Source: Balneola sp. (lineage in GTDB: Bacteria > Bacteroidota > Rhodothermia > Balneolales > Balneolaceae). From it: DNA of 64,000 nucleotides. Of this stretch, positions 1 through 64,000 are shown piece after piece (positions within the stretch are counted from its first letter, which is position 1; each line of letters starts with the position of its first letter). Position numbers and translations under genes: made by a program. The stretch is from contig NZMW01000001.1 in the NCBI GenBank assembly GCA_002694685.1, forward strand, positions 682,001 through 746,000, written 5' to 3'. The notes under the pieces were generated by a model, which was not told the DNA's origin, made no database searches, and worked only from the letters and a program-made list of their open reading frames with translations.

Positions 1-1
1 T

Positions 2-727
2 CACTTGTTCAAAGATTTCCCCGAAAGTGTTACGGCAAACGCTACACTTCCATTGAACGAAACGGCTAAAACTCTAACTAAAGCAAAGTCTTTAATCGAG
101 CAAGGATTTGAAACCCTTAAAGTTAAAGTTGGCGATGATTTTGAAACTGAACTAAACCTTTTGCAAGATCTACGAAATCAATTTCCGGACATAAAAATAC
201 GGATCGATGCAAATCAGGCATGGAATCAAGAGGAAGCGATAAAGCATTTAAAAACTTTACAAGCACTTGATATAGAGTATTGCGAACAACCTGTTGCTGA
301 GGATAGAATAGCTGAATTAGCAATGGTAAAAGAGAACAGTGAAATTCCTATTGCCGCAGATGAATCAATAAGGAACAAAGAGCAGGCAACGGAACTATCA
401 GAGAAAAAAGCAGCAGACCTCTTCGTACTGAAACCAATGCTATTGGGAACATTTGATAATATATTCGTAACAAATCGGACATCAGTTACTCATAATATTG
501 AGTCTATATTTACTACCTCGTTAGAAAGTGCTGTTGGCAGAGCTGTAATTGCCACATTTGCTGCAGGCTTGGGAAGGAAGTTTCGGGCTCAGGGTTTAGC
601 TACCGGAAATTTGTTCAGGCATGATGTGAGCCCTGCAAAGTGGCTCAATCAGCCAGTTATATCATTCCCTAAAAAAAACGGTTTGGGAATTAAGTTGGAT
701 TTGGAAGGACTAAAGAAGGTATTTTAA
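2..727 (+). CDS. menC: o-Succinylbenzoate synthase, C-terminal part (cut by window edge)
   Basis: Enolase-superfamily dehydratase that makes o-succinylbenzoate in menaquinone synthesis. The reading frame is open to the left edge (the codon before the TTG at 5 is CAC), so the N-terminal capping domain lies outside the window. The visible barrel carries the family marks in order: the KVK catalytic lysine motif at bases 119-127, then metal-ligand motifs IDAN, CEQP and AADES, and the second catalytic lysine in FVLKPMLLG. The stop is 3 nt before menE, which confirms the pathway and suggests one transcript. MenC is hard to separate from dipeptide epimerases by motif alone; the menE neighbour decides it. 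Confidence 0.88.
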   Translation, partial: HLFKDFPESVTANATLPLNETAKTLTKAKSLIEQGFETLKVKVGDDFETELNLLQDLRNQFPDIKIRIDANQAWNQEEAIKHLKTLQALDIEYCEQPVAEDRIAELAMVKENSEIPIAADESIRNKEQATELSEKKAADLFVLKPMLLGTFDNIFVTNRTSVTHNIESIFTTSLESAVGRAVIATFAAGLGRKFRAQGLATGNLFRHDVSPAKWLNQPVISFPKKNGLGIKLDLEGLKKVF

Positions 728-730
728 GCT

Positions 731-2215
731 ATGTTTAAATCGCGATTGCATATGTTTGAGTTTCGGAAAAAGGAAGCACCCCAGGTGTTTCTTTCGTCTC
801 AGCATGGAATGTACACCTACAGTGATTTAGAACGTTTTACTGCTTTTTTTAAAGATCTTGTTGAGAAAAAAGCCGATTCCATTAAATGGCCCGTTGCCTT
901 TATTTCGGAATCCAGCGATATGCTCATATTTGGAATCGCAGCCTGCTGGAGGCTTGGCATCCCCTTTATTCCCATCAACCCCAAGATTAAGAATGAGGAG
1001 CTCCAACATCATCTGGATGCTTTAAAACCTGTTCTGGTTTTTTGTGATACTGCCAACCGACAGCGTTTGGGTGATGACCACGTCATAAAGATGGATGAGA
1101 ATTTTTTCCTGAATGCTTTTACTTATGACATGCGAAACGTTGATCTGCCTGAACCTGAGTCCATCGACGATTCCCAAATTTTTGGATACTTCTTTACTTC
1201 AGGCACCACCAGCAAGCCTAAGATCGTGCCTCTGAAACGCCGCCAAATTAAGGCAGCAGCAAAAGCTTCAGCTCAGAACTTTAAGCCCGACCCCAACCAC
1301 TTCTGGCTGCTTTGCCTCCCGCTTAATCACATTGGCGGAATTTCGATTATCATACGGTCCGTTATTTATGACACCGCTATTTACAGGCTTGGAAATTTCC
1401 ATGAGGAAATGGTAAAAGAATTCCTGGGCGAGAATAAACGATTTCAGGCAGCTTCTTTAGTCCCCACTATGCTCAAGCGACTTTTAGACGATCCGCTTTT
1501 TAAAACGCACCGCGAGTTCAAATCAATTTTACTGGGGGGCGGACCTATCTCAGAAACGCTTCTCAAGAAGTCAGCTGAACGTGGTATCCCCATTGTTTCC
1601 AGTTATGGCATGACGGAAACCTGTGCCCAAATTATCGCTAATCCCCTCCTTGCTCCTTCCGGAATGTACACGCCGCTGAAAAGTGTGGGTAAGCCCTTCC
1701 CTCCTAACAAAATGCAAATTCGGGATGATGAGGGAAAGGTTCTGGGTAAAAATCAGTCGGGCGCACTTTGGCTCCACGGACCTCAGATTTTTGACGGCTA
1801 TTACGACAGCGATGAAAACGAAGGCCGTTTTGATGAGGACGGCTGGTTTAACACCGGTGACTTTGGCCATATAAATGGCTTTGGGCATTTATTCATAGAA
1901 TCCCGAAGGTCAGATTTAATTATTACCGGTGGTGAGAATGTGAACCCAACCGAAGTTGAGGAGGCCATGGCTAAGCTCTCCACTATAGAAGAAGCTGTGG
2001 TTATTGGCTTGCCTGATGAAGAATGGGGCCAAAAAGTAACCGCGGTAGTCACCCTCAAAAATGGCAAAACTCCTGACCTGCTTGAAATCCGGAATCAGCT
2101 CAAAGACTCCCTCACTGATTTTAAAATCCCCCGAGAGCTGAAGATCGTGAAAGACTTCCCAAAAACTAACACCGGCAAGGTCAAGCGCTGGGAACTGGTT
2201 AAGAGGTTTCAATAA
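731..2215 (+). CDS. menE: o-Succinylbenzoate-CoA ligase
   Basis: ANL-family adenylating enzyme that activates o-succinylbenzoate to its CoA thioester in menaquinone synthesis. The 494-residue length fits MenE. Motifs in order: phosphate-binding loop FTSGTTSKPK near residue 155, SYGMTETCAQI near 295, FNTGDFGHINGFGHLF near 375, SDLIITGGENVNPTEVEE near 395, and the C-terminal lysine motif KTNTGKVKRWEL that closes for thioester formation. Start ATG is 3 nt after the menC stop. Nothing abnormal was seen. The next gene lies about 300 bp downstream in a region of different composition. Confidence 0.9.
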   Translation: MFKSRLHMFEFRKKEAPQVFLSSQHGMYTYSDLERFTAFFKDLVEKKADSIKWPVAFISESSDMLIFGIAACWRLGIPFIPINPKIKNEELQHHLDALKPVLVFCDTANRQRLGDDHVIKMDENFFLNAFTYDMRNVDLPEPESIDDSQIFGYFFTSGTTSKPKIVPLKRRQIKAAAKASAQNFKPDPNHFWLLCLPLNHIGGISIIIRSVIYDTAIYRLGNFHEEMVKEFLGENKRFQAASLVPTMLKRLLDDPLFKTHREFKSILLGGGPISETLLKKSAERGIPIVSSYGMTETCAQIIANPLLAPSGMYTPLKSVGKPFPPNKMQIRDDEGKVLGKNQSGALWLHGPQIFDGYYDSDENEGRFDEDGWFNTGDFGHINGFGHLFIESRRSDLIITGGENVNPTEVEEAMAKLSTIEEAVVIGLPDEEWGQKVTAVVTLKNGKTPDLLEIRNQLKDSLTDFKIPRELKIVKDFPKTNTGKVKRWELVKRFQ

Positions 2216-2282
2216 CCAAACTCTACTTTTCTTCCAATCCCATATCTGTTACGCTCACCCATTCAGGAATCTCCGATTAGCT

Positions 2283-2313
2283 CTTGTTTTTATTAGTGAA
2301 GGTTCTATCTTGG
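2283..2313 (+). promoter_or_regulatory. Possible Bacteroidetes-type promoter ahead of the AT-rich cassette
   Basis: CTTG at 2283-2286, then exactly 19 bases, then TATCTTGG at 2306-2313. This is two mismatches from the Bacteroidetes consensus TTTG-N19-TAnnTTTG. It would leave a leader of about 200 nt before the DUF4238 gene. It could serve the cassette in the way an integron promoter does; this is inference. Confidence 0.3.
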
Positions 2314-2327
2314 CAAAACGTTAAGGA

Positions 2328-2489
2328 GTAATTCCTTACAAAAGAATGATTTTATCCGGCGACTTTATACGACTAAGCAGACGGATAACATCCAAGAAAC
2401 ACCGAATAATGAGTTTGAAGAGTGATCACCGGATCTTATCCACCGCGCCCTAAAAAACCCCTTGTTCGGATAATATTATGTTAGTGGGC
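2328..2489 (+). other. Left boundary of cassette; degenerate attC/attI-like sequence
   Basis: The intergenic stretch 2216-2510 holds no gene. It ends with GTTAGTGGGC at 2480-2489, the exact reverse complement of GCCCACTAAC at 4860-4869 on the other side of the two-gene cassette. Upstream, TTTATCCGG (about 2350-2358) can pair with TTCGGATAA (2465-2473), and a weak CCTTAC stands where an attC R'' box would be. The pairing is poor, so this may be a decayed attC, a primary attachment site or chance. Confidence 0.35.
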
Positions 2490-2510
2490 TTATATACAAA
2501 TCACTTTTAG

Positions 2511-3497
2511 ATGTCTAATAATGAAACTGTAAGGCAGCATTTTGTGCCTCGTGTTTACTTAAAGCATTTCGGTATTAAGCGTAAAAAGAATTATAAAATT
2601 AATGCTTTAAACAAAGAGGATCCCTCCAAAATTATTTTTCCAAGTGTAAATCAGGTTTGTGTAGTAAATGACTTATATACGCTTACTGGTGAAACTGAAG
2701 AAGAAAGACAAGCCATCGAAAACTTTTACTCTTATGAATTAGAAGCAAAATACGACGAAGTCTATAACATTTTGACCGATCCTACCAAAAAGGAAATTAC
2801 AGATGATGAAAATGACTTAATCATTAAGACAGTTATTACTTTACTCTATCGAAATTATAAATGGATTAGTGTTTTCAATAGCTTTCTTGAAAGGGTTTTT
2901 GAAGACGCAATACAACTTTGTCAAAGTGAAGGGAAAGATAGTTTTAATTTTCTTGGTAGAAACTTAACAATACATGAGAAAAATGCTTCTGACTTGACAA
3001 AAGAACATTTCCAAAGAAACCGAGAGTCACAAGTCCTTACACAATTAAAGGTTGCTTATCGTTTATATGAAGTAAGAAAAAAATCAGGGTTGTTCGTAAC
3101 TCAATTATCAGATCAAGATTCTAGTTTCTTAACAAGTGATAACCCCGTAATAATATCAAGTTCTCACAAAGAATTTGTTGTCCCTTTTGACCCCGAGAAT
3201 GTATTAATGCTTCCCCTTGATAAAGATTTTCTGCTTTATATAATGCCTCTATCAGATATTAGTAGAGTTAACTATATAGCGAGAGACACTAAAAAGGGGA
3301 CTCTTGCAAAAATGGAGGCTCTTTCATCAAACTTTCAACAACTACAAAATTGTGAACGGTTTATTTTCGGAAGAAAAAGAACAATTAATCAGCTTATCAA
3401 TCAAAAAGAAAACCTAGAAAAAGTTCCAGTATCTGATGATAAGACAAAGTCTTACAGCGAAGTCTTAGGACAATGCAAAAAGTATGGCATTATTTAA
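2511..3497 (+). CDS. DUF4238 family protein
   Basis: A 328-residue protein with the two family marks of DUF4238: N-terminal QHFVPRVYLKHF at residues 9-20, and LTSDNPVII around residues 207-215. It has no signal peptide or membrane segment and should be cytosolic. The biochemical function of DUF4238 is not known to me; members often sit in accessory and defence-type loci. It is the first of two genes (46 nt gap) in an AT-rich cassette bounded by attC-like sequences, and its base composition is clearly lower in G+C than menE or the genes after 5021, suggesting transfer. It is probably co-transcribed with, and may work with, the nuclease-like protein downstream. Confidence 0.75.
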   Translation: MSNNETVRQHFVPRVYLKHFGIKRKKNYKINALNKEDPSKIIFPSVNQVCVVNDLYTLTGETEEERQAIENFYSYELEAKYDEVYNILTDPTKKEITDDENDLIIKTVITLLYRNYKWISVFNSFLERVFEDAIQLCQSEGKDSFNFLGRNLTIHEKNASDLTKEHFQRNRESQVLTQLKVAYRLYEVRKKSGLFVTQLSDQDSSFLTSDNPVIISSSHKEFVVPFDPENVLMLPLDKDFLLYIMPLSDISRVNYIARDTKKGTLAKMEALSSNFQQLQNCERFIFGRKRTINQLINQKENLEKVPVSDDKTKSYSEVLGQCKKYGII

Positions 3498-3543
3498 CTA
3501 ATGCATTTTATTACCAAACATTATTCTATTAAAATTTTGTAGC

Positions 3544-4860
3544 ATGATTGAAACTATCGCTCAATTGCTAAATGAATTCAAAGAAGTTTCACTTGAAAAA
3601 ATCAATAGGGATGATTCGGACATTACTCATCGACCCACAATTGGGAATATCTTTGAAGGATTAACAAGTGAACTTTTAGAACAAGCTGTTTTTAAAGGTT
3701 TAAATCTTAAGGTTGTTCGTCAAAGCTTTATATACAATGAAAAAAATAACATAAGTGATGAAATCGACTGTATGTTGGTTTCAGGAGACGGAAAACATAT
3801 AAATTTTACCAACCAATACAAGTATCACATCTCCCAAGTCATAGCAGTAATTCAAGTAAAGAAAAAATTATACGCTAACGACATTGTTGATTCTCACCAC
3901 AACCTCCATTCCGTTTTTAGACTTAGACAAGATAGATTACTAAGTGATGGCGAAAAAGAAATGTTCTACGATGCATTCAGGCTATTGAATTCTAAACCAC
4001 CACCCAACTATGAGGACCTTCATAATTATTCAGCTAAGGAACAGCTTTCGTATTCAACATTATTGTTAGAGGCTGTCTTGCCGGCTAGAATAGTATTTGG
4101 GTATTTCGGTTATAAGAATGAGTATGAATTGAGAAATGGGTTTATCAATAAGGTTGAAAACCTTCTAAATGAACAAGTTAATGAAGGTAATTATTTATCT
4201 GGTTTTAGCCCGGCAACATTTCCTAATTTAATTATTTGTAATAACATAAGTATTGTTAAGAATAATGGAATGCCTTTTGGAATTCCATTTAGCGATAATA
4301 AATTTTTTTGGGAGGTTCTAACTTCTTCGACTGGTGACCCTATTAAAAACCTCCTTGAAATTATTTGGACTAAATTATCATATAAATTTGGGATCAGTTC
4401 TAAAATTTTTGGAGATGATTTCAGTATTGAACAAACTCATCCATTTTTAGCTTGCACTAATAAAAAAATAAAAGGACATCTCCACGGGTGGGATATTTAT
4501 TATCACGAATTATCAAAAAATCAGTTAGAGATACCTCTCACTTCTACACCATGGAAACCAGTTGAAATAAACCCAAATTTACAAGTTATACTGTTAATAT
4601 TGGGTAGCCAAGGTTCAATTGATATTGAAAATGACGAGGAGTTTTTAGATTACATTCAAAGTCATGATTTAATAAAAGAAGAAATCATAGATAAGTTGGT
4701 TTCTTCAAGATTGGTCTATATTGAGAATAATCAAATGAGATTATTAACAGATAATCTGAATGTTGTAAATACACCGGATGGGAAGATATTTGCCGGTGAC
4801 GATAAAAATGGAGAGCTACAACAATTCTTATTGAATTATCTAGAAAAGAAATACAAATAG
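3544..4860 (+). CDS. PD-(D/E)xK nuclease-like protein (DUF6602-like)
   Basis: A 438-residue soluble protein. The N-terminal third looks like a restriction-endonuclease fold: E38 in NIFEGLTSELL, D75 in SDEIDCMLV, and Q104-x-K106 in VIAVIQVKKKL, i.e. the E...D...QxK arrangement of a variant PD-(D/E)xK site. This N-terminal pattern resembles DUF6602 proteins. The remaining 300 residues are unassigned and contain no transmembrane helix. The stop codon TAG shares its last G with the attC-like right boundary, as in integron cassettes, where the ORF ends at attC. Codon usage is AT-rich like its partner. Likely a DNA-targeting effector, but the activity is inferred; the QxK variant may be inactive. 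Confidence 0.55.
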   Translation: MIETIAQLLNEFKEVSLEKINRDDSDITHRPTIGNIFEGLTSELLEQAVFKGLNLKVVRQSFIYNEKNNISDEIDCMLVSGDGKHINFTNQYKYHISQVIAVIQVKKKLYANDIVDSHHNLHSVFRLRQDRLLSDGEKEMFYDAFRLLNSKPPPNYEDLHNYSAKEQLSYSTLLLEAVLPARIVFGYFGYKNEYELRNGFINKVENLLNEQVNEGNYLSGFSPATFPNLIICNNISIVKNNGMPFGIPFSDNKFFWEVLTSSTGDPIKNLLEIIWTKLSYKFGISSKIFGDDFSIEQTHPFLACTNKKIKGHLHGWDIYYHELSKNQLEIPLTSTPWKPVEINPNLQVILLILGSQGSIDIENDEEFLDYIQSHDLIKEEIIDKLVSSRLVYIENNQMRLLTDNLNVVNTPDGKIFAGDDKNGELQQFLLNYLEKKYK

Positions 4861-4979
4861 CCCACTAACAATGCGTTTTAAATCGGACGCGGACGGGGTG
4901 CGATGGAAACTTGTTTGCAAGCAATTAATTTCGCTACTTCAACCAAATCATAATCCCCGCGCCGTTTAAAAGCAGGGGC
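4860..4979 (+). repeat. attC-like imperfect hairpin (integron recombination site)
   Basis: Begins GCCCACTAACAATGCGTT, matching the R''-spacer-L'' start of known attC sites (CTAACAATxCGTT). Left arm 4873-4892 pairs with right arm 4955-4973: GCGTTTTAAATCGGACGCGG against the reverse complement of CCCCGCGCCGTTTAAAAGC, leaving unpaired T and A on one arm only, which resembles the extrahelical bases that orient attC. The expected R' box (GTTRRRY) is replaced by CAGGGGC at 4973-4979, so the site looks damaged at its outer end. The loop between the arms is about 60 nt. Confidence 0.55.
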
Positions 4980-5020
4980 TTTACCCTCCACCAAACAGTA
5001 ACCCATCAAGCTACTCTATA

Positions 5021-8005
5021 ATGCTGCCAACTATATATCTGATTATTGCCGGATTTGTATCCCTTCTTAACAATAACCTTGCAACCACCGAGTCGGTTTA
5101 TACCCAAAGGCCAGTTGACTCCGAAGCCTATTATTTTACTCCTCAAAACTACGGTATTAAAGCAGACGGAATAATGGATATCTCAGATGCACTTCAAAAA
5201 GCCATTAATAAGGTGAAGGAGGAGAAAAATTACGGAATACTGTTTATACCGGAAGGTACTTACCTGATTAGTAAAACTATTTATGTGCCTAAAGCAGTGC
5301 GCCTTATCGGGTACGGAAAAAACCGTCCGGAAATCATTTTGGGGAAAAATGCCCCGGGATATCAGGCTGAGAACAGCACGGAAGAAAAGTATATGATCTG
5401 GTTCACCAGCAATATGGTTACCAGCGAAAATAAACCCAGCGATGCAAGTCCGGGTACTTTTTACAGTGCCATTTCAAATATCAATCTCAGGATTGGTGAA
5501 GGAAACCCAAACGCCGTTGCCTTGCGAACACATTATGCCCAGCATGGATTTGTAAGTCATTCCATAATAAATATAGGATCAGGTAAAGCGGGCATTTCTG
5601 ACGTGGGAAATGAAATGGAAAACGTTCGTTTATTGGGTGGAGAGTATGGAATCATATCCGGAGCAACTTCCCCGAGCTGGCCCATGATGATGGTGGATAC
5701 CTATTTTGAAGGTCAGCGCAAGGCAGCTATTCAGACAAATAATGCCGGCCTCACAATAGTGAATATGCATGTAAAGAATGTCCCCATAGGTCTGGAGATG
5801 CGCGAAGGCTCAACGGACCGTTTGTTTATTGAAAACAGCCTGTTTGAAAATGTGAGTGATGCCGCATTACTCATCAATGGGAAGTATAACAGCACGAATC
5901 AGATTAATGTGGTGAATATACATGCCCGAAATGTCCCCACATTTGCACGCTTCAGAAATACGGGTGAGGAAATAAAAGGGGAAAATAATACTTACACGGT
6001 AAGAGAATTTACCCATGGTCTTGTAATGGACGATTTAAATTCAGATTCAGAATTTGAAACGATAACCGATATCGTATCCTCGGACAGAGTCCCCACTAAA
6101 CTTCAGCGAACTATACCGCCCCTCCCTCCTATGGAAAACTGGGTAAATATAAAAGATTTGGGTGCGGTCGGAGATGGTAAAACGGATGATACTGAAGCTT
6201 TTAAAAAAGCCATTGAAAAGCACAAAGTCATTTATGTTCCACAAGGCTGGTATCATATTACCGAAACCATAAAGATGGCTCCCGGAACTAAATTGATAGG
6301 TTTACATCCGTGGGCAACTCAGTTCATTATAAAAGAAAGTGAACCTGCATTTAGCGGATTCGGAGCTCCTGTTCCTATGTTAGAATCGTACGAAGGTGGT
6401 GATGATATGTTGAACGGTATAGGCATTTCAACAGGTGGATATAATTATCGGGCTGTTGGATTAAAATGGATGGCTAACGAAAATTCACTGGTTAATGATG
6501 TGAAATTTGTGGGAGGTCATGGTACTATGGTTCCTCCCTCATCATCATCAGAAAGTTATCGGAGGTCTGAGCGGCGGATCAGTGCTCCCGGAAGTCCAGT
6601 TTATGAAGAAGGGATGGATGAAGCCTGGGACAATCAGTTCTGGAGTTTATGGATTACCAATAACGGTGGCGGAACTTTCAAAGATATCTGGACCGCCAAC
6701 AGCTACGCTGCAAGCGGAATGCTTGTGAGTAATACTTCTACTCCCGGACGAATATTTGCGATGTCTCTGGAGCATCACCTCCGCAACGAGGCTCGTTTTG
6801 ATCATGTCTCAAACTGGAAGATGTACGCTTTTCAATTTGAGGAAGAGTACAAAGAAGGCATTGATGCGATTTCAATTGAGATATCAAACTCACACGATCT
6901 GTTTTTTGGAAATCTGTGGTTGTATCGAACCATTCGGGTTGAAACTCCAAAACGGTTTGGCATGCGCCTCTGGAATTCCCGGGATATTGAGATCAGAAAC
7001 CTTCGTAATTACACACAGAAATTATGGGTGAATGAGTTTCCGGTATGGGATGTAAACAAGGAACTTGCCGCCTATCCGTGGCACTTTGCAAAGTTAACCA
7101 TAACAGGGAATGAAGAACCTAATCTGGATTCAGATTTCCGGATTGGAGAAGTAAATCGCCTGGCCTCAGGATTTGATTTTGCTCTGGGAATAACCTCAGA
7201 CAGCGAAGGAAATATTTATTTTTGTGAAACCAAAAAGAGACGAATCTACAAATGGTCGGCAGAAACAAATACGGTTTCGCTGCTTGCTGATTTTCCTTTC
7301 CAGCCTTTTGCTCTGGCTACCGATTCAGAAGATAATTTATTGGTAGTAGCCCGGTACGATCCCCAGCCTGGTTATTTGGTGAATGGGGAGCAGGAACAGG
7401 TGAAAACACTTCCGGATGATAACGAGGCCTACAGCAGCTGGGGAAACAGCGGCTGGGCTTCCTATACCTATTCAATCGACCCCGACGATCCGGACAATAC
7501 CTTTAGGATTATGCCGAGAATTGCCACAGCTGATATCAAAGAGTTCAGTAAAACCTATTACCCTTCCGGTCGGTGGCATTACACCTTTGATGACGCCGCA
7601 GTCTATTATCCTGACTCGGCTTTTGTCGCACCTGATGGAATGACTTATATACAAGAGGTATATGATATAGGCAGGACGGCGAGCTTAGCTGCTGCAGTTC
7701 CTGGGGAATCCATCTATGCCATGGACGAAATTTCCATGCGAACGGTAAAAATGGATGTGGGCGAAAAAGGCAAGCTATCGAATCTCAGAGAGGTTCTCCC
7801 CCGCGGACAGTACGACACAGCTATTGATAACGACGGAAACCTGTATGTACTGGACGGACAGATTTTTGTGTACGACAAGGATATGAATGAAATCAACCGA
7901 ATCAATCTTACCGAACGTCCTTTATCAATTACTTTTGGCGGCAAAGATGGAAATACTCTGTTTATTACAACGGCGAATTCTCTGTTTGGAATGAGGGTAA
8001 AGTAG
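5021..8005 (+). CDS. Secreted tandem pectate-lyase-fold (beta-helix) protein with C-terminal propeller
   Basis: A 994-residue exported protein with an N-terminal hydrophobic signal (residues 1-20). Two Pectate_lyase_3-type beta-helix domains follow: the first starts with YGIKADGIMDISDALQKAI near residue 47, the second with LGAVGDGKTDDTEAFKKAI near residue 378. Each has the IPEGTYLI or VPQGWYHI turn that marks this family. From about residue 716 an SMP-30/NHL-like beta-propeller appears (ALGITSDSEGNIYFCET, LATDSEDNLLVV). Tandem helices of this sort occur in GH55 exo-beta-1,3-glucanases, so a polysaccharide substrate is plausible, but I could not identify a catalytic acid. It starts 41 nt after the attC-like element, without an obvious ribosome-binding site. 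Confidence 0.75.
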   Translation: MLPTIYLIIAGFVSLLNNNLATTESVYTQRPVDSEAYYFTPQNYGIKADGIMDISDALQKAINKVKEEKNYGILFIPEGTYLISKTIYVPKAVRLIGYGKNRPEIILGKNAPGYQAENSTEEKYMIWFTSNMVTSENKPSDASPGTFYSAISNINLRIGEGNPNAVALRTHYAQHGFVSHSIINIGSGKAGISDVGNEMENVRLLGGEYGIISGATSPSWPMMMVDTYFEGQRKAAIQTNNAGLTIVNMHVKNVPIGLEMREGSTDRLFIENSLFENVSDAALLINGKYNSTNQINVVNIHARNVPTFARFRNTGEEIKGENNTYTVREFTHGLVMDDLNSDSEFETITDIVSSDRVPTKLQRTIPPLPPMENWVNIKDLGAVGDGKTDDTEAFKKAIEKHKVIYVPQGWYHITETIKMAPGTKLIGLHPWATQFIIKESEPAFSGFGAPVPMLESYEGGDDMLNGIGISTGGYNYRAVGLKWMANENSLVNDVKFVGGHGTMVPPSSSSESYRRSERRISAPGSPVYEEGMDEAWDNQFWSLWITNNGGGTFKDIWTANSYAASGMLVSNTSTPGRIFAMSLEHHLRNEARFDHVSNWKMYAFQFEEEYKEGIDAISIEISNSHDLFFGNLWLYRTIRVETPKRFGMRLWNSRDIEIRNLRNYTQKLWVNEFPVWDVNKELAAYPWHFAKLTITGNEEPNLDSDFRIGEVNRLASGFDFALGITSDSEGNIYFCETKKRRIYKWSAETNTVSLLADFPFQPFALATDSEDNLLVVARYDPQPGYLVNGEQEQVKTLPDDNEAYSSWGNSGWASYTYSIDPDDPDNTFRIMPRIATADIKEFSKTYYPSGRWHYTFDDAAVYYPDSAFVAPDGMTYIQEVYDIGRTASLAAAVPGESIYAMDEISMRTVKMDVGEKGKLSNLREVLPRGQYDTAIDNDGNLYVLDGQIFVYDKDMNEINRINLTERPLSITFGGKDGNTLFITTANSLFGMRVK

Positions 8006-8084
8006 AGGGTAATAGAGCATTATGATCATAACTTTTACAGGATTGTTTATAATAAAATATCATGGTTAATTAAATTTAAATGTT

Positions 8085-8117
8085 CCCGGCCATTGTGAAC
8101 CGGGTCTTTATTTTTTT
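8085..8117 (+). terminator. Probable intrinsic terminator after the beta-helix gene
   Basis: CCCGG (8085-8089) pairs with CCGGG (8100-8104) around a 10-nt loop, followed by TCTTTATTTTTTT. The stem is short, and an alternative GTTC/GAAC pairing competes with it. Confidence 0.45.
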
Positions 8118-8155
8118 ACAACTAAAATATCTTCACAAAGTAATAGTGCCTTTTT

Positions 8156-8572
8156 ATGGAATTATTCGGTTGGCTCTTAGAACGTCATAATCCCGGTCCA
8201 ACCGGCTCGGTTGAGACACATTATAACAGCAGAAACCGAACTCATTTATCTATTATCACTGGAGGTATGGCGGGATTAATTGCGGTAATACTCCCCTTCT
8301 ACTTCATGGCAGAGAACAACGGCTTTAGCTGGAGTACTTTTGGTATCTATTCCGTGCTTGTTATCATTTACTTATTCGCATCCTACCGATTAAATCCTGT
8401 CCCTGAAACCCAAAACATTGGCATCTTTGGTTTTATAAATAATCCCTTTAAATACACCGACGACATCAATCGATTTCTAGTCTTTTTTAAGGTGTTTCTC
8501 TACCCAGGACGTCTTATTGGAATCGGCCTTGTCGATTTTTGGTCATTAATCAATGCTGGCGCAAAGCCTTGA
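8156..8572 (+). CDS. Small integral membrane protein of unknown function
   Basis: A 138-residue protein that I do not recognise. Hydrophobic segments lie near residues 37-58 (IITGGMAGLIAVILPFYF) and 65-83 (FGIYSVLVIIYLFASY), and a weaker one near 112-130 (FKVFLYPGRLIGIGLVDFW). The N-terminal 35 residues are polar and contain several Asn, His and Arg. It stands alone with 150-nt non-coding gaps on both sides and no clear operon partner. Codon use resembles neighbouring core genes, so it is likely a real gene rather than a chance frame. Confidence 0.65.
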   Translation: MELFGWLLERHNPGPTGSVETHYNSRNRTHLSIITGGMAGLIAVILPFYFMAENNGFSWSTFGIYSVLVIIYLFASYRLNPVPETQNIGIFGFINNPFKYTDDINRFLVFFKVFLYPGRLIGIGLVDFWSLINAGAKP

Positions 8573-8731
8573 TCAAGTACTAAATTCAGCCAAACAAGTG
8601 ATTGGTTTCTTCAAGTCTTAATTGATTGCTACCGCAATTCAATGCTTTGCAAAATAGTGTAGCAACTACACTTAATTTTCCTTACAATTTAATTTCCAAC
8701 CACCAATTGCTTAATAATGAATGGAGCTGAT

Positions 8732-9694
8732 ATGAATCTGATCAAAACATCCACCTTTTTATCTTTGATATTTTTTGCACTCTCTTCACTATTAATCTCA
8801 ACATCAGCCTTAGCTCAGGACGGGACCATCTACCCGCTTGAAACACCTGATGAACCGAATGCCATTCTCCTTAAAACTGGCGGTGTAGAGAACCAACCCG
8901 CACCAGAAAGTTGGTTCCGACAGTGGGGAGATCCTATGGCACGAAATATTTCAACAGCAACGCTTACCCCCTTTCTTCCCGATCCTGATAAAGCAAATGG
9001 TACAGCTGTAATTGTTGCTCCAGGTGGTGGTTTCATGTGGTTATCGATGGGGAATGAAGGTTGGGAAGTTGCCGAGGCCCTTGCAGAACAGGGAATTGCG
9101 GCCTTTGTGCTTAAATATCGACTCCGCCCCACTGTAGAATCTCTTGATGAATTTGCTTCCTGGATGAATGGTCCACGCCCTGCTCCTTCAGAAGCTTCTG
9201 AAGAAACTGAAAATACTGAAGAGGAACTGCCCAGCCGCCCACAATGGGATTTATCTAATCAATTAGAAGATGCTGAAGCAGCCTATGCCATGATTGTGGA
9301 TCGCGCCGATGAATGGGGTGTAGATACTGACCGAATTGGTATGATTGGCTTTTCGGCGGGAGCTGGCCTAACGATGCATTCAACGCTTAATTCCAAGTCC
9401 ATGAAACTTGCTTTTATTGGTCCGATTTATGGTGGCATGGGTCCGGTTGAAGTGCCAAAAAATGCGCCACCCATGTTCAACGTAATTGCTACCGACGACT
9501 TTCTTTATAACGGGCAAAACGGCGTGATTGAATCCTGGTATAATGCGGGCGTACCGGTTGAATTTCATCTTTATCAGAATGGTGGTCACGGTTTTGGTCT
9601 CGGTAATCCAGATCGCACAAGCAATCGTTGGTTTGATGCTTTTATCTACTGGCTGGATGTGAATGATTTTCTCGCTTATAATTCGGGAAATTAA
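8732..9694 (+). CDS. Secreted alpha/beta-hydrolase (esterase, BD-FAE/acetyl-xylan-esterase-like)
   Basis: An exported hydrolase of about 320 residues. The ATG at 8732 is chosen over 8717 because GGAG lies 5 nt upstream of it and because it starts directly with the signal peptide MNLIKTSTFLSLIFFALSSL. The mature part has an oxyanion-type loop VIVAPGGGFMW, nucleophile elbow GMIGFSAGAG with Ser at bases 9353-9355, an Asp in VIATDDFLY, and the His in YQNGGHGFGLG. This order fits small carbohydrate esterases and BD-FAE-type hydrolases. An acidic insert (EASEETENTEEELPS) precedes the nucleophile. The carbohydrate link is supported only loosely by the beta-helix protein two genes upstream. Confidence 0.8.
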   Translation: MNLIKTSTFLSLIFFALSSLLISTSALAQDGTIYPLETPDEPNAILLKTGGVENQPAPESWFRQWGDPMARNISTATLTPFLPDPDKANGTAVIVAPGGGFMWLSMGNEGWEVAEALAEQGIAAFVLKYRLRPTVESLDEFASWMNGPRPAPSEASEETENTEEELPSRPQWDLSNQLEDAEAAYAMIVDRADEWGVDTDRIGMIGFSAGAGLTMHSTLNSKSMKLAFIGPIYGGMGPVEVPKNAPPMFNVIATDDFLYNGQNGVIESWYNAGVPVEFHLYQNGGHGFGLGNPDRTSNRWFDAFIYWLDVNDFLAYNSGN

Positions 9695-9708
9695 AATCGG
9701 TTTGATGT

Positions 9709-9729
9709 AAAAGCTTTTGTAGCTTTTTT
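9709..9729 (+). terminator. Weak terminator-like hairpin after the esterase gene
   Basis: AAAAGC (9709-9714) and GCTTTT (9722-9727) form a 6-bp stem running into a T-rich end. The A+T-rich stem makes this a weak call. Confidence 0.3.
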
Positions 9730-9839
9730 AAACTCCTCAATGGTTATTAGCTTGTATCCAGAGACAATAAGTTTTGGTTTTAGATTTAAAAGTCTGGACT
9801 CAACTTCCTCTTGATTGCTTGTAGCTTAATTCTATATCT

Positions 9840-10169
9840 ATGAGATCTTCACTGATATTGTCAGTTTTATGTTTAGCGGCCTCTTTTCTATTCCTCCTAT
9901 CGGGTTGTAAAACCCCCGCTGATACTACAGATAAGCAAAAGTTATACTCCGTTGATAATCTAAGCTGTAAGAAAGGTTTTGATAGAGGTCAACAACCTAT
10001 ATTCGTAGTTAATGGTAGAATCGTGACTTTACAATTCGTCGAAGAAAAGCTATATCCCGAAAATGTTAAGACCATCGAAGTAGAAAGATGTAATCAAGAG
10101 TTGCTTAGAGAATGGGGACCGGGTGCTTCTGTTGGCGTTGCATTTGTAGAAACTATAGAGAAGTTTTGA
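9840..10169 (+). CDS. Small lipoprotein resembling a TonB-receptor plug fragment
   Basis: A 109-residue protein with a hydrophobic start and lipobox LLSGC (Cys at residue 23), so probably an outer-membrane or periplasmic lipoprotein. The mature part reads PIFVVNGRIV, PENVKTIEVER and LREWGPGASVGVAFVET. This is the order and spacing of the plug-domain core of SusC-type TonB-dependent receptors (PLYVVDG...DIESIEVLK...YG.RGANGVI.I.T). There is no barrel, so it is a free-standing plug-like module. Three cysteines besides the lipobox (in DNLSCKK and VERCNQ, plus the lipobox Cys itself) make disulfide formation possible. Function unknown. Confidence 0.65.
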   Translation: MRSSLILSVLCLAASFLFLLSGCKTPADTTDKQKLYSVDNLSCKKGFDRGQQPIFVVNGRIVTLQFVEEKLYPENVKTIEVERCNQELLREWGPGASVGVAFVETIEKF

Positions 10170-10277
10170 GAACCCACCTACCTCATCGGTTCTATCAGTT
10201 TTAAGTATAAAAATTCAGCCTATAAAAGTCTGAAGCTTTGGTTAGATTTGGACCGAGTTAATTAATCAACATCAGCC

Positions 10278-11636
10278 ATGTCTAAAAACAGCGACACTCT
10301 TACTTCCCTTAAAAATTCTGATGCCCAGAAAGTTAAACTGGCTATTACAGATATAGATGGAATTCTCCGTGGTAAGCTGATCTCTAAAGATAAATTTCTA
10401 AAAGCTACAGAGGACAAACTCGGATTCTGTAATGTGGTTTTTGGTTGGGACATGAATGATGCGGTGTACGACAACTCAGAAGTCACCGGCTGGCACACCG
10501 GCTTCCCCGACTCCATGGCAACCATTGATTTAAGCTCACAACGGCATATTCCCTGGAATAACGATCTTCCATTTTTTCTGGGTGATTTCTCGGAATCAGA
10601 TGACTTAAAGGAAGTCTGCCCACGAAGCCTTTTGAGAAGAATTACTTCTCAAGCAGAAGACATGGGATTCAAACCCAAATTCTCTAACGAATTTGAGTGG
10701 TTCAATTTCAAAGAAACACCCCAATCATTGAAAGAGAAAGGCGGAGTTAATCCCACTCCCCTGACTCCCGGCATGTTTGGGTATTCTATATTGAGGTCAT
10801 CTCAGCATCACGAATACTTTGATGAGCTTTTTGATCTGCTCACACAATTTGGCGTCCATATTGAGGGGCTACATACTGAAACCGGAGATGGAGTTTACGA
10901 AGCCTGCATTGCCTATACGGATATCATGGATGCCGCAGATCAGGCAGTGCTTTTTAAATCAGGCGTTAAAGAAATTGCGTACAGGCATGAAATTATTGCC
11001 AGCTTCATGGCAAAATGGAATACCAACCTTCCGGGCTGCAGTGGACATATTCACCAGAGTCTTTGGGATAAAAAGTCAGAAAAGAATCTATTTTATGGTG
11101 AGCAGGGAAATCATAAAATGAGTGAACTGTTAGAACATTACATCGCCGGTCAGCTTCACTGCCTTCCGCATATCCTTCCGATGTATGCACCAACCGTAAA
11201 TAGTTATAAACGATTGGTAGAAGGTTCCTGGGCGGCAACCTCAGCGAGCTGGGGCGTCGAAAACCGGACTACAGCTCTTCGTGTTATCAATCATGCAGAG
11301 GATTCCATGAGGCTGGAAACACGAGTACCCGGTGCTGATGCGAATCCATATCTATCAATGGCGGCAAGTTTGGCTTCTGGGTTGTACGGAATCAAACATA
11401 AGCTTTCGCTGGATATCGAGCCGACTCAGGGCAATGAATACGAGAATCAATCAACCCGAAAACTTCCGAAAACACTGGCCGATGCAACTCAACAAATGAA
11501 AGCTTCTGATCTATCAAAAGAGTTATTCGGAGAGGGATTCACAGATCATTTTATAAAGACAAGAGAGTGGGAATGGAGACAGTTCGCCCAAAAAGTGACG
11601 GACTGGGAATTAAAACGCTACTTTGAAATCATCTAA
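10278..11636 (+). CDS. Glutamine-synthetase-family ligase
   Basis: A 452-residue member of the GSI fold, which couples ATP to gamma-glutamyl amide formation. Visible marks: the N-terminal beta-Grasp start VKLAITDIDGILRGKLI, the ATP-site motif GCSGHIHQSLWD near residue 253, WAATSASWGVENRTTALRV near 315, and ETRVPGADANPYLSMAAS near 350. The opening LAITDIDGILRGK resembles gamma-glutamylpolyamine synthetases and GlnT-like paralogues more than housekeeping GlnA; the genuine acceptor amine is unknown. It is the first gene of a three-gene operon (12 nt to the next) with a kinase-like and a HAD-like protein, which argues for a catabolic or modification role rather than bulk ammonia assimilation. Confidence 0.82.
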   Translation: MSKNSDTLTSLKNSDAQKVKLAITDIDGILRGKLISKDKFLKATEDKLGFCNVVFGWDMNDAVYDNSEVTGWHTGFPDSMATIDLSSQRHIPWNNDLPFFLGDFSESDDLKEVCPRSLLRRITSQAEDMGFKPKFSNEFEWFNFKETPQSLKEKGGVNPTPLTPGMFGYSILRSSQHHEYFDELFDLLTQFGVHIEGLHTETGDGVYEACIAYTDIMDAADQAVLFKSGVKEIAYRHEIIASFMAKWNTNLPGCSGHIHQSLWDKKSEKNLFYGEQGNHKMSELLEHYIAGQLHCLPHILPMYAPTVNSYKRLVEGSWAATSASWGVENRTTALRVINHAEDSMRLETRVPGADANPYLSMAASLASGLYGIKHKLSLDIEPTQGNEYENQSTRKLPKTLADATQQMKASDLSKELFGEGFTDHFIKTREWEWRQFAQKVTDWELKRYFEII

Positions 11637-11648
11637 CTAAACAACTGT

Positions 11649-12692
11649 ATGTCTTTTATTAATTTTAATGAGATTGTGAAGGAAGCCTGGAGCGCTTACG
11701 ATCCCACAAGGACTATTCTAACCATTACCGATATCAGTGCTAAAGTTTCAACCAACCACGTGTATCGGGTTACTTTTAAAGATGGAAACTTCATAATTGC
11801 CAAGCTCTCCTATTTTGGGAAATTTGAGCATTTTGTGGAAGATCATTCCATCATTAACTCATTATCTAATAACCTTCAGGATCCATTTGAGAACTTTTTG
11901 GCTCGTTCACTGATCAAGGAGAATTCTTTGTTTGTGCATCGTCATCAGGATGAAGTTATTGATGCATGGGTGGTTTTCTATCGCCCGGTTAAAATCAAAA
12001 GAAAGCTTCCCAAGCGGATTGATGAAACTCAGATTAATAAGCTTGCAAAGCAATTTGCGAAGTTTCATAAGTCGTGCCACACCATCCGAAATACCCTCCC
12101 ACCTTCTTCTAAAACACTCGAAGTTGATGTAAAGCATTTACTGGATATTTTAGATAGTGATTACGGAAAGCACGAATACCGAATGCACCACGATCAGATT
12201 CGCAAACACTGTGATTTATTCCTTGAGAATGTGGCTAAGCTGGATGCAAATGATCTCGATACGATCCCCGTTTTTGTGGACTGGAATATTGGCAACTTCT
12301 CTGTGACGCCTGATTTCAAACTCTTTTCCCGGTGGGATTATGATTGGTTCCGCATCAGCTCCCGCATGATTGACTTCTACTTCTTTGCCCGCATCTCATC
12401 TAATGTGGGAGATAAAACTGTGTTCAGCTACGATATTGATCCAATGATGGAGGAGCGATTTATCCTCTTCTTAAAAGCTTATCACAAAGAATTTCCGCTT
12501 ACAAAAACAGAGCTTCTTTTCCTTAAAGAAGCTTATCGATTCTTTATTCTGAATTATGTTGTTAAATATGGGAAGTATTTTTTCCATGAAATCTTTGCTA
12601 CCAAATTGCAGCAGGAAGCTTACCAAAGATACCTGCCTCAGCTTGATGAAAAATTTGATCCCGAACCTTTACTAAAAGCCCTGGACCTCTAG
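11649..12692 (+). CDS. APH-fold phosphotransferase, atypical catalytic loop
   Basis: A 347-residue protein of the aminoglycoside-phosphotransferase/choline-kinase fold. The N-lobe is seen in VYRVTFKDGNFIIAKLSYFG, with a Lys for ATP. The catalytic loop reads VFVDWNIGNFSV, so the usual His of HGDxxxxN is Val-Asp here; the Asp and Asn are retained. The metal-binding motif follows as SRWDYDWFRI. The substrate is probably a small hydroxylated or amino metabolite. It sits 12 nt after the glutamine-synthetase-like gene and 1 nt before the HAD-like gene, so the three are almost surely co-translated. Confidence 0.75.
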   Translation: MSFINFNEIVKEAWSAYDPTRTILTITDISAKVSTNHVYRVTFKDGNFIIAKLSYFGKFEHFVEDHSIINSLSNNLQDPFENFLARSLIKENSLFVHRHQDEVIDAWVVFYRPVKIKRKLPKRIDETQINKLAKQFAKFHKSCHTIRNTLPPSSKTLEVDVKHLLDILDSDYGKHEYRMHHDQIRKHCDLFLENVAKLDANDLDTIPVFVDWNIGNFSVTPDFKLFSRWDYDWFRISSRMIDFYFFARISSNVGDKTVFSYDIDPMMEERFILFLKAYHKEFPLTKTELLFLKEAYRFFILNYVVKYGKYFFHEIFATKLQQEAYQRYLPQLDEKFDPEPLLKALDL

Positions 12693-12693
12693 T

Positions 12694-13548
12694 ATGAATA
12701 TGAGAGTACCTTCATTCCGATCTATCGTTAAAAACTACAAAGCCGTATTCCTTGATTCTTATGGTGTGCTTAAAAACCATAAAGGACTTATTGACGGTGT
12801 TGCCGAGACTATTGCTTATTTAAGGGAGGAAGGCATCACCTTTCGGGTACTTACCAACGATGCCTCCAGAAGCCAACATCAGCAGTCTGTTGTATTTGAT
12901 CAGCTGGGTTTAAAAGATTTAAATGAGGATGAAATCATTACCTCGGGGATGCTGGCTAAGCAATTCCTTCAGCATAAAATAAAGGATGGCAAAATTGCCT
13001 ACCTCGGCACGGAAAATTCTGCGGAATATATCCTACAGTCCGGTTTGAAGCATATCGCTGTGCGGGATATCGACCTGGATGATCTGGATGATATTTCGGC
13101 CTTCGTGTTTTTAGATGATGAGGGCTTTGACTGGAACACCGATATCGATACCACCGTTAATTTCCTCCGTAAAAAGACCGTTCCCGTTATAGTAGCTAAC
13201 TCAGACAAATACTATCCGGTTTCTAAGAATGACGTTTCCGTTGCAACTGGTGGAATCGCGAAACTTTGTGAAAGCATGCTGAATAAAAAATTCATCCACT
13301 TCGGTAAGCCTGATACCCAAATGTTTACCTATGCTTTTGAGCACTTGAACAGCTCAGGTACTATTTACGGGAAAGAAGAAATCCTGATGGTTGGCGATAC
13401 CTTAAGCACCGATATTTTAGGCGGCAACAAGTTTGGCCTGAAAACCATGCTGGTTCTTTCCGGAAACACCCGGGGTGAAAATGCCGACTTATGGATTAAC
13501 TCCTCCGGCATCATCCCCGATTACATCTGTGACTCTATATTGGGATAA
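12694..13548 (+). CDS. HAD-IIA (NagD-like) hydrolase family protein
   Basis: A 284-residue protein with a class IIA HAD layout: motif I AVFLDSYGVLKN with nucleophile D21, motif II VLTNDAS near residue 57, the C2 cap in the middle, and motif IV LMVGDTLSTDILGGNKFG near residue 230. The second Asp of the DxD motif, the general acid of phosphatases, is Tyr (D-S-Y23). Similar replacements (DxWGV or DxYGV) occur in some HAD-IIA proteins of unknown function, so phosphatase activity cannot be assumed. The start is 1 nt after the kinase stop. It converges on purB with a 14-nt gap and no evident terminator. Confidence 0.78.
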   Translation: MNMRVPSFRSIVKNYKAVFLDSYGVLKNHKGLIDGVAETIAYLREEGITFRVLTNDASRSQHQQSVVFDQLGLKDLNEDEIITSGMLAKQFLQHKIKDGKIAYLGTENSAEYILQSGLKHIAVRDIDLDDLDDISAFVFLDDEGFDWNTDIDTTVNFLRKKTVPVIVANSDKYYPVSKNDVSVATGGIAKLCESMLNKKFIHFGKPDTQMFTYAFEHLNSSGTIYGKEEILMVGDTLSTDILGGNKFGLKTMLVLSGNTRGENADLWINSSGIIPDYICDSILG

Positions 13549-13562
13549 GTCACAGCTTTGAT

Positions 13563-14858
13563 TTACTTCAGTCCCACCCTCTCAAAAATGGTATCCACAT
13601 TTCGGGTGTGATGATCTAAGTCAAAGGCGTCATCAATTTCTTCCTGAGTTAAAGTCTCAGTGATACTTTCATCCGCTTCAACAATCGGTTTGAAGAGCTC
13701 TTGCTCTTCCCAGGACTTCATCGCCAGAGGCTGAACCGTATCGTAGGCTTGCTCACGTGGCATTCCCTTATCAATGAGTTTATGAAGGAGGCGTTGTGAG
13801 AATACCAGTCCTTGTGTTTTCCAGATGTTGGATTCCATATTGTCTTCAAAGACAACCAGATTTTCAATCACTCCGGCAAAGCGGTTCAGCATATAATCCA
13901 GCAGCGTTGTAGCATCAGGCAGGATAATTCGTTCAGCAGAAGAGTGAGAAATGTCGCGTTCATGCCAAAGAGGGATGTTTTCGTAAGCCGTCACCATATA
14001 TCCGCGAAGCACTCTTGCACATCCTGAGATATTCTCGGAACTGATTGGATTTCGTTTATGCGGCATGGAGGACGATCCCTTCTGCCCTTTTCTAAATGCT
14101 TCTTCGGCTTCCCGAAGCTCGCTTCTTTGAAGGTGACGAACTTCCACTGCCATTTTCTCCATCGTAGAACCAATCAGTGCCAATGTAGACAAATAGTATG
14201 CGTGGCGATCCCGCTGTAGTGTTTGGGTTGAAATGGGAGCCGGTTCAAGCCCTAATTTCTCACACGTAAAATGTTCAACTTCCGGGGGGATATTGGCAAA
14301 GGTTCCAACTGATCCTGAGAGCTTTCCAAACTCAACATCTGCAGCTGCTCTTTTAAATCGTTCAAGATTTCGACTCATCTCCGCATACCAAAGCGCACAT
14401 TTGAGACCAAAAGTAGTTGGCTCGGCGTGAATACCATGAGTTCGCCCCATCATTACGGTGTACTTGTGTGCTTTAGCTTTTTCAGCCAATACATCAACAA
14501 TACGCTCCAGGCCTTCCAGTAGAATGACATTGGCTTTCTTGAGGCGAACACCCCATGCGGTATCAACTACATCAGTTGAGGTTAACCCGTAGTGAACCCA
14601 TTTCTTTTCGTCTCCCAATGTCTCGGAAACGGCTCGTGTAAAAGCTACTACATCATGCCGGGTTTTGGCTTCAATTTCTTTAATACGGTCTACATCAAAG
14701 CTGGCATTCTCGTAGAGTTTGTCAACATCCTCCATGGGGATTTTTCCGAGCTTGGCCCATGCCCAACAGGCTGCTAATTCAACCTCCAGCCAGGCTTGAA
14801 ATTGTTGTTCGTCCGTCCAGAGATCTGACATTTCTTTGCGGGAATAACGAGCGATCAT
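13563..14858 (-). CDS. purB: Adenylosuccinate lyase
   Basis: A 431-residue fumarase/aspartase-superfamily enzyme that cleaves SAICAR and adenylosuccinate in purine synthesis. The superfamily signature [17 protein letters not shown] is at residues 261-277, preceded by catalytic-region motifs [16 protein letters not shown] near 110 and TSTDVVDTA near 83. It begins [14 protein letters not shown], the usual PurB start, and the length is normal. It is divergent from amt across a 299-bp region and convergent with the HAD gene. Confidence 0.95.
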
Positions 14859-15016
14859 GCGATAGTTTTTTTGAAATTAAAATTGGTTTGATAAGATAAT
14901 GCTTTTCTATTTCAGGTTTTTGACTGATTCTGCCTAAAAAAGTGAAAGGGCTTTTCTGAAAGCTCAGAATAGATGGAATCGCTTCCAAAATTAAATTTAT
15001 AAAGTACTGCGCTAAA

Positions 15017-15047
15017 GTTATTTAAGTAATGATATTTGTTATTTAAG
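15017..15047. promoter_or_regulatory. Paired 10-bp direct repeat upstream of amt
   Basis: GTTATTTAAG occurs at 15017-15026 and again at 15038-15047, 21 bp apart start to start, i.e. two helical turns on the same DNA face. The second copy overlaps the spacer of the amt promoter candidate. This suggests an activator or repressor site, possibly nitrogen-responsive, shared by the divergent purB and amt genes. The rest of 14859-15157 shows no gene. Confidence 0.45.
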
Positions 15048-15065
15048 ATTAAAAAATTATGTTTG
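15035..15065 (+). promoter_or_regulatory. Bacteroidetes-type promoter for amt
   Basis: TTTG at 15035-15038, exactly 19 bases, then TATGTTTG at 15058-15065: a full match to TTTG-N19-TAnnTTTG. The predicted transcript would start near 15072 and leave a leader of about 85 nt before the amt start codon. Confidence 0.6.
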
Positions 15066-15157
15066 ATTATTAGTTTTGCCTAATTATTTTAAACCAAGCT
15101 TTAGATGAAACTTTTAAGCTTGCACACTCACTCAACATTAATTTAAAGACTTATAAC

Positions 15158-16579
15158 ATGAAGTTACGATACGGAATAATACTAACCACTCTATTTTTGC
15201 TTTTTGCAGATCCCGCTATTGCTCTGGCGGATGGTGCTAATGCAGCCAAAGAATCGGTAGAGGTTACAGAGGAAACTTTCCAGGCTTATGGAAATGAATA
15301 CTCAACTATAGAAGAGTTCAAAGCTTCTACGGATTATATCAAATTCATGGTTGATAACCTTTGGATTCTAATTGCTGCTTTTATGGTATTGATGATGCAT
15401 CTAGGCTTTGCCACGGTAGAAAGTGGACTTACTCAAGCTAAGAATGCGGTAAACGTCATCTACAAAAACGTCTTCATCCTCACCATTGGAATCATCCTTT
15501 ATGCTTTTATTGGATTTCAAATTATGTACCCGGGTGACTTTAACGGCTTCTTCGGTTTTGGAGGCTTTGGCATTGGATTTGACGCTTCAGATCCAATTGG
15601 AATGCTTACCCCTGCTTACGGTTTGGACATGACCATATGGACAGATTTTATTTTCCAGGCCATGTTTGCGGCTACTGCAGCTACTATTGTTTCAGGTTGT
15701 GTAACGGGTAGAATTAAACTTCCTTCTTTCATGCTTTTCGGTGTTCTCCTTATAGGTATCAGTTATCCTATTACAGGAAGCTGGCACTGGGGTGGTGGCT
15801 GGTTATCAGAAATGGGATTCTATGATTTTGCCGGTTCAACGCTCGTTCATGCAGTAGGTGGATTTGCTGGACTCGCTTGTGTCCTTCTTTTAGGTTCACG
15901 TACAGGTAAATACAAAGATGGGAAAGTACATGGCATTCCTGCTCATAACATTCCATTAGCTACTATTGGTGTATTTTTACTTTTCCTTGGATGGTTTGGA
16001 TTTAATGGCGGGTCTGTTTTAAGCGCCGATCCCGAAACTGTCTCATACGTATTTGTGACAACCGCTTTAGCTGCCTGTGCCGGTGCACTTGCCTCCATGG
16101 TTACCACACAAGTTGTAATGAAATCATTAGATGCGCCGATGGCTCTGAATGGTATCCTTGCCGGACTTGTAGGTATTACTGCTGGAGCTGATGTAGTATC
16201 TCTGACGGATGCTGTACTAATCGGATCTATCGCCGGAGTACTTGTTGTTCTAGCCATCCTGATGTTTGATAAGCTTAGAATTGATGACCCGGTGGGTGCT
16301 ATTTCCGTTCACGGAGTATGTGGTGTCTGGGGAACATTAGCCGTTGGAATTTTCTCCTCTGACTATAGTTTCCTTACCCAACTTATCGGTACTGCATCTA
16401 TCGCCGCATTTACATTCGTTTTCTCTCTGATTGTATTTGGCATTATTAAAGCAACCATAGGTGTCAGAGTTTCTAAAGAAGTCGAATCTGACGGGCTAGA
16501 TATATCAGAACATAAAAACCATGCCTATCCTGATTTCTCACCTATTAAGACTTCTGAGTTAGGCGCATTTGCCGACTAA
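15158..16579 (+). CDS. amt: Ammonium transporter
   Basis: A 473-residue Amt/MEP/Rh channel of the inner membrane. An N-terminal signal-like segment (residues 1-24) is followed by about 11 membrane helices. The conserved twin pore histidines are visible in STLVHAVGGFAGL (about residue 230) and AISVHGVCGVWGTL (about 385), together with GSWHWGGGWL and the cytosolic end SKEVESDGLDISEH, close to the family signature. A long insert (about 40-70) precedes the first core helix. No glnK was seen beside it; the porin-like gene downstream is its usual companion in Bacteroidota. Upstream lie a consensus promoter and a paired repeat. Confidence 0.95.
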   Translation: MKLRYGIILTTLFLLFADPAIALADGANAAKESVEVTEETFQAYGNEYSTIEEFKASTDYIKFMVDNLWILIAAFMVLMMHLGFATVESGLTQAKNAVNVIYKNVFILTIGIILYAFIGFQIMYPGDFNGFFGFGGFGIGFDASDPIGMLTPAYGLDMTIWTDFIFQAMFAATAATIVSGCVTGRIKLPSFMLFGVLLIGISYPITGSWHWGGGWLSEMGFYDFAGSTLVHAVGGFAGLACVLLLGSRTGKYKDGKVHGIPAHNIPLATIGVFLLFLGWFGFNGGSVLSADPETVSYVFVTTALAACAGALASMVTTQVVMKSLDAPMALNGILAGLVGITAGADVVSLTDAVLIGSIAGVLVVLAILMFDKLRIDDPVGAISVHGVCGVWGTLAVGIFSSDYSFLTQLIGTASIAAFTFVFSLIVFGIIKATIGVRVSKEVESDGLDISEHKNHAYPDFSPIKTSELGAFAD

Positions 16580-16600
16580 GTCACAACATCAACTCTATTT

Positions 16601-16646
16601 GATTCTGCCTTACCTGGACTTATAGCATGCCGGGTAAGGAAGAATC
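16601..16646 (+). terminator. Long hairpin between amt and the porin gene
   Basis: GATTCT and CCTTACCTGG (16601-16617) pair with CCGGGTAAGG and AGAATC (16629-16645), with one T-G wobble. No T-tract follows, so it may be a transcript-stabilising or attenuating structure rather than a strong terminator. A second perfect hairpin, CTGAAAAG/CTTTTCAG, lies at 16686-16710. Confidence 0.45.
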
Positions 16647-16804
16647 TAATTTCTAACTCAAAAAATACACCACTATTTATCACCTCTGAAAAGCTTCACT
16701 CACTTTTCAGGTACTAAAACTACATCGTTTTTTCAGGCTCTCACTCAGTTTGAAAAAAATGATTCACTCACACTCACTCATTAACCTTATCGAAGTAAAT
16801 CACT

Positions 16805-17482
16805 ATGAAAACATCAAAAAAAATATCGCATTTGATTAATACCCTTGCTTTGGGTCTGGTCATGACTTTAGCTTTTGGCCTGACAAATTTCAACACAGCA
16901 GAAGCACAGGAGGTCAGCACAGGAGTTGATCTTTACAGCACGTATGTATGGCGTGGAGTTGCTTATTCAGGGCCATCATTACAACCCGCTGTAGAATTCA
17001 GCTCCGGCGGTTTCGCAATCGGAGCTTGGGGATCACAAGGATATGATGGATTCCAGGAAATGGATCTATACGCTGGCTACAGCTTTGACTTCGGACTTAG
17101 CCTCGGTGTTACTGACTACTGGTACCCCGGAGCTGCTGGATCCGGACCTTGGTTGGATGGCGACAGCCATGCCTACGAATTCAATGTTGGCTACGGAATC
17201 GAAGACTTCTCCTTATCTGCTAACTACATATTTGCAGGAAGTGGTTCTGCGGGAGATGACATCTACTTTGAGGCAGGCTATGCATTTAGTAACGCCAGTA
17301 TTTTCTTAGGCGGTGGAGACGGATGGCATAGCTCAGATGGCGAATTCGCTTTGGTCAATCTAGGTGTAAGCACCGGCAAAGACATCGTCATCACCGACAC
17401 TTTTACCATCCCGCTAAGTGGAGCCGTCATCTTTAATCCGGACACCGAGCAGCTCTATATCTTAGCCGGACTTTCGTTCTAA
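16805..17482 (+). CDS. TorF/Gcw_chp family outer-membrane porin-like protein
   Basis: A 225-residue exported beta-barrel-type protein. Signal peptide about residues 1-34 (ends NFNTAEAQ). The mature start VSTGVDLYSTYVWRGVAYS is the hallmark of the Gcw_chp/TIGR02001 family (xxYVWRG). Alternating aromatic strands run to the C-terminus, which ends LYILAGLSF with terminal Phe as expected for barrel assembly. Proteins of this family are repeatedly next to amt in Bacteroidota and Proteobacteria, suggesting passage of ammonium or another small nitrogen source. It is followed by a strong terminator. Confidence 0.82.
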   Translation: MKTSKKISHLINTLALGLVMTLAFGLTNFNTAEAQEVSTGVDLYSTYVWRGVAYSGPSLQPAVEFSSGGFAIGAWGSQGYDGFQEMDLYAGYSFDFGLSLGVTDYWYPGAAGSGPWLDGDSHAYEFNVGYGIEDFSLSANYIFAGSGSAGDDIYFEAGYAFSNASIFLGGGDGWHSSDGEFALVNLGVSTGKDIVITDTFTIPLSGAVIFNPDTEQLYILAGLSF

Positions 17483-17513
17483 CTTCTGACTAAAATATCT
17501 CATAGAGATAATT

Positions 17514-17552
17514 AAAGCCGGGTTGCTGCTATAAGCGCCCGGCTTTCTTTTT
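17514..17552. terminator. Strong bidirectional intrinsic terminator
   Basis: AAAGCCGGG (17514-17522) pairs perfectly with CCCGGCTTT (17538-17546), followed by CTTTTTAT; A-rich sequence precedes it. It separates the convergent porin and M48 protease genes. Confidence 0.85.
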
Positions 17553-19053
17553 ATCGCTGAACCGGAATCTTTAGCACTCTACCCTCTTCTATCATTTCAT
17601 CCAGCTGAACCTGATTGATGATAGCTAAATCTGTAGCTGTGATATCCATCGGTAAATCAGCTGGTAGTAAGTCTGTAAAAGAAGCAGATCGAATGGCCGG
17701 TTTTAAATTAATTCGAACCGGATCGATTCCTAAAATTGATGCATCATTAAGTTCAGAAAAACCTTCCCGGATTTCAGCGAACCTACTTTCATAGTCTGGA
17801 AATTGTGCTGATGAGGTGTAGCTTAGGAAGGAATAAATCATATTCTGGAATTCGATCGCCGTTACCTGAATCATAAGCTCTGTACTATCTTGTGACAAAG
17901 CCGTTGCAAAGGCCTGATAGCCATTCATTCCATTCACAGAGTAAGACTCCTGGTCTAGAGTAGTTACGCCCTCCTGACCTAAAAATGATTGAACTGAACT
18001 TTCCGGAGAGTTACTTTCTGAATCAATCGTAAACTGATTAATAGCCGTTTGCTCCTCATTCACCATAATTACAGCAGATGGCTGGTTAAAAACTTGAAAT
18101 CCGGCTGGCACTGGAAACTGAAATTTCAGATCCGGATGGTAGAACATTCCATCTCTTTCAAAACCCTGACGGGGGTTGTTTCCATAAATAATGCCTTCGA
18201 TCATACTCATAAATTCTTCGTCATCAAGAATGGTCTGCTCGTATCCTTTTTCTTTCCATTTCTCAGCTAACTCGGGAATGGTTTTTTCTCGCTCACCGGG
18301 ATCCGGGTGACTGGAAAGCAGAGTCGGAACTCCACCGCCTGTGGTTTTTGAAATTCGCTCCAATGAATTAAAGAACTCTGCTCCTTCTGCTGCCTGATAG
18401 TTTTTCATTGCTGAATATTCAACCCCTAAGGCATCTGATTCGCGCTCATGATCACGGCTGTATTTCAAAAACATAAGCTGAGCCGTTTGACTGCTTAATT
18501 GCAGGATACTTCCTCCATCGTAACCCAGCGATTGGCCGATTACAGCTCCACCTATTACTGCTAACTGACCCACCTGTTGCTCAACGGCTCTTTGTGAGGA
18601 ATGACGAGCGGCAACGTGTCCAATTTCGTGTCCCAAAACAACAGCAAGCTGAGCTTCATTATTCAAGTGAGCCAATAAGCCACGAGTTACATAAACATAG
18701 CCTCCCGGAAGCGCGAAGGCATTTACAACGGGGCTATCCAATACGCGAAATGTGAACTCGGTTTCCCGAAACTGCTTCGGCGTATCTTCACGGCGAAGGT
18801 GACTAACCTCTAACAATGCCTGCCCTAAGTCAGATACATAGTTCGAAAGCTCTTCATTTTGATACAAGCCATATTGAGCCACAATCTCTTTATCGGCCTG
18901 ATTTCCTAATTTCACTTCCTCTTCCCAGCTATAGCCGAAAGCACGTTTGTTTCCCGAAACAGGATTCTTCTCAAGAGTAACGCAGCCACTTACGATTACA
19001 GCAAGTGCCAGCATTAGTGTGATTGAAAAAGACCGAATATTTATTCTTTTCAT
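17551..19053 (-). CDS. M48-family periplasmic metalloprotease lipoprotein with C-terminal extension
   Basis: A 500-residue lipoprotein: signal and lipobox IVSGC (Cys near residue 24), then an M48 domain. The zinc site HEIGH is at residues 142-146, with the third ligand in HERESDALGVEYSA. The domain resembles BepA/LoiP, which act in outer-membrane protein quality control. After about residue 300 a second region follows (FPVPAGFQVFNQPSAVIMV), resembling PsbP/DUF1795-like folds, and the last 45 residues (ITATDLAIINQVQLDEMIEE) resemble a degenerate LysM motif. The tail roughly doubles the size of a bare M48 domain and may direct it to cell wall or envelope partners; that is inference. Confidence 0.85.
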   Translation of the reverse strand: MKRINIRSFSITLMLALAVIVSGCVTLEKNPVSGNKRAFGYSWEEEVKLGNQADKEIVAQYGLYQNEELSNYVSDLGQALLEVSHLRREDTPKQFRETEFTFRVLDSPVVNAFALPGGYVYVTRGLLAHLNNEAQLAVVLGHEIGHVAARHSSQRAVEQQVGQLAVIGGAVIGQSLGYDGGSILQLSSQTAQLMFLKYSRDHERESDALGVEYSAMKNYQAAEGAEFFNSLERISKTTGGGVPTLLSSHPDPGEREKTIPELAEKWKEKGYEQTILDDEEFMSMIEGIIYGNNPRQGFERDGMFYHPDLKFQFPVPAGFQVFNQPSAVIMVNEEQTAINQFTIDSESNSPESSVQSFLGQEGVTTLDQESYSVNGMNGYQAFATALSQDSTELMIQVTAIEFQNMIYSFLSYTSSAQFPDYESRFAEIREGFSELNDASILGIDPVRINLKPAIRSASFTDLLPADLPMDITATDLAIINQVQLDEMIEEGRVLKIPVQR

Positions 19054-19119
19054 AATTTTAAAACTGTTAGTTCAATAAATCTTAGTGAAAATAGGGTGAA
19101 ATGTTTCCAAACAGGGATC

Positions 19120-20148
19120 TTAGCCCACAATATTTACTTCAGGAGTTAAAGCAACCCCAAATGTTTCCTTTACCGATTTCTGGATCCGGGTAGCCAGGCT
19201 CCAAATATCATTACCCGTGGCGTTTCCATAGTTTACAATAACCAACGCCTGCATTTTATGAACACCAGCGTCGCCAAATCGTTTCCCCTTCCAGCCACAC
19301 TGATCGATAAGCCATGCTGCTGGAACTTTGACATCTTCTCCCGATGGATAATGCGGAATATCAGGATGATTTTTTTGAAGCTCTTCAAACTCAGACTTCG
19401 GCAATACAGGATTCTTGAAAAAACTTCCGGTATTACCAATTTCAGCAGGATCGGGAAGTTTACTTTGCCGGATCTCTATGACCGCTTTGCTAATATCCTG
19501 TATTCCAGGATTTGTAATTCCTTCTTCTGCAAGTTTTTCAGAAAGAGCTCGGTATGATGTATTAACAGAAGGTGATTTTTGAAGTCTTAAGGTTAAGTGG
19601 GTGATTATATAATTCCCTTTTTCCTTATTCTTAAAAATGCTATCCCTATAGCCGAACGCACATTCCGCCTTGCTAAAAATTCGTTCTTCTCCCGTTTCTA
19701 CCTGTACAGCGGTTAGTTCTTCAAATACTTCTTCTAACTCTACGCCATAGGCCCCAATATTCTGTATAGGTGCGGCTCCTACCGATCCTGGAATGAGAGA
19801 TAGGTTTTCAATTCCACCCCATCCCTTTTCCACGCAATACATAACCAGCTCGTGCCAGTTTTCCCCGGCTCCAATTTTTAATAAAATAGAATCTGCATTT
19901 TCCTCAACAACGTTCTTTCCTTTCATATCCATCTGGATAATTAACCCGTCAAAATCATCCACAAAAAGAACGTTACTGCCTCCACCCAATACAAACTTAT
20001 CAAGATTTTTGAGCTCAGAATCAGCAATAACAGATCTAAGTTCTTCAGTTGATGAAACAGAAACAAAATACCGGGCTTTTGCAGCGATGCCCATGGTATT
20101 GTAGGAAGAAATATCTACATGTTCCCTGATGGAAGGTAAGTTACTCAT
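19120..20148 (-). CDS. murB: UDP-N-acetylenolpyruvoylglucosamine reductase
   Basis: A 342-residue FAD enzyme that reduces UDP-GlcNAc-enolpyruvate to UDP-MurNAc in peptidoglycan synthesis. FAD-binding motifs: YNTMGIAAKARYFV (residues 15-28), LGGGSNVLFVD near 55, SLIPGSVGAAPIQNIGAYG near 117. The active-site region GYRDSIFK and the catalytic Ser in GNTGSFFKNP near 242 mark a type I MurB, and a C-terminal Glu is present in ALTPEVNIVG. The ATG overlaps the stop of the upstream CorC-like gene by 4 nt, implying translational coupling. Confidence 0.94.
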   Translation of the reverse strand: MSNLPSIREHVDISSYNTMGIAAKARYFVSVSSTEELRSVIADSELKNLDKFVLGGGSNVLFVDDFDGLIIQMDMKGKNVVEENADSILLKIGAGENWHELVMYCVEKGWGGIENLSLIPGSVGAAPIQNIGAYGVELEEVFEELTAVQVETGEERIFSKAECAFGYRDSIFKNKEKGNYIITHLTLRLQKSPSVNTSYRALSEKLAEEGITNPGIQDISKAVIEIRQSKLPDPAEIGNTGSFFKNPVLPKSEFEELQKNHPDIPHYPSGEDVKVPAAWLIDQCGWKGKRFGDAGVHKMQALVIVNYGNATGNDIWSLATRIQKSVKETFGVALTPEVNIVG

Positions 20149-21533
20149 GAATTGTCTTCGGAAGATTCTACTTCTTTCGGGCTTTCAACTTTCACCCGAA
20201 CCTTTTTGATCCGGTTATTTTTGACAGAATGCACCGTCAGTTCCAAATTCTTGTAAGTCATTCGCTCACCAACTACCGGAAGACTTTCAGTCAGGTGATA
20301 AATTAAACCGCCAAGCGTCTCAAATTCATCTTCTTCAGAAGTGATATCCGATTCCAGTATTTCTTCCATGTCATCCAGGTCAATCTTAGCATCAAAGATA
20401 TAGATTCCACTTTTGAATCGGGTGAACAGTGTTTCCTCATCTCCAGAGTCATCGGTTATGTCACCTACAATTTCCTCAAGGATATCGTCCATCGTCACAA
20501 TACCTTCCGTACCGCCATATTCATCAACCACAATAGCTATGTGGGTTTTCTCTTGCTGAAAGTCTCTAAGCAAGTCGTCGAGTTTTTTGGTAGCAGGAAT
20601 AAACAAAGCTTTTCGAGAAACAGTCTTCCAATTTAGTGAAGGCTCTTTTTCATTAGAGTTCAAATAAGGAAGTACATCTTTAGCGTACAATACACCCTGT
20701 ATATTATCCAGATCATTATCATAGAGGGGCATTCTCGATAATCCGTTTTCCCGAATTTTCTTTAAAACGTCCTGAAGGGATTCTTCAAGGGAAACGGCTA
20801 CAAAGTTCACTCGTGATGTCATAATCTCACGAACAGTGATATTTCCGAAGCCAATTACATTTTCAATAATTTCACGTTCATCTTCTTTGATGGAGCCTTC
20901 TTGTTCACTTACCTCTGCCATAGTCCGTATGTCTTCCTGCGTCATTTTACTAGCAGGTTTTGGTAAGTATCGTTCAAGGCTAATTGTGCTGTCGGCTATC
21001 AATTTTGCGAAAGGTTTAAGCAGAATAAACAGGGTGTAGATAAAGGCGCTATTCCCACGAGAAACCTTGAGGGGATTATTAATAGCGATAATCTTTGGGG
21101 TGATTTCACTCAGAATTAAAATCATGAAGGTCAATACAATTACTTCAATTGCATAGACTACCACTTCTGAGAGTCCATAAGCCGCAACAATATCACCAGT
21201 AATTACGGCAGCAAGCACAGAGGCTATAATATTGGCAAACGTATTGCCTATAAGGATGGTAGCCAAAAGGCGCCGGGGTTTATCCAGCATCTTAATAATT
21301 CTATCGTCAGCTGAACCGGGTGTTTCGTCTTGCTTTAAATCCTCCATCCGATTTGCAAGAGAAAAAAGAGCGACCTCAGAACCGGAGAAAACCGCAGAAA
21401 AAGCTAATCCCAAAAAAAGGACCAGAAGTTGTATACCGAGAACAAATGGATCTAATCCATGTGCCACAGAACTTTCACCAATTGTGAGAAGAGAGTCTTG
21501 AACCAAACTGAAAGGATCTTCGATTGTATCCAA
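20145..21533 (-). CDS. CNNM/CBS/CorC-domain membrane protein (GldE-like)
   Basis: A 462-residue inner-membrane protein. N-terminal DUF21/CNNM region with about four hydrophobic segments (residues 25-200), including the start LGLAFSAVFSGSEVALFSL. A CBS pair follows (MTSRVNFVAVSLEESL, then HIAIVVDEYGGTEGIVTMDDILEEIVGDI near 330), then a CorC_HlyC domain. Family members are linked to Mg2+/Co2+ transport, and the Bacteroidota version is called GldE and associated with gliding; gliding cannot be inferred here. It is coupled to murB by a 4-nt overlap. Confidence 0.85.
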   Translation of the reverse strand: MDTIEDPFSLVQDSLLTIGESSVAHGLDPFVLGIQLLVLFLGLAFSAVFSGSEVALFSLANRMEDLKQDETPGSADDRIIKMLDKPRRLLATILIGNTFANIIASVLAAVITGDIVAAYGLSEVVVYAIEVIVLTFMILILSEITPKIIAINNPLKVSRGNSAFIYTLFILLKPFAKLIADSTISLERYLPKPASKMTQEDIRTMAEVSEQEGSIKEDEREIIENVIGFGNITVREIMTSRVNFVAVSLEESLQDVLKKIRENGLSRMPLYDNDLDNIQGVLYAKDVLPYLNSNEKEPSLNWKTVSRKALFIPATKKLDDLLRDFQQEKTHIAIVVDEYGGTEGIVTMDDILEEIVGDITDDSGDEETLFTRFKSGIYIFDAKIDLDDMEEILESDITSEEDEFETLGGLIYHLTESLPVVGERMTYKNLELTVHSVKNNRIKKVRVKVESPKEVESSEDNS

Positions 21534-21626
21534 TGCCTATATTAAGTTATTGTTTGAGTGAATGTAAGAAGGCTTGACGTATCCTTAAAATAAAAGATTT
21601 TACCATAACCTGAGCTATAAATAAAA

Positions 21627-21656
21627 AAACGACACAAGAAATCCTCATGTCGTTTT
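21627..21656 (-). terminator. Intrinsic terminator after ssb
   Basis: Read on the minus strand, AAAACGACA pairs with TGTCGTTTT around a 12-nt loop and continues into TTTAT. It lies about 25 nt past the ssb stop. Confidence 0.8.
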
Positions 21657-21679
21657 AAATGATAATAAGAAGCAGGTAT

Positions 21680-22174
21680 TTAGAACGGAAGATCGTCGTC
21701 CATATCATCAAAGTTACTGTCCAGTTCTACATTACTGCTCATAGGCTTATTGCCGCCCTGATTACCTTGATTACCCTGATTTTGGTTTCCTCTGTTTTGC
21801 TGAGGCTGCCCACCACCCATCTGCTGGTTACCGCCACCACTGCTGCGGCTGTCTAACATTGTAAGCTGGAGCGCTTTAATTTCCGTGGTGTATCTTTTCT
21901 GACCATCTTTGTCTTCCCACTGCCGGGTTTGAATAGGCCCTTCTATATACACCTTGGAACCTTTGGTTAAATACTGTTGGCAAATTTCTGCGGTTCTACC
22001 CCACGCAACTACGCGGTGCCATTCTGTTTTCTCCTGATACTCACCGTTGCTGTCTTTGTAGCGCTCGCTGGTTGCGATGCTTAATGTTGCCACGGCTGTG
22101 TTCGATTGTGTGTAGCGAACTTCCGGATCTTGACCCAGATTCCCAATCAGCATTGCTTTATTAAGTGAACTCAT
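21680..22174 (-). CDS. ssb: Single-stranded DNA-binding protein
   Basis: A 164-residue SSB. OB-fold residues 1-110 with the classic start [22 protein letters not shown] and the region [18 protein letters not shown] Gly/Gln/Asn-rich linker follows (about 112-145), and the acidic tip DDDLPF, which recruits replication and repair partners, ends the protein. Monocistronic, with its own terminator. The divergent region to the next gene carries a long palindrome. Confidence 0.96.
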
Positions 22175-22258
22175 AACGTATCCTGTTTTTTATTGTTTGT
22201 TTGCAATGTAAGAGTTAGTTCAGAAGAATTCCTTACAAAATATTTTCAAAACAGATCC

Positions 22259-22282
22259 ATCATTAAGTAAATACTTAATGAT
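22259..22282. promoter_or_regulatory. Perfect 11-bp-arm palindrome between ssb and the DUF1800 operon
   Basis: ATCATTAAGTA (22259-22269), spacer AA, then TACTTAATGAT (22272-22282). Perfect arms and a 2-nt spacer suit a dimeric repressor operator more than a terminator, since no T-tract follows and it sits in a divergent promoter region. The remainder of 22175-22450 contains no gene. Confidence 0.5.
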
Positions 22283-22450
22283 AAAAATTAAGCTCTCGTC
22301 CTTATTCGTCGATAACTCCCAAAAATTAGAAAGTGATTCTATGCAGGAACATTCCTGAATTCGACGCCTATAAAAAGTATTGAGAATTTTGTAACACAAT
22401 ACACTTCATCTATCTCTTATAGGTACAAAAGAGACGAAAATTCGGAGCAT

Positions 22451-24082
22451 ATGATTAGTGAAAAAGTGAAGGAAGACTCTGTAAACCTCCCTACATCAAG
22501 GACTAACGACAATAATTCATTAGCAGGACTTGAGCCCTACACAGGAACGTGGGATAAAACCCGTGCTGCACATCTGGTCCGGCGAACACATATCGGGCTT
22601 AAGATTAATAACCTTAATTATGCGCGCAGTTTTGATTCTGCCACCTCAGCTGCAGAAGCAATTATTGACAACGCCATTAGCACCCCTATCCCTGATGACC
22701 CTCAATGGTTCAGTGGAGGTAATTCCGGAGACGTTCAGGATGTGTACGATATTCAATTCCGATGGATGGACGGAATGTACAACGGCGGACTCCAAGAGCG
22801 CATGATGTTATTCTGGAGCAATCACTTTGCCGTTTCGTACAGCAATATGAATGCTCTCCCTGATAAAGCCAGTAACAGCTACGCCAGCCACATGTACAAA
22901 TACTGGAAGCTGCTTCATGAATTTAGTTTTGGGAATTTCAGAGAGTTCGTCTCCACTATGAGCAAGAACTCGGCAATGCTCTACTATTTAAATAATTACA
23001 ATAATCGCGACGGGCAGCCGAATGAAGATTTTGCCCGTGAGTTGATGGAGTTATTCACGCTTGGGCCTCAGGACAAAGACGGAAATGATAACTACTCGGA
23101 AAATGATGTAGCTGAAGTAGCCCGAGCTGTTACCGGCTGGCGCGTTAATGATGCTACCTTAAGCGGGTATTTTGATGATTCCCGATTTGACAGTTCCAGC
23201 AAGACAATTTTTGGGGTAGCAAGTAATTACGACCTGGATTCTGTAATAGACCTCATCTTCACACAAAAAGAACAAGAGGTTGCCTATTTCCTTTGCCGAA
23301 AATTGTATGTGTTTTTTGTTTCGGCAAAACCGAATGATGCCATCATCTCCAGCCTGGCAGATCATTGCATAGCTCAGGATTTTGATATTGCAGAAGTACT
23401 AAAGAAACTTCTCAGTAGTGCTCATTTTTATGAAGAGCAATTTTATGGGAGTCGGATTAAAAGCCCAACCGAGATCTTTATAAGCTACCTTAGGGAACTT
23501 GAGATCACTCCAACTTCTCAACTAAAAGAATATATCCGGTTGAGAATGCAGGGACTGAACGAAGAGCTTCTTCGCCCGGAAACGGTATTTGGTTGGGACG
23601 GTTATAACCCTCCTTATTCAGACGGAACTCCCGGGCATTATGCTTGGCTGAATACCAATTTAATGCCTTCAAGGTGGGATAACCTCACCGATATTATTTA
23701 TGGGTATGACAACTCCGGAAGCAGTTATAACCCAATCAGGCTGGCCGAGAAGATTTCTGATCCTTCGAATCCATTCACCCTGGCAGAAGATCTGGCTGAG
23801 CATCTAATCGCATTGCCTTTAGAAATGGTCGGTATTCGAAAAATAGATGAAGACTTTGCCGGCAACCCTGCCCTTCATCCCAGTGATAATGTAGCAGGCT
23901 TCGCCAATTTCCCGGAGCATAAAATCAACCTTACCAAGATCCTTTTGGGAACCATCCCTTGGTACGAATTTACTGCCAACAGCGATCAGGATGGGAATTT
24001 ATACTATCAAGAGACTTTTGCTGAATCGATCAGGCAATACATAGCCTATCTCCAGCAACTCCCTGCGTACCAGCTCATTTAA
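22451..24082 (+). CDS. DUF1800 family protein
   Basis: A 543-residue protein of the DUF1800 family, regularly encoded directly before DUF1501 proteins in marine bacteria. Motifs: AAHLVRRTHIGL near residue 34, MMLFWSNHFAVS near 118, YLNNYNNRDGQPNEDFARELMELFTLG near 180 and FGWDGYNPPYSD near 380. No signal peptide is visible at the N-terminus, so export may rely on its partner. RBS GGAG lies 4-7 nt before the ATG. The biochemical role of DUF1800 is unknown. The next gene is 22 nt downstream. Confidence 0.88.
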   Translation: MISEKVKEDSVNLPTSRTNDNNSLAGLEPYTGTWDKTRAAHLVRRTHIGLKINNLNYARSFDSATSAAEAIIDNAISTPIPDDPQWFSGGNSGDVQDVYDIQFRWMDGMYNGGLQERMMLFWSNHFAVSYSNMNALPDKASNSYASHMYKYWKLLHEFSFGNFREFVSTMSKNSAMLYYLNNYNNRDGQPNEDFARELMELFTLGPQDKDGNDNYSENDVAEVARAVTGWRVNDATLSGYFDDSRFDSSSKTIFGVASNYDLDSVIDLIFTQKEQEVAYFLCRKLYVFFVSAKPNDAIISSLADHCIAQDFDIAEVLKKLLSSAHFYEEQFYGSRIKSPTEIFISYLRELEITPTSQLKEYIRLRMQGLNEELLRPETVFGWDGYNPPYSDGTPGHYAWLNTNLMPSRWDNLTDIIYGYDNSGSSYNPIRLAEKISDPSNPFTLAEDLAEHLIALPLEMVGIRKIDEDFAGNPALHPSDNVAGFANFPEHKINLTKILLGTIPWYEFTANSDQDGNLYYQETFAESIRQYIAYLQQLPAYQLI

Positions 24083-24104
24083 TTTCAAGAAACAGTCAAG
24101 AAGT

Positions 24105-25748
24105 ATGTGTAAAAAAGATCATCATCATAACCCAAAGTTATCGCACGATCGCCGGGGAGCCAGTCTCGAAGACAAAGAAGCTCACCAAAATGATCACCAG
24201 AGCTGGAGCCGACGGAGTTTTTTAAGCACTCTTGGTTTTGGAGCTATTGGTTCATCCATGCTTTTGGGTGGTACTCCGGTAAGCACTTTTGCCCGCTCTA
24301 AATTCTTTAACCGTTTATCCCGTGCCGATAATGACCGCGTGCTTGTGCTCATCCAGCTGAGTGGCGGTAATGACGGATTGAATACCATCATCCCGGTTGA
24401 AAACGATATTTATTATCAAAAACGGCCGACCATTGGAATCCGCAAACAAGATTCGATATTACTTAGTGATGATATTGGAATGCACCCTGCCATGAGTAAC
24501 CTCGAATCTTTCTGGGGCGATGGAAGAATGGCTGTCATCAACAATGTGGGTTACTCTAATACCAATCGCTCCCATTCCCGCGCTACGGATATTTGGACTA
24601 CTGGAAGCGGAAGTAATAATATTGAAAATACCGGCTGGGCCGGAAGATTTTTAGTTGAAGACAATCCTGACTTCATCGCTAACCCACCGGAGTTCCCACT
24701 CGGTGTTCGGATTGGTGGTTCTGCTACCCTTTTCCAAAGTGAATTTGGCAACCTGGGTGTTACTTTTGGAGGAGCTAGTCAGTTTACCCAGTTTCTGGAG
24801 CAAGGTGGCTTTTATGATGAAGACAATGTCCCACAAAACGATTTCGGCGATTCTCTTTCCTTTGCACGAAAAATCGCTAACTCATCTTTTAAATATTTGG
24901 AGTCCATCCAAAACGCCGCAGATAATGCGACCAATTTAGGGCAGTATCCTAATTCATCCCTCGCTCAAAGTTTATCTGTTGTAGCCCGGCTGATTCGTGG
25001 AGGACTAAATACCAAACTCTTCCTAGTGTCAAAGGGTGGTTTTGATACCCACAATAATCAGGGTGGCCCAGAAGGCGGACATGCAAACTTATTAGCGGAT
25101 ATTGCTGATTCTGTTAACGCCTTTTATGCTGATTTAGAAAGTGACCGACTTGATAACCGTGCTCTAACCATGACGTTCTCCGAATTCGGAAGAACACTGG
25201 ACGAGAACTCCTCAAACGGAACTGATCACGGCTCTTCTGCCCCTGTTATGGTTTTTGGTCCGGTGAATGGTGGTTTATATGGAAACCACTCCGACCTAAC
25301 CAGCCTTGATAATTCAGGCGATCCTGTTTTCAGTACAGATTATCGCTCTGTTTATACTTCCATTTTAGATGACTGGTTCGGTCTGGGAGATAATGAAACA
25401 GACTCAGTTATTGATGGTAGTTTCCAAAATCTTGGCTTTGTGGATGCTACTGCTACCAGCAATGAGCCGTCTCAGCAAACACCTAAATCGTTTAAGCTGG
25501 AACAAAACTATCCAAATCCTTTCAACCCAACCACAACCATTTCTTTTTCACTGGCTAAAACAGCCGAAGTTAAACTCCAGGTTTTTGATGTTAAAGGAAG
25601 CCTTATTAAAACCATACTGAACGAACAAAAATCGGCAGGTGACTACAGCGTTCAGTTCGACGCCTCAAACCTATCGAGCGGTACCTACCTGTATAAATTG
25701 GAAACCCCAAATGGTGTGCAAACCAAAAAAATGACGTTGATAAAATGA
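24105..25748 (+). CDS. DUF1501 family protein with Tat signal and T9SS sorting domain
   Basis: A 547-residue sulfatase/alkaline-phosphatase-like fold protein (DUF1501). The N-terminus carries a twin-arginine signal, WSRRSFLSTLGFGAIGSS at residues 35-52, after a His/Lys-rich leader. Core motifs are VLIQLSGGNDGLNTIIP near 85 and FSEFGRTLDENSSNGTDHG near 360. The last 85 residues are a type A T9SS C-terminal domain: LEQNYPNPFNPTTTISFSL, ending GVQTKKMTLIK. So it appears to be folded in the cytosol, moved by Tat, then sent through or onto the outer membrane by T9SS. Its stop overlaps the next start by 4 nt. Confidence 0.88.
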   Translation: MCKKDHHHNPKLSHDRRGASLEDKEAHQNDHQSWSRRSFLSTLGFGAIGSSMLLGGTPVSTFARSKFFNRLSRADNDRVLVLIQLSGGNDGLNTIIPVENDIYYQKRPTIGIRKQDSILLSDDIGMHPAMSNLESFWGDGRMAVINNVGYSNTNRSHSRATDIWTTGSGSNNIENTGWAGRFLVEDNPDFIANPPEFPLGVRIGGSATLFQSEFGNLGVTFGGASQFTQFLEQGGFYDEDNVPQNDFGDSLSFARKIANSSFKYLESIQNAADNATNLGQYPNSSLAQSLSVVARLIRGGLNTKLFLVSKGGFDTHNNQGGPEGGHANLLADIADSVNAFYADLESDRLDNRALTMTFSEFGRTLDENSSNGTDHGSSAPVMVFGPVNGGLYGNHSDLTSLDNSGDPVFSTDYRSVYTSILDDWFGLGDNETDSVIDGSFQNLGFVDATATSNEPSQQTPKSFKLEQNYPNPFNPTTTISFSLAKTAEVKLQVFDVKGSLIKTILNEQKSAGDYSVQFDASNLSSGTYLYKLETPNGVQTKKMTLIK

Positions 25749-26806
25749 CCTATTCAATGCTTCGTGTTAAACCCAAAACGTTATCCCTGTTACTCATTGT
25801 ACTGTTTGGCTTTGTTTTGATGACAGGGTGTGACCTTGTTAATTCCGTGACTGGAAACGACGACGACAATAAATCGTCCAAAACGATTCACCCAATTCTC
25901 CTCAACGGAAGCTGGGGGTTTATATCTAATGATGGAAACATTGTGTTAGAGCCCCGCTTCGGTCAGGCCCGGGACCTTTCTGATGGACTTGCCGCAGTCC
26001 GTAATGGAACTCTGTGGGGATATGTACAGGCTAACCCTGCCCGTCTGGTAATTGAAACACAATTTACGAGTGCCGGAGACTTTGAAGATGGTTTAGCCCC
26101 GGTTCAGTTGCCTGGTCAAGGCTATGGCTTTATAGATGAAACCGGAACTTTTGTGATTGAAGCTCAATATGATTTTGCTCAACCCATTTCTGAAGGCAAA
26201 GCAGCCGTTCGAATTGACGGACTCTGGGGCTACATCAACGCTGACGGAAGTACCCTCGTGGAACCTAAATATAGCGACGCCCGCCCCTTTTCGAATGGAC
26301 TAGCTGCTGTAGAGACTTTTGATGGCTGGATCTATATCAATAATGAAGGAACTGAAGCCATAAACCCAACTTTCCAACTTTCTACCGCTGGTGAATTTGT
26401 AGATGGTCTGGCCCCTATTGAGACTGCTGATGGATGGGGTTTTATAGATAAATCCGGAAGTCCTGCTATAACTCCCAAATATGAAGAAGCGGGGCGCTTT
26501 TCTCAAGGTTTGGCCTGGTTCAGAGATGGTGACTATATCGGCTTCATCAACAAACAAGAAGACATTTTGATAGAGCCTCAATTTGCTGAAGTAAAACCAT
26601 TCTCTGAAAATATGGCTGCTATTCGTTTGAGTAACGACTGGTTCTACTTGAATAAAGATAGCAAGCTAATCTCCATTACAACCCCTTTCGAGGATGCCGA
26701 GAGCTTTAACAACGGAATTGCCCGTGTACAGCTCGGTAACGATGAGAACATTCGTTATGGATACATCAACAAGAAAGGCGAATACATTTGGTACCCAACA
26801 AGATAA
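25745..26806 (+). CDS. WG-repeat lipoprotein 1
   Basis: A 353-residue lipoprotein: signal plus lipobox LMTGC, then CDLVNSVTGNDDD, then about eight WG-type repeats of roughly 40 residues (forms such as GSWGFISNDGNIVLEPRF, LWGYINADGSTLVEPKYS, GWGFIDKSGSPAITPKYE). WG repeats are thought to form a solenoid or propeller surface for protein contacts. The start ATGA overlaps the stop of the DUF1501 gene, so it belongs to that operon. A close paralogue follows 12 nt downstream. Confidence 0.85.
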   Translation: MTYSMLRVKPKTLSLLLIVLFGFVLMTGCDLVNSVTGNDDDNKSSKTIHPILLNGSWGFISNDGNIVLEPRFGQARDLSDGLAAVRNGTLWGYVQANPARLVIETQFTSAGDFEDGLAPVQLPGQGYGFIDETGTFVIEAQYDFAQPISEGKAAVRIDGLWGYINADGSTLVEPKYSDARPFSNGLAAVETFDGWIYINNEGTEAINPTFQLSTAGEFVDGLAPIETADGWGFIDKSGSPAITPKYEEAGRFSQGLAWFRDGDYIGFINKQEDILIEPQFAEVKPFSENMAAIRLSNDWFYLNKDSKLISITTPFEDAESFNNGIARVQLGNDENIRYGYINKKGEYIWYPTR

Positions 26807-26818
26807 ATTAAGAATATC

Positions 26819-27859
26819 ATGAAACGTTTACTTTTACTGTTAGCTTTTACAACACTTTTTGTTTCCTGTGATCTCGTCAACTCCGTAACCGGGAATGAGG
26901 ATGAAGCCGTTAAACTCTACCCTGTTTTGGTAGATGGAGACTGGGGCTATATCAACCAAAAAGGTGAGATGATACTTGAACCTGATTACCAAAATGCTCG
27001 CCCTTTCCATGAGGGACTGGCTGCTATTCGTGAATCCTGGGGCTGGAAGTACATCGATTCCAAAGGTGAGGTCAAAATTGAAGGGAATTTCAGCGACATA
27101 AATAATTTCTCGGGCGGCAAAGCAGCTGTTCGGTTCGATGGCAGATGGGGTTATATCAATAAGTCCGGCAATTTTGCCATCAATCCTATGTTCAGAACCG
27201 CTTCAGCCTTTTCTGATGGACGAGCTTTTGTACGAAGCATAGATTATTCCAACTATTACTACATCAATGAAAATGGAGACAAAATTGAATCCGTAGGTCT
27301 CCCGGATGACATTGATTACATCGAAGAAAATCAGTTTAGAAATGGCCGCGCTATGGTTAGCGATGATGATCTCTTTGGATACATCGATAAATCAGGGAAC
27401 ACCATTGTAGATCTCAAATATGCTGAAGCCCGACCGTTTTCAAATCAATTGGCTGCGGTTAAAATCAGTGATCGCTGGGGTTTTATTGGTGATAATGGTG
27501 AAGTTTCTATCTCACCTGCTTTTATAAGCGTCGGTGATTTTGGGGACGGCCTCGCTCCGGCCCGCGCTAACTCAAACGCATTTGGCTACATCAATAAGTC
27601 CGGTGAATTTGTGATTAGTGAGCAGTTTCAACAAGCCGGCACCTTTTCAGAAGAACGGGCTCCGGTTATGCTCAACAACAAATGGACCTTTATTGATAAA
27701 TCTGGAAATCAAATTACCAGTGCAAAGTTTGATGAGGTTGAACCATTCTACAACGGATTGGCCAGAGTAACCATCTATGTTCCTGTAGAAGATGAGATTG
27801 AAGAGAATTACGGCTACATAAATAAATCAGGCGATTATGTCTGGTACCCTACCCGATAG
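26819..27859 (+). CDS. WG-repeat lipoprotein 2
   Basis: A 346-residue paralogue of the gene before it. The same post-lipobox sequence CDLVNSVTGNEDE and the same ending GEY/GDYVWYPTR show tandem duplication. The lipobox is LFVSC. Repeats include GDWGYINQKGEMILEPDYQ, RWGYINKSGNFAINPMF and RWGFIGDNGEVSISPAF. The two copies have diverged along their whole length, so the duplication is not recent and both copies seem to be kept. Probably a surface or periplasmic scaffold working with the DUF1501/DUF1800 pair. Confidence 0.85.
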   Translation: MKRLLLLLAFTTLFVSCDLVNSVTGNEDEAVKLYPVLVDGDWGYINQKGEMILEPDYQNARPFHEGLAAIRESWGWKYIDSKGEVKIEGNFSDINNFSGGKAAVRFDGRWGYINKSGNFAINPMFRTASAFSDGRAFVRSIDYSNYYYINENGDKIESVGLPDDIDYIEENQFRNGRAMVSDDDLFGYIDKSGNTIVDLKYAEARPFSNQLAAVKISDRWGFIGDNGEVSISPAFISVGDFGDGLAPARANSNAFGYINKSGEFVISEQFQQAGTFSEERAPVMLNNKWTFIDKSGNQITSAKFDEVEPFYNGLARVTIYVPVEDEIEENYGYINKSGDYVWYPTR

Positions 27860-27888
27860 ATCGTTCGAGTAGGTTTTTTTGTAACACC

Positions 27889-27909
27889 GAGTGCTTTTTT
27901 CACTCTTTT
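27889..27909 (+). terminator. Weak terminator-like hairpin after the WG operon
   Basis: GAGTG (27889-27893) and CACTC (27901-27905) flank a T-rich loop and precede TTTTA. The stem has only 5 bp. Confidence 0.35.
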
Positions 27910-27927
27910 AGTAAAAAAGGAAAAGCA

Positions 27928-28053
27928 ATGATTTCAGAACAAATAATTCAGGATTATTTAGAACAGGAAAACGACTATTCAAGTAGGGTTACCAAAGTTA
28001 AAATAGCCTTGCTTGTAATTTCACTAACCGGCCTAATCTTCTTTTCTTTGTAA
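27928..28053 (+). CDS. Small single-span membrane peptide (41 aa)
   Basis: A 41-residue reading frame, MISEQIIQDYLEQENDY at the start, then SSRVTKVK, then a hydrophobic helix IALLVISLTGLIFFSL to the stop. RBS-like GGAAAA lies 6-11 nt before the ATG. The charged soluble half, the positive stop-transfer patch and a clean hydrophobic tail look like a real small membrane protein. No partner is evident; the TspO gene starts 77 nt downstream. Confidence 0.5.
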   Translation: MISEQIIQDYLEQENDYSSRVTKVKIALLVISLTGLIFFSL

Positions 28054-28130
28054 CCGGCTGAAACCTACTTCTATTTTTTACTATTTTAAGGAATTCACCT
28101 TTTATCTATCCATGTTGGACGATAAATTAA

Positions 28131-28616
28131 ATGCATTCCATGAAAATACCTTTTTGGGCAAAAATATTGTTCGGGATTCTTATCTGTAATGCTGTCGGAC
28201 TCGCTGCCAGTACGGTAACAATCCCCGCGATCTCGGAGTGGTACGTTACACTCAATAAACCCTCATTCAACCCTCCTGACTGGTTATTTGGTCCTGTTTG
28301 GACTCTGCTCTACACTTTAATGGGAATCTCTGCAGCTGCTGTTTGGCAAGCCGGAACTCACAAGCCTGAAGTAGTGCAAGCCCTGCAATTCTTTGGGCTG
28401 CAATTACTGTTTAACGGGCTTTGGTCGTTTCTCTTTTTTGGGCTCAAAAATCCAACACTGGCTTTTACTGAAATCATTTGCCTGCTGATTCTTATTATAA
28501 TCACATTCTTGAAATTCAAGCCCATAAAATACTGGGCGAGTTGGCTGTTAATTCCCTATATACTGTGGGTTGCATTTGCTTCGGTACTAAATTTATCGAT
28601 CGTTATTCTGAATTAA
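28131..28616 (+). CDS. tspO: TspO/MBR family tryptophan-rich sensory protein
   Basis: A 161-residue, five-helix membrane protein. Family marks: WYVTLNKPSFNPPDWLFGPVW (residues about 37-57; prolines and tryptophans conserved), then LLYTLMGISAAAVW and LLFNGLWSFLFFGLKNP. TspO binds tetrapyrroles and other ligands and affects porphyrin and stress responses; in photo- or rhodopsin-bearing bacteria it is common. An in-frame second ATG at 28140 is an equally good start. DUF427 follows 13 nt downstream and may be co-transcribed. Confidence 0.92.
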   Translation: MHSMKIPFWAKILFGILICNAVGLAASTVTIPAISEWYVTLNKPSFNPPDWLFGPVWTLLYTLMGISAAAVWQAGTHKPEVVQALQFFGLQLLFNGLWSFLFFGLKNPTLAFTEIICLLILIIITFLKFKPIKYWASWLLIPYILWVAFASVLNLSIVILN

Positions 28617-28629
28617 GGACTCTCTACCT

Positions 28630-29184
28630 ATGACTAAACTTCCAAGCTGGGCACAATCGGGGCGATCACAATGGGAGTATCATGGTCAAAAGCGCCCAAA
28701 ATTTGCTGCCAAACCCAAAGAAGGACAAGAATCGGTTTGGGATTACCCTCGCCCACCAAAGCTTGATCCTGATGAAAGAGAAGTGCTGGTTATATTTGCC
28801 AACAAGATCATTGCTCACAGCACCAATGCCATTCGTGTTTTGGAAACCGCAAGCCCCCCCACTTTTTATGTTCCTCCAACTGATGTAAACATCAAATATC
28901 TGAAAAAAACAGTGGGCGAATCAAAATGTGAATGGAAAGGAGAAGCTACTTATTGGGATGTTGTGGTAGAGAATGAAAAAGCCGAACGAGGAGCTTGGTC
29001 GTACCCAAAACCTTTCCAGGATTTCTATAAAATTAAAAGTTACCTCGCTTTTTATCCATCTAAAATGGATTGCTATGTAAACGGCGAACATGTAAAACCA
29101 CAGCCGGGTGGTTTCTACGGTGGTTGGATTACCAAAGAAATTGTAGGTCCGGTTAAAGGGGAATCAGACGAAACCTATTTGTAA
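28630..29184 (+). CDS. DUF427 domain-containing protein
   Basis: A 184-residue soluble protein with the DUF427 pattern: VIFANKIIAHSTNAIRVLET, PTFYVPPTDV, CEWKGEATYWDVVV, AAW-type motif RGAWSYPKP, and a final GGFYGGWITKEIVGPVKG. The fold is known from structural genomics; its function is not. It follows tspO closely, suggesting joint expression. Confidence 0.88.
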   Translation: MTKLPSWAQSGRSQWEYHGQKRPKFAAKPKEGQESVWDYPRPPKLDPDEREVLVIFANKIIAHSTNAIRVLETASPPTFYVPPTDVNIKYLKKTVGESKCEWKGEATYWDVVVENEKAERGAWSYPKPFQDFYKIKSYLAFYPSKMDCYVNGEHVKPQPGGFYGGWITKEIVGPVKGESDETYL

Positions 29185-29255
29185 ACACTTGTGAGCTTCT
29201 TTCAGAATTGAATTATACCACCTATTTTCTGCCGACAACTAAATCAAAGACTGCC

Positions 29256-31301
29256 ATGCTTTTAAGACGCCAATCTATCTTATCCTTTATATTTCTTCTC
29301 ATTTTCTCCATTTCAGCATCTGCCCAGGTTGATGAATCCTATTTTGACTATATGGATTTATTCGACCTTCAGATGGTTGGTACTCCGGCAATATCTCCGG
29401 ATGGGAAAACCGTTATTTACGAACGCCATCAGTTTGATGCGATGACAGACCGCCGGTTTGTGAACCTTTGGAGCATCTCTTTTTCCGGTGATAACCATAT
29501 CCCACTTACTTCAGGAACCGATTACTATGGAAATGTGGCTTGGTCACCCAGTGGCAATCGAATCGCTTATACCTCCAGCAATGAAGGGTCCAACCAAATT
29601 TTTGTTCGATGGATGGATTCCGGTGCAACCTCTTCCATCACCAACCTTACTGAAAGTCCCGGCAACATAAGTTGGTCACCGGATGGCAGCAGGATCTTGT
29701 TCTCCAAATTTGTTCCGGCTTCTTCATCATCTCGAATTGCTAACCTGCCTTCTCCTCCCGAAGGAGCCAAATGGGAGAAATCAGCCGTAGTTATTGATAA
29801 AGCTGTTTACCGAAGAGATGGCGGCGGATACGTAGATGACGGATATACTCATCTATTTTTAATTTCAGCTGAAGGCGGTGCCCCCCGACAGATTACCTCT
29901 GGAAACTATGATTACAACGATGCAACCTGGACTCCTGACGGGCAACACATCATGTTTACTTCTGATCGTTCTGATGATGCAGACCTCGATCCTAATAACG
30001 AGCAGATTTATCAGATAAATATTGAATCCGGCGAAATAACTCAGATCACAGACAAACGAGGACCGCACGGAAACCCAAAAATCTCTCCTGACGGTAAATT
30101 AATTGCCTATACCGGCTATGTAGACGAATTTGTTGGATATCAGCAAGGGGAACTTTACATCATGAACCGCGATGGCTCTAACCAAAGAAGTATTTCTGAA
30201 GATTTTGACGAAAGTATTTCTTCTATCACTTGGGCCAATAACAGCAAGTCCCTTTTCTTTAGGTATGATGAAGAAGGAAACAGTAAAGTGGGCAATATTA
30301 ACCTTGATGGTGATATTACTTCAATTGCTCAAAACTTAGGAAGTCCATCATCCGGTCGACCTTACGGTGGTGGTTCTTATTCTGTATCCAAAAACGGACG
30401 GTTTGCATTTTCGGCAATCACAACAACAAGGCCTACAGAATTAGCGGGGGGACATTTCCCTACCAAAATGGCGAATAGAACGCTCACTGATCTTAACGGT
30501 GAGTTTTTTGCATCAACTAAAGTAGGCTCTACTGAAGAGTTTTGGGTAGAATCATCCGTGGATGACTTCAAAGTTCAGGGCTGGATTATAACTCCACCCG
30601 ATTTCGATCCAACCAAAAAATACCCCATGATTTTAGAAATTCATGGTGGTCCGCATACCAACTATGGCAGCCGGTTTACTCCGGAACTTCAGTTCATGGC
30701 AAGCCGTGGATATGTAGTTGTTTATACCAATCCAAGAGGAAGTACCAGCTATGGAGAAGAGTTTGCGGCCTATATCAATCACAATTACCCAAGTGAAGAC
30801 CACGACGATCTTATGGATGCCGTAGATTACGTAGTTGATCAAGGATATATCGATGAAGACAACCTATTTATAACCGGTGGTAGCGGCGGTGGAGTTTTAA
30901 GTGCATGGGCTATCGGTAAAACGGACAGGTTCAGTGCAGCAGTAGTCGCAAAGCCCGTGATCAACTGGTTTAGTTTTGCCTTAACAGCGGATGGAAGTCC
31001 TTACTACAGCAAATATTGGTTCACCAAAAAGCCCTGGGAAGATCCGGACCAATACTTTGAACGCTCTCCTATTTCTTTGGTTGGAAATGTTTCTACACCA
31101 ACCATGTTGCTTACCGGTGAACAGGATTACAGAACACCGATGAGTGAAACGGAACAATATTATGCCGCTTTAAAATTGCAAAACGTCGATGCTGCTATGG
31201 TACGCATTCAGGGTTCCGGTCATGGGATTGCTGGAAAACCAAGTAACCTCTTCCGCAAAGTAGCTTACATTGTGGGCTGGTTCGATATGTACAAAGAATA
31301 G
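29256..31301 (+). CDS. Secreted S9-family prolyl-oligopeptidase-like peptidase
   Basis: About 681 residues from the ATG at 29256, which starts directly with signal peptide LLRRQSILSFIFLLIFSISA; the longer frame from a TTG at 29208 adds a polar run and is rejected. An N-terminal beta-propeller (TolB/WD40-like: MVGTPAISPDGKTVIYER, VAWSPSGNRIAYTSSNEG, ISWSPDGSRILFS) is followed by the peptidase domain with EIHGGPHTNYG, nucleophile GGSGGG (Ser about residue 543), Asp in TGEQDYRTP and His in GSGHGI. Probably trims oligopeptides or acyl-peptides in the periplasm. A double hairpin follows it at 31308-31366. Confidence 0.9.
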   Translation: MLLRRQSILSFIFLLIFSISASAQVDESYFDYMDLFDLQMVGTPAISPDGKTVIYERHQFDAMTDRRFVNLWSISFSGDNHIPLTSGTDYYGNVAWSPSGNRIAYTSSNEGSNQIFVRWMDSGATSSITNLTESPGNISWSPDGSRILFSKFVPASSSSRIANLPSPPEGAKWEKSAVVIDKAVYRRDGGGYVDDGYTHLFLISAEGGAPRQITSGNYDYNDATWTPDGQHIMFTSDRSDDADLDPNNEQIYQINIESGEITQITDKRGPHGNPKISPDGKLIAYTGYVDEFVGYQQGELYIMNRDGSNQRSISEDFDESISSITWANNSKSLFFRYDEEGNSKVGNINLDGDITSIAQNLGSPSSGRPYGGGSYSVSKNGRFAFSAITTTRPTELAGGHFPTKMANRTLTDLNGEFFASTKVGSTEEFWVESSVDDFKVQGWIITPPDFDPTKKYPMILEIHGGPHTNYGSRFTPELQFMASRGYVVVYTNPRGSTSYGEEFAAYINHNYPSEDHDDLMDAVDYVVDQGYIDEDNLFITGGSGGGVLSAWAIGKTDRFSAAVVAKPVINWFSFALTADGSPYYSKYWFTKKPWEDPDQYFERSPISLVGNVSTPTMLLTGEQDYRTPMSETEQYYAALKLQNVDAAMVRIQGSGHGIAGKPSNLFRKVAYIVGWFDMYKE

Positions 31302-31307
31302 CAATTA

Positions 31308-31366
31308 ACTTTCAGAGTTCTGCTTACAGTTTTAATGCTAATAGCTGTAAGCTGACTACTGAAAGC
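31308..31366 (+). terminator. Nested hairpins between the peptidase and antiporter genes
   Basis: Inner stem GCTTACAG/CTGTAAGC (31322-31329 with 31345-31352) inside outer stem CTTTCAG/CTGAAAG (31309-31315 with 31359-31365). The right arm ACTGAAAGCT recurs in the hairpin at 33447-33488. No strong T-tract. Confidence 0.4.
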
Positions 31367-31410
31367 TTCTCATTTAACAAACACACTCACTCCAAACTAT
31401 CCAGGCCTAC

Positions 31411-33438
31411 ATGCTCTTTGCTGTTAGTCTTCCCTTTTTAAACGAAATCGTTGCCCTTTTCATGGTCAGCGTTCTCATTGCCTACATTTGTTATAGAATT
31501 AAGCTGGTTCCTATTGCCGGCTTCCTGATTGCCGGAGTAATTATTGGCCCTAATGCCCTTGGTATTGTTCAAGACCAGGAATTGGTTGATATGCTGGCTG
31601 AAATCGGGATTATACTTCTGCTGTTTACCATCGGGATTGAATTCAGTTTAGACAAACTTTCACGGATCCGAAATGCGATTTTTATAGGTGGCGGCTTACA
31701 AGTTTTGCTTAGTGTCGGAGCTGTAGTCGGTATTTTAATGTACTTCGGGGTGGATTGGAAAGTTGGAATCTACACCGGCTGCCTTGTTGCTCTAAGTTCT
31801 ACGGCTATTATTCTCGGACTTTTCAGCGAACAAGGAAAAACCGACACCCCGGTAGGCAGGCTTTCTTTGGCTGTACTTATTTTTCAGGATTTTGCCATCA
31901 TCGCTATGGTGTTACTGGTCCCAATTTTATCAGGGCAAAGCGAATCAGTTACAGACTTGTTTGTTGTACTTGGGAAGGCCATTCTTTTAATCATAGTCGT
32001 TGTTTTGCTAGCCCGAAAAATAGTCCCCTGGATTTTAGACAAAGTAGCCAAAACCCGCCGACAAGAACTCTTCCTCCTTACCGTGATTGCTATCTGTTTT
32101 GGAACCGCAGCTCTTACCAACCTTGCGGATGTCAGCCTTGCCCTCGGCGCTTTCCTTGCCGGTTTAGTTGTTAGTGAAAGTCATTACAGCGACCATGCCA
32201 TTAGTGAAATTCTACCCCTTAAAACTATTTTTAACGCCGTTTTCTTTGTTTCTGTAGGAATGCTGCTCGATTTACAGTTTGTACTGGAAAATCCATTATT
32301 ACTACTAGGAGTAGCAGCCGGAGTTTTATTATTGAAGTTTATCTTGAGCTCTATAAGCTTATTAACGCTTGGCTACCCTATTCGAATTGCAGCTGCCTCA
32401 GGTATTGTACTTGCTCAAATTGGGGAATTTTCTTTTGTACTGGAAAGAGCCGGACGGGTCGCAGGTCTTACTCCTGGCGGCTTTGGAGAAATGGGTTCAC
32501 AAACCTTTATTGCCGTTTCCGTTTTGCTAATGCTACTCACCCCTCTTTTTCTTCATTTCAGCCCAAACATTGGGAATTTATTAGCCAAAACGCCGCTCAA
32601 ACATATTGGAAAAAAGCAGAAAGAAACTGAAGAAGAGGAAGGACATGAGGATTTAGAAGATCATGTAATCATCATTGGATACGGTCCGGCTGGTCGAAAC
32701 CTTTCCCGGGTTTTGAGAGAATCAGGTATTCCGTTTATTGTGATTGAGATGAATCCAGAATCCGTAAATGAAATGCATCGAAATGGCATTCCGGCTATTT
32801 ATGGTGATGCTTCCAGAACTCACATTTTAGAACATGCTCAGGTTCTGAAGGCCAAACTTTGTGTGATCGCTATTAATGATCCGGCAATCAGTCCACGAAT
32901 AATCAAGCTCGCAAACTACCTCAACCCTACCATCCAAATCATTGTAAGAACCCGCTATTTATCTGAAGCCGATTTCCTGGAAAAAGCTGGAGCCGATATC
33001 GTAGTTCCTGAAGAAATGGAGACCACCGTCCGCCTATTTTCAAATGTTTTAAAGGCATACATGATCTCTAACGAGGAAATTGAACAGCATATTCGGGAAT
33101 TACGAGCGGAAGACTACGAGATTATGCGGGGAAGCATTCAGGAAGCACACTTAATGGTATTGCAAGGTCTAGATGAGGAAGGACTTCATACCCGCGCAGT
33201 AGTAGTTAAGGAAGGATCTTTTGCAGCCGGAAAGTCTTTGGCTGACCTGAAGCTCAGAAATGATTTTGAGATTACCGTTCTCACTGTAAATCGTGGAGAG
33301 AAGAATATCGGAAATCCTTCCGGAGACTTTACCCTCCAGCCCGGAGACAGACTTGTAATGGTTGGGCTTGCAAACCGTTTTGCTCAAGCAGCAGAAATTT
33401 TCAGAGAGTCTAAAAACCCTATCGACTTTGAAGAATAG
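31411..33438 (+). CDS. CPA2-family cation:proton antiporter with RCK/TrkA domains (KefB-like)
   Basis: A 675-residue inner-membrane antiporter. The Na_H_Exchanger region spans about 1-385 with some 12 helices (IAYICYRIKLVPIAGFLIAG, LGLFSEQGKTDTPVGRLSLA, ALGAFLAGLVVSES). A TrkA_N Rossmann domain starts near residue 415 (HVIIIGYGPAGRNLSRVL, i.e. GxGxxG), and a TrkA_C domain ends the protein (GSFAAGKSLADLKLRNDFEITV). This layout is that of K+/H+ efflux systems gated by nucleotide. Inference: potassium and pH homeostasis in a salt-adapted organism. The motif ACACTCACTC lies 18 nt upstream of the start. Confidence 0.92.
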   Translation: MLFAVSLPFLNEIVALFMVSVLIAYICYRIKLVPIAGFLIAGVIIGPNALGIVQDQELVDMLAEIGIILLLFTIGIEFSLDKLSRIRNAIFIGGGLQVLLSVGAVVGILMYFGVDWKVGIYTGCLVALSSTAIILGLFSEQGKTDTPVGRLSLAVLIFQDFAIIAMVLLVPILSGQSESVTDLFVVLGKAILLIIVVVLLARKIVPWILDKVAKTRRQELFLLTVIAICFGTAALTNLADVSLALGAFLAGLVVSESHYSDHAISEILPLKTIFNAVFFVSVGMLLDLQFVLENPLLLLGVAAGVLLLKFILSSISLLTLGYPIRIAAASGIVLAQIGEFSFVLERAGRVAGLTPGGFGEMGSQTFIAVSVLLMLLTPLFLHFSPNIGNLLAKTPLKHIGKKQKETEEEEGHEDLEDHVIIIGYGPAGRNLSRVLRESGIPFIVIEMNPESVNEMHRNGIPAIYGDASRTHILEHAQVLKAKLCVIAINDPAISPRIIKLANYLNPTIQIIVRTRYLSEADFLEKAGADIVVPEEMETTVRLFSNVLKAYMISNEEIEQHIRELRAEDYEIMRGSIQEAHLMVLQGLDEEGLHTRAVVVKEGSFAAGKSLADLKLRNDFEITVLTVNRGEKNIGNPSGDFTLQPGDRLVMVGLANRFAQAAEIFRESKNPIDFEE

Positions 33439-33446
33439 ATATAAAA

Positions 33447-33488
33447 TCAGCTTTCAGTAATTATAATCTAATCTTTACTGAAAGCTGA
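33447..33488. terminator. Perfect 13-bp-stem hairpin between convergent genes
   Basis: TCAGCTTTCAGTA (33447-33459) pairs perfectly with TACTGAAAGCTGA (33476-33488) around a 16-nt A+T-rich loop. It lies between the antiporter and the convergent DUF1761 gene and could end transcripts from both sides, although a T-tract is absent. Confidence 0.55.
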
Positions 33489-33512
33489 AGTCTAACTGCT
33501 TAAAGCCTAAAA

Positions 33513-33932
33513 TTACTTCCAAGCACCAAGGATTAAACCCATCAACGTAAATACAACAATCCAAAAGCCTCCGTTAATAAACATATAGGACCAGGGCTTT
33601 TGCTCATAAAGGGCATTCACACCAATGGCTGTAGCTACCCATCCAAATCCTGTTAAAAATCCATAGAAAGCCCCAGTGCCCGCTGTTACCTGTTCAGCTG
33701 CTGTCGGATCACCATAGAAAAACATGGCCAGACAAAACGCCATTATAAACTGCAGAACGAAAGTGACACCAAAGATTTTCCCCATGTTTCCGTTTTGAGC
33801 ATCTTCTTCCGTCATTCCCACCAAGGCCATCCATTTCTTTCCAAACAAAGGCCCGTACCATACAAAACCTATTCCAAAACCAACTAGCGTGGCTGCCACT
33901 ACAGCTAGCCAGTTTATTGCAGACATTTCCAT
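33513..33932 (-). CDS. DUF1761 membrane protein
   Basis: A 139-residue membrane protein with four hydrophobic segments. The N-terminus WLAVVAATLVGFGIGFVWYGPLFGKKWM carries the DUF1761 hallmark WYGPLFGKxW. Function unknown. It stands alone, convergent to the antiporter. Confidence 0.85.
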   Translation of the reverse strand: MEMSAINWLAVVAATLVGFGIGFVWYGPLFGKKWMALVGMTEEDAQNGNMGKIFGVTFVLQFIMAFCLAMFFYGDPTAAEQVTAGTGAFYGFLTGFGWVATAIGVNALYEQKPWSYMFINGGFWIVVFTLMGLILGAWK

Positions 33933-34129
33933 TTTTCCTTCCTATTTAATTAGTGTTTAATAAACCTGATTCCTTGTTACCCCATGAATCACAGTCAATT
34001 AACTAATTTTATAAATCATGCACAATTCTCCTAATAATAAATGCCGAATAATCACTTTTAGAGGATCAAGCTTTTGCTCAAGATTTCTTACCTTCTGTCT
34101 CATAAAGATCATTGAACAAAATCAGTAGC

Positions 34130-35029
34130 ATGAAATATCCTGATTTCAACCAAACGATACCCATCGATAATGTTGGAGTTGAAGAACGAGTATCCAGGTT
34201 GAACAAACGCAGTATCAAGAAAGAATCAAAAGTTCAGGCTTTAAAACTCGCCTTGAGCATGATTGATCTGACCACCCTGGAAGGAAAAGATTCGCCAGGG
34301 AAAGTCATCCAGCTTTGCAAGAAAGCAAAACAACCTCATCCTTCTATGCCAAACCTGCCTACTGTTGCAGCGGTATGTGTGTACCCAAGTATGGTTGGTA
34401 TTGCCAAGAAAGAACTTAAAGGAACAGATATCAACGTAGCGAGTGTGGCAACAGCTTTCCCAAGTGGACAGGCTCCTCTTTCTATGCGACTTGAAGATAC
34501 CAAGTTTGCCGTTTCTGAAGGTGCTGATGAAATTGATATGGTTATTAGCCGTGGTGCCTTTTTGAAAGGTGACTTCGAATTAGTTTTCGATGAGATTGCA
34601 GCCGTCAAAGAAGCCTGCGGTGATGCTCATTTAAAAGTGATTTTAGAAACCGGCGAACTTCACACTTATGAAAATGTTCGCAAAGCCAGCGATTTAGCTA
34701 TGCATGCCGGGGCTGACTTTATAAAAACCTCAACCGGGAAAATGAGTCCTGCAGCCACACAACCTGTAACCTTGGTAATGCTGGAAGCCATTCGTGATTT
34801 TTATTACGAAACTGACAAGATGATTGGCATGAAACCAGCCGGTGGAATAAGAACTGCGAAACAAGCTATCCAATATCTGGTTATAGTAAAAGAAACACTA
34901 GGTGCTGCCTGGCTTAATAACGAATATTTCAGATTTGGAGCCAGTTCCTTGACTAATGATTTGCTCATGCAGATCGTGAAACAAGATACCGGCAATTACC
35001 AATCACTTGATTATTTTTCTGCTGATTAA
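34130..35029 (+). CDS. deoC: Deoxyribose-phosphate aldolase
   Basis: About 299 residues from ATG 34130; the 18-nt extension to a TTG is not supported. It cleaves 2-deoxyribose-5-phosphate to glyceraldehyde-3-phosphate and acetaldehyde. Motifs: MIDLTTLEGKDSP near residue 45, VCVYPSMVGIAKKEL near 88, EIDMVISRGAF near 140, HLKVILETGEL near 170 and the Schiff-base lysine in FIKTSTGKMSP (about K199). The class is the longer eukaryote/Bacteroidota-type enzyme. The two aldehyde dehydrogenase genes 11 and 18 nt downstream could handle the acetaldehyde released. Confidence 0.93.
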   Translation: MKYPDFNQTIPIDNVGVEERVSRLNKRSIKKESKVQALKLALSMIDLTTLEGKDSPGKVIQLCKKAKQPHPSMPNLPTVAAVCVYPSMVGIAKKELKGTDINVASVATAFPSGQAPLSMRLEDTKFAVSEGADEIDMVISRGAFLKGDFELVFDEIAAVKEACGDAHLKVILETGELHTYENVRKASDLAMHAGADFIKTSTGKMSPAATQPVTLVMLEAIRDFYYETDKMIGMKPAGGIRTAKQAIQYLVIVKETLGAAWLNNEYFRFGASSLTNDLLMQIVKQDTGNYQSLDYFSAD

Positions 35030-35040
35030 AAAAATATCCT

Positions 35041-36546
35041 ATGTCTAACAACACAGAAACTAAAGACGCACCGTACAAACCGACCTCCCCTAACTCAAAA
35101 TTAGATTTCGAGTCAGTTTGGGAATACGCTCCTGCCCCGCAAAGTTCTGACTTTGTAGAAGTTAAAGAGCAGTATAATCTCTTTATTGGCGGGAAATTTG
35201 TAAAGCCCTCTAAAGGCCGATATTTCAAGAGTACGAATCCCGCTACGGAAGAAGAAATAACTGAGTTTGCAGAAGCCACTCAAAAAGATGTGGATAATGC
35301 CGTAAAAGCGGCTCGAAAAGCTTTTGAAGGAGAATGGTCGCGCATTTCAGCTAAAGAGCGTGGGAAATATCTTTACCGAATTGCACGTATGCTTCAGGAA
35401 CGTGCTCGGGAGTTTGCCGTACTTGAATCGATGGATGGCGGAAAGCCAATTCGGGAATCACGCGATGTTGACATTCCTTTAGTAGCAGCCTACTTCTTTT
35501 ATTACGCCGGCTGGGCCGACAAGCTGGAATATGCTTTCCCCGGTAAAAAACCGAAACCACTGGGAGTATGTGGACAGATCATCCCTTGGAATTTTCCTTT
35601 ATTGATGCTCGCTTGGAAAATAGCTCCTGCCCTCGCCTGCGGAAATACCGTTGTATTAAAACCAGCTGAAACGACCTCCCTGACCGCTCTTAAGTTTGCA
35701 GAACTTGTGAAGGATTGTGGCCTTCCCGACGGAGTTATCAATATAGTAACCGGAGCCGGTCAAACAGGTGCTGAGATTGTTAACCATAAAGATATTGACA
35801 AAGTAGCCTTCACCGGTTCTACCAATGTCGGAAAGATCATTCAAAAATCACTCGCGGGAACTGATAAAAAGTACACTCTTGAATTGGGTGGAAAAGGCGC
35901 CCTCGTTGTTTTTGAAGACGCTCCTATTGATCAGGCTGTGGAAGGTATTATTAATGCCATCTACTTTAACCAAGGTCACGTTTGTTGTGCCGGTTCGCGA
36001 TTATTGGTACAGGAAGGTGTGGCAGATAAAGTTATCGCCAAGCTAAAAGATAGACTGGAAACGCTGATTGTTGGTGATCCTTTAGACAAGAATACCGACA
36101 TCGGTGCCATCAATTCTAAAGAACAGTTTGAAACCGTAAATAAATATCTTGAATTGGGTGTTGAGGAAGGCGCAGATGTCTACCAAAGTAAATGTGATAT
36201 CCCGGAAAATGGATATTTTATTCGCCCTACTCTTTTCACGAACGTATCACAATCAAATCGCGTAGTTCAGGAAGAAATTTTTGGACCTGTGTTAACAGTT
36301 CAAACATTCCGTACAGCCGATGAAGGTATCGAAAAAGCCAACAATACCCCTTATGGTTTAGCTAGTGGCGTATGGACGGATAAAGGCTCTAAGATTTTCA
36401 AAATGGGCAGCAAGATGAGGGCCGGAGTTATCTGGGCTAACACCTACAATAAGTTCGACCCAACCTCACCATTTGGCGGCTACAAAGAAAGTGGTGTGGG
36501 ACGCGAAGGCGGTCTCCACGGATTAGCTGCTTACACAAAAATTTAA
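35041..36546 (+). CDS. Aldehyde dehydrogenase
   Basis: A 501-residue NAD(P)-dependent ALDH. Motifs: LFIGGKFVKPSKGRYFKSTNPATEE near residue 41, CGQIIPWNFPLLML near 177, VAFTGSTNVGK near 256, catalytic Glu in LELGGKGALVV near 280, nucleophile C315 in QGHVCCAGSR, and EEIFGPVLTVQTF near 415. It is full length. It sits 11 nt after deoC, so acetaldehyde or another aldehyde from deoxyribose is a likely substrate. It may pair with the truncated ALDH-like protein encoded next. Confidence 0.92.
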   Translation: MSNNTETKDAPYKPTSPNSKLDFESVWEYAPAPQSSDFVEVKEQYNLFIGGKFVKPSKGRYFKSTNPATEEEITEFAEATQKDVDNAVKAARKAFEGEWSRISAKERGKYLYRIARMLQERAREFAVLESMDGGKPIRESRDVDIPLVAAYFFYYAGWADKLEYAFPGKKPKPLGVCGQIIPWNFPLLMLAWKIAPALACGNTVVLKPAETTSLTALKFAELVKDCGLPDGVINIVTGAGQTGAEIVNHKDIDKVAFTGSTNVGKIIQKSLAGTDKKYTLELGGKGALVVFEDAPIDQAVEGIINAIYFNQGHVCCAGSRLLVQEGVADKVIAKLKDRLETLIVGDPLDKNTDIGAINSKEQFETVNKYLELGVEEGADVYQSKCDIPENGYFIRPTLFTNVSQSNRVVQEEIFGPVLTVQTFRTADEGIEKANNTPYGLASGVWTDKGSKIFKMGSKMRAGVIWANTYNKFDPTSPFGGYKESGVGREGGLHGLAAYTKI

Positions 36547-36564
36547 CTGCACAGAATTTCGATT

Positions 36565-37434
36565 ATGTCTGACCAAAGAATTGACGTTAAAAAGACTTAC
36601 AAAATGTATGTGGGCGGTAACTTCCCCAGAAGTGAATCCGGACGGACCTACAAAGTATTTGATAGCGATAAAAACTTAATCGCAAATGTATGCCAAGGCT
36701 CCCGAAAGGATTTTCGGGATGCGGTTAGAATTGCCCGCGGTGCTTTTGGAGGATGGAGTTCACGAAGCGCCTATAATCGTGGACAAATTCTATATCGAAT
36801 AGCTGAAATGCTGGAAGATCGACGGGATCAGTTTATGCGAGAATTGGGTCCTATCGGTTTTAAAACAGCTGAAGCAGAAGCTGATATCAACGCTTCTATA
36901 GACCGACTTATTTATTACGCAGGCTGGGCTGACAAGTATCAGCAGGTGTTTGGTTCAATAAATCCAGTAGCTAGTTCTCACTTTAATTTTAGTATGCTTG
37001 AGCCAACCGGTGTGGTTGCAGCATTCGCTCCAGAAAAAAGTCCACTTTTGGGATTAGTCTCAACAATAGCTCCTATTATTGTTGGTGGAAATACGTGTAT
37101 CATATTAGCCTCTGAAGATTACCCGCTACCTGCAATGAGCTTCGCTGAGGTTTTAAACTCCTCGGATGTTCCCGGTGGAGTAGTTAACATTCTTTCCGGA
37201 AAACGTGAAGAATTAGCGGAACATTTCAGTACTCATATGGATGTAAATGCAATGTTATACACTGATAAACTTCCAAAGGAAATGAAAAAGCTGATTGATG
37301 AAAATGCTTCACTAAATGTGAAACGTATTATCAAAAAGCCTATTGAAGATTGGTACTCCGAGGAAGCACAATCTCCATATTTACTGACCGACTTCCAGGA
37401 AACTAAAACTACCTGGCATCCCGTTGGATTTTAA
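36565..37434 (+). CDS. Degenerate aldehyde-dehydrogenase-like protein without the catalytic domain
   Basis: A 289-residue protein homologous to the N-terminal, NAD-binding half of ALDH: MYVGGNFPRSESGRTYKVFD, GPIGFKTAEAEADINASIDRLIYYAGWADKYQ, LEPTGVVAAFAPEKSPLLGLV. The catalytic Cys region and the whole catalytic domain are missing and the usual GFTGS nucleotide motif is replaced by NAMLYTDKL. The ORF has no frameshift and ends in its own sequence (QETKTTWHPVGF), so it looks like a maintained subunit rather than debris. It is 18 nt after the full ALDH. Inference: a structural or regulatory partner of the active enzyme. Confidence 0.8.
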   Translation: MSDQRIDVKKTYKMYVGGNFPRSESGRTYKVFDSDKNLIANVCQGSRKDFRDAVRIARGAFGGWSSRSAYNRGQILYRIAEMLEDRRDQFMRELGPIGFKTAEAEADINASIDRLIYYAGWADKYQQVFGSINPVASSHFNFSMLEPTGVVAAFAPEKSPLLGLVSTIAPIIVGGNTCIILASEDYPLPAMSFAEVLNSSDVPGGVVNILSGKREELAEHFSTHMDVNAMLYTDKLPKEMKKLIDENASLNVKRIIKKPIEDWYSEEAQSPYLLTDFQETKTTWHPVGF

Positions 37435-37443
37435 AACACATTC

Positions 37444-37983
37444 ATGAAATATCTTACCATACTTTTATTAATTGCAGGTGCAATAGCTTGTTCTTCTTCC
37501 GAGCAGGTCATTAACGAGACTTTAGAAGAGGCTAAAGAAAACTTCCAGACCGAATCTAAAAACCTTCCTTCCAATCTGAGTTTAGAAAGCTTACGTACTC
37601 AGTTATCGGATGCCTATACTTATCGTGATAACAAAATTCCGGAAGCCTTCAATAGAGTTAAAGTTGAAGAAAAGGTGGAACGGGATCTTTACGAAGGCTA
37701 TAGGATTCAAATTTATTCCGGACAAAGTGTGATTGCAGCAGACACATTGGCTGCTAATTTCCGTGTTTGGGCAGATAGTACAGTTGTCGGTTACCAACCT
37801 GATACCTATACATTTTTCAGAACTCCATATTATCGGGTACACGTTGGTGATTTTCACGAGCGAGAACGTGCCATCTCATTTTCCAATATTGTAAAGCGGT
37901 ACTTTAAGGATGCTTGGGTTGTCTATGACAGAGTTAATCCCGCAAGTGTACCTGCTGATACTGCTGTTATTGAAACTCAGTAG
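37444..37983 (+). CDS. SPOR-domain lipoprotein
   Basis: A 179-residue lipoprotein: signal with lipobox AIACS (Cys about residue 16), a helical stretch, then a SPOR domain from about residue 88 (YEGYRIQIYSGQSVIAAD ... FFRTPYYRVHVGDFHERERAI ... FKDAWVVYDRV). SPOR domains bind denuded septal peptidoglycan. It lies 9 nt after the ALDH-like gene and 37 nt before the cupredoxin gene; which operon it belongs to is unclear. Confidence 0.85.
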   Translation: MKYLTILLLIAGAIACSSSEQVINETLEEAKENFQTESKNLPSNLSLESLRTQLSDAYTYRDNKIPEAFNRVKVEEKVERDLYEGYRIQIYSGQSVIAADTLAANFRVWADSTVVGYQPDTYTFFRTPYYRVHVGDFHERERAISFSNIVKRYFKDAWVVYDRVNPASVPADTAVIETQ

Positions 37984-38020
37984 TTTTTTTCAAAATTTAG
38001 TGATGAATTAATACAAGGAT

Positions 38021-38773
38021 ATGGCACGAATATTAGTGGTAGGTTTAATTTCTTTTTTATTTACCTCAGTCGGGCCCTTACCTGTTGAAAATTATACCGA
38101 TTCTACGACATCGCTCAATTTAGTCTATGAAGGGAGTACGCTATCGGGCACCATCACTCTTCCCCCCACAAACAATACTCAGCGTACATTCCGGGGCAGC
38201 GCTTATCGAGATAGAAGAACTTCAGGTTCAAGCAGCTCTACAGGTAGTGGAGAATCAAACCCACTACTTAATACCATAATCAGCCTTCACCCTACTTCCT
38301 ACGAAATGTCGTCAACTGAACCTTCTGAAACACCCTCTGTGGTTAATCAGGAGAACGCTACTTTTGTTCCTCATGTAACTCCGGTAATTGTAGGATCTAT
38401 AGTTGAGTTCATTAATAATGACTCTTTCTATCATAATGTATTTAGCCTGACACCGGGCGCAAAATTCAACATTGGCCGAAGACCAACTGGCGACGTGTAT
38501 TCAAAAGAAATTCCCAAGACCCAGTGGAAAGTTGAAGGTCTGGGTGAAATTCAGCTTTTCTGTGATATTCACTCCTCCATGAATGCTGTAATATTGAGTT
38601 TGGACACCCCCTACTTTCAACGAGTAAGTGAGGATGGTACTTTTGAGATAAAGGATCTCCCCGCAGGCACCTATGAGCTCAGAGGATATAACCCGAACTT
38701 TGAAATAGCTTCAGAAGAAGTTACACTCGATGGTGAAACTAATATCACTGTAGATCTTAATTTTATGAACTAA
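38021..38773 (+). CDS. Exported cupredoxin-like protein with CarboxypepD_reg-like tail
   Basis: A 250-residue exported protein (signal about 1-22). A Ser/Thr/Gly-rich stretch near 70-85 is followed by a plastocyanin-like domain: PVIVGSIVEFINNDSFYHNVFSLT with His about residue 138, and QLFCDIHSSMNAVIL with Cys, His and Met ligands about 181, 184 and 187, i.e. a type 1 copper site. The C-terminal 50 residues (GTFEIKDLPAGTYELRGYNP) match a carboxypeptidase-regulatory-like beta-sandwich. Similar proteins are annotated methylamine-utilisation-like. The stop TAA overlaps the start of the cyclase gene by one base. Confidence 0.85.
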   Translation: MARILVVGLISFLFTSVGPLPVENYTDSTTSLNLVYEGSTLSGTITLPPTNNTQRTFRGSAYRDRRTSGSSSSTGSGESNPLLNTIISLHPTSYEMSSTEPSETPSVVNQENATFVPHVTPVIVGSIVEFINNDSFYHNVFSLTPGAKFNIGRRPTGDVYSKEIPKTQWKVEGLGEIQLFCDIHSSMNAVILSLDTPYFQRVSEDGTFEIKDLPAGTYELRGYNPNFEIASEEVTLDGETNITVDLNFMN

Positions 38774-40470
38774 TGTTTAAAGGCCTCAACATACAAACCA
38801 AGCTCTTCCTGTTGTTGTCGGGCCTTACAATATCTGTTCTCTTTGTTGTATTAGTGGCAGTAAATCAGATTTCTTCAAGTACTATTGAGCAAAAAGTGCT
38901 GCTAGATTTTAAGCAGCTACAAAGCTTTTTTAAGAACCAGCAAGCACTCAGGTATGACCGGCTTGCTGAGTCGGCAAGCCTAATTGGTGAGAATTCTACT
39001 TTTAAAGGAAATGTTCAAACTGAAGATCCGGCTACAGTAGCTTACAGTGTTGGTGAGTTTGCCAATTTCACTAAAACCGATCTTTTTGTAGTTACTGATG
39101 AAGATGGATTGGTTCTGGCTTGGCTAGATAAGCCCGATAGAGCGGGCCGGGATATATCTGAAGTGATAACGGTAGAACAAGCCATGCTCGGTTACTATCC
39201 CGATCTTGAGCCGGAATGGCCGTTCTTGTGGGAAGTTGATGATAATTTATATCAAATTGTTTCGGTTCCAATTTATGCCGGCAATAGGATCATCGGCACC
39301 CTGACCCTTGGTACCGTACTCGAAGACATTGAAGCAAAACAGTTAAAACAGCAGACTCCTCTCGATATCGTACTCTTCATGGATGAAAGTATTATCGGCT
39401 CCTCGAGTCCTATTTATGAAGAAAGTGAATACGAACAGATAGCACGAGAAAACGGAGCGTTAATTGACTCTATGATTGCCAAGAGTACGATAAGTGATCC
39501 CTTTCGATTTAAAATCAATGATGAAGAGCAGCTCTCATTTATAAGTCCCCTTGGCATAGGAGAACGTGCTTATTATGTAGCTACGGTTCCAATTTCGAGA
39601 GAATTTCAAGCCCTTTCAAGCATTCAGAGAAACATTATCATTATTGCAGCTATTAGTTTCTTCATCATTATTCCCATAGCGATATTTTTGGGAAGTATTA
39701 TTTCAAATCCCATAAACCGGCTTACCCAAGCAATGCTGAAGGTGGAAGATGGAGACCTCAATGTATCTGTTGAAACCCAATCAAAAGATGAAATTGGGAT
39801 GCTTACGCGTGCTTTTAATAAAATGATTATAGGACTCAGAGAACGTTTTGCACTTACCAAATACGTAGGAGATCATACACTCCAAATGATTCAAACCAAT
39901 GCAGACCAAACTGTTGGTTTAGGAGATGCCACTACCCAAAATCTGGCCATTTTATTTACCGATATCCGCGGGTCCACTTCAAAGATTGAGGGTTCAAAAC
40001 CGGATGAATTTATAAACATGCTGAATGAAACTTTGGGAGCACAGTCACAGATTGTACTTCAGAATAATGGATCTATTGACAAATTTGTAGGTGATTCAGT
40101 CATTGCGTTATTCAGTGGAGATGATGCTGTAGAACGGGCCATTAGCGCTGCTATCGGCATCCAAAGAGATTTTAGAAATAATAAACGTATTAACTCCTAC
40201 TTCGAAGGAATTGGGGTTGGAGTAAACCATGGACCGATGCTTTTAGGGAATATGGGAGCTAACGAGAGGCTTGACTATACTGTAATTGGCTCTGAAGTCA
40301 ACCTTTGTGCAAGGCTCTGTTCAGAAGCTAAAGTTGGACAAATACTTATCACAAAAAAACTAGCCGATTCCTTCAATTTAGCTGCTTATCATAGTTTGGA
40401 AGATGTTAATGCCAAAGATCTAAAAGGATTTTCTAATCGTATCGATATCGTTGAGGTAAACTATGAGTAA
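38773..40470 (+). CDS. Membrane-bound class III adenylate/guanylate cyclase with Cache-like sensor and HAMP
   Basis: A 565-residue signalling protein. TM1 about 12-32, a periplasmic Cache-like sensor to about residue 285 (FVVTDEDGLVLAWLDKPDRAGRDIS, PIYAGNRIIGTLTLGT), TM2 about 290-312 (NIIIIAAISFFIIIPIAIFL), HAMP about 313-365 and a class III cyclase domain about 385-560. Metal-binding Asp residues are seen in AILFTDIRGSTS and FVGDSVIALFSG; the transition-state region reads YTVIGSEVNLCARL. Output is cAMP or cGMP; substrate choice was not determined. It is genetically fused in expression to a cupredoxin and a porin (1- and 8-nt overlaps), so it may sense redox or copper state. Confidence 0.88.
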   Translation: MFKGLNIQTKLFLLLSGLTISVLFVVLVAVNQISSSTIEQKVLLDFKQLQSFFKNQQALRYDRLAESASLIGENSTFKGNVQTEDPATVAYSVGEFANFTKTDLFVVTDEDGLVLAWLDKPDRAGRDISEVITVEQAMLGYYPDLEPEWPFLWEVDDNLYQIVSVPIYAGNRIIGTLTLGTVLEDIEAKQLKQQTPLDIVLFMDESIIGSSSPIYEESEYEQIARENGALIDSMIAKSTISDPFRFKINDEEQLSFISPLGIGERAYYVATVPISREFQALSSIQRNIIIIAAISFFIIIPIAIFLGSIISNPINRLTQAMLKVEDGDLNVSVETQSKDEIGMLTRAFNKMIIGLRERFALTKYVGDHTLQMIQTNADQTVGLGDATTQNLAILFTDIRGSTSKIEGSKPDEFINMLNETLGAQSQIVLQNNGSIDKFVGDSVIALFSGDDAVERAISAAIGIQRDFRNNKRINSYFEGIGVGVNHGPMLLGNMGANERLDYTVIGSEVNLCARLCSEAKVGQILITKKLADSFNLAAYHSLEDVNAKDLKGFSNRIDIVEVNYE

Positions 40471-41659
40471 ATATTTCGGCCTTATTATTTTTGTTCTTTA
40501 TGCTTTCGCACCAGCTATTTTAGTAGCACAGGTTCAGGTGAATGGTACGATTGATGTCGCCTTTACTGCCGGAGGCGAAGATTCTAAATTCATTTCAAAT
40601 GGCATAAACCAAGAGTTTAAGAATCCCCATATTTCTATTCCCCAAGTTAATTTATTGATGTTTGCTCCCATCAATGAATCTTTCTTTGTTGAAGCTCGGC
40701 TTCAGTCTGATACCTGGGGAACCGGACAACTAAGTATGCCTCGCTTTACACTGGCAAATTTGACGTGGGCTAAACCAGATAATAACTATTCCCTGAGTTT
40801 TGGCCGCTTTATTTCGCCCGTTGGTAAGTACTCTAGCCGGAGTTTAAATATTGACCGCACATTCGTAGACCTTCCTCTCAATTACAGCTATTTCATAAAT
40901 ATCTCTGATGAACGAGGTTTCTGGCCTAATGCCGGAGATCAGGGCAACTACACTTCCGGCGATGTCGGGCTGACAAACATCTACTTTGGAGGCTATTCTA
41001 CAGGTGCTTTGTGGGATTGGTCGATTAAGGATGACAAGCTGAGGCTACAAACCGCCATAACGATGGCAGCTCCAGCATCTGATCAAAACTACACAAATCT
41101 AAATAATGCAGCGGTTCAAAGTCACTTGACTTACAACCCTAACATCTTTTGGGAACTTGGGCTTTCAGCTAGTTATGGAGGCTTCATGCAAAGCAGTCCA
41201 AGAAACGCAGCTTTACAGACCGACAATCCTTTTGAGCAGTATAAACAAGCTCTTGTTGGCTTGGATGTCCGATACTCCTTCGCTTTTGTTGAAATTATTG
41301 CAGAGGGTATTTTCAGTCGGTGGAATGTTCCTTGCTATACAGGCGGGCAGTTTAATTTTTATGGTAGTGAATTAGCAGAATACAGAACAACAAACGCCGG
41401 GGTAAATGTAGATTTTAAATATGAGCCCCCCTTCCTTCCCGGTTCATACGCTGCTCTAAGAGTTGAACATTTAAGTTTTTTAACAGCAGAAACTGATAGT
41501 GCTTCCTTATCATCATGGGACGATGATGTATCAAGGGTATCAGCCGTAGTTGGCTATAAGTTAGCACGAAATGTAACCGCTAAGGTCTCTATAAGTGACC
41601 AATCTCCCCTCGATCAGTCATTGTATGCAGTAAGGTTTTATTTGAGTGCTTTTTTCTAG
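40463..41659 (+). CDS. Outer-membrane porin-like beta-barrel protein
   Basis: A 398-residue exported protein (signal about 1-22, ending ILVAQ). The mature part has amphipathic beta-strand periodicity with many aromatic girdle residues (FFVEARLQSDTWGTG, NYSLSFGRFISPVGKYSS, VSAVVGYKLARNVTAKVSI) and ends AVRFYLSAFF with terminal Phe. It resembles phosphate-selective-porin or DUF-type barrels with a GRF...P.GK.S loop. It overlaps the cyclase gene by 8 nt, so it is part of the same operon. Confidence 0.78.
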   Translation: MSKYFGLIIFVLYAFAPAILVAQVQVNGTIDVAFTAGGEDSKFISNGINQEFKNPHISIPQVNLLMFAPINESFFVEARLQSDTWGTGQLSMPRFTLANLTWAKPDNNYSLSFGRFISPVGKYSSRSLNIDRTFVDLPLNYSYFINISDERGFWPNAGDQGNYTSGDVGLTNIYFGGYSTGALWDWSIKDDKLRLQTAITMAAPASDQNYTNLNNAAVQSHLTYNPNIFWELGLSASYGGFMQSSPRNAALQTDNPFEQYKQALVGLDVRYSFAFVEIIAEGIFSRWNVPCYTGGQFNFYGSELAEYRTTNAGVNVDFKYEPPFLPGSYAALRVEHLSFLTAETDSASLSSWDDDVSRVSAVVGYKLARNVTAKVSISDQSPLDQSLYAVRFYLSAFF

Positions 41660-41696
41660 GCGGACAAAAGCCTTACGAAAATTCAGTAAACCAAAC

Positions 41697-42290
41697 ATGA
41701 CAATGGATAGGAAAAGATTTCTTAAAGCTATTCCAGTTATCGGAGTGGCTGGTGGATTAACCCTCACCGGATGTAGTACAGGTACCGGAAATGACGACAT
41801 AAACGTATCAGGTGATGTTGCAATTCTGATGGAAGCAGCAGAACGTGAAGCTGTAGCAATACAGTCGTACAATGCAGCTGCTGAATCAGGTCTCATAAGT
41901 ACCCAGGCGGTGCTTGATAGCGCTGTTCTTTATCGAGATCACCACACTGAACATCTCAATATATTCAACCAATTGATTCTGGAAGCCGAAGGTCAGCAAG
42001 TAGAGCTTTCTAACTTTGGGCCTGACCCACTGGTTAGTAATTTGAATGAGAACTCGTCTGAATCTGATGTTATTCGCCTTGCTATGACTTTAGAGTTGGA
42101 AGCAGCAAGAGCCTACTTTGCGCAATCAACGATAGAACTTCAAAGTCCAAGTGCCCGTCAGCGAATGGGAGAAATCTTCCCTGTTGAAGTTGCCCACTTC
42201 GTTACCTTGAATGCGGCGTTAGGAGAAAACCCAAATATAGCGGGCGCCTCTTTAAGTGCCCTAACTGAAGCTTTTACTCCTTTTTCTTAG
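41697..42290 (+). CDS. Ferritin-like-domain lipoprotein
   Basis: About 197 residues from ATG 41697 (or 41703). The signal MDRKRFLKAIPVIGVAGG resembles a Tat-like KR leader and ends in lipobox TLTGC. The mature four-helix domain has the diiron pattern: Glu in AAEREAVAIQSYN, DHHTEHL, then LELEAARAYFAQ and VEVAHFVTL. All expected carboxylate/His positions are present, so metal binding is likely. The role may be periplasmic iron or oxidant handling. It is 37 nt after the porin gene and completes the cupredoxin-cyclase-porin-ferritin cluster. Confidence 0.8.
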   Translation: MTMDRKRFLKAIPVIGVAGGLTLTGCSTGTGNDDINVSGDVAILMEAAEREAVAIQSYNAAAESGLISTQAVLDSAVLYRDHHTEHLNIFNQLILEAEGQQVELSNFGPDPLVSNLNENSSESDVIRLAMTLELEAARAYFAQSTIELQSPSARQRMGEIFPVEVAHFVTLNAALGENPNIAGASLSALTEAFTPFS

Positions 42291-42420
42291 TAGTACACTC
42301 TTCATTGACAAGATACTTTTTCTAGTTCCGTACGGTTCGCACAAATAACTGAGACAAAGCTAAACTTTTTGGTTATTATTACGAACAAACGCTAAATATG
42401 AATTTAGATCAGTTATAGCA

Positions 42421-43563
42421 TTGGGTTTAAAAAACGAAGCACAAACCGGTTACGGAACAAAGAAATTCTATCAGGATTATGTATCTGGAATGAGCCGGGA
42501 GAGATTCTCTAAAGAGCTGACCGCAGATACTGAACGACTAAAACTGGTTTACAAAGAGGCCGTCGAAGACATTGAGCGGCAACAAGGGCAGCAATTACCG
42601 GGACATATCAAAATGCTCCGGCTTTTCTCTGATCTTGCCCAACGCCTGAACCCTACCCGCCGACTTATTTTTGGAATGGGTTCAATAAGCTTCGTCAGTT
42701 ACTACATTTTGAACTTTCTGGATATCATTCAGTATTTCATAATTGGAGATTTACTCCTCCCCTTTAGCTTTTTGAGCATGTTTATGCTTTTACTTATCGA
42801 GTTGCTTGAAAAATCTGATGTACAAAAAGAAATAGACCTGGCTCGTGAAATTCAGCTCAGTCTACTTCCGGGAACCTCCCTCAGCAAGGATAACTTAGAA
42901 GTCTATTCTTTTGCCCATACCGCTAAAGAAGTCGGCGGTGATTACCTCGATGTAATTGAAACTGAACAAGGCACTTATGTGATTATTGCTGACGTATCCG
43001 GTAAAGGCTTAAGCGCAGCTTTGTATATGGTGAGATTGCAAGCCCTGGTTAACCTTATCGTGGAGAGAGATCACCCCACCCCAAAAGAATTATTCCTTCA
43101 ATTAAATAACTATATCAAAAGTAATAGCAAGGATAAGACCTTTGTTACCGGCTGTGCCGCTTACTTTCCTAAAGATGAAGATTATTTTGAATATATCCGT
43201 GCAGGCCACAATATCCCCGTTTATTATAACAAAGAGCGAGACAATACCTTCCGGCTAAAATCCAATGGCTTTGCTCTTGGAATGACTTCGACCAAGCTTC
43301 TAGACCAAAACATGGAAGTCAAAAAATTTCACTTTAAACCGGGTGATTCCGTTCTTTTCTACACGGATGGACTTAATGAATCCCGTAATGAGCGTGGTGA
43401 GGAATATGGAGAAGAGCGAATCGATTCTTTAATGGAAATCTACGGTGCGCTTCATGCCAAAACAATTGTGGGCAAGGTACAGTCTTCACTTGAAGCTTTT
43501 ATCGGATCTGTGAGTCCACTAGACGATGTCACATTTACATGTGTACACCGTCCAGAAAAATAG
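42421..43563 (+). CDS. RsbU-type PP2C/SpoIIE serine phosphatase with membrane anchor
   Basis: A 380-residue protein starting at TTG 42421 (no clear RBS; ATG 42490 is an alternative). Two membrane helices lie at about 88-130. The phosphatase domain begins near 140 with EIDLAREIQLSLLPG, followed by metal-site motifs KEVGGDYLDV, IIADVSGKGLSAALYM, RAGHNIPVYY and LFYTDGLNESRN. Such phosphatases activate anti-sigma-factor antagonists in partner-switching systems. No anti-sigma antagonist or RsbW-like kinase was seen nearby, so the target is elsewhere. Confidence 0.88.
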   Translation: MGLKNEAQTGYGTKKFYQDYVSGMSRERFSKELTADTERLKLVYKEAVEDIERQQGQQLPGHIKMLRLFSDLAQRLNPTRRLIFGMGSISFVSYYILNFLDIIQYFIIGDLLLPFSFLSMFMLLLIELLEKSDVQKEIDLAREIQLSLLPGTSLSKDNLEVYSFAHTAKEVGGDYLDVIETEQGTYVIIADVSGKGLSAALYMVRLQALVNLIVERDHPTPKELFLQLNNYIKSNSKDKTFVTGCAAYFPKDEDYFEYIRAGHNIPVYYNKERDNTFRLKSNGFALGMTSTKLLDQNMEVKKFHFKPGDSVLFYTDGLNESRNERGEEYGEERIDSLMEIYGALHAKTIVGKVQSSLEAFIGSVSPLDDVTFTCVHRPEK

Positions 43564-43599
43564 ACTCAACTGATAACTCTTTTAAGTTCTGAATTTGTC

Positions 43600-45591
43600 T
43601 TAAGAGGCAGCTTCTGCTACAGCATCTGTAGTAAGGCCAAAATGCTCATATAATTCTTCAAAAGGCGCTGACTCTCCGAAGCTATCCACACCTATTGCCG
43701 TTCCTTCCAAACCTACATAACGTTCCCAGCCAAAAGTAGAGCCGGCTTCGACCGACACACGGTTTGTAACTGCTTTTGGAAGTACAGATTCTTTGTATGA
43801 GGCGTCTTGCTTCTCGAACAACTCCCAGCTAGGCATACTCACCACTCGTGCGTCTATGCCTTTACCAGCTAGCTTAGCCTTGGCTTCTACAGCAAACTGC
43901 AGCTCTGATCCAGTTCCGATTAGTATAGCATCCGGAGTTTCTTTATCAGAATCAGAAAAGATGTAAGCTCCTTTTTCAACTAATGAAGCAGAATTGGTTG
44001 CAGTTCTTTCAAAAGTTGGCATGTTCTGTCGCGTCAATACCAGTACGGATGGGCCGGAAGCATTATTAATTGCTGCTTTCCAGGCGTGAGATACTTCATT
44101 GGCATCTCCCGGACGAAGAATCAATACATTTGGCATTGATCTTATACTTGAAAGATGCTCAATCGGCTGATGAGTAGGTCCGTCTTCACCCAGTCCAATA
44201 CTATCATGAGTCATAACAAAAATAGATGGCGACTTCATTAGAGCAGCTAAACGCAATGCAGGTCTCAGATAATCTGTAAACACAAAGAATGTAGCTCCAA
44301 ATGGAACAACTCCGCCATGCAGAGCCATGCCGTTTACGGCTGCCGCCATTCCAAATTCACGTACTCCAAAATGAATGGTACGTCCTTCTGGTGTTTCTTT
44401 TCCATATTCTCCTTCCCCGTCAATATCTGTTTTTGTACTAGGAGCCAGATCTGCAGACCCACCGAAAAGAGCAGGTAAAACATCTTTGATGGCATTAATC
44501 ACTTTACCGGATGCAGCTCTTGAAGCCATCCCCTTCTCATCAGCAGGAAATTCAGGCAAAGCACTTTCCAGGTTCTCAGGAATCTTTCGATTCATCCGAC
44601 TACTAAACTGTTCAGCTTCTGCCTCAAATTCAGCTGAATACGCATCAAACTTTTTCTTCCATGTTGCCTCAGCCTTAGCTCCTTCAGTAACAGAATTTCT
44701 AAAAACTTCGAGAGCTTCATCAGGGATATAAAAAGATTTATCCGGATCCCATCCGTAAGCTTCTTTTGTGAGCTTGATCTCATCACTACCCAAAGGAGAT
44801 CCATGTGATGATTCTTTCCCCTCTTTGTTTGGAGATCCAAATCCTATCTTTGTCTTACAGACAACTAAAGATGGTTTATCTGTTACATTCTGTGCTTCTT
44901 CAATAGCAGATGAAATTTGATCATGATCATGACCATCGATCTCAACTACATGCCAATCATAGGCATCAAATCGCTTTGATACATCTTCTGTAAAAGCTAA
45001 ATCCGTAGAACCTTCAATTGAAATCTTGTTAGAATCGTATAGGTAAATCAACTTACCAAGTCCAAGGTGACCTGCAAGTGAAGCCGCTTCGTGAGAAACT
45101 CCCTCCATCAAATCTCCATCACTAATTATGGCATAAGTGTAATGGTCTACAATAGAATGACCGCCCATATTAAACTTGGCGCCAAGGTGATTCTCAGCCA
45201 TCGCCATTCCTACTCCAGTTGCTAAACCCTGACCTAATGGTCCCGTAGTAGTTTCAATGCCCGGTGTCATCCCATATTCTGGATGACCTGGTGTTTTACT
45301 ACCCATTTGCCTGAAGTTTTTGATCTCATCAAGGCTCAAATCGTAGCCTGTAAGATGAAGTAAACTATAGAGTAGCATAGACCCATGTCCTGCAGACAAA
45401 ATGAAACGATCACGATCGAACCAAGCAGGATTTTTCGGATTATGCTTTAAATACTTTGTCCATAAAACATAGGCAACATCAGCCATTCCCATAGGCATCC
45501 CTGGATGTCCTGAGTTAGCTTTTTCAACGGCATCCATTGACAGAGTTCGAATTGTATTTACGCAGAGCTGATCTAGCTTGGAAGCAGGCAT
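43600..45591 (-). CDS. tkt: Transketolase
   Basis: A 663-residue thiamine-diphosphate enzyme of the pentose phosphate pathway. N-terminal [24 protein letters not shown] (residues about 18-41), [16 protein letters not shown], ThDP motif [20 protein letters not shown] near 152, pyrimidine domain [17 protein letters not shown] near 410 and [19 protein letters not shown] near 460. Full length and intact. Its minus-strand transcript begins after the terminator at 45706-45741. Confidence 0.95.
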
Positions 45592-45705
45592 TTAATCTTA
45601 ATTTAAAAGTGATTATTTGTGAGCATTCTTTAAGATAGGAAAAGGCATTATGTTTAAAAACCTTTCAATAAGAATTTGCTCAAATTTTGATAGAATTTTG
45701 CGCAT

Positions 45706-45741
45706 AAAAAAAGCCACATTGATATAAGCAATGTGGCTTTT
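45706..45741 (-). terminator. Intrinsic terminator after the TPR gene
   Basis: On the minus strand AAAAGCCACATTG pairs with CAATGTGGCTTTT around a 7-nt loop and runs into TTTATG. It lies 15 nt beyond the TPR-gene stop. Confidence 0.85.
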
Positions 45742-45755
45742 AAAAGTCATTACAT

Positions 45756-46790
45756 TTATCGAGCTGTTGAATCACATTTTAGCTCGTATTCCATTTTGTG
45801 CTCAGCTGGAGATTTGAATGATCCAAATAGAGCATTAGTGAAAGCGTCACAAGCAACGGATTTGTTACCTAATGTCTGGTGTGCATAACCAAGTTCAAAA
45901 TAGATTTTAGCTTTGTCAGTTTTACCACCATTCTCATAATCAAGAGCGGTTGTAGCATATTCGACAGCTTTATCATAATTACTAGCTTTGTTGCTGGCTT
46001 CTGCTAAACGGTAATATACATCAGCTGATTCATCATCATATTCTATTGCTCGGGTAAGTGTGGCAATAGCATCTTGAATATTACCTTCCTCTGATTGTCT
46101 TGTTCCTACAGCTAACAATTCGTCATGCGCTGCTTCACGAGCTTTATCAACAACATCTCTGTTATTTGTAGCTTCACCTTTTTGGATCGCTTGATCGTAC
46201 CAGTTTAATAGTTCATCAACATTCTGATCTATAATACCGTCATCGTCGGTATCATTCATCTTTTTAACGATTTTTGCTTTGTGATAATAAGCAGCCGCAT
46301 AATTTGAATTTCTATTCAAAGCTCTGTCAACAGCTGTCATCGCCAATTCCATATCTCCATTATTATAAAGAATGATTGACTTCTGGTAGATCATTTTTAA
46401 AACGTTACCACCTGCTGCAGCTGCAACCTGATCATTACCATACTCTTCTCCTGCTTCAGCTGCATCTTGGAAACTATTAATTGTAGCCTCCAAATTATCC
46501 AGAGTTTTGTTACTGGCAAATTGAGTATAAACCTCTTTGGCTTTATTCCAATATGCGGCAGGAATTTGTTGCTTAGCTCTGTTAACAATATCCTCTCCTT
46601 CCGGGCCAAGCTGATTTCCTATAGTCAGTGCTTGGGTGTAAGACGAGATTGCTGCCTCATAATTACCCTCTTTAGCTTCTTCATATCCTGCATTAAAAGC
46701 TTTTATAGCATCTGTTTTAGTTTGAGCAAAAACAGTAGACGCCATCAAAGCCAAAACAATTGCAATCGAACTTCTTTTTAAAACCTTCAT
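45756..46790 (-). CDS. Exported TPR-repeat protein
   Basis: A 344-residue protein with signal peptide MKVLKRSSIAIVLALMASTV (cleavage after FAQ). TPR units are visible as AFNAGYEEAKEGNYEAAISSYTQAL (residues about 30-50), AVDRALNRNSNYAAAYYHKAKI near 150, DAIATLTRAIEYDDESADVYYRLA near 240 and KIYFELGYAHQTLGNKSVACDAFTNAL near 300. Between them is a calcium-like DTDDDGIID segment. A periplasmic or surface scaffold; partner unknown. Single-gene unit with its own terminator. Confidence 0.85.
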   Translation of the reverse strand: MKVLKRSSIAIVLALMASTVFAQTKTDAIKAFNAGYEEAKEGNYEAAISSYTQALTIGNQLGPEGEDIVNRAKQQIPAAYWNKAKEVYTQFASNKTLDNLEATINSFQDAAEAGEEYGNDQVAAAAGGNVLKMIYQKSIILYNNGDMELAMTAVDRALNRNSNYAAAYYHKAKIVKKMNDTDDDGIIDQNVDELLNWYDQAIQKGEATNNRDVVDKAREAAHDELLAVGTRQSEEGNIQDAIATLTRAIEYDDESADVYYRLAEASNKASNYDKAVEYATTALDYENGGKTDKAKIYFELGYAHQTLGNKSVACDAFTNALFGSFKSPAEHKMEYELKCDSTAR

Positions 46791-46925
46791 ATCTTTGTTG
46801 TTTGTGATCGTTAGTTGCAGCGCCGAATTTAATAAAAAATGACACTGAAATTAAATTTATAACTACCTTTTTACACAATTAGTATTATTTAAACTGTGCA
46901 AAGCGCTTTCATGTTCCAAATTAGA

Positions 46926-47621
46926 CTAAAAATTTGGCATTGGCTCTTTTTGGCTGTAAAAGTCGCAAATAATATCAACAGCCTCGTCAGTAGAATCTGT
47001 TACATGAAATAGCTTCGTGTCTTTATCAGATATCGTCCCCCACTCTTTCATAGTTCTTTCCATCCAGTCAACCAGACCTGCCCAATACTCACTGCCAAAT
47101 AGCACTATAGGTATTTCATCTATTTTACGGGTTTGGATCAGCGTTAAACTTTCAAAAAGCTCGTCAAGTGTACCAAAGCCGCCGGGGAAAACGATAAAGC
47201 CCTGTGCATATTTTACAAACATCACCTTACGCACAAAAAAGTAGTTAAAGTTGATGGATAATTCAGGGTCTACGTGCTGATTGATCCCCTGCTCAAAAGG
47301 CAAACTGATGCCAAGACCTACCGACTTACCGTTACCCTGTTCAGCCCCTTTGTTTGCTGCTTCCATAATTCCTGGTCCGCCACCAGTTATAACTCCAAAA
47401 CCTTTACGGGTTATTTTATCGGCCGTCTCAATAGCTTTTTCATAATATTCATTATCCGGAGTTGTGCGGGCTGAACCAAAAATGGAAATACAAGGACCTA
47501 TTTGAAAAAGCTTGTCATAGCCTTCAACAAATTCACCCATCACCTTAAAGATGCTCCAAATATCACGATCATAGCCGTTACTCTGATTTTGTTTTGGAAA
47601 TTCTCTGATCTCTTTACTCAT
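46926..47621 (-). CDS. LOG-family (TIGR00730) Rossmann-fold protein
   Basis: About 231 residues from the ATG at 47621 (MSKEIREFPKQNQ); the longer frame to 47675 would overlap the DUF5683 gene and adds no conserved sequence. Signature motifs: ISIFGSARTTPDNEYYEKA, VITGGGPGIMEAANKGAEQG and FPGGFGTLDELFE, the PGGxGTxxE nucleotide-binding site. Family members hydrolyse nucleotide 5'-monophosphates to free bases (plant LOG makes cytokinins). The bacterial housekeeping role is nucleotide-related. It starts 11 nt after the DUF5683 stop. Confidence 0.9.
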   Translation of the reverse strand: MSKEIREFPKQNQSNGYDRDIWSIFKVMGEFVEGYDKLFQIGPCISIFGSARTTPDNEYYEKAIETADKITRKGFGVITGGGPGIMEAANKGAEQGNGKSVGLGISLPFEQGINQHVDPELSINFNYFFVRKVMFVKYAQGFIVFPGGFGTLDELFESLTLIQTRKIDEIPIVLFGSEYWAGLVDWMERTMKEWGTISDKDTKLFHVTDSTDEAVDIICDFYSQKEPMPNF

Positions 47622-47631
47622 ATATAGTCTC

Positions 47632-48282
47632 TTAAAATTTAATGGATAGTGAAATGGATGGAACAGGATCAGCAAATCGAGTTGCTAAAACATCCGGCTT
47701 TATTGTTGCTTTCATTGATAAATCATCTGATACATCAAATGGTCTTAAATGCGCATATACATAAGCATCAATAGCATTCAATGCATAAGATAAACCTATA
47801 AATACATAAACCAGATCTCTTCGATTTCTAAAAAAGTTTCGGTTTTGGCGAAGTGACTCTAAACTTGTACCGGCAGAAATATAACCCGGTGTTGGCCCAA
47901 ATCTACCATCATCAGGAGTATCAGGATTTAAGTTATAATAAGCTGCCCGGTAATCATGATATTGTTTATGCAGGTAAACACTATAATAGGTTAAACCACC
48001 TAATAACCCGTATACAATTGGTACTTTCCAAGCCTGCTTATTTGTTACTTGTCCCCAACCTGGCAGAATCAGAGAGCGTCGAAGCACTTTTTTGGGTTCC
48101 GGATATTGACCTTGACCTGATGCGGAATCTGCAAATTCCTGTTTCAATGAATAATTTTGCGGAACAAATTTTTGATACTGACTATAAGATTGCGCCACAC
48201 CCTGTACTGCAACTATAAAGCTGATAAGAACAATCAGACTAATCGATCGAGTCAAAGATGTTGAGAATTCGTTCCAGGTCAT
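47632..48282 (-). CDS. DUF5683 membrane-associated protein
   Basis: About 216 residues. The start is uncertain: ATG at 48282 overlaps parB by 44 nt, whereas TTG at 48255 would begin exactly at the signal peptide (TRSISLIVLISFIVAVQG) with a 17-nt overlap. DUF5683 core: KKVLRRSLILPGWGQVTNKQAWKVPIVYGLLGG, then YHDYRAAYYNLN and FVYVFIGLSYALNAIDAYVYAHL. The family follows parAB in many Bacteroidota and its function is unknown. Confidence 0.82.
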   Translation of the reverse strand: MTWNEFSTSLTRSISLIVLISFIVAVQGVAQSYSQYQKFVPQNYSLKQEFADSASGQGQYPEPKKVLRRSLILPGWGQVTNKQAWKVPIVYGLLGGLTYYSVYLHKQYHDYRAAYYNLNPDTPDDGRFGPTPGYISAGTSLESLRQNRNFFRNRRDLVYVFIGLSYALNAIDAYVYAHLRPFDVSDDLSMKATIKPDVLATRFADPVPSISLSIKF

Positions 48283-49162
48283 CATCCGAATAGTATTCAA
48301 TCTTTATTTCCCCACCTTCCTTCTTGGGATGTACATTTACTTTAGTACTGAATGTACGTCGTAATCGCGAAGAAATTTCTTCATAAAAAGGATTTGAACT
48401 TTCTTTCTTAGTCTTGGAGGTCTTCTTTGACTTTGAAGGACTCATAATATCACGAACGGCTTCTTCTATTTGCCGAACCGATAACCCTTTATCAATTACT
48501 TTATTGAGGATTTTTTGCTGAACTTCCTCATCTTCAATCGTAATCAAAGAGCGGGCATGACCCATTGAAATTTGATTAGACTTTAATGCAGACTGTATGA
48601 AATCAGGCAGATTCAAAAGCCTAAGCATATTGGTAACCGTAGTACGGTTTTTACCCACCCGATCAGCTACTTCAGCTTGGGTGTAATCAAATTCTTCTAA
48701 AAGCCTTTTGTAGCCTAAAGCCACTTCCAGTGGATTCAGCTCTTCCCGCTGGATGTTTTCAATAAGCGCAAAAGCCATACTTTGCTCATCATCGGCTTCG
48801 CGGATAAATGCGGGTATTTCCTTTAGCCCAGCTAATTTGGCGGCTCTAAGCCGGCGTTCACCACTAATGAGTTCAAACCGTTTCTCCCCGATGTATCGAA
48901 CGGTAATAGGTTGAATGAGCCCATGTTCCTTTATGGAAGCACCTAACTCTTCCAGTTTTTCCTCATCAAATTCTTTTCTGGGTTGATGGGGGTTTTTTCG
49001 GATATGATCAACAGGAACAAAGAGAACGATATTCACCCTGTCTTCGGGCTTCACAATATTCTTTTCTACGCCTTCACTCTTCGCATCCGTTTCTTTGCCA
49101 TCTTCCTGATACTCAGGAAAGAAAGCGCCTAATCCACGGCCTAACACTTTTTTGGTAGCCAT
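48239..49162 (-). CDS. parB: Chromosome-partitioning protein ParB
   Basis: A 307-residue CTP-dependent DNA clamp. The N-terminus KKVLGRGLGAFFPE carries the LGRGL ParA-stimulating motif. ParB/Srx domain: VDHIRKNPHQPRKEFDEEKL near residue 52 and ISGERRLRAAKLAGLKEIPA near 100, with C-box-like ENIQREELNPLE near 135. The HTH is AEVADRVGKNRTTVTNMLRLL near 160. C-terminal dimerisation region from about 260. It lies 16 nt after parA. I saw no perfect parS site in the window. Confidence 0.95.
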   Translation of the reverse strand: MATKKVLGRGLGAFFPEYQEDGKETDAKSEGVEKNIVKPEDRVNIVLFVPVDHIRKNPHQPRKEFDEEKLEELGASIKEHGLIQPITVRYIGEKRFELISGERRLRAAKLAGLKEIPAFIREADDEQSMAFALIENIQREELNPLEVALGYKRLLEEFDYTQAEVADRVGKNRTTVTNMLRLLNLPDFIQSALKSNQISMGHARSLITIEDEEVQQKILNKVIDKGLSVRQIEEAVRDIMSPSKSKKTSKTKKESSNPFYEEISSRLRRTFSTKVNVHPKKEGGEIKIEYYSDDDLERILNIFDSID

Positions 49163-49178
49163 AATCTAAATTTCTGTA

Positions 49179-49976
49179 TTAATCAGTAAGAACCGGGCTG
49201 TTCTTAAACATTTTTTTATTTCTCTTGATGATTTCCCGAGCTAGTGCGAGGTAGTTTTTAGAACCCACACTCGTAGAATCATAAAGCAGAGCAGGTTTTC
49301 CAAAACTTGGGGCTTCAGCTAACCTTACGTTTCGGGAGATAACAGACTTGAATACACGGTCATCAAAATACCGTTTAACCTCATCAGCCACCTGATTGGA
49401 AAGTCTTGTTCGTGTGTCATACATCGTTAAAAGTACACCTTCAATGTCTAACTCAGGATTCAAATGTTGCCGAACAATCTTAATAGTATTCAAAAGCTGA
49501 CCTAATCCTTCAAGGGCAAAATATTCGCACTGTACAGGAATTACAATTGAGTCTGAAGCTGTAAGCGCATTAATAGTTAATAAACCAAGAGAAGGCGGAC
49601 AATCTATAATTACAAAGTCATATTTGTCACGAACACTTTCGATCGCCTTTTTCAGAATTCTCTCGCGTTCTTCTCGATCAATCATTTCAATTTCAGCACC
49701 AACAAGGTTGATATGCGCCGGAACTAAATCGAGGAAGTCGAGCTCCGTCTTGCGAATAGTCTCATCAATATCAGTACTCCCAATCATAACCTCATAAACC
49801 GAATTCGTAACGGTTTTAGAATCAATGCCCAGCCCACTGGTAGTGTTGCTTTGGGGATCAATGTCTATAACAAGCGTTGGATGTTCTACGGCCGCTAAAC
49901 TCGCGGCTAAATTAATTGCCGTAGTTGTTTTACCTACTCCACCTTTCTGATTGGCAATTGAAATGACTTTTCCCAT
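49179..49976 (-). CDS. parA: Chromosome-partitioning ATPase ParA/Soj
   Basis: A 265-residue deviant Walker ATPase. Motif A is [18 protein letters not shown] at residues 10-27, motif A' is [15 protein letters not shown] near 38, motif B is [14 protein letters not shown] near 121. It binds DNA as an ATP dimer and moves ParB-parS complexes. First gene of a parA-parB-DUF5683-LOG run. Its closeness to the chromosome origin cannot be judged from this window. Confidence 0.96.
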
Positions 49977-50085
49977 TAAAAACCTGCTTTAAGCTTGATA
50001 TAGTTTTATGATAAAATCTAATATAAAGCGAGGTGCACTGCTATACAAAAATACTTATTCACATATTCGGCAATAGTTTTCCACA

Positions 50086-50112
50086 TTAAAAAGGCAACCT
50101 GATGGCTGCCTT
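50086..50112 (-). terminator. Intrinsic terminator after the anti-sigma gene
   Basis: On the minus strand AAGGCAGCC pairs with GGTTGCCTT (one G-T pair) around loop ATCA, then TTTTT-like sequence follows (50086-50090 on the complement). It starts 4 nt past the stop at 50117. Confidence 0.75.
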
Positions 50113-50116
50113 GAAT

Positions 50117-50671
50117 TTAATTGGATGATCCGGTGAGCATAATTCCACTTCCACCGCCTATATTCCCTGATGGATCGCTGACTAACTCCAGTTTATCATA
50201 ACTTCGGGTTAAATCGTTCTCGACTGCTGAGGTTTGACTTACCTGTTGAGTCTCAGAAAATCGAAGCACTTCATTTCTATCAACCCATGGTTCTACAGCT
50301 TCTGTCGGACTTTTTGTAGAATTCCCGGAATCGGAAACATCTACTCCTGAATAAAGATAATATCCACCACCGGTGAAAGCTGCCAAAAGTATCGCGGCGG
50401 CTAAGCCACGCTTAAGGAAAAAGGTGATGTTTTTGGAAGATCTTAGTTTTTCTGATTGTAACTGTTTGGCTTCATCCGATATTTTTTTGGTTAGATTTTG
50501 GGGAGGATTTTTAGTTGAGAGTGCTGAGAGCCTTTTTTGGGTAGCTCTCAGACTTTCAACTTCAATCAACAGATTTTCATCTTCCCGCATTTGCTTCTCA
50601 AACTCCATTTCTTCAGAAGGATCCATCTCCTTCATCAGATAACGGATAGCGTTATTCTCATCTGTGTGCAT
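50117..50671 (-). CDS. Anti-sigma-factor-like membrane protein
   Basis: A 184-residue single-span protein. The cytosolic N-terminus NAIRYLMKEMDPSEEMEFEKQM has the typical anti-sigma start (RYLxxEMxPxExxxFE) but no zinc HxxxCxxC motif. One membrane helix lies at about residues 90-108 (LAAAILLAAFTGGGYYLY), and the periplasmic tail is short and polar. It overlaps the sigma gene by 14 nt, which supports the pairing. Confidence 0.8.
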   Translation of the reverse strand: MHTDENNAIRYLMKEMDPSEEMEFEKQMREDENLLIEVESLRATQKRLSALSTKNPPQNLTKKISDEAKQLQSEKLRSSKNITFFLKRGLAAAILLAAFTGGGYYLYSGVDVSDSGNSTKSPTEAVEPWVDRNEVLRFSETQQVSQTSAVENDLTRSYDKLELVSDPSGNIGGGSGIMLTGSSN

Positions 50672-51299
50672 GTTTTAGCTCTTCTTCTCGTTCTTCTTCA
50701 AAATGTTTTCGAAGGTTAATGAGCGCGTATCGCATTCGGCCTAAAGCCGTGTTAATGGATACATCGGTTAATTCTGCAATTTCTTTAAAAGGCATTTCGT
50801 AGTAGTGCCTTAAAAGAACAACCGAACGTTGCTCTTCCGGAAGTTTGGCGATGTGTTTCATTAAGCTGGATCGCATTTCTGTTTCAACCATTTGCTCATC
50901 TGCATCCACAACGCTTTCATCTTCCATCCGGTCAAAGTAATCGGTGTTAGAATCTTCGTCGCTCCATCCACTAACGTCAATATACCGTTTTTGTTTTCTT
51001 AGATAATCAATCGTTGCATTATGTGCAATACGCATCACCCAAGCAATCCATTTGCCTTGCTCATTGTAGGTGTCATCCATTTTAGTAATGACTTTGGTGA
51101 ACGTAGTTTGAAACAAGTCATTGGTGATCTCTGGGTTCATCACCATGCTATATATATAGGAATAAATTTTTTGCTGATGGCGGTTCATCAATTCATTAAA
51201 AGCCGACTCATCTGCATTTTTTCTAAATTTCTTTACAAGCTCACGATCTTTAAGCTCTTTATAATTAGTTTTCTCAACGTGTCTTTTGATCAATTTCAT
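50658..51299 (-). CDS. ECF RNA polymerase sigma factor
   Basis: A 213-residue sigma-70-family protein. Region 2: ESAFNELMNRHQQKIYSYIYSMVMNPEITNDLFQTTFTKV near residues 30-70, then WIAWVMRIAHNATIDYLRKQKR. Region 4: LPEEQRSVVLLRHYYEMPFKEIAELTDVSINTALGRMRYAL near 155-195. Region 3 is absent, as expected for ECF factors. It is coupled to the anti-sigma gene. The upstream region 51300-51501 has a hairpin (51395-51418) but no gene. Confidence 0.93.
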   Translation of the reverse strand: MKLIKRHVEKTNYKELKDRELVKKFRKNADESAFNELMNRHQQKIYSYIYSMVMNPEITNDLFQTTFTKVITKMDDTYNEQGKWIAWVMRIAHNATIDYLRKQKRYIDVSGWSDEDSNTDYFDRMEDESVVDADEQMVETEMRSSLMKHIAKLPEEQRSVVLLRHYYEMPFKEIAELTDVSINTALGRMRYALINLRKHFEEEREEELKHAHR

Positions 51300-51394
51300 A
51301 ATATTACACCCTAATTTTGGGTTATGCTCTCAGAAGATGAACTGAAACTCCGACCTTTTGTTTCAATAACGATCTACTATTAAAGAGCGTTTCT

Positions 51395-51418
51395 GACCTG
51401 ATGCTTTCTCATCGGGTC
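51395..51418. other. Short hairpin between uvrC and the ECF sigma gene
   Basis: GACCTGATG (51395-51403) pairs with CATCGGGTC (51410-51418), with one G-T pair, around CTTTCT. There is no T-tract on the minus strand, so it may be a weak terminator of uvrC or part of the sigma-gene leader. Confidence 0.35.
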
Positions 51419-51501
51419 TGTGCCTATTTTAATATGCTATGCACGCTAATCATATAACATGTTAATGTGACCCAATATTCACATTTCAGGCTTAAGACGA
51501 G

Positions 51502-53346
51502 TTAATCAGCGAAATAGTTGTACACTTTCTCACCAATTGATTTTCCAATTGAGAGCTGCAATTCTTCTTTCTTGGCTTTCTTGATTTTCTTGACGGATCC
51601 AAATTCCATAAGTAGCTTTTGTACCGTCTTTTTACCTACCCCATCTATATCTAACAATTCCGTTTTTACGGTTCTCTTACTTCTTTTTTGACGGTGAAAA
51701 TTGATAGCAAAACGATGCGCCTCATCACGGGCATGCTGAAGTAATTTTAGAGCTGATGATTTTTTAGGAATCATAATAGGATCAGACATCCCGGGAAGAA
51801 ATACTTCTTCAAGACGTTTAGCTAATCCGATAATTTCACATTCTCCATAAAAGTCGATCTCTTTTAAGGCTTCCACTGACGCACTCAACTGCCCTTTTCC
51901 ACCATCCACTATGATTAAGTCTGGAATCTGCTCTCCATCTTTTTGCACACGGGAATAGCGCCGGGTCAAAATCTCTTTCATAGACGCAAAGTCATCCGGC
52001 CCTTCTACCGTTTTTATGTTGAATCGTTTGTAGGAACTCTTACGCGGTTTCGCATCCACAAAACAAACCATAGAAGCAACCGGGTCAGAACCCTGTAAGT
52101 TTGAGTTATCAAAACATTCGATTCGCCGAGGCAGCCGATCCAGCTTTAAGTGTTCTTTCAGCTCTTTAACGGCGTGAGGAATTCGGTTTCGCTCGGCTTT
52201 CTCTTTCACAAGGGCACGCTCATTTAAATGAAGTTTAGCATTTGACTGTGCCATTTTAATGAGTTGCTTCTTCTCTCCAATTTGTGGTACATGAACTGGT
52301 ACAATCTTGCCCTTTTCCTGATGCAGGTATTGCTCAAGGGGTTCAACATCTTCTATTTCGTGGCTTAGATAAACTTCATCGGGAATGGCCGCTGTGTACT
52401 GTCCGGTATAGTAATCTTCAACAAACGACTGCAGCATCTCACCCATACTCAATCCTTCAATGTTCTTCAGGAAGCGATGAAACTTGCCTATCATCTTACC
52501 TTCACGAATTTTGAAGAGTACTCCGCAAGCTTCACCTATTTCCTCATCTTTTCGGATAGCAAATACATCACGGTCTACTTTTTGGGAAACCACCATCTTC
52601 ATTCGCTTACTGTAGTGCTGAACGGCCTCAAGGCTATCTCGGATTTGAGCAGCTTCTTCATAAGCCAAAGCATCGGAAGCGATCTGCATTTCATCTTTTA
52701 GCTCACGAATCAGCTGATCCGTTTTACCATTTAGCATACGATCTACTTTATAAATGGTAGATTGATACACCTCATCATCCCAATCTCCGGAACAGTTTTC
52801 CAGGTAATCATCAAAACAGGAATGCCACTTTGGAACGCCCCGGGTTTTGTCGATGGTCTTTTGGGAAACTGCGCAGGTACAAAGCCCAAAAGCTTTACGA
52901 ATGGTTTCCAGCATCCGCTTCATCGCACCAACGCTGTCATAGGGACCGTAATATTTGCTCCCGTCCTTAATTACCGTTCGGGTTGGAAACACCCTCGGCT
53001 TCGTCTCTTTGGTGATACAGATATAAGGGTAAGACTTATCATCCCGATACATGATATTATATCGAGGCTGATATTGTTTGATGAGATTATTCTCCAAAAT
53101 GAGAGCTTCTGCCTCGGAATCGGTGACTACAACTTCAATATCATCGATCTTAGAAACCATCGTCCTAATACGGCCATCTTGCGGACGAGAATCCTGAAAG
53201 TAAGAGCGAACCCTGTTTCTGAGCTTTTTAGCCTTCCCAACATACAACACCGATTCACCTTTATCCCGGTAGATATAGACTCCTGGCGAAGTAGGTAAAT
53301 TAGCTACTTTTTCTTCTAAACTTACGGCACTTGAATCATCACTCAT
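51502..53346 (-). CDS. uvrC: Excinuclease ABC subunit C
   Basis: A 614-residue nucleotide-excision nuclease subunit. GIY-YIG domain: NLPTSPGVYIYRDKGESVLY at residues 16-35 and GKAKKLRNRVRSYFQ. The UvrB-contact region is near residues 205-235 (RELKDEMQIASDALAYEEAAQIRD). The RNase-H-like 5'-incision domain reads IECFDNSNLQGSDPVASMVCF near 385 and LIIVDGGKGQLSA near 460. Tandem HhH ends the protein (LLDIDGVGKKTVQKLLMEFG). Complete. Confidence 0.96.
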   Translation of the reverse strand: MSDDSSAVSLEEKVANLPTSPGVYIYRDKGESVLYVGKAKKLRNRVRSYFQDSRPQDGRIRTMVSKIDDIEVVVTDSEAEALILENNLIKQYQPRYNIMYRDDKSYPYICITKETKPRVFPTRTVIKDGSKYYGPYDSVGAMKRMLETIRKAFGLCTCAVSQKTIDKTRGVPKWHSCFDDYLENCSGDWDDEVYQSTIYKVDRMLNGKTDQLIRELKDEMQIASDALAYEEAAQIRDSLEAVQHYSKRMKMVVSQKVDRDVFAIRKDEEIGEACGVLFKIREGKMIGKFHRFLKNIEGLSMGEMLQSFVEDYYTGQYTAAIPDEVYLSHEIEDVEPLEQYLHQEKGKIVPVHVPQIGEKKQLIKMAQSNAKLHLNERALVKEKAERNRIPHAVKELKEHLKLDRLPRRIECFDNSNLQGSDPVASMVCFVDAKPRKSSYKRFNIKTVEGPDDFASMKEILTRRYSRVQKDGEQIPDLIIVDGGKGQLSASVEALKEIDFYGECEIIGLAKRLEEVFLPGMSDPIMIPKKSSALKLLQHARDEAHRFAINFHRQKRSKRTVKTELLDIDGVGKKTVQKLLMEFGSVKKIKKAKKEELQLSIGKSIGEKVYNYFAD

Positions 53347-53453
53347 GCCTCAAAGATAATAGTTTTTTGATGATTCAATAGTCCAATTCCCAACCCATTT
53401 TACAGGTTTTTATGGGCTCGGTTCTATCTTTTTAAGTTGAAATTAAAATACTT

Positions 53454-54281
53454 CTATGAACCACTAAAATTCGCATAAAAAATTCCTTCGTGATTCATAA
53501 AGGTGCCTTCTTTTTTGTTAAGGTCTAATCTTTCACCTTCAAAATTGGTAGCAGGAAATCCTAATTCATGAAAGATGCAGGCCGTAGCAGCAAAGTCCCA
53601 AATGCTCCCGCCTCCGGTTTCTTTTTTGGGATATTTAATCATACAAGCCGGACCGTTTTCCAATACCCGAATGCCATTCATCACGGAAGCGCCACCGGAC
53701 ATGACTTTGAACTCTTTTAATTCAAGATCATCAACATACTTTTGTATAAGAGCTTTTAACTCTGGTAAGCGAGGAGTGTCCTTTAGTTTCTTATCCGTTA
53801 CATAGGTTAAATAGTCGTTACTGTTCTTTATTTGCCATGAAGATCTGTTTTTAAATACCCCATTTCCTTTTGTAGCATGATATAAGGTATCTGTAACCGG
53901 ATCGTAAACTACGCCTATGCATGGAGTCCCATATTTTGCAATTAACGCGATGGAAACGGAGAAACCAGGTTCCTTATTTATAAAGTTTAGTGTTCCGTCA
54001 ATAGGGTCTATGCACCAGAAATAATCTTTCTCAAACCGACTCCCATCATCTTCGGTTTCTTCTGTAAGCAGTGCAATATTAAATTCTTCGCATTTTGGAA
54101 GCAGATGGGACAGTATGATATTTTCACATTCTTTGTCTATCGCAGTTACCACCTGAGAAGCATAGCTTTCCCCTCCTTCTTTTTCTTCAAAGGCGATCTC
54201 CTCATCTAAATACTTTTTGATGTGTTGTCCCGCGTCAAGAGCTGCTTTGATGGCGATATCAGTTAGGTGAATTAAATCCAT
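53454..54281 (-). CDS. Inositol-monophosphatase-family phosphatase (CysQ/SuhB-like)
   Basis: A 275-residue Mg-dependent, lithium-sensitive-type phosphatase. Metal-site motifs: LTEETEDDGSRFEKDYFWCIDPIDGTLNFI (shown in parts: Glu in TEET near residue 73, DPIDGT near 92) and GGGSIWDFAATACIFHELG near 225 with the second-site Asp. Candidate substrates are 3'-phosphoadenosine 5'-phosphate or inositol/sugar phosphates. It is 2 nt from the upstream APH-like kinase gene, forming a kinase-phosphatase pair. Confidence 0.82.
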   Translation of the reverse strand: MDLIHLTDIAIKAALDAGQHIKKYLDEEIAFEEKEGGESYASQVVTAIDKECENIILSHLLPKCEEFNIALLTEETEDDGSRFEKDYFWCIDPIDGTLNFINKEPGFSVSIALIAKYGTPCIGVVYDPVTDTLYHATKGNGVFKNRSSWQIKNSNDYLTYVTDKKLKDTPRLPELKALIQKYVDDLELKEFKVMSGGASVMNGIRVLENGPACMIKYPKKETGGGSIWDFAATACIFHELGFPATNFEGERLDLNKKEGTFMNHEGIFYANFSGS

Positions 54282-54283
54282 TG

Positions 54284-55231
54284 CTAAAGATTGTTGATTA
54301 CTTCTTTGGTTATTCGTTCGCTGTAGCTATTAATCTTCCAGTGACCCGGACTCCATCCTTTGAGAAAGCGATGAAAGTCTGCCCAGGCTACCCGATATAA
54401 TGAACGCCATTCCTGTTCCAATCCCTCATTTGGTTCTCCCAGTTCATGCTGTAAATACCCGAAATAAGTATCCAGAATTTGTACTTCTAAACGCTCGCAT
54501 TCATTTTCATTCAAGCAGCTTCCAATGAAATAGGCTACGTCTTTCATTCCACACCCGCCGCCCACATACTGAAAATCCACAGCGGCAACTTGTCCATCTT
54601 CGGCAAAACAGAAATTAGCCAGCTTGGCATCTCCGTGTACAAATGTTTTATAGGTGCAGTTATTTAATCTTGAATCAATACTAGAAGCAGCTTCTTTTAA
54701 TGCCTGATCATCCAGTTCAGCTAATTCCTGTGGCCGTGTTTCCAGGTGCCAGTAGGTGCCGGTTTCCCAAAGTCCGTCAGGCTTATGCCCGAGATAACTA
54801 GCGTGAAATTGGGCAAGCCACTGTAAGCATTTTGAAATTTCTTCCCAGCTGACCGACTGCTTTCGTAAGGGATATCCGGCTTCATCGAGATCCTCCAGTA
54901 CGATCAATACTTCATCCTCCCCTGTTTCAATTCCTAAGCAATGCGGCAGGCGTGCTTTACTTTGTGAATTATAGGTTTCGTACCAGGTCGTCTCCACCTG
55001 ATAGGATTTTAACTTTCGCTGGTGACCAATATCGGTATTCCAGCCACGGGGGTGTTCATTATTTCCGGATAGCTGTATATGCTTTGCGACAACATTTTTT
55101 GCCGGAGCATTCTCCAGCTCTATTCGCTTAATCTGCCCGTAACCGCTCCACAATTCTTGGATGGTTTCCTTTTCAGTAAAGGTAGAAGTTCCCGTGATGT
55201 TTGTAATAGCCGATCTGATGAAATCATTCAT
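54284..55231 (-). CDS. APH/CHK-like phosphotransferase
   Basis: A 315-residue small-molecule kinase of the aminoglycoside phosphotransferase/ecdysteroid-kinase-like fold. Catalytic loop [19 protein letters not shown] near residue 190 and metal motif [20 protein letters not shown] near 212 are canonical. The N-lobe shows [12 protein letters not shown], and [17 protein letters not shown] is the hinge. Substrate unknown. It is encoded 2 nt before the IMPase-family gene, suggesting joint action on a phosphorylated metabolite. Confidence 0.85.
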
Positions 55232-55303
55232 ATATCATAAAGATATGAAAACATGAGAAGCGTGTTCGGGGTATACTTATTTTTAATGGCTTGTCGAAAA
55301 AAA

Positions 55304-56125
55304 CTAACTACGTTCATCATCCATCGGGTTCTCCCCAAACTTAGCCGGCACCCAGTTCATTTCTGATATTGGCGGTCGTTCGTATTCCGGATGCTTACTC
55401 ACTTTTGGAAACTCAATCGGGTCAGGGGTTAAATCTTCATAGTCAATCTGGCCAAGCAAGTGAGAAATACAGTTTAGGCGAGCATGACGTTTTATATCTG
55501 CATTTACTACAAACCAGGGTGATTTTTTGGTATCAGTGTGTTCGAACATTTTGTCTTTAGCCCGGGAATAATCGACCCAGCGAGTTCTGGCTTCAATATC
55601 CATTGGACTTAACTTCCAACGCTTCATAGGGTCTTCATTCCTTGCGATGAAACGTTTCTTTTGTTCCTTATCACTAATGGAAAACCAGTATTTAATGAGG
55701 ATAATACCGGATCGCATAATCATCTCTTCGAACTTGGGGCAAGAGTGCAGGAATTCCTGATACTCTTCCTCACTGCAAAAACCCATCACTTTCTCTACAC
55801 CTGCCCGGTTGTACCAGCTTCGGTCGAATAGCACCATTTCTCCATCTGTTGGCAGCTGACTTATATACCGTTGGAAATACCACTGATTTTGTTCTTTTTC
55901 GGTCGGCTTCTGTAGGGCTACAACTCGTACAGTTCTGGGATTCAATGGCTCAGTAATTCTTTTTATAACGCCTCCTTTTCCGGCGGCATCACGTCCTTCA
56001 AAAACAACACAAACCTTGAGGCCCTTCTCTTTAATCCAATACTGTAGCTTAACTAACTCAGCCTGCAGCGAAGCTAATTCTGATTCGTAGACGTCATAAT
56101 TCAGCTTTCCATTTTCGTTATACAT
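55304..56125 (-). CDS. ppk2: Polyphosphate kinase 2
   Basis: A 273-residue PPK2. Walker A CVVFEGRDAAGKGGVIKRIT near residue 40, Walker B MVLFDRSWYNRAGVEKVMGF near 97, and lid residues in ARTRWVDYSRAKDKMFEHTD near 185. One-domain length and DRSWYNRAGVE mark a class I-type enzyme that uses polyphosphate to phosphorylate nucleoside diphosphates. It is divergent from the pseudouridine synthase gene. Confidence 0.93.
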   Translation of the reverse strand: MYNENGKLNYDVYESELASLQAELVKLQYWIKEKGLKVCVVFEGRDAAGKGGVIKRITEPLNPRTVRVVALQKPTEKEQNQWYFQRYISQLPTDGEMVLFDRSWYNRAGVEKVMGFCSEEEYQEFLHSCPKFEEMIMRSGIILIKYWFSISDKEQKKRFIARNEDPMKRWKLSPMDIEARTRWVDYSRAKDKMFEHTDTKKSPWFVVNADIKRHARLNCISHLLGQIDYEDLTPDPIEFPKVSKHPEYERPPISEMNWVPAKFGENPMDDERS

Positions 56126-56311
56126 ACTTCAATTATTAGTTGTGGGCCTGGAAATTTAGTGACGCCATAATCATGATTTTACCCATTAGTAACAAGCAGC
56201 AATAGCTGTCCGGTTTAGTAAAACTCCCTAAAGCGCATTTGTCAGGTCTATTATCAAAACTATGCTGATTTAAGTGCCTATTGAGAGAAAGAATCCTTAG
56301 TTTTGGTGTCT

Positions 56312-57004
56312 ATGAATACCACAAAAACTACTCCCAACATTCCCATTATTTTTGAAGACAATCATCTGTTGGTGATTGATAAACCGGCCGGAGTTCTTTC
56401 TCAGGAAGATCACACCGGCGATCCTGACGTTCTGAATCTTTGTAAGGCTTACATCAAAAAGGAATACAACAAACCCGGAAATGTTTATCTGGGCTTAGTC
56501 CACCGTCTCGACCGACCTGTAAGCGGTGTGATGGTGTTGGCAAAAACATCCAAAGCGGCTTCACGACTGTCCTATCAAATAAGAAAACGGACCATGAAGA
56601 AGACGTACTGGGCATTGGTACATGGGATGTCTCCGGTTTATGGTGAGCATGTCCATTTTCTGGATAAAGATAATCGCACGAACACTGTTAAAGCTTATAA
56701 ATCACCCAAGGGAAATGCGAAAGAGTCGAGACTAAACTTCATCACAATAAAGCAGAGCAAGAAGTTTAGTGTGGTTGAAGTTGATTTGATTACGGGGCGT
56801 CCTCACCAAATCAGGGTGCAGTTTGCCAAGGAAGGAAATCCACTTTGGGGAGATCATAAGTACGGCAATCCTGATAAAAACTTTGGGAAAGATATTGCGT
56901 TACGTGCCGTAAAATTAGAGCTCGAACATCCCACCAAAAAAGAACTCATGATTTTCAAAGCTCCCAAGCCAAGTGGTCAACCTTGGAATGTGTTTGAATA
57001 TTGA
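56312..57004 (+). CDS. RluA-family pseudouridine synthase
   Basis: About 230 residues from ATG 56312. Catalytic motif GLVHRLDRPVSGVMVLAKTS with Asp near residue 70; start IPIIFEDNHLLVIDKPAGVLSQ; end motif VEVDLITGRPHQIRVQFA. There is no S4 domain, so it is a short RluA/RluC-like or TruC-like enzyme modifying rRNA or tRNA. The in-frame TTG and GTG just upstream are not preferred. Confidence 0.93.
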   Translation: MNTTKTTPNIPIIFEDNHLLVIDKPAGVLSQEDHTGDPDVLNLCKAYIKKEYNKPGNVYLGLVHRLDRPVSGVMVLAKTSKAASRLSYQIRKRTMKKTYWALVHGMSPVYGEHVHFLDKDNRTNTVKAYKSPKGNAKESRLNFITIKQSKKFSVVEVDLITGRPHQIRVQFAKEGNPLWGDHKYGNPDKNFGKDIALRAVKLELEHPTKKELMIFKAPKPSGQPWNVFEY

Positions 57005-57026
57005 TCCCATTTCTTGAGCCAGATTT

Positions 57027-58895
57027 CTAAACCATCATATTCGCTGAAGAGCCTTTGCGATCTTTTCTATTCTCAAAGATAAGCTCATATTTGGTTCCTT
57101 TTAAGGGATGCGATTCAATTTTAATTTCTGACTTAATTTGTTCTGAATAAGTGAGTACTAAGGTAGCTCCCAAAGTGGGACTATTCTCCAATACAAACCC
57201 ATCCGGAAGCCCAACCCCATCATCCTGAATTAATAAATGGACTTCTTCTCCCTGCTGAATGAGATCGATTTCTATCGTCCCGTTCTTTCTGCCCTGAAAA
57301 GCATATTCATATGCATTTGAGACCAATTCATGGATAATTAAAGCCAGTGGAACCGCTTGATTAAGGTTCAGTTCCAGAAATGAAATATTCGTCTTTAGAG
57401 TTATATTTGTCTCTTTAGATTTTTTCTTCTGATCAATAAATTCGAGTAAATTACTAAGATACTCCTGGAAATTAATACCACCGAAATCTCCCAGTTTATA
57501 CAGGTCTTCATGAATCAATGCCATCGACTTAACACGCATATGATTCGAGAGCAATACTGATTTAGCCTGTACATTATCAGTCATAAATTCCTGCATCTGT
57601 AAAAATCCTGAAATAACAGCCAGGTTATTTTTTACCCGGTGATGAACTTCAGCCAGCAGCACTTCTTTCTCAGTCAATAATTTCTCTAGTTTCTTTTGAT
57701 AGTCTCGCTGAGCTTTAATGCTTTGGCTTGTTCCAACAAGGTATTTCTTTCCGTTTTTGTTAAAACATACGGCGTTGAATAAATGAGGTTCTTTCTCTCC
57801 GTCTTTCCGAATTAAATCGGCTTCAATGCCTCCCAGCGGCTCATCCTGACTCATCGTTTTTTTAATGTACTCTTCTACCCTTTCTACATCATCTCCACTA
57901 AAAAAATCAAGCGGACTCATTTTGGCGAACTCGTCGTCAGGATAACCATCTACTGAAGATTTACTTTCACGCCTTCTGATAAAATCTCCATTTTCGTCAT
58001 ACATGAAGAAATTTACAGGAAGAGAGTTAATGATGGATTCGGTAAATAATTTCTCCCTCATTACCTCCATCTCCGCCTCAACCCGCTCAGTGATATCTTT
58101 TGCAGTGATAAGCCATTTACCGTCTTTCTTTATGGCATTAATTTCTAAATGAAGCTCCTTATCGTCCAACAACAAAGAAGTCTCGGTCTCAAATTCGTCA
58201 ACTCCCTCCGTGTGATATTTCTGAAGTTGACCTACTAGCGGCCAGCCTCGGAACGCTGTAAGTGATTTTTCCTGGTCTTTACTATCTAAGTGTGATGAAA
58301 ATATTTTAACTCCGTTTTCGATACACTTATTTATTTTCAACGTTTCCGGATCAATAATGAGCATTAGATCTACGGAAGCCTTCAAAAATGTGGAAGTGGT
58401 TTCTAACTCAATATTCTTTTTTATGAGCTCTAACCGAACCTCAATTTCATTCGCTATCGTGTGCAATGCATTGAGTTGCATTTCCGAGAGCGTTTTAGGT
58501 TCCATACCAAGTACACAAATAGTACCAAGGTTTTGTTTATTTTTTTTGATGTTTACCCCGGCATAAAAACGAATTTTGGGGTCCTTCGCTACAAATTCAA
58601 ACTCCCTAAACCTTTCGTCTTTTGTAGCATCTTCAACCACCATGAATTTATCATTCTTGATCGTAGTGTGGCAAAAATTCATCTCCCTTGGAGATTCCTT
58701 TATATCATTGCCGTAGTTTGCCTTAGACCATGTTCTTTTGTCATCCAAAAAATTAATCTTGGCTATTGGTACTTCACAGATTTGGGCAGCAAGCTTCACT
58801 AAATTGTCAAATTCACGGGACTCTTCAGTATCTAAAATTTCGTATTCAAGTAAAGTTTCTAAACGCTGTTTTTCAGCAGAGTCGATAGCTGGCAT
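57027..58895 (-). CDS. GAF-PAS sensor histidine kinase (HisKA_2 type)
   Basis: A 622-residue soluble sensor kinase. GAF domain about residues 20-155 (PIAKINFLDDKRTWSKANYG, NLGTICVLGMEPKTLSE). Two PAS-like regions, about 165-275 and 285-400 (NSLPVNFFMYDENGDFIRR). The phosphoacceptor motif LLAEVHHRVKNNLAVISGFL (His near 417) is HisKA_2 type, and the ATPase domain has LIIHELVSNAYEYAF and LLIQDDGVGLPDG. No membrane helix and no receiver domain. It is an orphan, with no response regulator nearby. Confidence 0.9.
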   Translation of the reverse strand: MPAIDSAEKQRLETLLEYEILDTEESREFDNLVKLAAQICEVPIAKINFLDDKRTWSKANYGNDIKESPREMNFCHTTIKNDKFMVVEDATKDERFREFEFVAKDPKIRFYAGVNIKKNKQNLGTICVLGMEPKTLSEMQLNALHTIANEIEVRLELIKKNIELETTSTFLKASVDLMLIIDPETLKINKCIENGVKIFSSHLDSKDQEKSLTAFRGWPLVGQLQKYHTEGVDEFETETSLLLDDKELHLEINAIKKDGKWLITAKDITERVEAEMEVMREKLFTESIINSLPVNFFMYDENGDFIRRRESKSSVDGYPDDEFAKMSPLDFFSGDDVERVEEYIKKTMSQDEPLGGIEADLIRKDGEKEPHLFNAVCFNKNGKKYLVGTSQSIKAQRDYQKKLEKLLTEKEVLLAEVHHRVKNNLAVISGFLQMQEFMTDNVQAKSVLLSNHMRVKSMALIHEDLYKLGDFGGINFQEYLSNLLEFIDQKKKSKETNITLKTNISFLELNLNQAVPLALIIHELVSNAYEYAFQGRKNGTIEIDLIQQGEEVHLLIQDDGVGLPDGFVLENSPTLGATLVLTYSEQIKSEIKIESHPLKGTKYELIFENRKDRKGSSANMMV

Positions 58896-58975
58896 TATTA
58901 CTGATTCCTAAAAAATTAATCTCTTTTGAAGTGTTTTTATCGACAGTTAATGTAATTATATAAATGCTTGGTACA

Positions 58976-59836
58976 TTAATTTTCAAGATTTTCTAATTCC
59001 AGGTCTATCAAGATCGAATCCAGATATAACTCCATCGAATCTTGCAGGCTAACTAACTCAAGAGAATCCAGGAATACGGGCTGCTGCTGAAGCGTATCTG
59101 TAGTATCGGGCTTTGGTTCCGGTTTGGGCAGATACCGGATTCCACTTAACTGCTGCATATTTCGCAAGATCCATTCACTGCGTTTAACTACATATTCAGA
59201 TGCAGGAGTCGGCTCTATCCGCCATGGGTTTGGAAGCACCGTTGCCATTCTTGCCGCTTCTTTGGGAGTCAATTCGTCGGGTGCTTTTCCGTAATAGAAA
59301 TCAGCTCCTCTTGCTATTCCGTACTTAGCCGGACCAAATTCTGCGATATTTAGATACACCTCCAAAATGCGATCTTTGGTCCAAAAAACTTCCAGCAAAA
59401 CAGCAATCACGGCTTCGATGCCTTTTCTTAAATAGGTCTGCGCCGGGGAAAGGAAAAGGTTCTTAGCCACTTGTTGGGTAATGGTACTTGCTCCCCGTAT
59501 TCTTCCCGTTCTCTTCTTCTCATCCAGTGCTTTATCGATGGCAGCCAGATCTAAGCCCCAATGTTGCCTAAACCGCTGATCTTCTGAAGCTATAACCGCC
59601 AGTTTCATATAATCGGGAAGCTTTTCACCCTGAACCCATGTCTCCCTGAGGTTGTAGCGTTCTTGCTCCAACTCTTTCCAATTCTGCTGGAGCATAAATG
59701 AGGTAACCGGCGGGTTAATCCATCGAAGAGCAATGATCAACAAGCAAAACCAAAATGACCAGCCTAAGATCACCCCAAAGGTAATCTTGGTGTATTTAAA
59801 CCAATCAACTGATTTGAATTGCTGCTGTTCTTCCAT
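58976..59836 (-). CDS. mtgA: Monofunctional peptidoglycan glycosyltransferase
   Basis: A 286-residue GT51 enzyme with one N-terminal membrane anchor (about 15-38). Motifs in order: VIASEDQRFRQHWGLDLAAI with catalytic Glu near residue 92, RGASTITQQVAKNLFL near 120, KDRILEVYLNIAEFGPAKYG near 160, and PKEAARMATVLPNP near 197. A C-terminal tail of about 50 acidic, Leu/Asp-rich residues is longer than in E. coli MtgA. It polymerises lipid II. Confidence 0.93.
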   Translation of the reverse strand: MEEQQQFKSVDWFKYTKITFGVILGWSFWFCLLIIALRWINPPVTSFMLQQNWKELEQERYNLRETWVQGEKLPDYMKLAVIASEDQRFRQHWGLDLAAIDKALDEKKRTGRIRGASTITQQVAKNLFLSPAQTYLRKGIEAVIAVLLEVFWTKDRILEVYLNIAEFGPAKYGIARGADFYYGKAPDELTPKEAARMATVLPNPWRIEPTPASEYVVKRSEWILRNMQQLSGIRYLPKPEPKPDTTDTLQQQPVFLDSLELVSLQDSMELYLDSILIDLELENLEN

Positions 59837-59902
59837 AAACCAAATGTATCGTATTTAAGTACAGATACCATATTTGGCAGAATTTGTTTCTTTGAAAAGA
59901 CC

Positions 59903-59992
59903 TTGTCATCCTGAGAGTACTCTCGAAGGATCTGCAAAACGAAGAAATGGAAAAACCTTGTGAAGATGCTTCGGGTGTACCCTCAGCATGAC
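59903..59992. repeat. Dispersed intergenic dyad repeat (GTCATCCTGAG...CTCAGCATGAC type)
   Basis: The mtgA-rmuC gap (59837-60080) has no gene. It contains TTGTCATCCTGAG (59903-59915), TCGAAGGATCT (59923-59933), AAGATGCTTCG (59963-59973) and CTCAGCATGAC (59982-59992), the two halves being imperfect inverted copies. I recognise this pattern as a widespread intergenic palindromic repeat in Bacteroidota and other phyla. Only one copy was seen here. Confidence 0.6.
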
Positions 59993-60080
59993 TATATAAA
60001 ATAGATAGCCATGATAGACCTCATAATCTGAAATCTGTCATTCGTTGCGAGAAGGACGTCAATCCAGGTGAGCTAAAGCT

Positions 60081-61403
60081 TTAATCCTCGATAAGCTCTT
60101 GATCTTCTTCCATCCCATCCGGTAATTGTTTGGAAGTTTTAGCTCCAAGCTTTCGAATCATTTCGGCTTGACGGACTAGATTACCGGCACCCGTAGAAAG
60201 TCTTCCCATCGCTTCATCGTAGCTGTCTTGGGTTTGGCGAATCCGCTGACCGATATCATTCATGCTCTCCACAAATAGCACGAACTTATCATACAAAGCC
60301 CCGCCTCGTTTAGCGATTTCCATAGCGTTTTTATTTTGATACTCCTGCTTCCAAACACTGTCGATGGTGGCAAGCGTAGCAAGTAATGTAGATGGACTTA
60401 CAATCACGATATTTTTATCAAAAGCTTCGTAGTAAAGATTTGAATCGTGTTGTAAAGCAGCGCCAAATGCTGGTTCAATGGGTATAAACAGCAATACAAA
60501 ATCCGGACTTCTGTCGCCGTGAATATGCTGATAATTCTTTTCGCTAAGCCCTTTCACGTGGGTCCGGATAGAGTTGATGTGTTCTTTCAACGCTCGTTCC
60601 TGATCGGCTTCATCTTCCGCTGAGCTAAACTGTTCGTATGCTGTAAGAGAGACCTTGGAATCGATTACCAGGAACTTTTCATCCGGGAGGCGAACAACCA
60701 CATCGGGACGAATACGGCGACCATCATCCATCGTAACACTTTGCTCCACAAAATACTCCTCGTCTTTACGCAGACCCGATTTCTCAAGAATTCGCTGTAG
60801 AATCACCTCTCCCCAATTCCCCTGCGTTTTAGAATCTCCTTTAAGTGCTTTGGTCAGATTCTTGGCATCCTCACTCATGGTTTTATTGAGCTCTGCCATT
60901 TGTTTGATCTGTTCTTTTAGCGTAGCACGCTGGCGGTTTTCATCATCGTATGTCTCTTCCACTTTCTTCTTGAAAGCTTCAAGCTTTTCACCCAGCGGAT
61001 TCAGCAGCTGATCCATCTGCTCTTTGTTTTGCTTGGTGAATTTCTCGGACTTCTCTTCCAGAATTTTGTTGGCCAGGTTTTCGAACTGTGTTGTCAGTTG
61101 TTCCTGCATTTCGCCAAGTTCCTTCTTCTGCTCACTCAGTCGCTCCTGCAAATTCCGGTAGTCTGCGTTTCGCTCAGCCAGTTGTTTATCCAGCTCATTG
61201 GCTCGCTTTCGCTCCTGCTCCAGCTCTTCTTCTTTCTTTTGCTGAAGGCTATCCAGCTCAGCCTCTGCTTCCTGTAGCTGATCACTCAGATTCTGATTTC
61301 GCTCCTCCAGCCGTGAACTTTCTGATTTAGATTTGAAATGCGCGATGGCATATCCCGCGATTCCCCCGATAATGATTCCTGCTATGGCTAAAATGTATTC
61401 CAT
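60081..61403 (-). CDS. rmuC: DNA recombination protein RmuC
   Basis: A 440-residue protein: membrane anchor (IAGIIIGGIAGYAIAHF, residues about 6-22), long coiled coil about 25-200 rich in Glu, Lys and Gln, then the RmuC nuclease-like domain from about 195: GNWGEVILQRILEKSGL, RRIRPDVVVRLPDEKFLVIDSKVSLTAYE and PDFVLLFIPIEPAFGAAL. The D...DSK arrangement is PD-(D/E)xK-like. RmuC limits inversions at short repeats. Confidence 0.93.
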   Translation of the reverse strand: MEYILAIAGIIIGGIAGYAIAHFKSKSESSRLEERNQNLSDQLQEAEAELDSLQQKKEEELEQERKRANELDKQLAERNADYRNLQERLSEQKKELGEMQEQLTTQFENLANKILEEKSEKFTKQNKEQMDQLLNPLGEKLEAFKKKVEETYDDENRQRATLKEQIKQMAELNKTMSEDAKNLTKALKGDSKTQGNWGEVILQRILEKSGLRKDEEYFVEQSVTMDDGRRIRPDVVVRLPDEKFLVIDSKVSLTAYEQFSSAEDEADQERALKEHINSIRTHVKGLSEKNYQHIHGDRSPDFVLLFIPIEPAFGAALQHDSNLYYEAFDKNIVIVSPSTLLATLATIDSVWKQEYQNKNAMEIAKRGGALYDKFVLFVESMNDIGQRIRQTQDSYDEAMGRLSTGAGNLVRQAEMIRKLGAKTSKQLPDGMEEDQELIED

Positions 61404-61479
61404 GAAAAAATTTACTCTTAATTTCTTTTGTGTTTCGAAAGATACTAATGATAAGTGACAGGTTTTGTCACCTCAAACT

Positions 61480-62289
61480 TTAATTCTTATTCAAAATCAC
61501 ATTCATCTTTTCAACCAGCTCAAAATTCCTGTAAATCCAGCCGTGGCGCTGATTCTCCAGCACGTAATGTTCATCCCCTTCTTTTAAAAAATCGGTGAGT
61601 CTGATGGAGCGCTCGACGGGAAGCACTTCATCCTCTTCCGCATAAAAAATATAAACCGGTTCTTCTATTTGTTGGAGAGCTAAGTCGGTACGAAGTGGAT
61701 ATCGAACCAGGAAATCAGGCAGAAAACTAAACTGAGCATCTTTCATGTCAACCATGCTGTAGTATGGCGTCCACATAATCAGCATTTTTGGGTCATTTGC
61801 TGCTGCAACCTGTGCTGCCACCCCCGTTCCCAGAGAATAGCCCATCAGCACAATATCTTCTTCCCTATATTCGGATTCCATTTCATCAAAAATGAACTCC
61901 ATATCCCCAACCAGGTCTTCTTCATTCCAAAGCTCACCTGTACTTTTACCATATTCGCGATAATCCGGATAGAGGACATCATAACCGTTATTTAGAAACA
62001 GCTCGATTTTAGTTGGGTTTGTTCGATTGGAGCCTCGGTTACCATGAAAATAAATCACTAACCCTCTGGATGAATCTGCAAAAGCATGGATGGCATGGAT
62101 CCGAACGTCTTTTTCCGGTTCGAACCAGCGCTCCTCAAATTTAAAATTGTAGCTATAGCTTTCGTTAGTATCTAGCTGAGAAGGTCTGAAGATGATGGTG
62201 TTTTGGATCAGATAGAAATAGATACAGATACCCGTATAAGCTACTAGTATACCAACGGCTAAATAAGTGAGTAATTTGCGTTTCTTCAT
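61480..62289 (-). CDS. Membrane-anchored alpha/beta hydrolase (ABHD/S33-like)
   Basis: A 269-residue protein with an N-terminal anchor (LLTYLAVGILVAYTGICIYFYL). Hydrolase motifs: LVIYFHGNRGSNRTNP near residue 80, VLYPDYREYGKSTGEL near 105, nucleophile elbow VLMGYSLGTGVAAQ with Ser near 148, Asp in FYAEEDEVLPVERS and His in ENQRHGWIYR. Similar to the BEM46/ABHD13 family. Substrate unknown; probably acts on the periplasmic face. Confidence 0.85.
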   Translation of the reverse strand: MKKRKLLTYLAVGILVAYTGICIYFYLIQNTIIFRPSQLDTNESYSYNFKFEERWFEPEKDVRIHAIHAFADSSRGLVIYFHGNRGSNRTNPTKIELFLNNGYDVLYPDYREYGKSTGELWNEEDLVGDMEFIFDEMESEYREEDIVLMGYSLGTGVAAQVAAANDPKMLIMWTPYYSMVDMKDAQFSFLPDFLVRYPLRTDLALQQIEEPVYIFYAEEDEVLPVERSIRLTDFLKEGDEHYVLENQRHGWIYRNFELVEKMNVILNKN

Positions 62290-62330
62290 GTACCAACGAA
62301 CAATTTAGAAGTTTTTAAAGTTGTTAAGGT

Positions 62331-63248
62331 ATGATATCAAAAAAATTCGTGCTGCTGCTTTTTGAAAAATTCTTCAATGAGGATATTAAAGAACGTATCG
62401 AGATCGGTACGCTTTATGTCGCAAGTATTGGATTTGGTATTCATCTGATTGCTGTTTTTTTAAATATGAGCGGTGTAATATCAGCTCATAGCCAACTTCA
62501 GGGATTTCTTTCCAGTCCAATTTCAGCGCTTTATACACCCTTTTCTTTTATACTTTTTTATGAAGTATACCTGCTGATTTATTACTTACCTCGATCATTT
62601 TCAGTGTCAATTGCCAAGCAATATGAGATTGTATCCTTAATCTTGATACGCAGAATTTTTAAAGACATCTCCTATTTGGATTTCCAGAATATCGAACTGT
62701 TAAGTAGTGAAAACTTACCGCTTTTGTATGATCTCATCGGTTTTGTGGTGCTCTTTTTCCTCATATTTTTATTTAGATACCTACTGGTTAACAGAAAGAG
62801 TCATACCGTAACGCCCAATATTGAGGGGTTTATAGTATATAAAAAAGTACTCTGTATTCTACTGATTCCTGTATTTCTGTTTCTATCCATCTATAGCTTT
62901 ACACATTGGATTATTGAGCTCAATCAACTCAGTTTAGGATTGATCAATACCGTTAAAGATTTCAACAAAATATTCTACAACGAATTTTTCGTCGCCCTGA
63001 TTATTGTCGACGTCTTGATCTTAGTGGCTTCATTCAGATACACCGATCGTTACAGCCTGCTCATTCGAAATACGGGTTTTGTAGTGACTACAGTGCTTAT
63101 CCGGCTCTCCTTTTCTACGGATGGCTTGGCGAATATCCTATTACTCGTATCCGGTGTAGCATTTGGAGTAATCATCCTTTACCTCTATTCCCTGTATGAT
63201 AAAATTGATAAAGGAGAGAGTACTAAAGAAAGCTACGCATACTTATAA
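62331..63248 (+). CDS. Polytopic membrane protein of unknown function, next to blh
   Basis: A 305-residue hydrophobic protein that I cannot assign. About seven membrane segments: residues about 28-46, 56-84, 135-160, 176-198, 222-238, 250-264 and 267-285. The soluble loop at about 90-130 contains KQYEIVSLILIRRIFKDISYLDF, and the C-terminus is polar (DKIDKGESTKESYAYL). It precedes a Brp/Blh gene by 121 nt on the same strand, so a link with retinal or rhodopsin biology is possible but unproven. It is divergent from the hydrolase gene with a 41-nt gap. Confidence 0.7.
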   Translation: MISKKFVLLLFEKFFNEDIKERIEIGTLYVASIGFGIHLIAVFLNMSGVISAHSQLQGFLSSPISALYTPFSFILFYEVYLLIYYLPRSFSVSIAKQYEIVSLILIRRIFKDISYLDFQNIELLSSENLPLLYDLIGFVVLFFLIFLFRYLLVNRKSHTVTPNIEGFIVYKKVLCILLIPVFLFLSIYSFTHWIIELNQLSLGLINTVKDFNKIFYNEFFVALIIVDVLILVASFRYTDRYSLLIRNTGFVVTTVLIRLSFSTDGLANILLLVSGVAFGVIILYLYSLYDKIDKGESTKESYAYL

Positions 63249-63369
63249 ATTCAGCTTATTCTTTTTTCGATTAGATCAAAAAGTCCCAGCGCTAAACATC
63301 TCTTACTCTAAGGAACTGATTGTAGAAGTTTGAAGTTTTTCTGGAACCTATTCATAAATAAAGATTCTT

Positions 63370-64000
63370 TTGGGCAAAACACATAACTCACATCTTAAAT
63401 ATCAAATTGCTGTTGGGGTTGGTTCTATTTTGATAAACTTTTTAATCCCGGATATTATTTATGAAATAAGGTTCTGGATACTCGGACTCGTGATCCTCGT
63501 GATTGGAATGCCCCATGGTGCCTTAGATCATATAATTGCGTTCAAAGCCTTTGATAGACCCAAGAATTTTAGAAATCAATTTATCTTCTACGCCGGGTAT
63601 TTGAGCGTGATGTTTTTGTATGGACTGTTTTGGGTGTTTTCCCCTTTTGCAGCTTTTATGTTTTTTCTGCTGATGACACTCTACCATTTCGGACAAGCTG
63701 ATGCAGAACGCTTTTCGTTTGAGGGATGGCATAAGCACCTTATGCTATATGCTCGCGGAATTACAATTGTCGGGTTAATACTTTTTAGCAGTGAGCCTTA
63801 CTACTCTTCTTCTATTATCGAAGAAGTAACGGGCTATTCCATCGCTGGTGCTTTGTTTCCGATAGTAGCACCTGATATTCTTTCCACAACATTGGCACTC
63901 ATCTATCCGGCTTGTTACCTGTTACTGTCCACCCTAAAAAAGCCGGACAACCTTTACTCTTTATTTTCTATTGACGCTCTCATTGTGCCTTTTCTATTCT
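63370..64000 (+). CDS. blh: Brp/Blh-type beta-carotene 15,15'-dioxygenase (cut by window edge)
   Basis: The frame is open from 63358 to the right edge; the likely start is TTG 63370 (GKTHNSHLKYQ follows), since no ATG precedes the conserved part. The protein is hydrophobic and has the family metal-ligand motifs GMPHGALDHIIAFKAF (bases 63505-63552) and TLYHFGQADAERF (about 63679-63717). Blh cleaves beta-carotene to two retinals, the chromophore of microbial rhodopsins. At least 70 C-terminal residues and any neighbouring rhodopsin or crtY gene lie outside the window. Confidence 0.85.
   Translation, partial: MGKTHNSHLKYQIAVGVGSILINFLIPDIIYEIRFWILGLVILVIGMPHGALDHIIAFKAFDRPKNFRNQFIFYAGYLSVMFLYGLFWVFSPFAAFMFFLLMTLYHFGQADAERFSFEGWHKHLMLYARGITIVGLILFSSEPYYSSSIIEEVTGYSIAGALFPIVAPDILSTTLALIYPACYLLLSTLKKPDNLYSLFSIDALIVPFLF

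Follow-up and report, generated by a model that had tools for sequence, protein, structure and literature searches.

A relict chromosomal integron in Balneola sp. probably carries two separately acting phage-defense-like genes in its first cassette

Results

The stretch of DNA analyzed here (the window) comprises 64,000 nucleotides of contig NZMW01000001.1 of Balneola sp. (assembly GCA_002694685.1, positions 682,001 to 746,000), and all features described below lie on its + strand. The left flank is formed by a menE-like acyl-CoA/AMP ligase gene (731..2215), recognized by its Pfam AMP-binding match and by synteny. It is followed by an integron attachment site, attI (2263..2480), without an integrase gene, by an integron gene cassette of 2.5 kb that spans 2481-4980, and by the attC site belonging to this cassette (4860..4986). 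The right flank (4990..10277) holds four other ORFs, which code for a pectate-lyase-like protein, a protein of 138 aa, an alpha/beta hydrolase and a protein of 109 aa. A glutamine-synthetase-like (glnA-like) gene (10278..11636), named from its sequence, marks the right edge of the integron site. Only two ORFs of at least 60 aa are present in the cassette, located on the same strand and 46 bp apart. The first codes for a DUF4238 protein of 328 aa (P0001; 2511..3497) and the second for a DUF6602 protein of 438 aa (P0002; 3544..4860); neither is a cyclase such as the CD-NTase of CBASS. With a G+C content of 31.5%, the region 2511-4860 is the lowest 2.35-kb stretch in the window (mean 41.4, sd 2.1).

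The right end of the cassette is an attC site, and the check with attC models proposed in the initial annotation of this locus gave a clear answer: a leave-one-out attC profile (nhmmer, window copy excluded) has its sole match in the window at about 4860-4989 (E = 1.9e-37). A blastn search of 4855-4990 against the own genome returned 23 places, namely the window site and 22 others, with 73-100% identity on seven contigs and several of them in arrays. Seventeen attC sites align over ~130 bases and keep a two-stem structure with 91.7% standard pairs, compared to 33-43% when the partner is slid, a figure that is tilted in favor of the two-stem model because the structure was derived from these same sequences. 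The layout itself was supplied by hand from the known attC form, the RNAalifold structure being uninformative. When the window attC was folded alone as single-stranded DNA, its advantage over shuffled sequences was only slight (z -1.5 and -1.6). Its elements are an R'' arm (4860-4869, GCCCACTAAC), a long stem, an AT-rich loop and a degenerate R' core (4977..4984), in which TTTA replaces the consensus GTTA according to the alignment and the pair list. The core thus reads CTTTA instead of CGTTA, the crossover base G at 4980 being changed to T (TTT rather than GTT at 4980-4982), and excision of the cassette is probably impaired. Since the G is also missing in two other sites of this genome, we take this change as decay of the site and not as a lack of cassette descent. 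Further attC sites are scattered over the genome (C1:80771, C1:427731, C4:809144, and contigs C3, C4, C9, C10, C11 and C15), some of them single or paired and far from the only complete intI.

At the left end, GTTAGTGGGC (2480-2489) is the exact reverse complement of GCCCACTAAC at 4860-4869, with a pairing that extends to 11 bases. Taken alone, such a pair is at chance level, as exact inverted 10-mer pairs with a spacing of 1.5-4 kb occur 290 times in the window; it becomes meaningful through its position, the first copy being located at the attI core and the second forming the R'' arm of the attC. The left end of the cassette, G/TTAGTGGGC (2480..2489; the slash marks the cut), and the R'' arm of its attC are complementary in sequence. 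This hallmark recurs on contig C9 of this genome, in an array of nine sites, where all cassettes (8/8) start with a sequence complementary to their own R'' arm over 9-10 of 10 bases. The initial annotation had described a two-gene unit of lower G+C than its flanks, bracketed by the 10-mer and its complement and with a second ORF ending at the first base of an attC-like element. Both sequences and both ORFs were found in place, the composition agrees, and the stop codon of the second ORF ends on the first attC base (4860). The proposed bounds of 2480-4979 were corrected to those given above, and of the two ends only the right one matches the attC profile, the left one being attI.

The attI profile was built from seven intI-upstream or attI-like regions of congeners and of this genome. 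It matches the window at 2280-2494 only (E = 8.6e-22), and the alignment stops at the shared GTTA core (ATATTATG/TTA, crossover between 2480 and 2481), exactly at the cassette junction. The match ends at ATG/TTA, in agreement with a left boundary formed by an attI or attC cut at G/TT. An IntI match was not found within the window, and attI accordingly has no intI beside it as in a complete integron. The genome encodes one complete intI (C1:314-1255), ~680 kb away and of another type: it shares 96% identity with the G001 and G007 types and only 63-64% with the intI of G003, G005 and G006 (a comparison that leaves out G002 and G014), and the window attI is closest to the G003/G005/G006 integron group. 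This remoteness of the integrase would suit an attG-type insertion into the chromosome outside any integron, the likeness to attI being accidental, yet the strength of the profile match, the exact coincidence of the shared core with the junction and the direct adjacency of menE and intI in three congeners led us to reject this highly improbable explanation. The locus belongs to a chromosomal integron that has lost its integrase gene, and the cassette takes the first position at the attachment site. Within the array of another genome (G006, contig C4, locus L068), a second attI-like sequence without intI was observed at about 2009-2142. It is followed by one short cassette whose R'' arm matches the cassette start in 9/10 bases (attC at 1549-1677), a layout like that of the window.

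The history of the locus can be followed in relatives. In G001, G005 and G007, menE is immediately followed by intI, the two genes being convergent, and in G005 attI, five attC sites and the orthologue of the glnA-like gene (10278 in the window) come next. Given the gene order here versus these congeners, the simplest explanation is that intI was deleted from between menE and attI. In G003, the glnA-like orthologue comes ~130 bp after menE with nothing between, an empty site of the kind that the initial annotation had proposed to look for. Its view of the unit as an acquired insert was likewise borne out, the DUF4238 and DUF6602 cassette proteins being found in no other genus or family member searched. 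The ORFs of the right flank are absent from the site in relatives, with the pectate-lyase-like protein in none of the 27 relatives, and no attC was found in these 5.3 kb (4990-10277). The mutated crossover base and the lack of intI in cis make it probable that the cassette is frozen in first position; the other integrase of the genome could in principle act on it in trans. The menE proteins of G001, G007 and G005 are 89-90% identical to that of the window, and integrons with two IntI types (~63% identical) occupy the same place in G001 and G007 versus G005. This distribution suggests that integrons replaced one another at the menE site.

The first cassette gene matches DUF4238 (PF14022) with 107 bits against a cut-off of 27, covering profile positions 1-280 of 281 (E = 1.3e-30). 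One DUF4238 protein, encoded in a P2-like phage hotspot, by itself gave strong T7 resistance in E. coli (Rousset et al., 2022; PMC9122126), and DUF4238 is listed as a defense system in later surveys. The window protein shares PF14022 over nearly the full profile with this anti-T7 system, but its gene is located in an integron cassette beside a putative nuclease gene, whereas the tested gene stood alone. It is a relative of the tested protein at the family level only, and from this kinship an anti-phage activity may be expected. PADLOC gave no match to the protein, and an AF2 model built from two sequences (pLDDT 41.5) was not interpreted. Among viral contigs one DUF4238 relative was found, in an apparently P2-like phage, adjoining SIR2-like and DUF262-like genes (named from their sequences); a plasmid relative adjoins AIPR, PD-(D/E)XK and Z1 genes. 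Phage records contained no homologue of either cassette protein, and searches of Rfam, PHROGs and BFVD structures returned nothing useful.

The second gene product matches DUF6602 (PF20247, E = 1.3e-15). An AF2 model based on an alignment of 55 sequences reached a pLDDT of 92.2 and a pTM of 0.90. In a Foldseek search of this model against the PDB, all 14 matches with E < 0.001 are NucC (E from 2e-7 to 5e-6, the best being 2.0e-7; TM by target mostly 0.5-0.63), and the family profile run against PDB sequences found Vibrio metoecus NucC (1e-9, residues 5-126). NucC is an effector of CBASS and type III CRISPR (PDB 6p7p, 6q1h, 6uxf, 7zgv), and the predicted likeness comprises the fold of the first ~290 residues and a catalytic set in register: E39, D73, E104 and K106 of NucC correspond to E38, D75, Q104 and K106 of the window protein. 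E38, D75 and K106 are invariant in 55/55 homologues. Of the 55 members, 30 have E and 25 have Q at position 104, and the Q of the window protein, where the studied NucC has E, could lower or change the activity. Further differences are the length (438 versus ~240 aa), with an added C-terminal part of which ~100 residues weakly resemble winged helices by Foldseek, and apparently the position of NucC R53, which does not seem to be kept. R53 and Y81 are presumably the cA3-binding residues of NucC; in DUF6602 the former column is mostly G and the latter is G in 52 of 55 members, at a place where the alignment is uncertain. No cyclase gene accompanies the protein in the cassette. With PADLOC, DUF6602 gave generic PD-(D/E)xK and weak NucC matches only. 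The protein, previously described as PD-(D/E)xK-like, is thus predicted to have the NucC fold with catalytic residues conserved at E38, D75 and K106, and on balance we lean toward a NucC-like DNase activity.

In other genomes, 67 DUF6602 loci were examined (60 genome and 7 viral-contig loci). The 133 nearest neighbors match 337 PADLOC models, against 2 for a control set of 125 ORFs from ordinary menE loci of other genomes, these figures counting models and not independent loci. In Rhodobacterales (L076), DUF6602 is located directly downstream of SIR2-APAZ and short pAgo; pAgo is also present in L131, and L128, L129 and L142 have the same gene layout as L076. The DUF6602 gene is common to these loci and to the window cassette, which differs from them by having no pAgo. 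It is possible that DUF6602 is an accessory effector of Rhodobacterales short-pAgo systems. Other checked neighbors are GajAB (L075), an AriA-like gene (L090), a type III methyltransferase (L140), PDC-S49 (L102) and a IIG enzyme (L127), and the conjugative-transposon genes TraO and TraQ recur. In L127, which belongs to a Deltaproteobacteria MAG, an attC-like site lies one gene downstream of DUF6602 (E = 3.1e-6, filters off) and a weaker candidate right after the DUF6602 gene (E = 0.89), the sites being at 3488-3553 and 2898-3034; this hints at a second DUF6602 integron cassette.

The arrangement of both genes on one strand of one cassette is compatible with joint action, that is, with one new two-component defense system in which DUF4238 would act as sensor or restraint and the NucC-like DUF6602 as effector, in obligate cooperation. 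Integrons do hold small systems, those of more than two genes being absent (PMC12409362). Such cooperation is nevertheless rather unlikely, as the DUF4238 protein works alone against T7 (PMC9122126), DUF4238 homologues have other neighbors, and neither sequence nor profile searches placed a DUF4238 gene near DUF6602 (0/67 loci). The same observations speak against the role of sensor, regulator or antitoxin that the initial annotation had assigned to DUF4238, and the recurring adjacency of DUF4238 and nuclease genes for which it had proposed a search does not exist in these loci. Toxin-antitoxin cassettes are abundant in sedentary integrons, and PhdYeFM, ParE and PemK matches occur among the cassette ORFs of this genome. 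A toxin-antitoxin pair that stabilizes the cassette, in which the nuclease would be the toxin and DUF4238 the antitoxin, is nonetheless very unlikely here: both proteins are large, a DUF4238 protein defends alone, and DUF6602 homologues occur without DUF4238 and without any recurrent partner gene instead of in a tight pair. Most likely, the two cassette proteins act independently.

Discussion

In this study, we propose that the first cassette of a relict, integrase-less integron codes for two phage-defense-like proteins, which most likely act separately, and we consider this reading probable. The cassette is probably a small phage-defense stock since one of its genes is related to a proven anti-phage gene and the other codes for a NucC-like enzyme; integrons serve as defense stores (PMC12409362), and an anti-phage function of at least one of its genes appears quite probable. 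The suggestion of an integron cassette in the initial annotation is confirmed by the attC, the attI and the complementarity of the cassette ends. As for the proposed undescribed defense module, there is a good case for phage defense but not for a single two-component system, and 'undescribed' applies to DUF6602, for which no paper was found in the literature library searched, but not to DUF4238 with its published anti-T7 member.

The proposed course of events would begin with capture of the cassette at attI, between menE and the glutamine-synthetase-like gene, and intI between menE and attI would later have been deleted. In first position, the cassette would be expressed from the attI side. 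DUF4238 alone would then block certain phages, and DUF6602 would stay inactive until an infection-linked trigger, perceived either through the C-terminal part of the protein or by another defense system that accompanies it. Once triggered, DUF6602 would cut DNA, its presumed substrate, and thereby abort the infection.

A different reading takes the cassette as a decaying relic without present function, the frames being open merely because they are young. The lost intI and the mutated attC core fit this idea, as does a promoter scan in which promoter-like sites were no commoner than in shuffles. Both frames, however, are full length, and DUF6602 keeps all catalytic residues that are invariant in its family. 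In addition, the best expression within an integron is expected for cassettes in first position (PMC12409362). We therefore hold a functionless relic to be unlikely and retain the interpretation of a defense cassette.

Compared to the defense cassettes in the sedentary chromosomal integrons of V. cholerae and V. parahaemolyticus (PMC12409362), the cassette described here is likewise attC-bounded, contains defense-type genes and is located in a chromosomal integron. It differs by belonging to another phylum (Balneolota according to the initial annotation), by two long ORFs in one 2.5-kb cassette, by the loss of the integrase and by standing alone at attI. With CALIN elements or single attC sites without integrase, the locus shares an attC without intI in cis; in contrast to these, it keeps a recognizable attI, and its single attC is below the usual CALIN count.

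The most interesting part of this analysis is the DUF6602 family. Tentatively, and with somewhat less than even confidence, we suggest that its members may be widespread immune nucleases of the NucC fold that operate without a cyclase, are activated through their C-terminal winged-helix-like part or by systems of the host (short pAgo, Gabija or PARIS, for example), and travel between genomes as add-on effectors aboard integrons and conjugative elements.

In summary, defense cassettes in chromosomal integrons would be extended beyond Vibrio to another phylum, Balneolota in the assignment cited above. The menE site offers a natural series at one chromosomal place within a genus, ranging from an empty site to a full and a relict integron. 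A nearly undocumented family of predicted nucleases is flagged as NucC-like; its genes occur without a cyclase, in the vicinity of short-pAgo, Gabija, PARIS-like and restriction-modification genes. If this reading is true, the use of NucC-type DNA degradation would reach beyond CBASS and type III CRISPR.

Follow-up and report, generated by a model that had tools for sequence, protein, structure and literature searches.

An amicyanin-like cupredoxin encoded beside a dCache_3 receptor in Balneolaceae: a candidate envelope-sensing cassette with exchangeable outputs

Introduction

Why should an exported copper protein, a transmembrane nucleotide cyclase, an outer-membrane barrel and a ferritin-like lipoprotein be encoded in one tightly packed run of genes? 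The question is posed by positions 38021–42290 of a 64,000-nucleotide stretch of Balneola sp. DNA, the whole of which we call ‘the window’. It bears on a wider problem since, to our knowledge, the signals read by most Cache receptors are unknown.

Results

Organisation of the locus

Read on the + strand, the run opens with a predicted exported cupredoxin of 250 amino acids with an amicyanin-like copper site (38021–38773), followed by a 565-residue receptor of dCache_3–TM–HAMP–class III nucleotide cyclase architecture (38773–40470), a predicted porin-like outer-membrane beta-barrel (40463–41659) and a Ferritin_2 diiron-type lipoprotein (41697–42290); all four open reading frames share this strand and have the coordinates given in our first-pass annotation. 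The close packing described there is borne out by the open reading frames: cupredoxin and cyclase genes overlap by a single nucleotide (TAATG), cyclase and porin genes by eight (40463 versus 40470), and the ATG of the lipoprotein gene (41697) falls 37 nt past the porin stop. Missed in that first pass was a same-strand series, ending 37 nt before the cassette, that encodes DeoC, a full-length ALDH, a 289-aa short ALDH-like protein and a SPOR-domain lipoprotein (34112–37983, + strand); this is a conserved series in its own right, and we take it to be the host site of the cassette and not a member of it. The short ALDH-like protein is 72–91% identical among close relatives and its gene occurs in 84/92 family genomes, mostly without the cassette.

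Conservation, gain and loss

The cupredoxin, the barrel and the sensor domain were searched for separately in 92 Balneolaceae genomes, giving 30 full-length matches for the cupredoxin, 31 for the barrel and 30 for the sensor domain alone, in each case in 25 of the 92. All three queries share one set of 25 genomes and 30 loci, in which the genes are always adjacent (the chance probability of this overlap being ∼5e-23, ignoring phylogeny); every family copy of the sensor domain is accompanied by both the cupredoxin and the porin. The first-pass annotation had staked its proposal on the neighbourhood being conserved and on the cyclase of relatives keeping these neighbours: the cluster survives the comparison, with the order cupredoxin–receptor–barrel on one strand in 30/30 family loci.

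These loci form two paralogous clades, type A (which includes the window) and type B, at ∼30% identity. In type A the trio sits behind the DeoC–ALDH–ALDH–SPOR series in 12/12 loci, an arrangement that favours reading the genes as chance or historical neighbours, carried as passengers of a conserved operon. Against this, type B loci have variable surroundings, unrelated to those of type A; the surroundings in other families are again wholly different, the genes are not always in the same order, and the block comes and goes as a whole. The locus comparisons thus refute the passenger explanation, to which we attach only a very small residual probability.

Three congeners (G029, G021 and G025; loci L241, L242 and L243) are informative on the last point: the DeoC–ALDH–ALDH–SPOR series is there followed directly by genes for RsbU and transketolase, both of which the window has too, with the four genes absent. 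As exactly these four are missing from the same site, positions 38021–42290 represent one block of gain or loss; its base composition resembles that of the flanks, and hence bears no mark of a recent foreign insert. The SpoIIE/RsbU gene (42421–43563) was considered as a further member and rejected, because the congeners keep it without the cassette. Its promoter-side sequence (CTAAACTTTTT.GTTATTATTACGAAC) is nearly identical between the window and L241, as are positions 42355–42400 upstream of this phosphatase gene (CTAAACTTTTTGGTTATTATTACGAAC) in the congener, which suggests that it has a promoter of its own.

Beyond the family, a sample of the phylum yielded the trio in 12 further loci, spread over a second family of the order plus four or more additional families, with the four-gene order also found in two other families. 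Three of the 12 are reordered to barrel–cupredoxin–receptor, which argues for selection on togetherness as opposed to inertia. A search of viral contigs returned no relatives.

The cupredoxin

The copper-site stretch, from HNVF (His138) to CDIHSSM (Cys181, His184 and Met187), occupies positions 38432–38581 of the + strand. The His/Cys/His/Met ligand set is complete: all four residues are invariant in 21 diverse sequences (alignment A1), and C181-x2-H184-x2-M187 forms a loop of the amicyanin type. In the Bacteroidota set, 30/30 family members have the C-x2-H-x2-M motif plus upstream histidine, as do 37/38 of the other homologues. In Pfam the window's own protein matched no copper-protein model, returning only CarboxypepD_reg/PEGA-type matches; 13/21 relatives match Cupredoxin_1 at E ≤ 0.01, and a profile of the family searched against the PDB matched chains of copper nitrite reductase (E 9e-6), plastocyanin and amicyanin. 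The copper domain is apparently set within a CarboxypepD_reg/PEGA-like beta-sandwich, and the protein is predicted to load copper. AlphaFold2 models built from single sequences reached pLDDT values of 35.5 for the cupredoxin and 32.2 for the barrel, too low for fold or interface to be read.

The window's genome contains only one cupredoxin match, that at the cassette locus. No methylamine dehydrogenase genes were found by Pfam and homology in the neighbourhoods examined, so that the protein does not qualify as a mau amicyanin by its context; homologues annotated as ‘methylamine utilization protein’ adjoin EAL/GGDEF receptors in Comamonas and Caballeronia. As a separate observation, one Balneolaceae genome (G010) carries a cupredoxin remnant truncated right after the HNVF motif (L045:1486–1935), and no sensor or barrel match was found in that genome.

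The receptor

The periplasmic sensor domain (residues 48–229; 38914–39459, + strand) matches dCache_3 at 29.0 bits against a cut-off of 25.7, and is flanked by two transmembrane helices that were read off the sequence, not computed; HAMP follows at residues 305–356. Direct recognition of small ligands, with no partner protein, is common among dCache domains. The catalytic domain (39931–40428, + strand) matches Guanylate_cyc at 51.7 bits and retains the metal-binding aspartates (FTDIRG, VGD), the Asn/Arg motif (VNLCARLC) and the purine-specifying Lys/Asp pair (DKFVGD, DYTVIG), motifs kept in 28/28 cyclase-type relatives. From these residues we predict an adenylate cyclase, with cAMP as its product. 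The genome encodes six other class III cyclases and five cNMP_binding proteins; a scan of genome contigs with the cyclase as query gave mostly HAMP-only matches.

The barrel and the ferritin-like lipoprotein

The barrel belongs to a family of its own without a Pfam model, and gave no match in Pfam or PDB profile searches; its character as an exported barrel rests on a signal-peptide-like N-terminus and on a C-terminal phenylalanine shared by 31/31 relatives. A relationship to DUF3034 was considered and rejected, profile comparison showing the two to be unrelated, and the barrel family is not common to proteobacterial versions of the cassette. At one locus (L087:4729–7783) the barrel is duplicated in tandem and the copies flank the ferritin gene.

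The lipoprotein matches Ferritin_2 at 40.5 bits (cut-off 24.7), and its Tat-like motif (DRKRFLK) and LTGC lipobox are kept in relatives. Where present, its gene is always next after the barrel: 11 loci show this, divided among Balneolaceae and f17 (four each) and f36 (three), and all lie in one branch of the cupredoxin tree with modest support (90/76). Recurrence behind the porin in three families points to an old and often lost member; the four-gene set is probably old in this branch, with repeated loss of ferritin. The notion that the gene is incidental was rejected on the same grounds. It is a frequent accessory, outside the invariant core.

A rival reading takes the locus as an operon for acquiring or storing metal (barrel, cupredoxin and ferritin), in which the receptor's Cache domain measures the metal itself. 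The ferritin-like member of the 11 loci fits such a reading, as does the finding, in the available text of PMC13277305, that the CHASE4 domain (Cache clan) of the Pseudomonas c-di-GMP receptor PA14_37690 binds copper 1:1 and that relatives of this domain reportedly bind iron or heme. Ferritin is often absent, however, and known metal transporters, P-type ATPases and TonB receptors all fall outside the conserved set; we consider this explanation rather unlikely.

Exchange of outputs around the cupredoxin

In two family genomes (G012 and G018) the middle gene keeps its sensor, at 48% identity to those of the cyclase type, and ends in a HisKA_2 kinase. The cupredoxin, sensor and barrel trees agree (distance correlation 0.92–0.94) and the HisKA_2 loci group with type B in all three, which indicates that the output was swapped whilst the envelope parts stayed.

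Other homologues of the cupredoxin adjoin receptors of further kinds: Cache–HAMP–HisKA (L160, L162), HisKA behind a sensor without a Pfam match (L206), GGDEF–EAL (Comamonas and Caballeronia plasmids, L202, L218, L222 and others), Ser/Thr kinase (L196, L234 and L198, the last matching dCache_3 but not HAMP at the Pfam threshold applied) and, in other families, class III cyclases (L200, L233). Amongst 99 homologues examined the neighbour is a cyclase in 42, GGDEF–EAL in 11, HisKA in three, HisKA_2 in two, a Ser/Thr kinase in three and no receptor in 38. A HAMP protein lies no more than two genes away on the same strand in 30/30 family loci versus 0/273 background ORFs, in 14/37 versus 2/288 for other Bacteroidota, and in 14/31 versus 5/159 for the gammaproteobacterial sample (P = 3e-9), these being counts for loci picked for full-length matches and hence not unbiased rates.

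Individual loci deserve mention. On a Caballeronia plasmid (L111:6533–10842), a DUF3034 barrel-like protein, a truncated globin, the cupredoxin and a dCache_3–HAMP–GGDEF–EAL receptor follow in one run, the globin and DUF3034 giving the pair a redox-flavoured context. At L196:5090–9550 and L198:2384–5898 the cupredoxin adjoins dCache_3 receptors with eukaryotic-type Ser/Thr kinase ends, the former receptor being followed by a Porin_5 barrel. Two gammaproteobacterial homologues (L211:3412–6546 and L216:5992–9113) instead adjoin HEAT-repeat proteins of ∼780–793 aa, a different recurrent pairing.

Since 38/99 homologues have no receptor neighbour, the cupredoxin family is not dedicated to signalling. 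Receptor-less homologues are found in respiratory operons, with genes for a multihaem cytochrome c and cbb3-like proteins (L163:4284–8033) or COX1–COX3 (L170:6943–10265), which fits the recruitment of an electron carrier into signalling. The placement of these homologues in operons for cytochrome c and terminal oxidases also lends weight to the main rival explanation: that the receptor senses a small molecule entering via the barrel, with the cupredoxin and ferritin as co-regulated electron-transfer or metal-storage proteins that make no contact with the Cache domain and serve the response or deal with the compound. For most Cache domains the ligand is a small molecule (PMC8846402), and in Bacteroidota a barrel completes the constant trio. 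Set against this, the cupredoxin stays beside Cache receptors of several outputs, also in Gammaproteobacteria, whose loci have an unrelated barrel or none, so that cupredoxin and receptor appear to be the pair that holds together. We therefore view the small-molecule explanation as a serious possibility, albeit one with the balance of probability against it.

Survival of the cluster across loci implies that the joining of periplasmic metal or redox proteins to a signal output, as first annotated, is real; cAMP is not a constant part of it. The label ‘cAMP system’ proved too narrow, as HisKA_2 takes the place of the cyclase in two family members, and HisKA, GGDEF–EAL or Ser/Thr kinase outputs occur next to cupredoxin homologues elsewhere.

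Discussion

The cassette combines conserved linkage, joint gain and loss, intact copper ligands, intact cyclase residues and output exchange. As its function we propose envelope sensing, in which the amicyanin-like cupredoxin reports copper or redox state to the dCache_3 receptor, in the window an adenylate cyclase; we give this reading roughly an even chance. The exported cupredoxin would load copper, or be reduced and oxidised, in the periplasm, and its state would be read by the receptor's double-Cache domain, most likely via direct contact. HAMP would then pass this on to the output domain, which in the window presumably alters cAMP. Whichever metal, chelate or small redox compound matters may cross the outer membrane through the barrel, whilst the Tat-exported ferritin-like lipoprotein, in the same compartment as the cupredoxin, may deal with iron or oxidants. 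Docking of cupredoxin on Cache is suggested because these two parts stay constant and because of the copper-binding report for CHASE4; no cupredoxin–Cache fusion proteins were seen among the homologues examined.

More tentatively, and with less confidence than for the cassette itself, these loci may belong to a general receptor class in which a blue-copper protein, derived from respiratory electron carriers, serves as a redox- or copper-gated Cache ligand and outputs (cAMP cyclase, two kinds of histidine kinase, c-di-GMP enzymes, Ser/Thr kinases) are freely exchanged. Were this so, envelope electron or copper status would be read directly by second-messenger systems. For a set of receptors in at least two phyla, gene order points to a candidate signal partner: the exported copper-type protein encoded next to them. 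If the proposal is correct, bacteria would have a way to read envelope copper or redox state into cAMP, c-di-GMP or phosphorylation, and many ‘methylamine utilization proteins’ would be re-annotated as sensory partners. The partner model is open to direct biochemical test with small soluble proteins.

In keeping with the first-pass remark that no characterised system of this composition is known, full-text searches of open-access papers gave no description of the cassette. The closest parallels in principle are LuxP–LuxQ, TorT–TorS and NspS–MbaA, in which a receptor reads a periplasmic binding protein. The proposed principle, an exported protein reporting to the receptor encoded alongside, is common to these systems and the cassette, whereas the cassette's partner has a predicted copper-type electron-transfer fold, not that of a solute-binding protein, and its output class varies. 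Class III adenylate cyclases with HAMP have a HAMP-coupled catalytic domain and the Lys/Asp purine pair; catalytic domain and pair are shared by the cassette cyclase, which adds fixed cupredoxin and barrel neighbours and often ferritin. The cupredoxin shares its C-x2-H-x2-M loop and upstream histidine with amicyanin/plastocyanin cupredoxins and with GenBank entries named ‘methylamine utilization protein’; unlike mau amicyanin, it has no methylamine dehydrogenase neighbours, has its copper domain apparently joined to a CarboxypepD_reg-like sandwich and is tied to a receptor gene. Finally, the CHASE4/Cache c-di-GMP receptors PA14_37690 and PA2072, for which binding of copper, iron or heme is reported in the available text of PMC13277305, resemble the cassette in coupling a periplasmic Cache-clan domain to a nucleotide second-messenger output; they are GGDEF–EAL proteins, as opposed to a class III cyclase, and that text mentions no cupredoxin, barrel or ferritin partner. 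Each part of the cassette comes from a known family, and we class the whole as a variation on receptors that work with a partner protein in the periplasm; the set, its conservation and the exchange of outputs around the cupredoxin are what the searches of open-access papers did not turn up.
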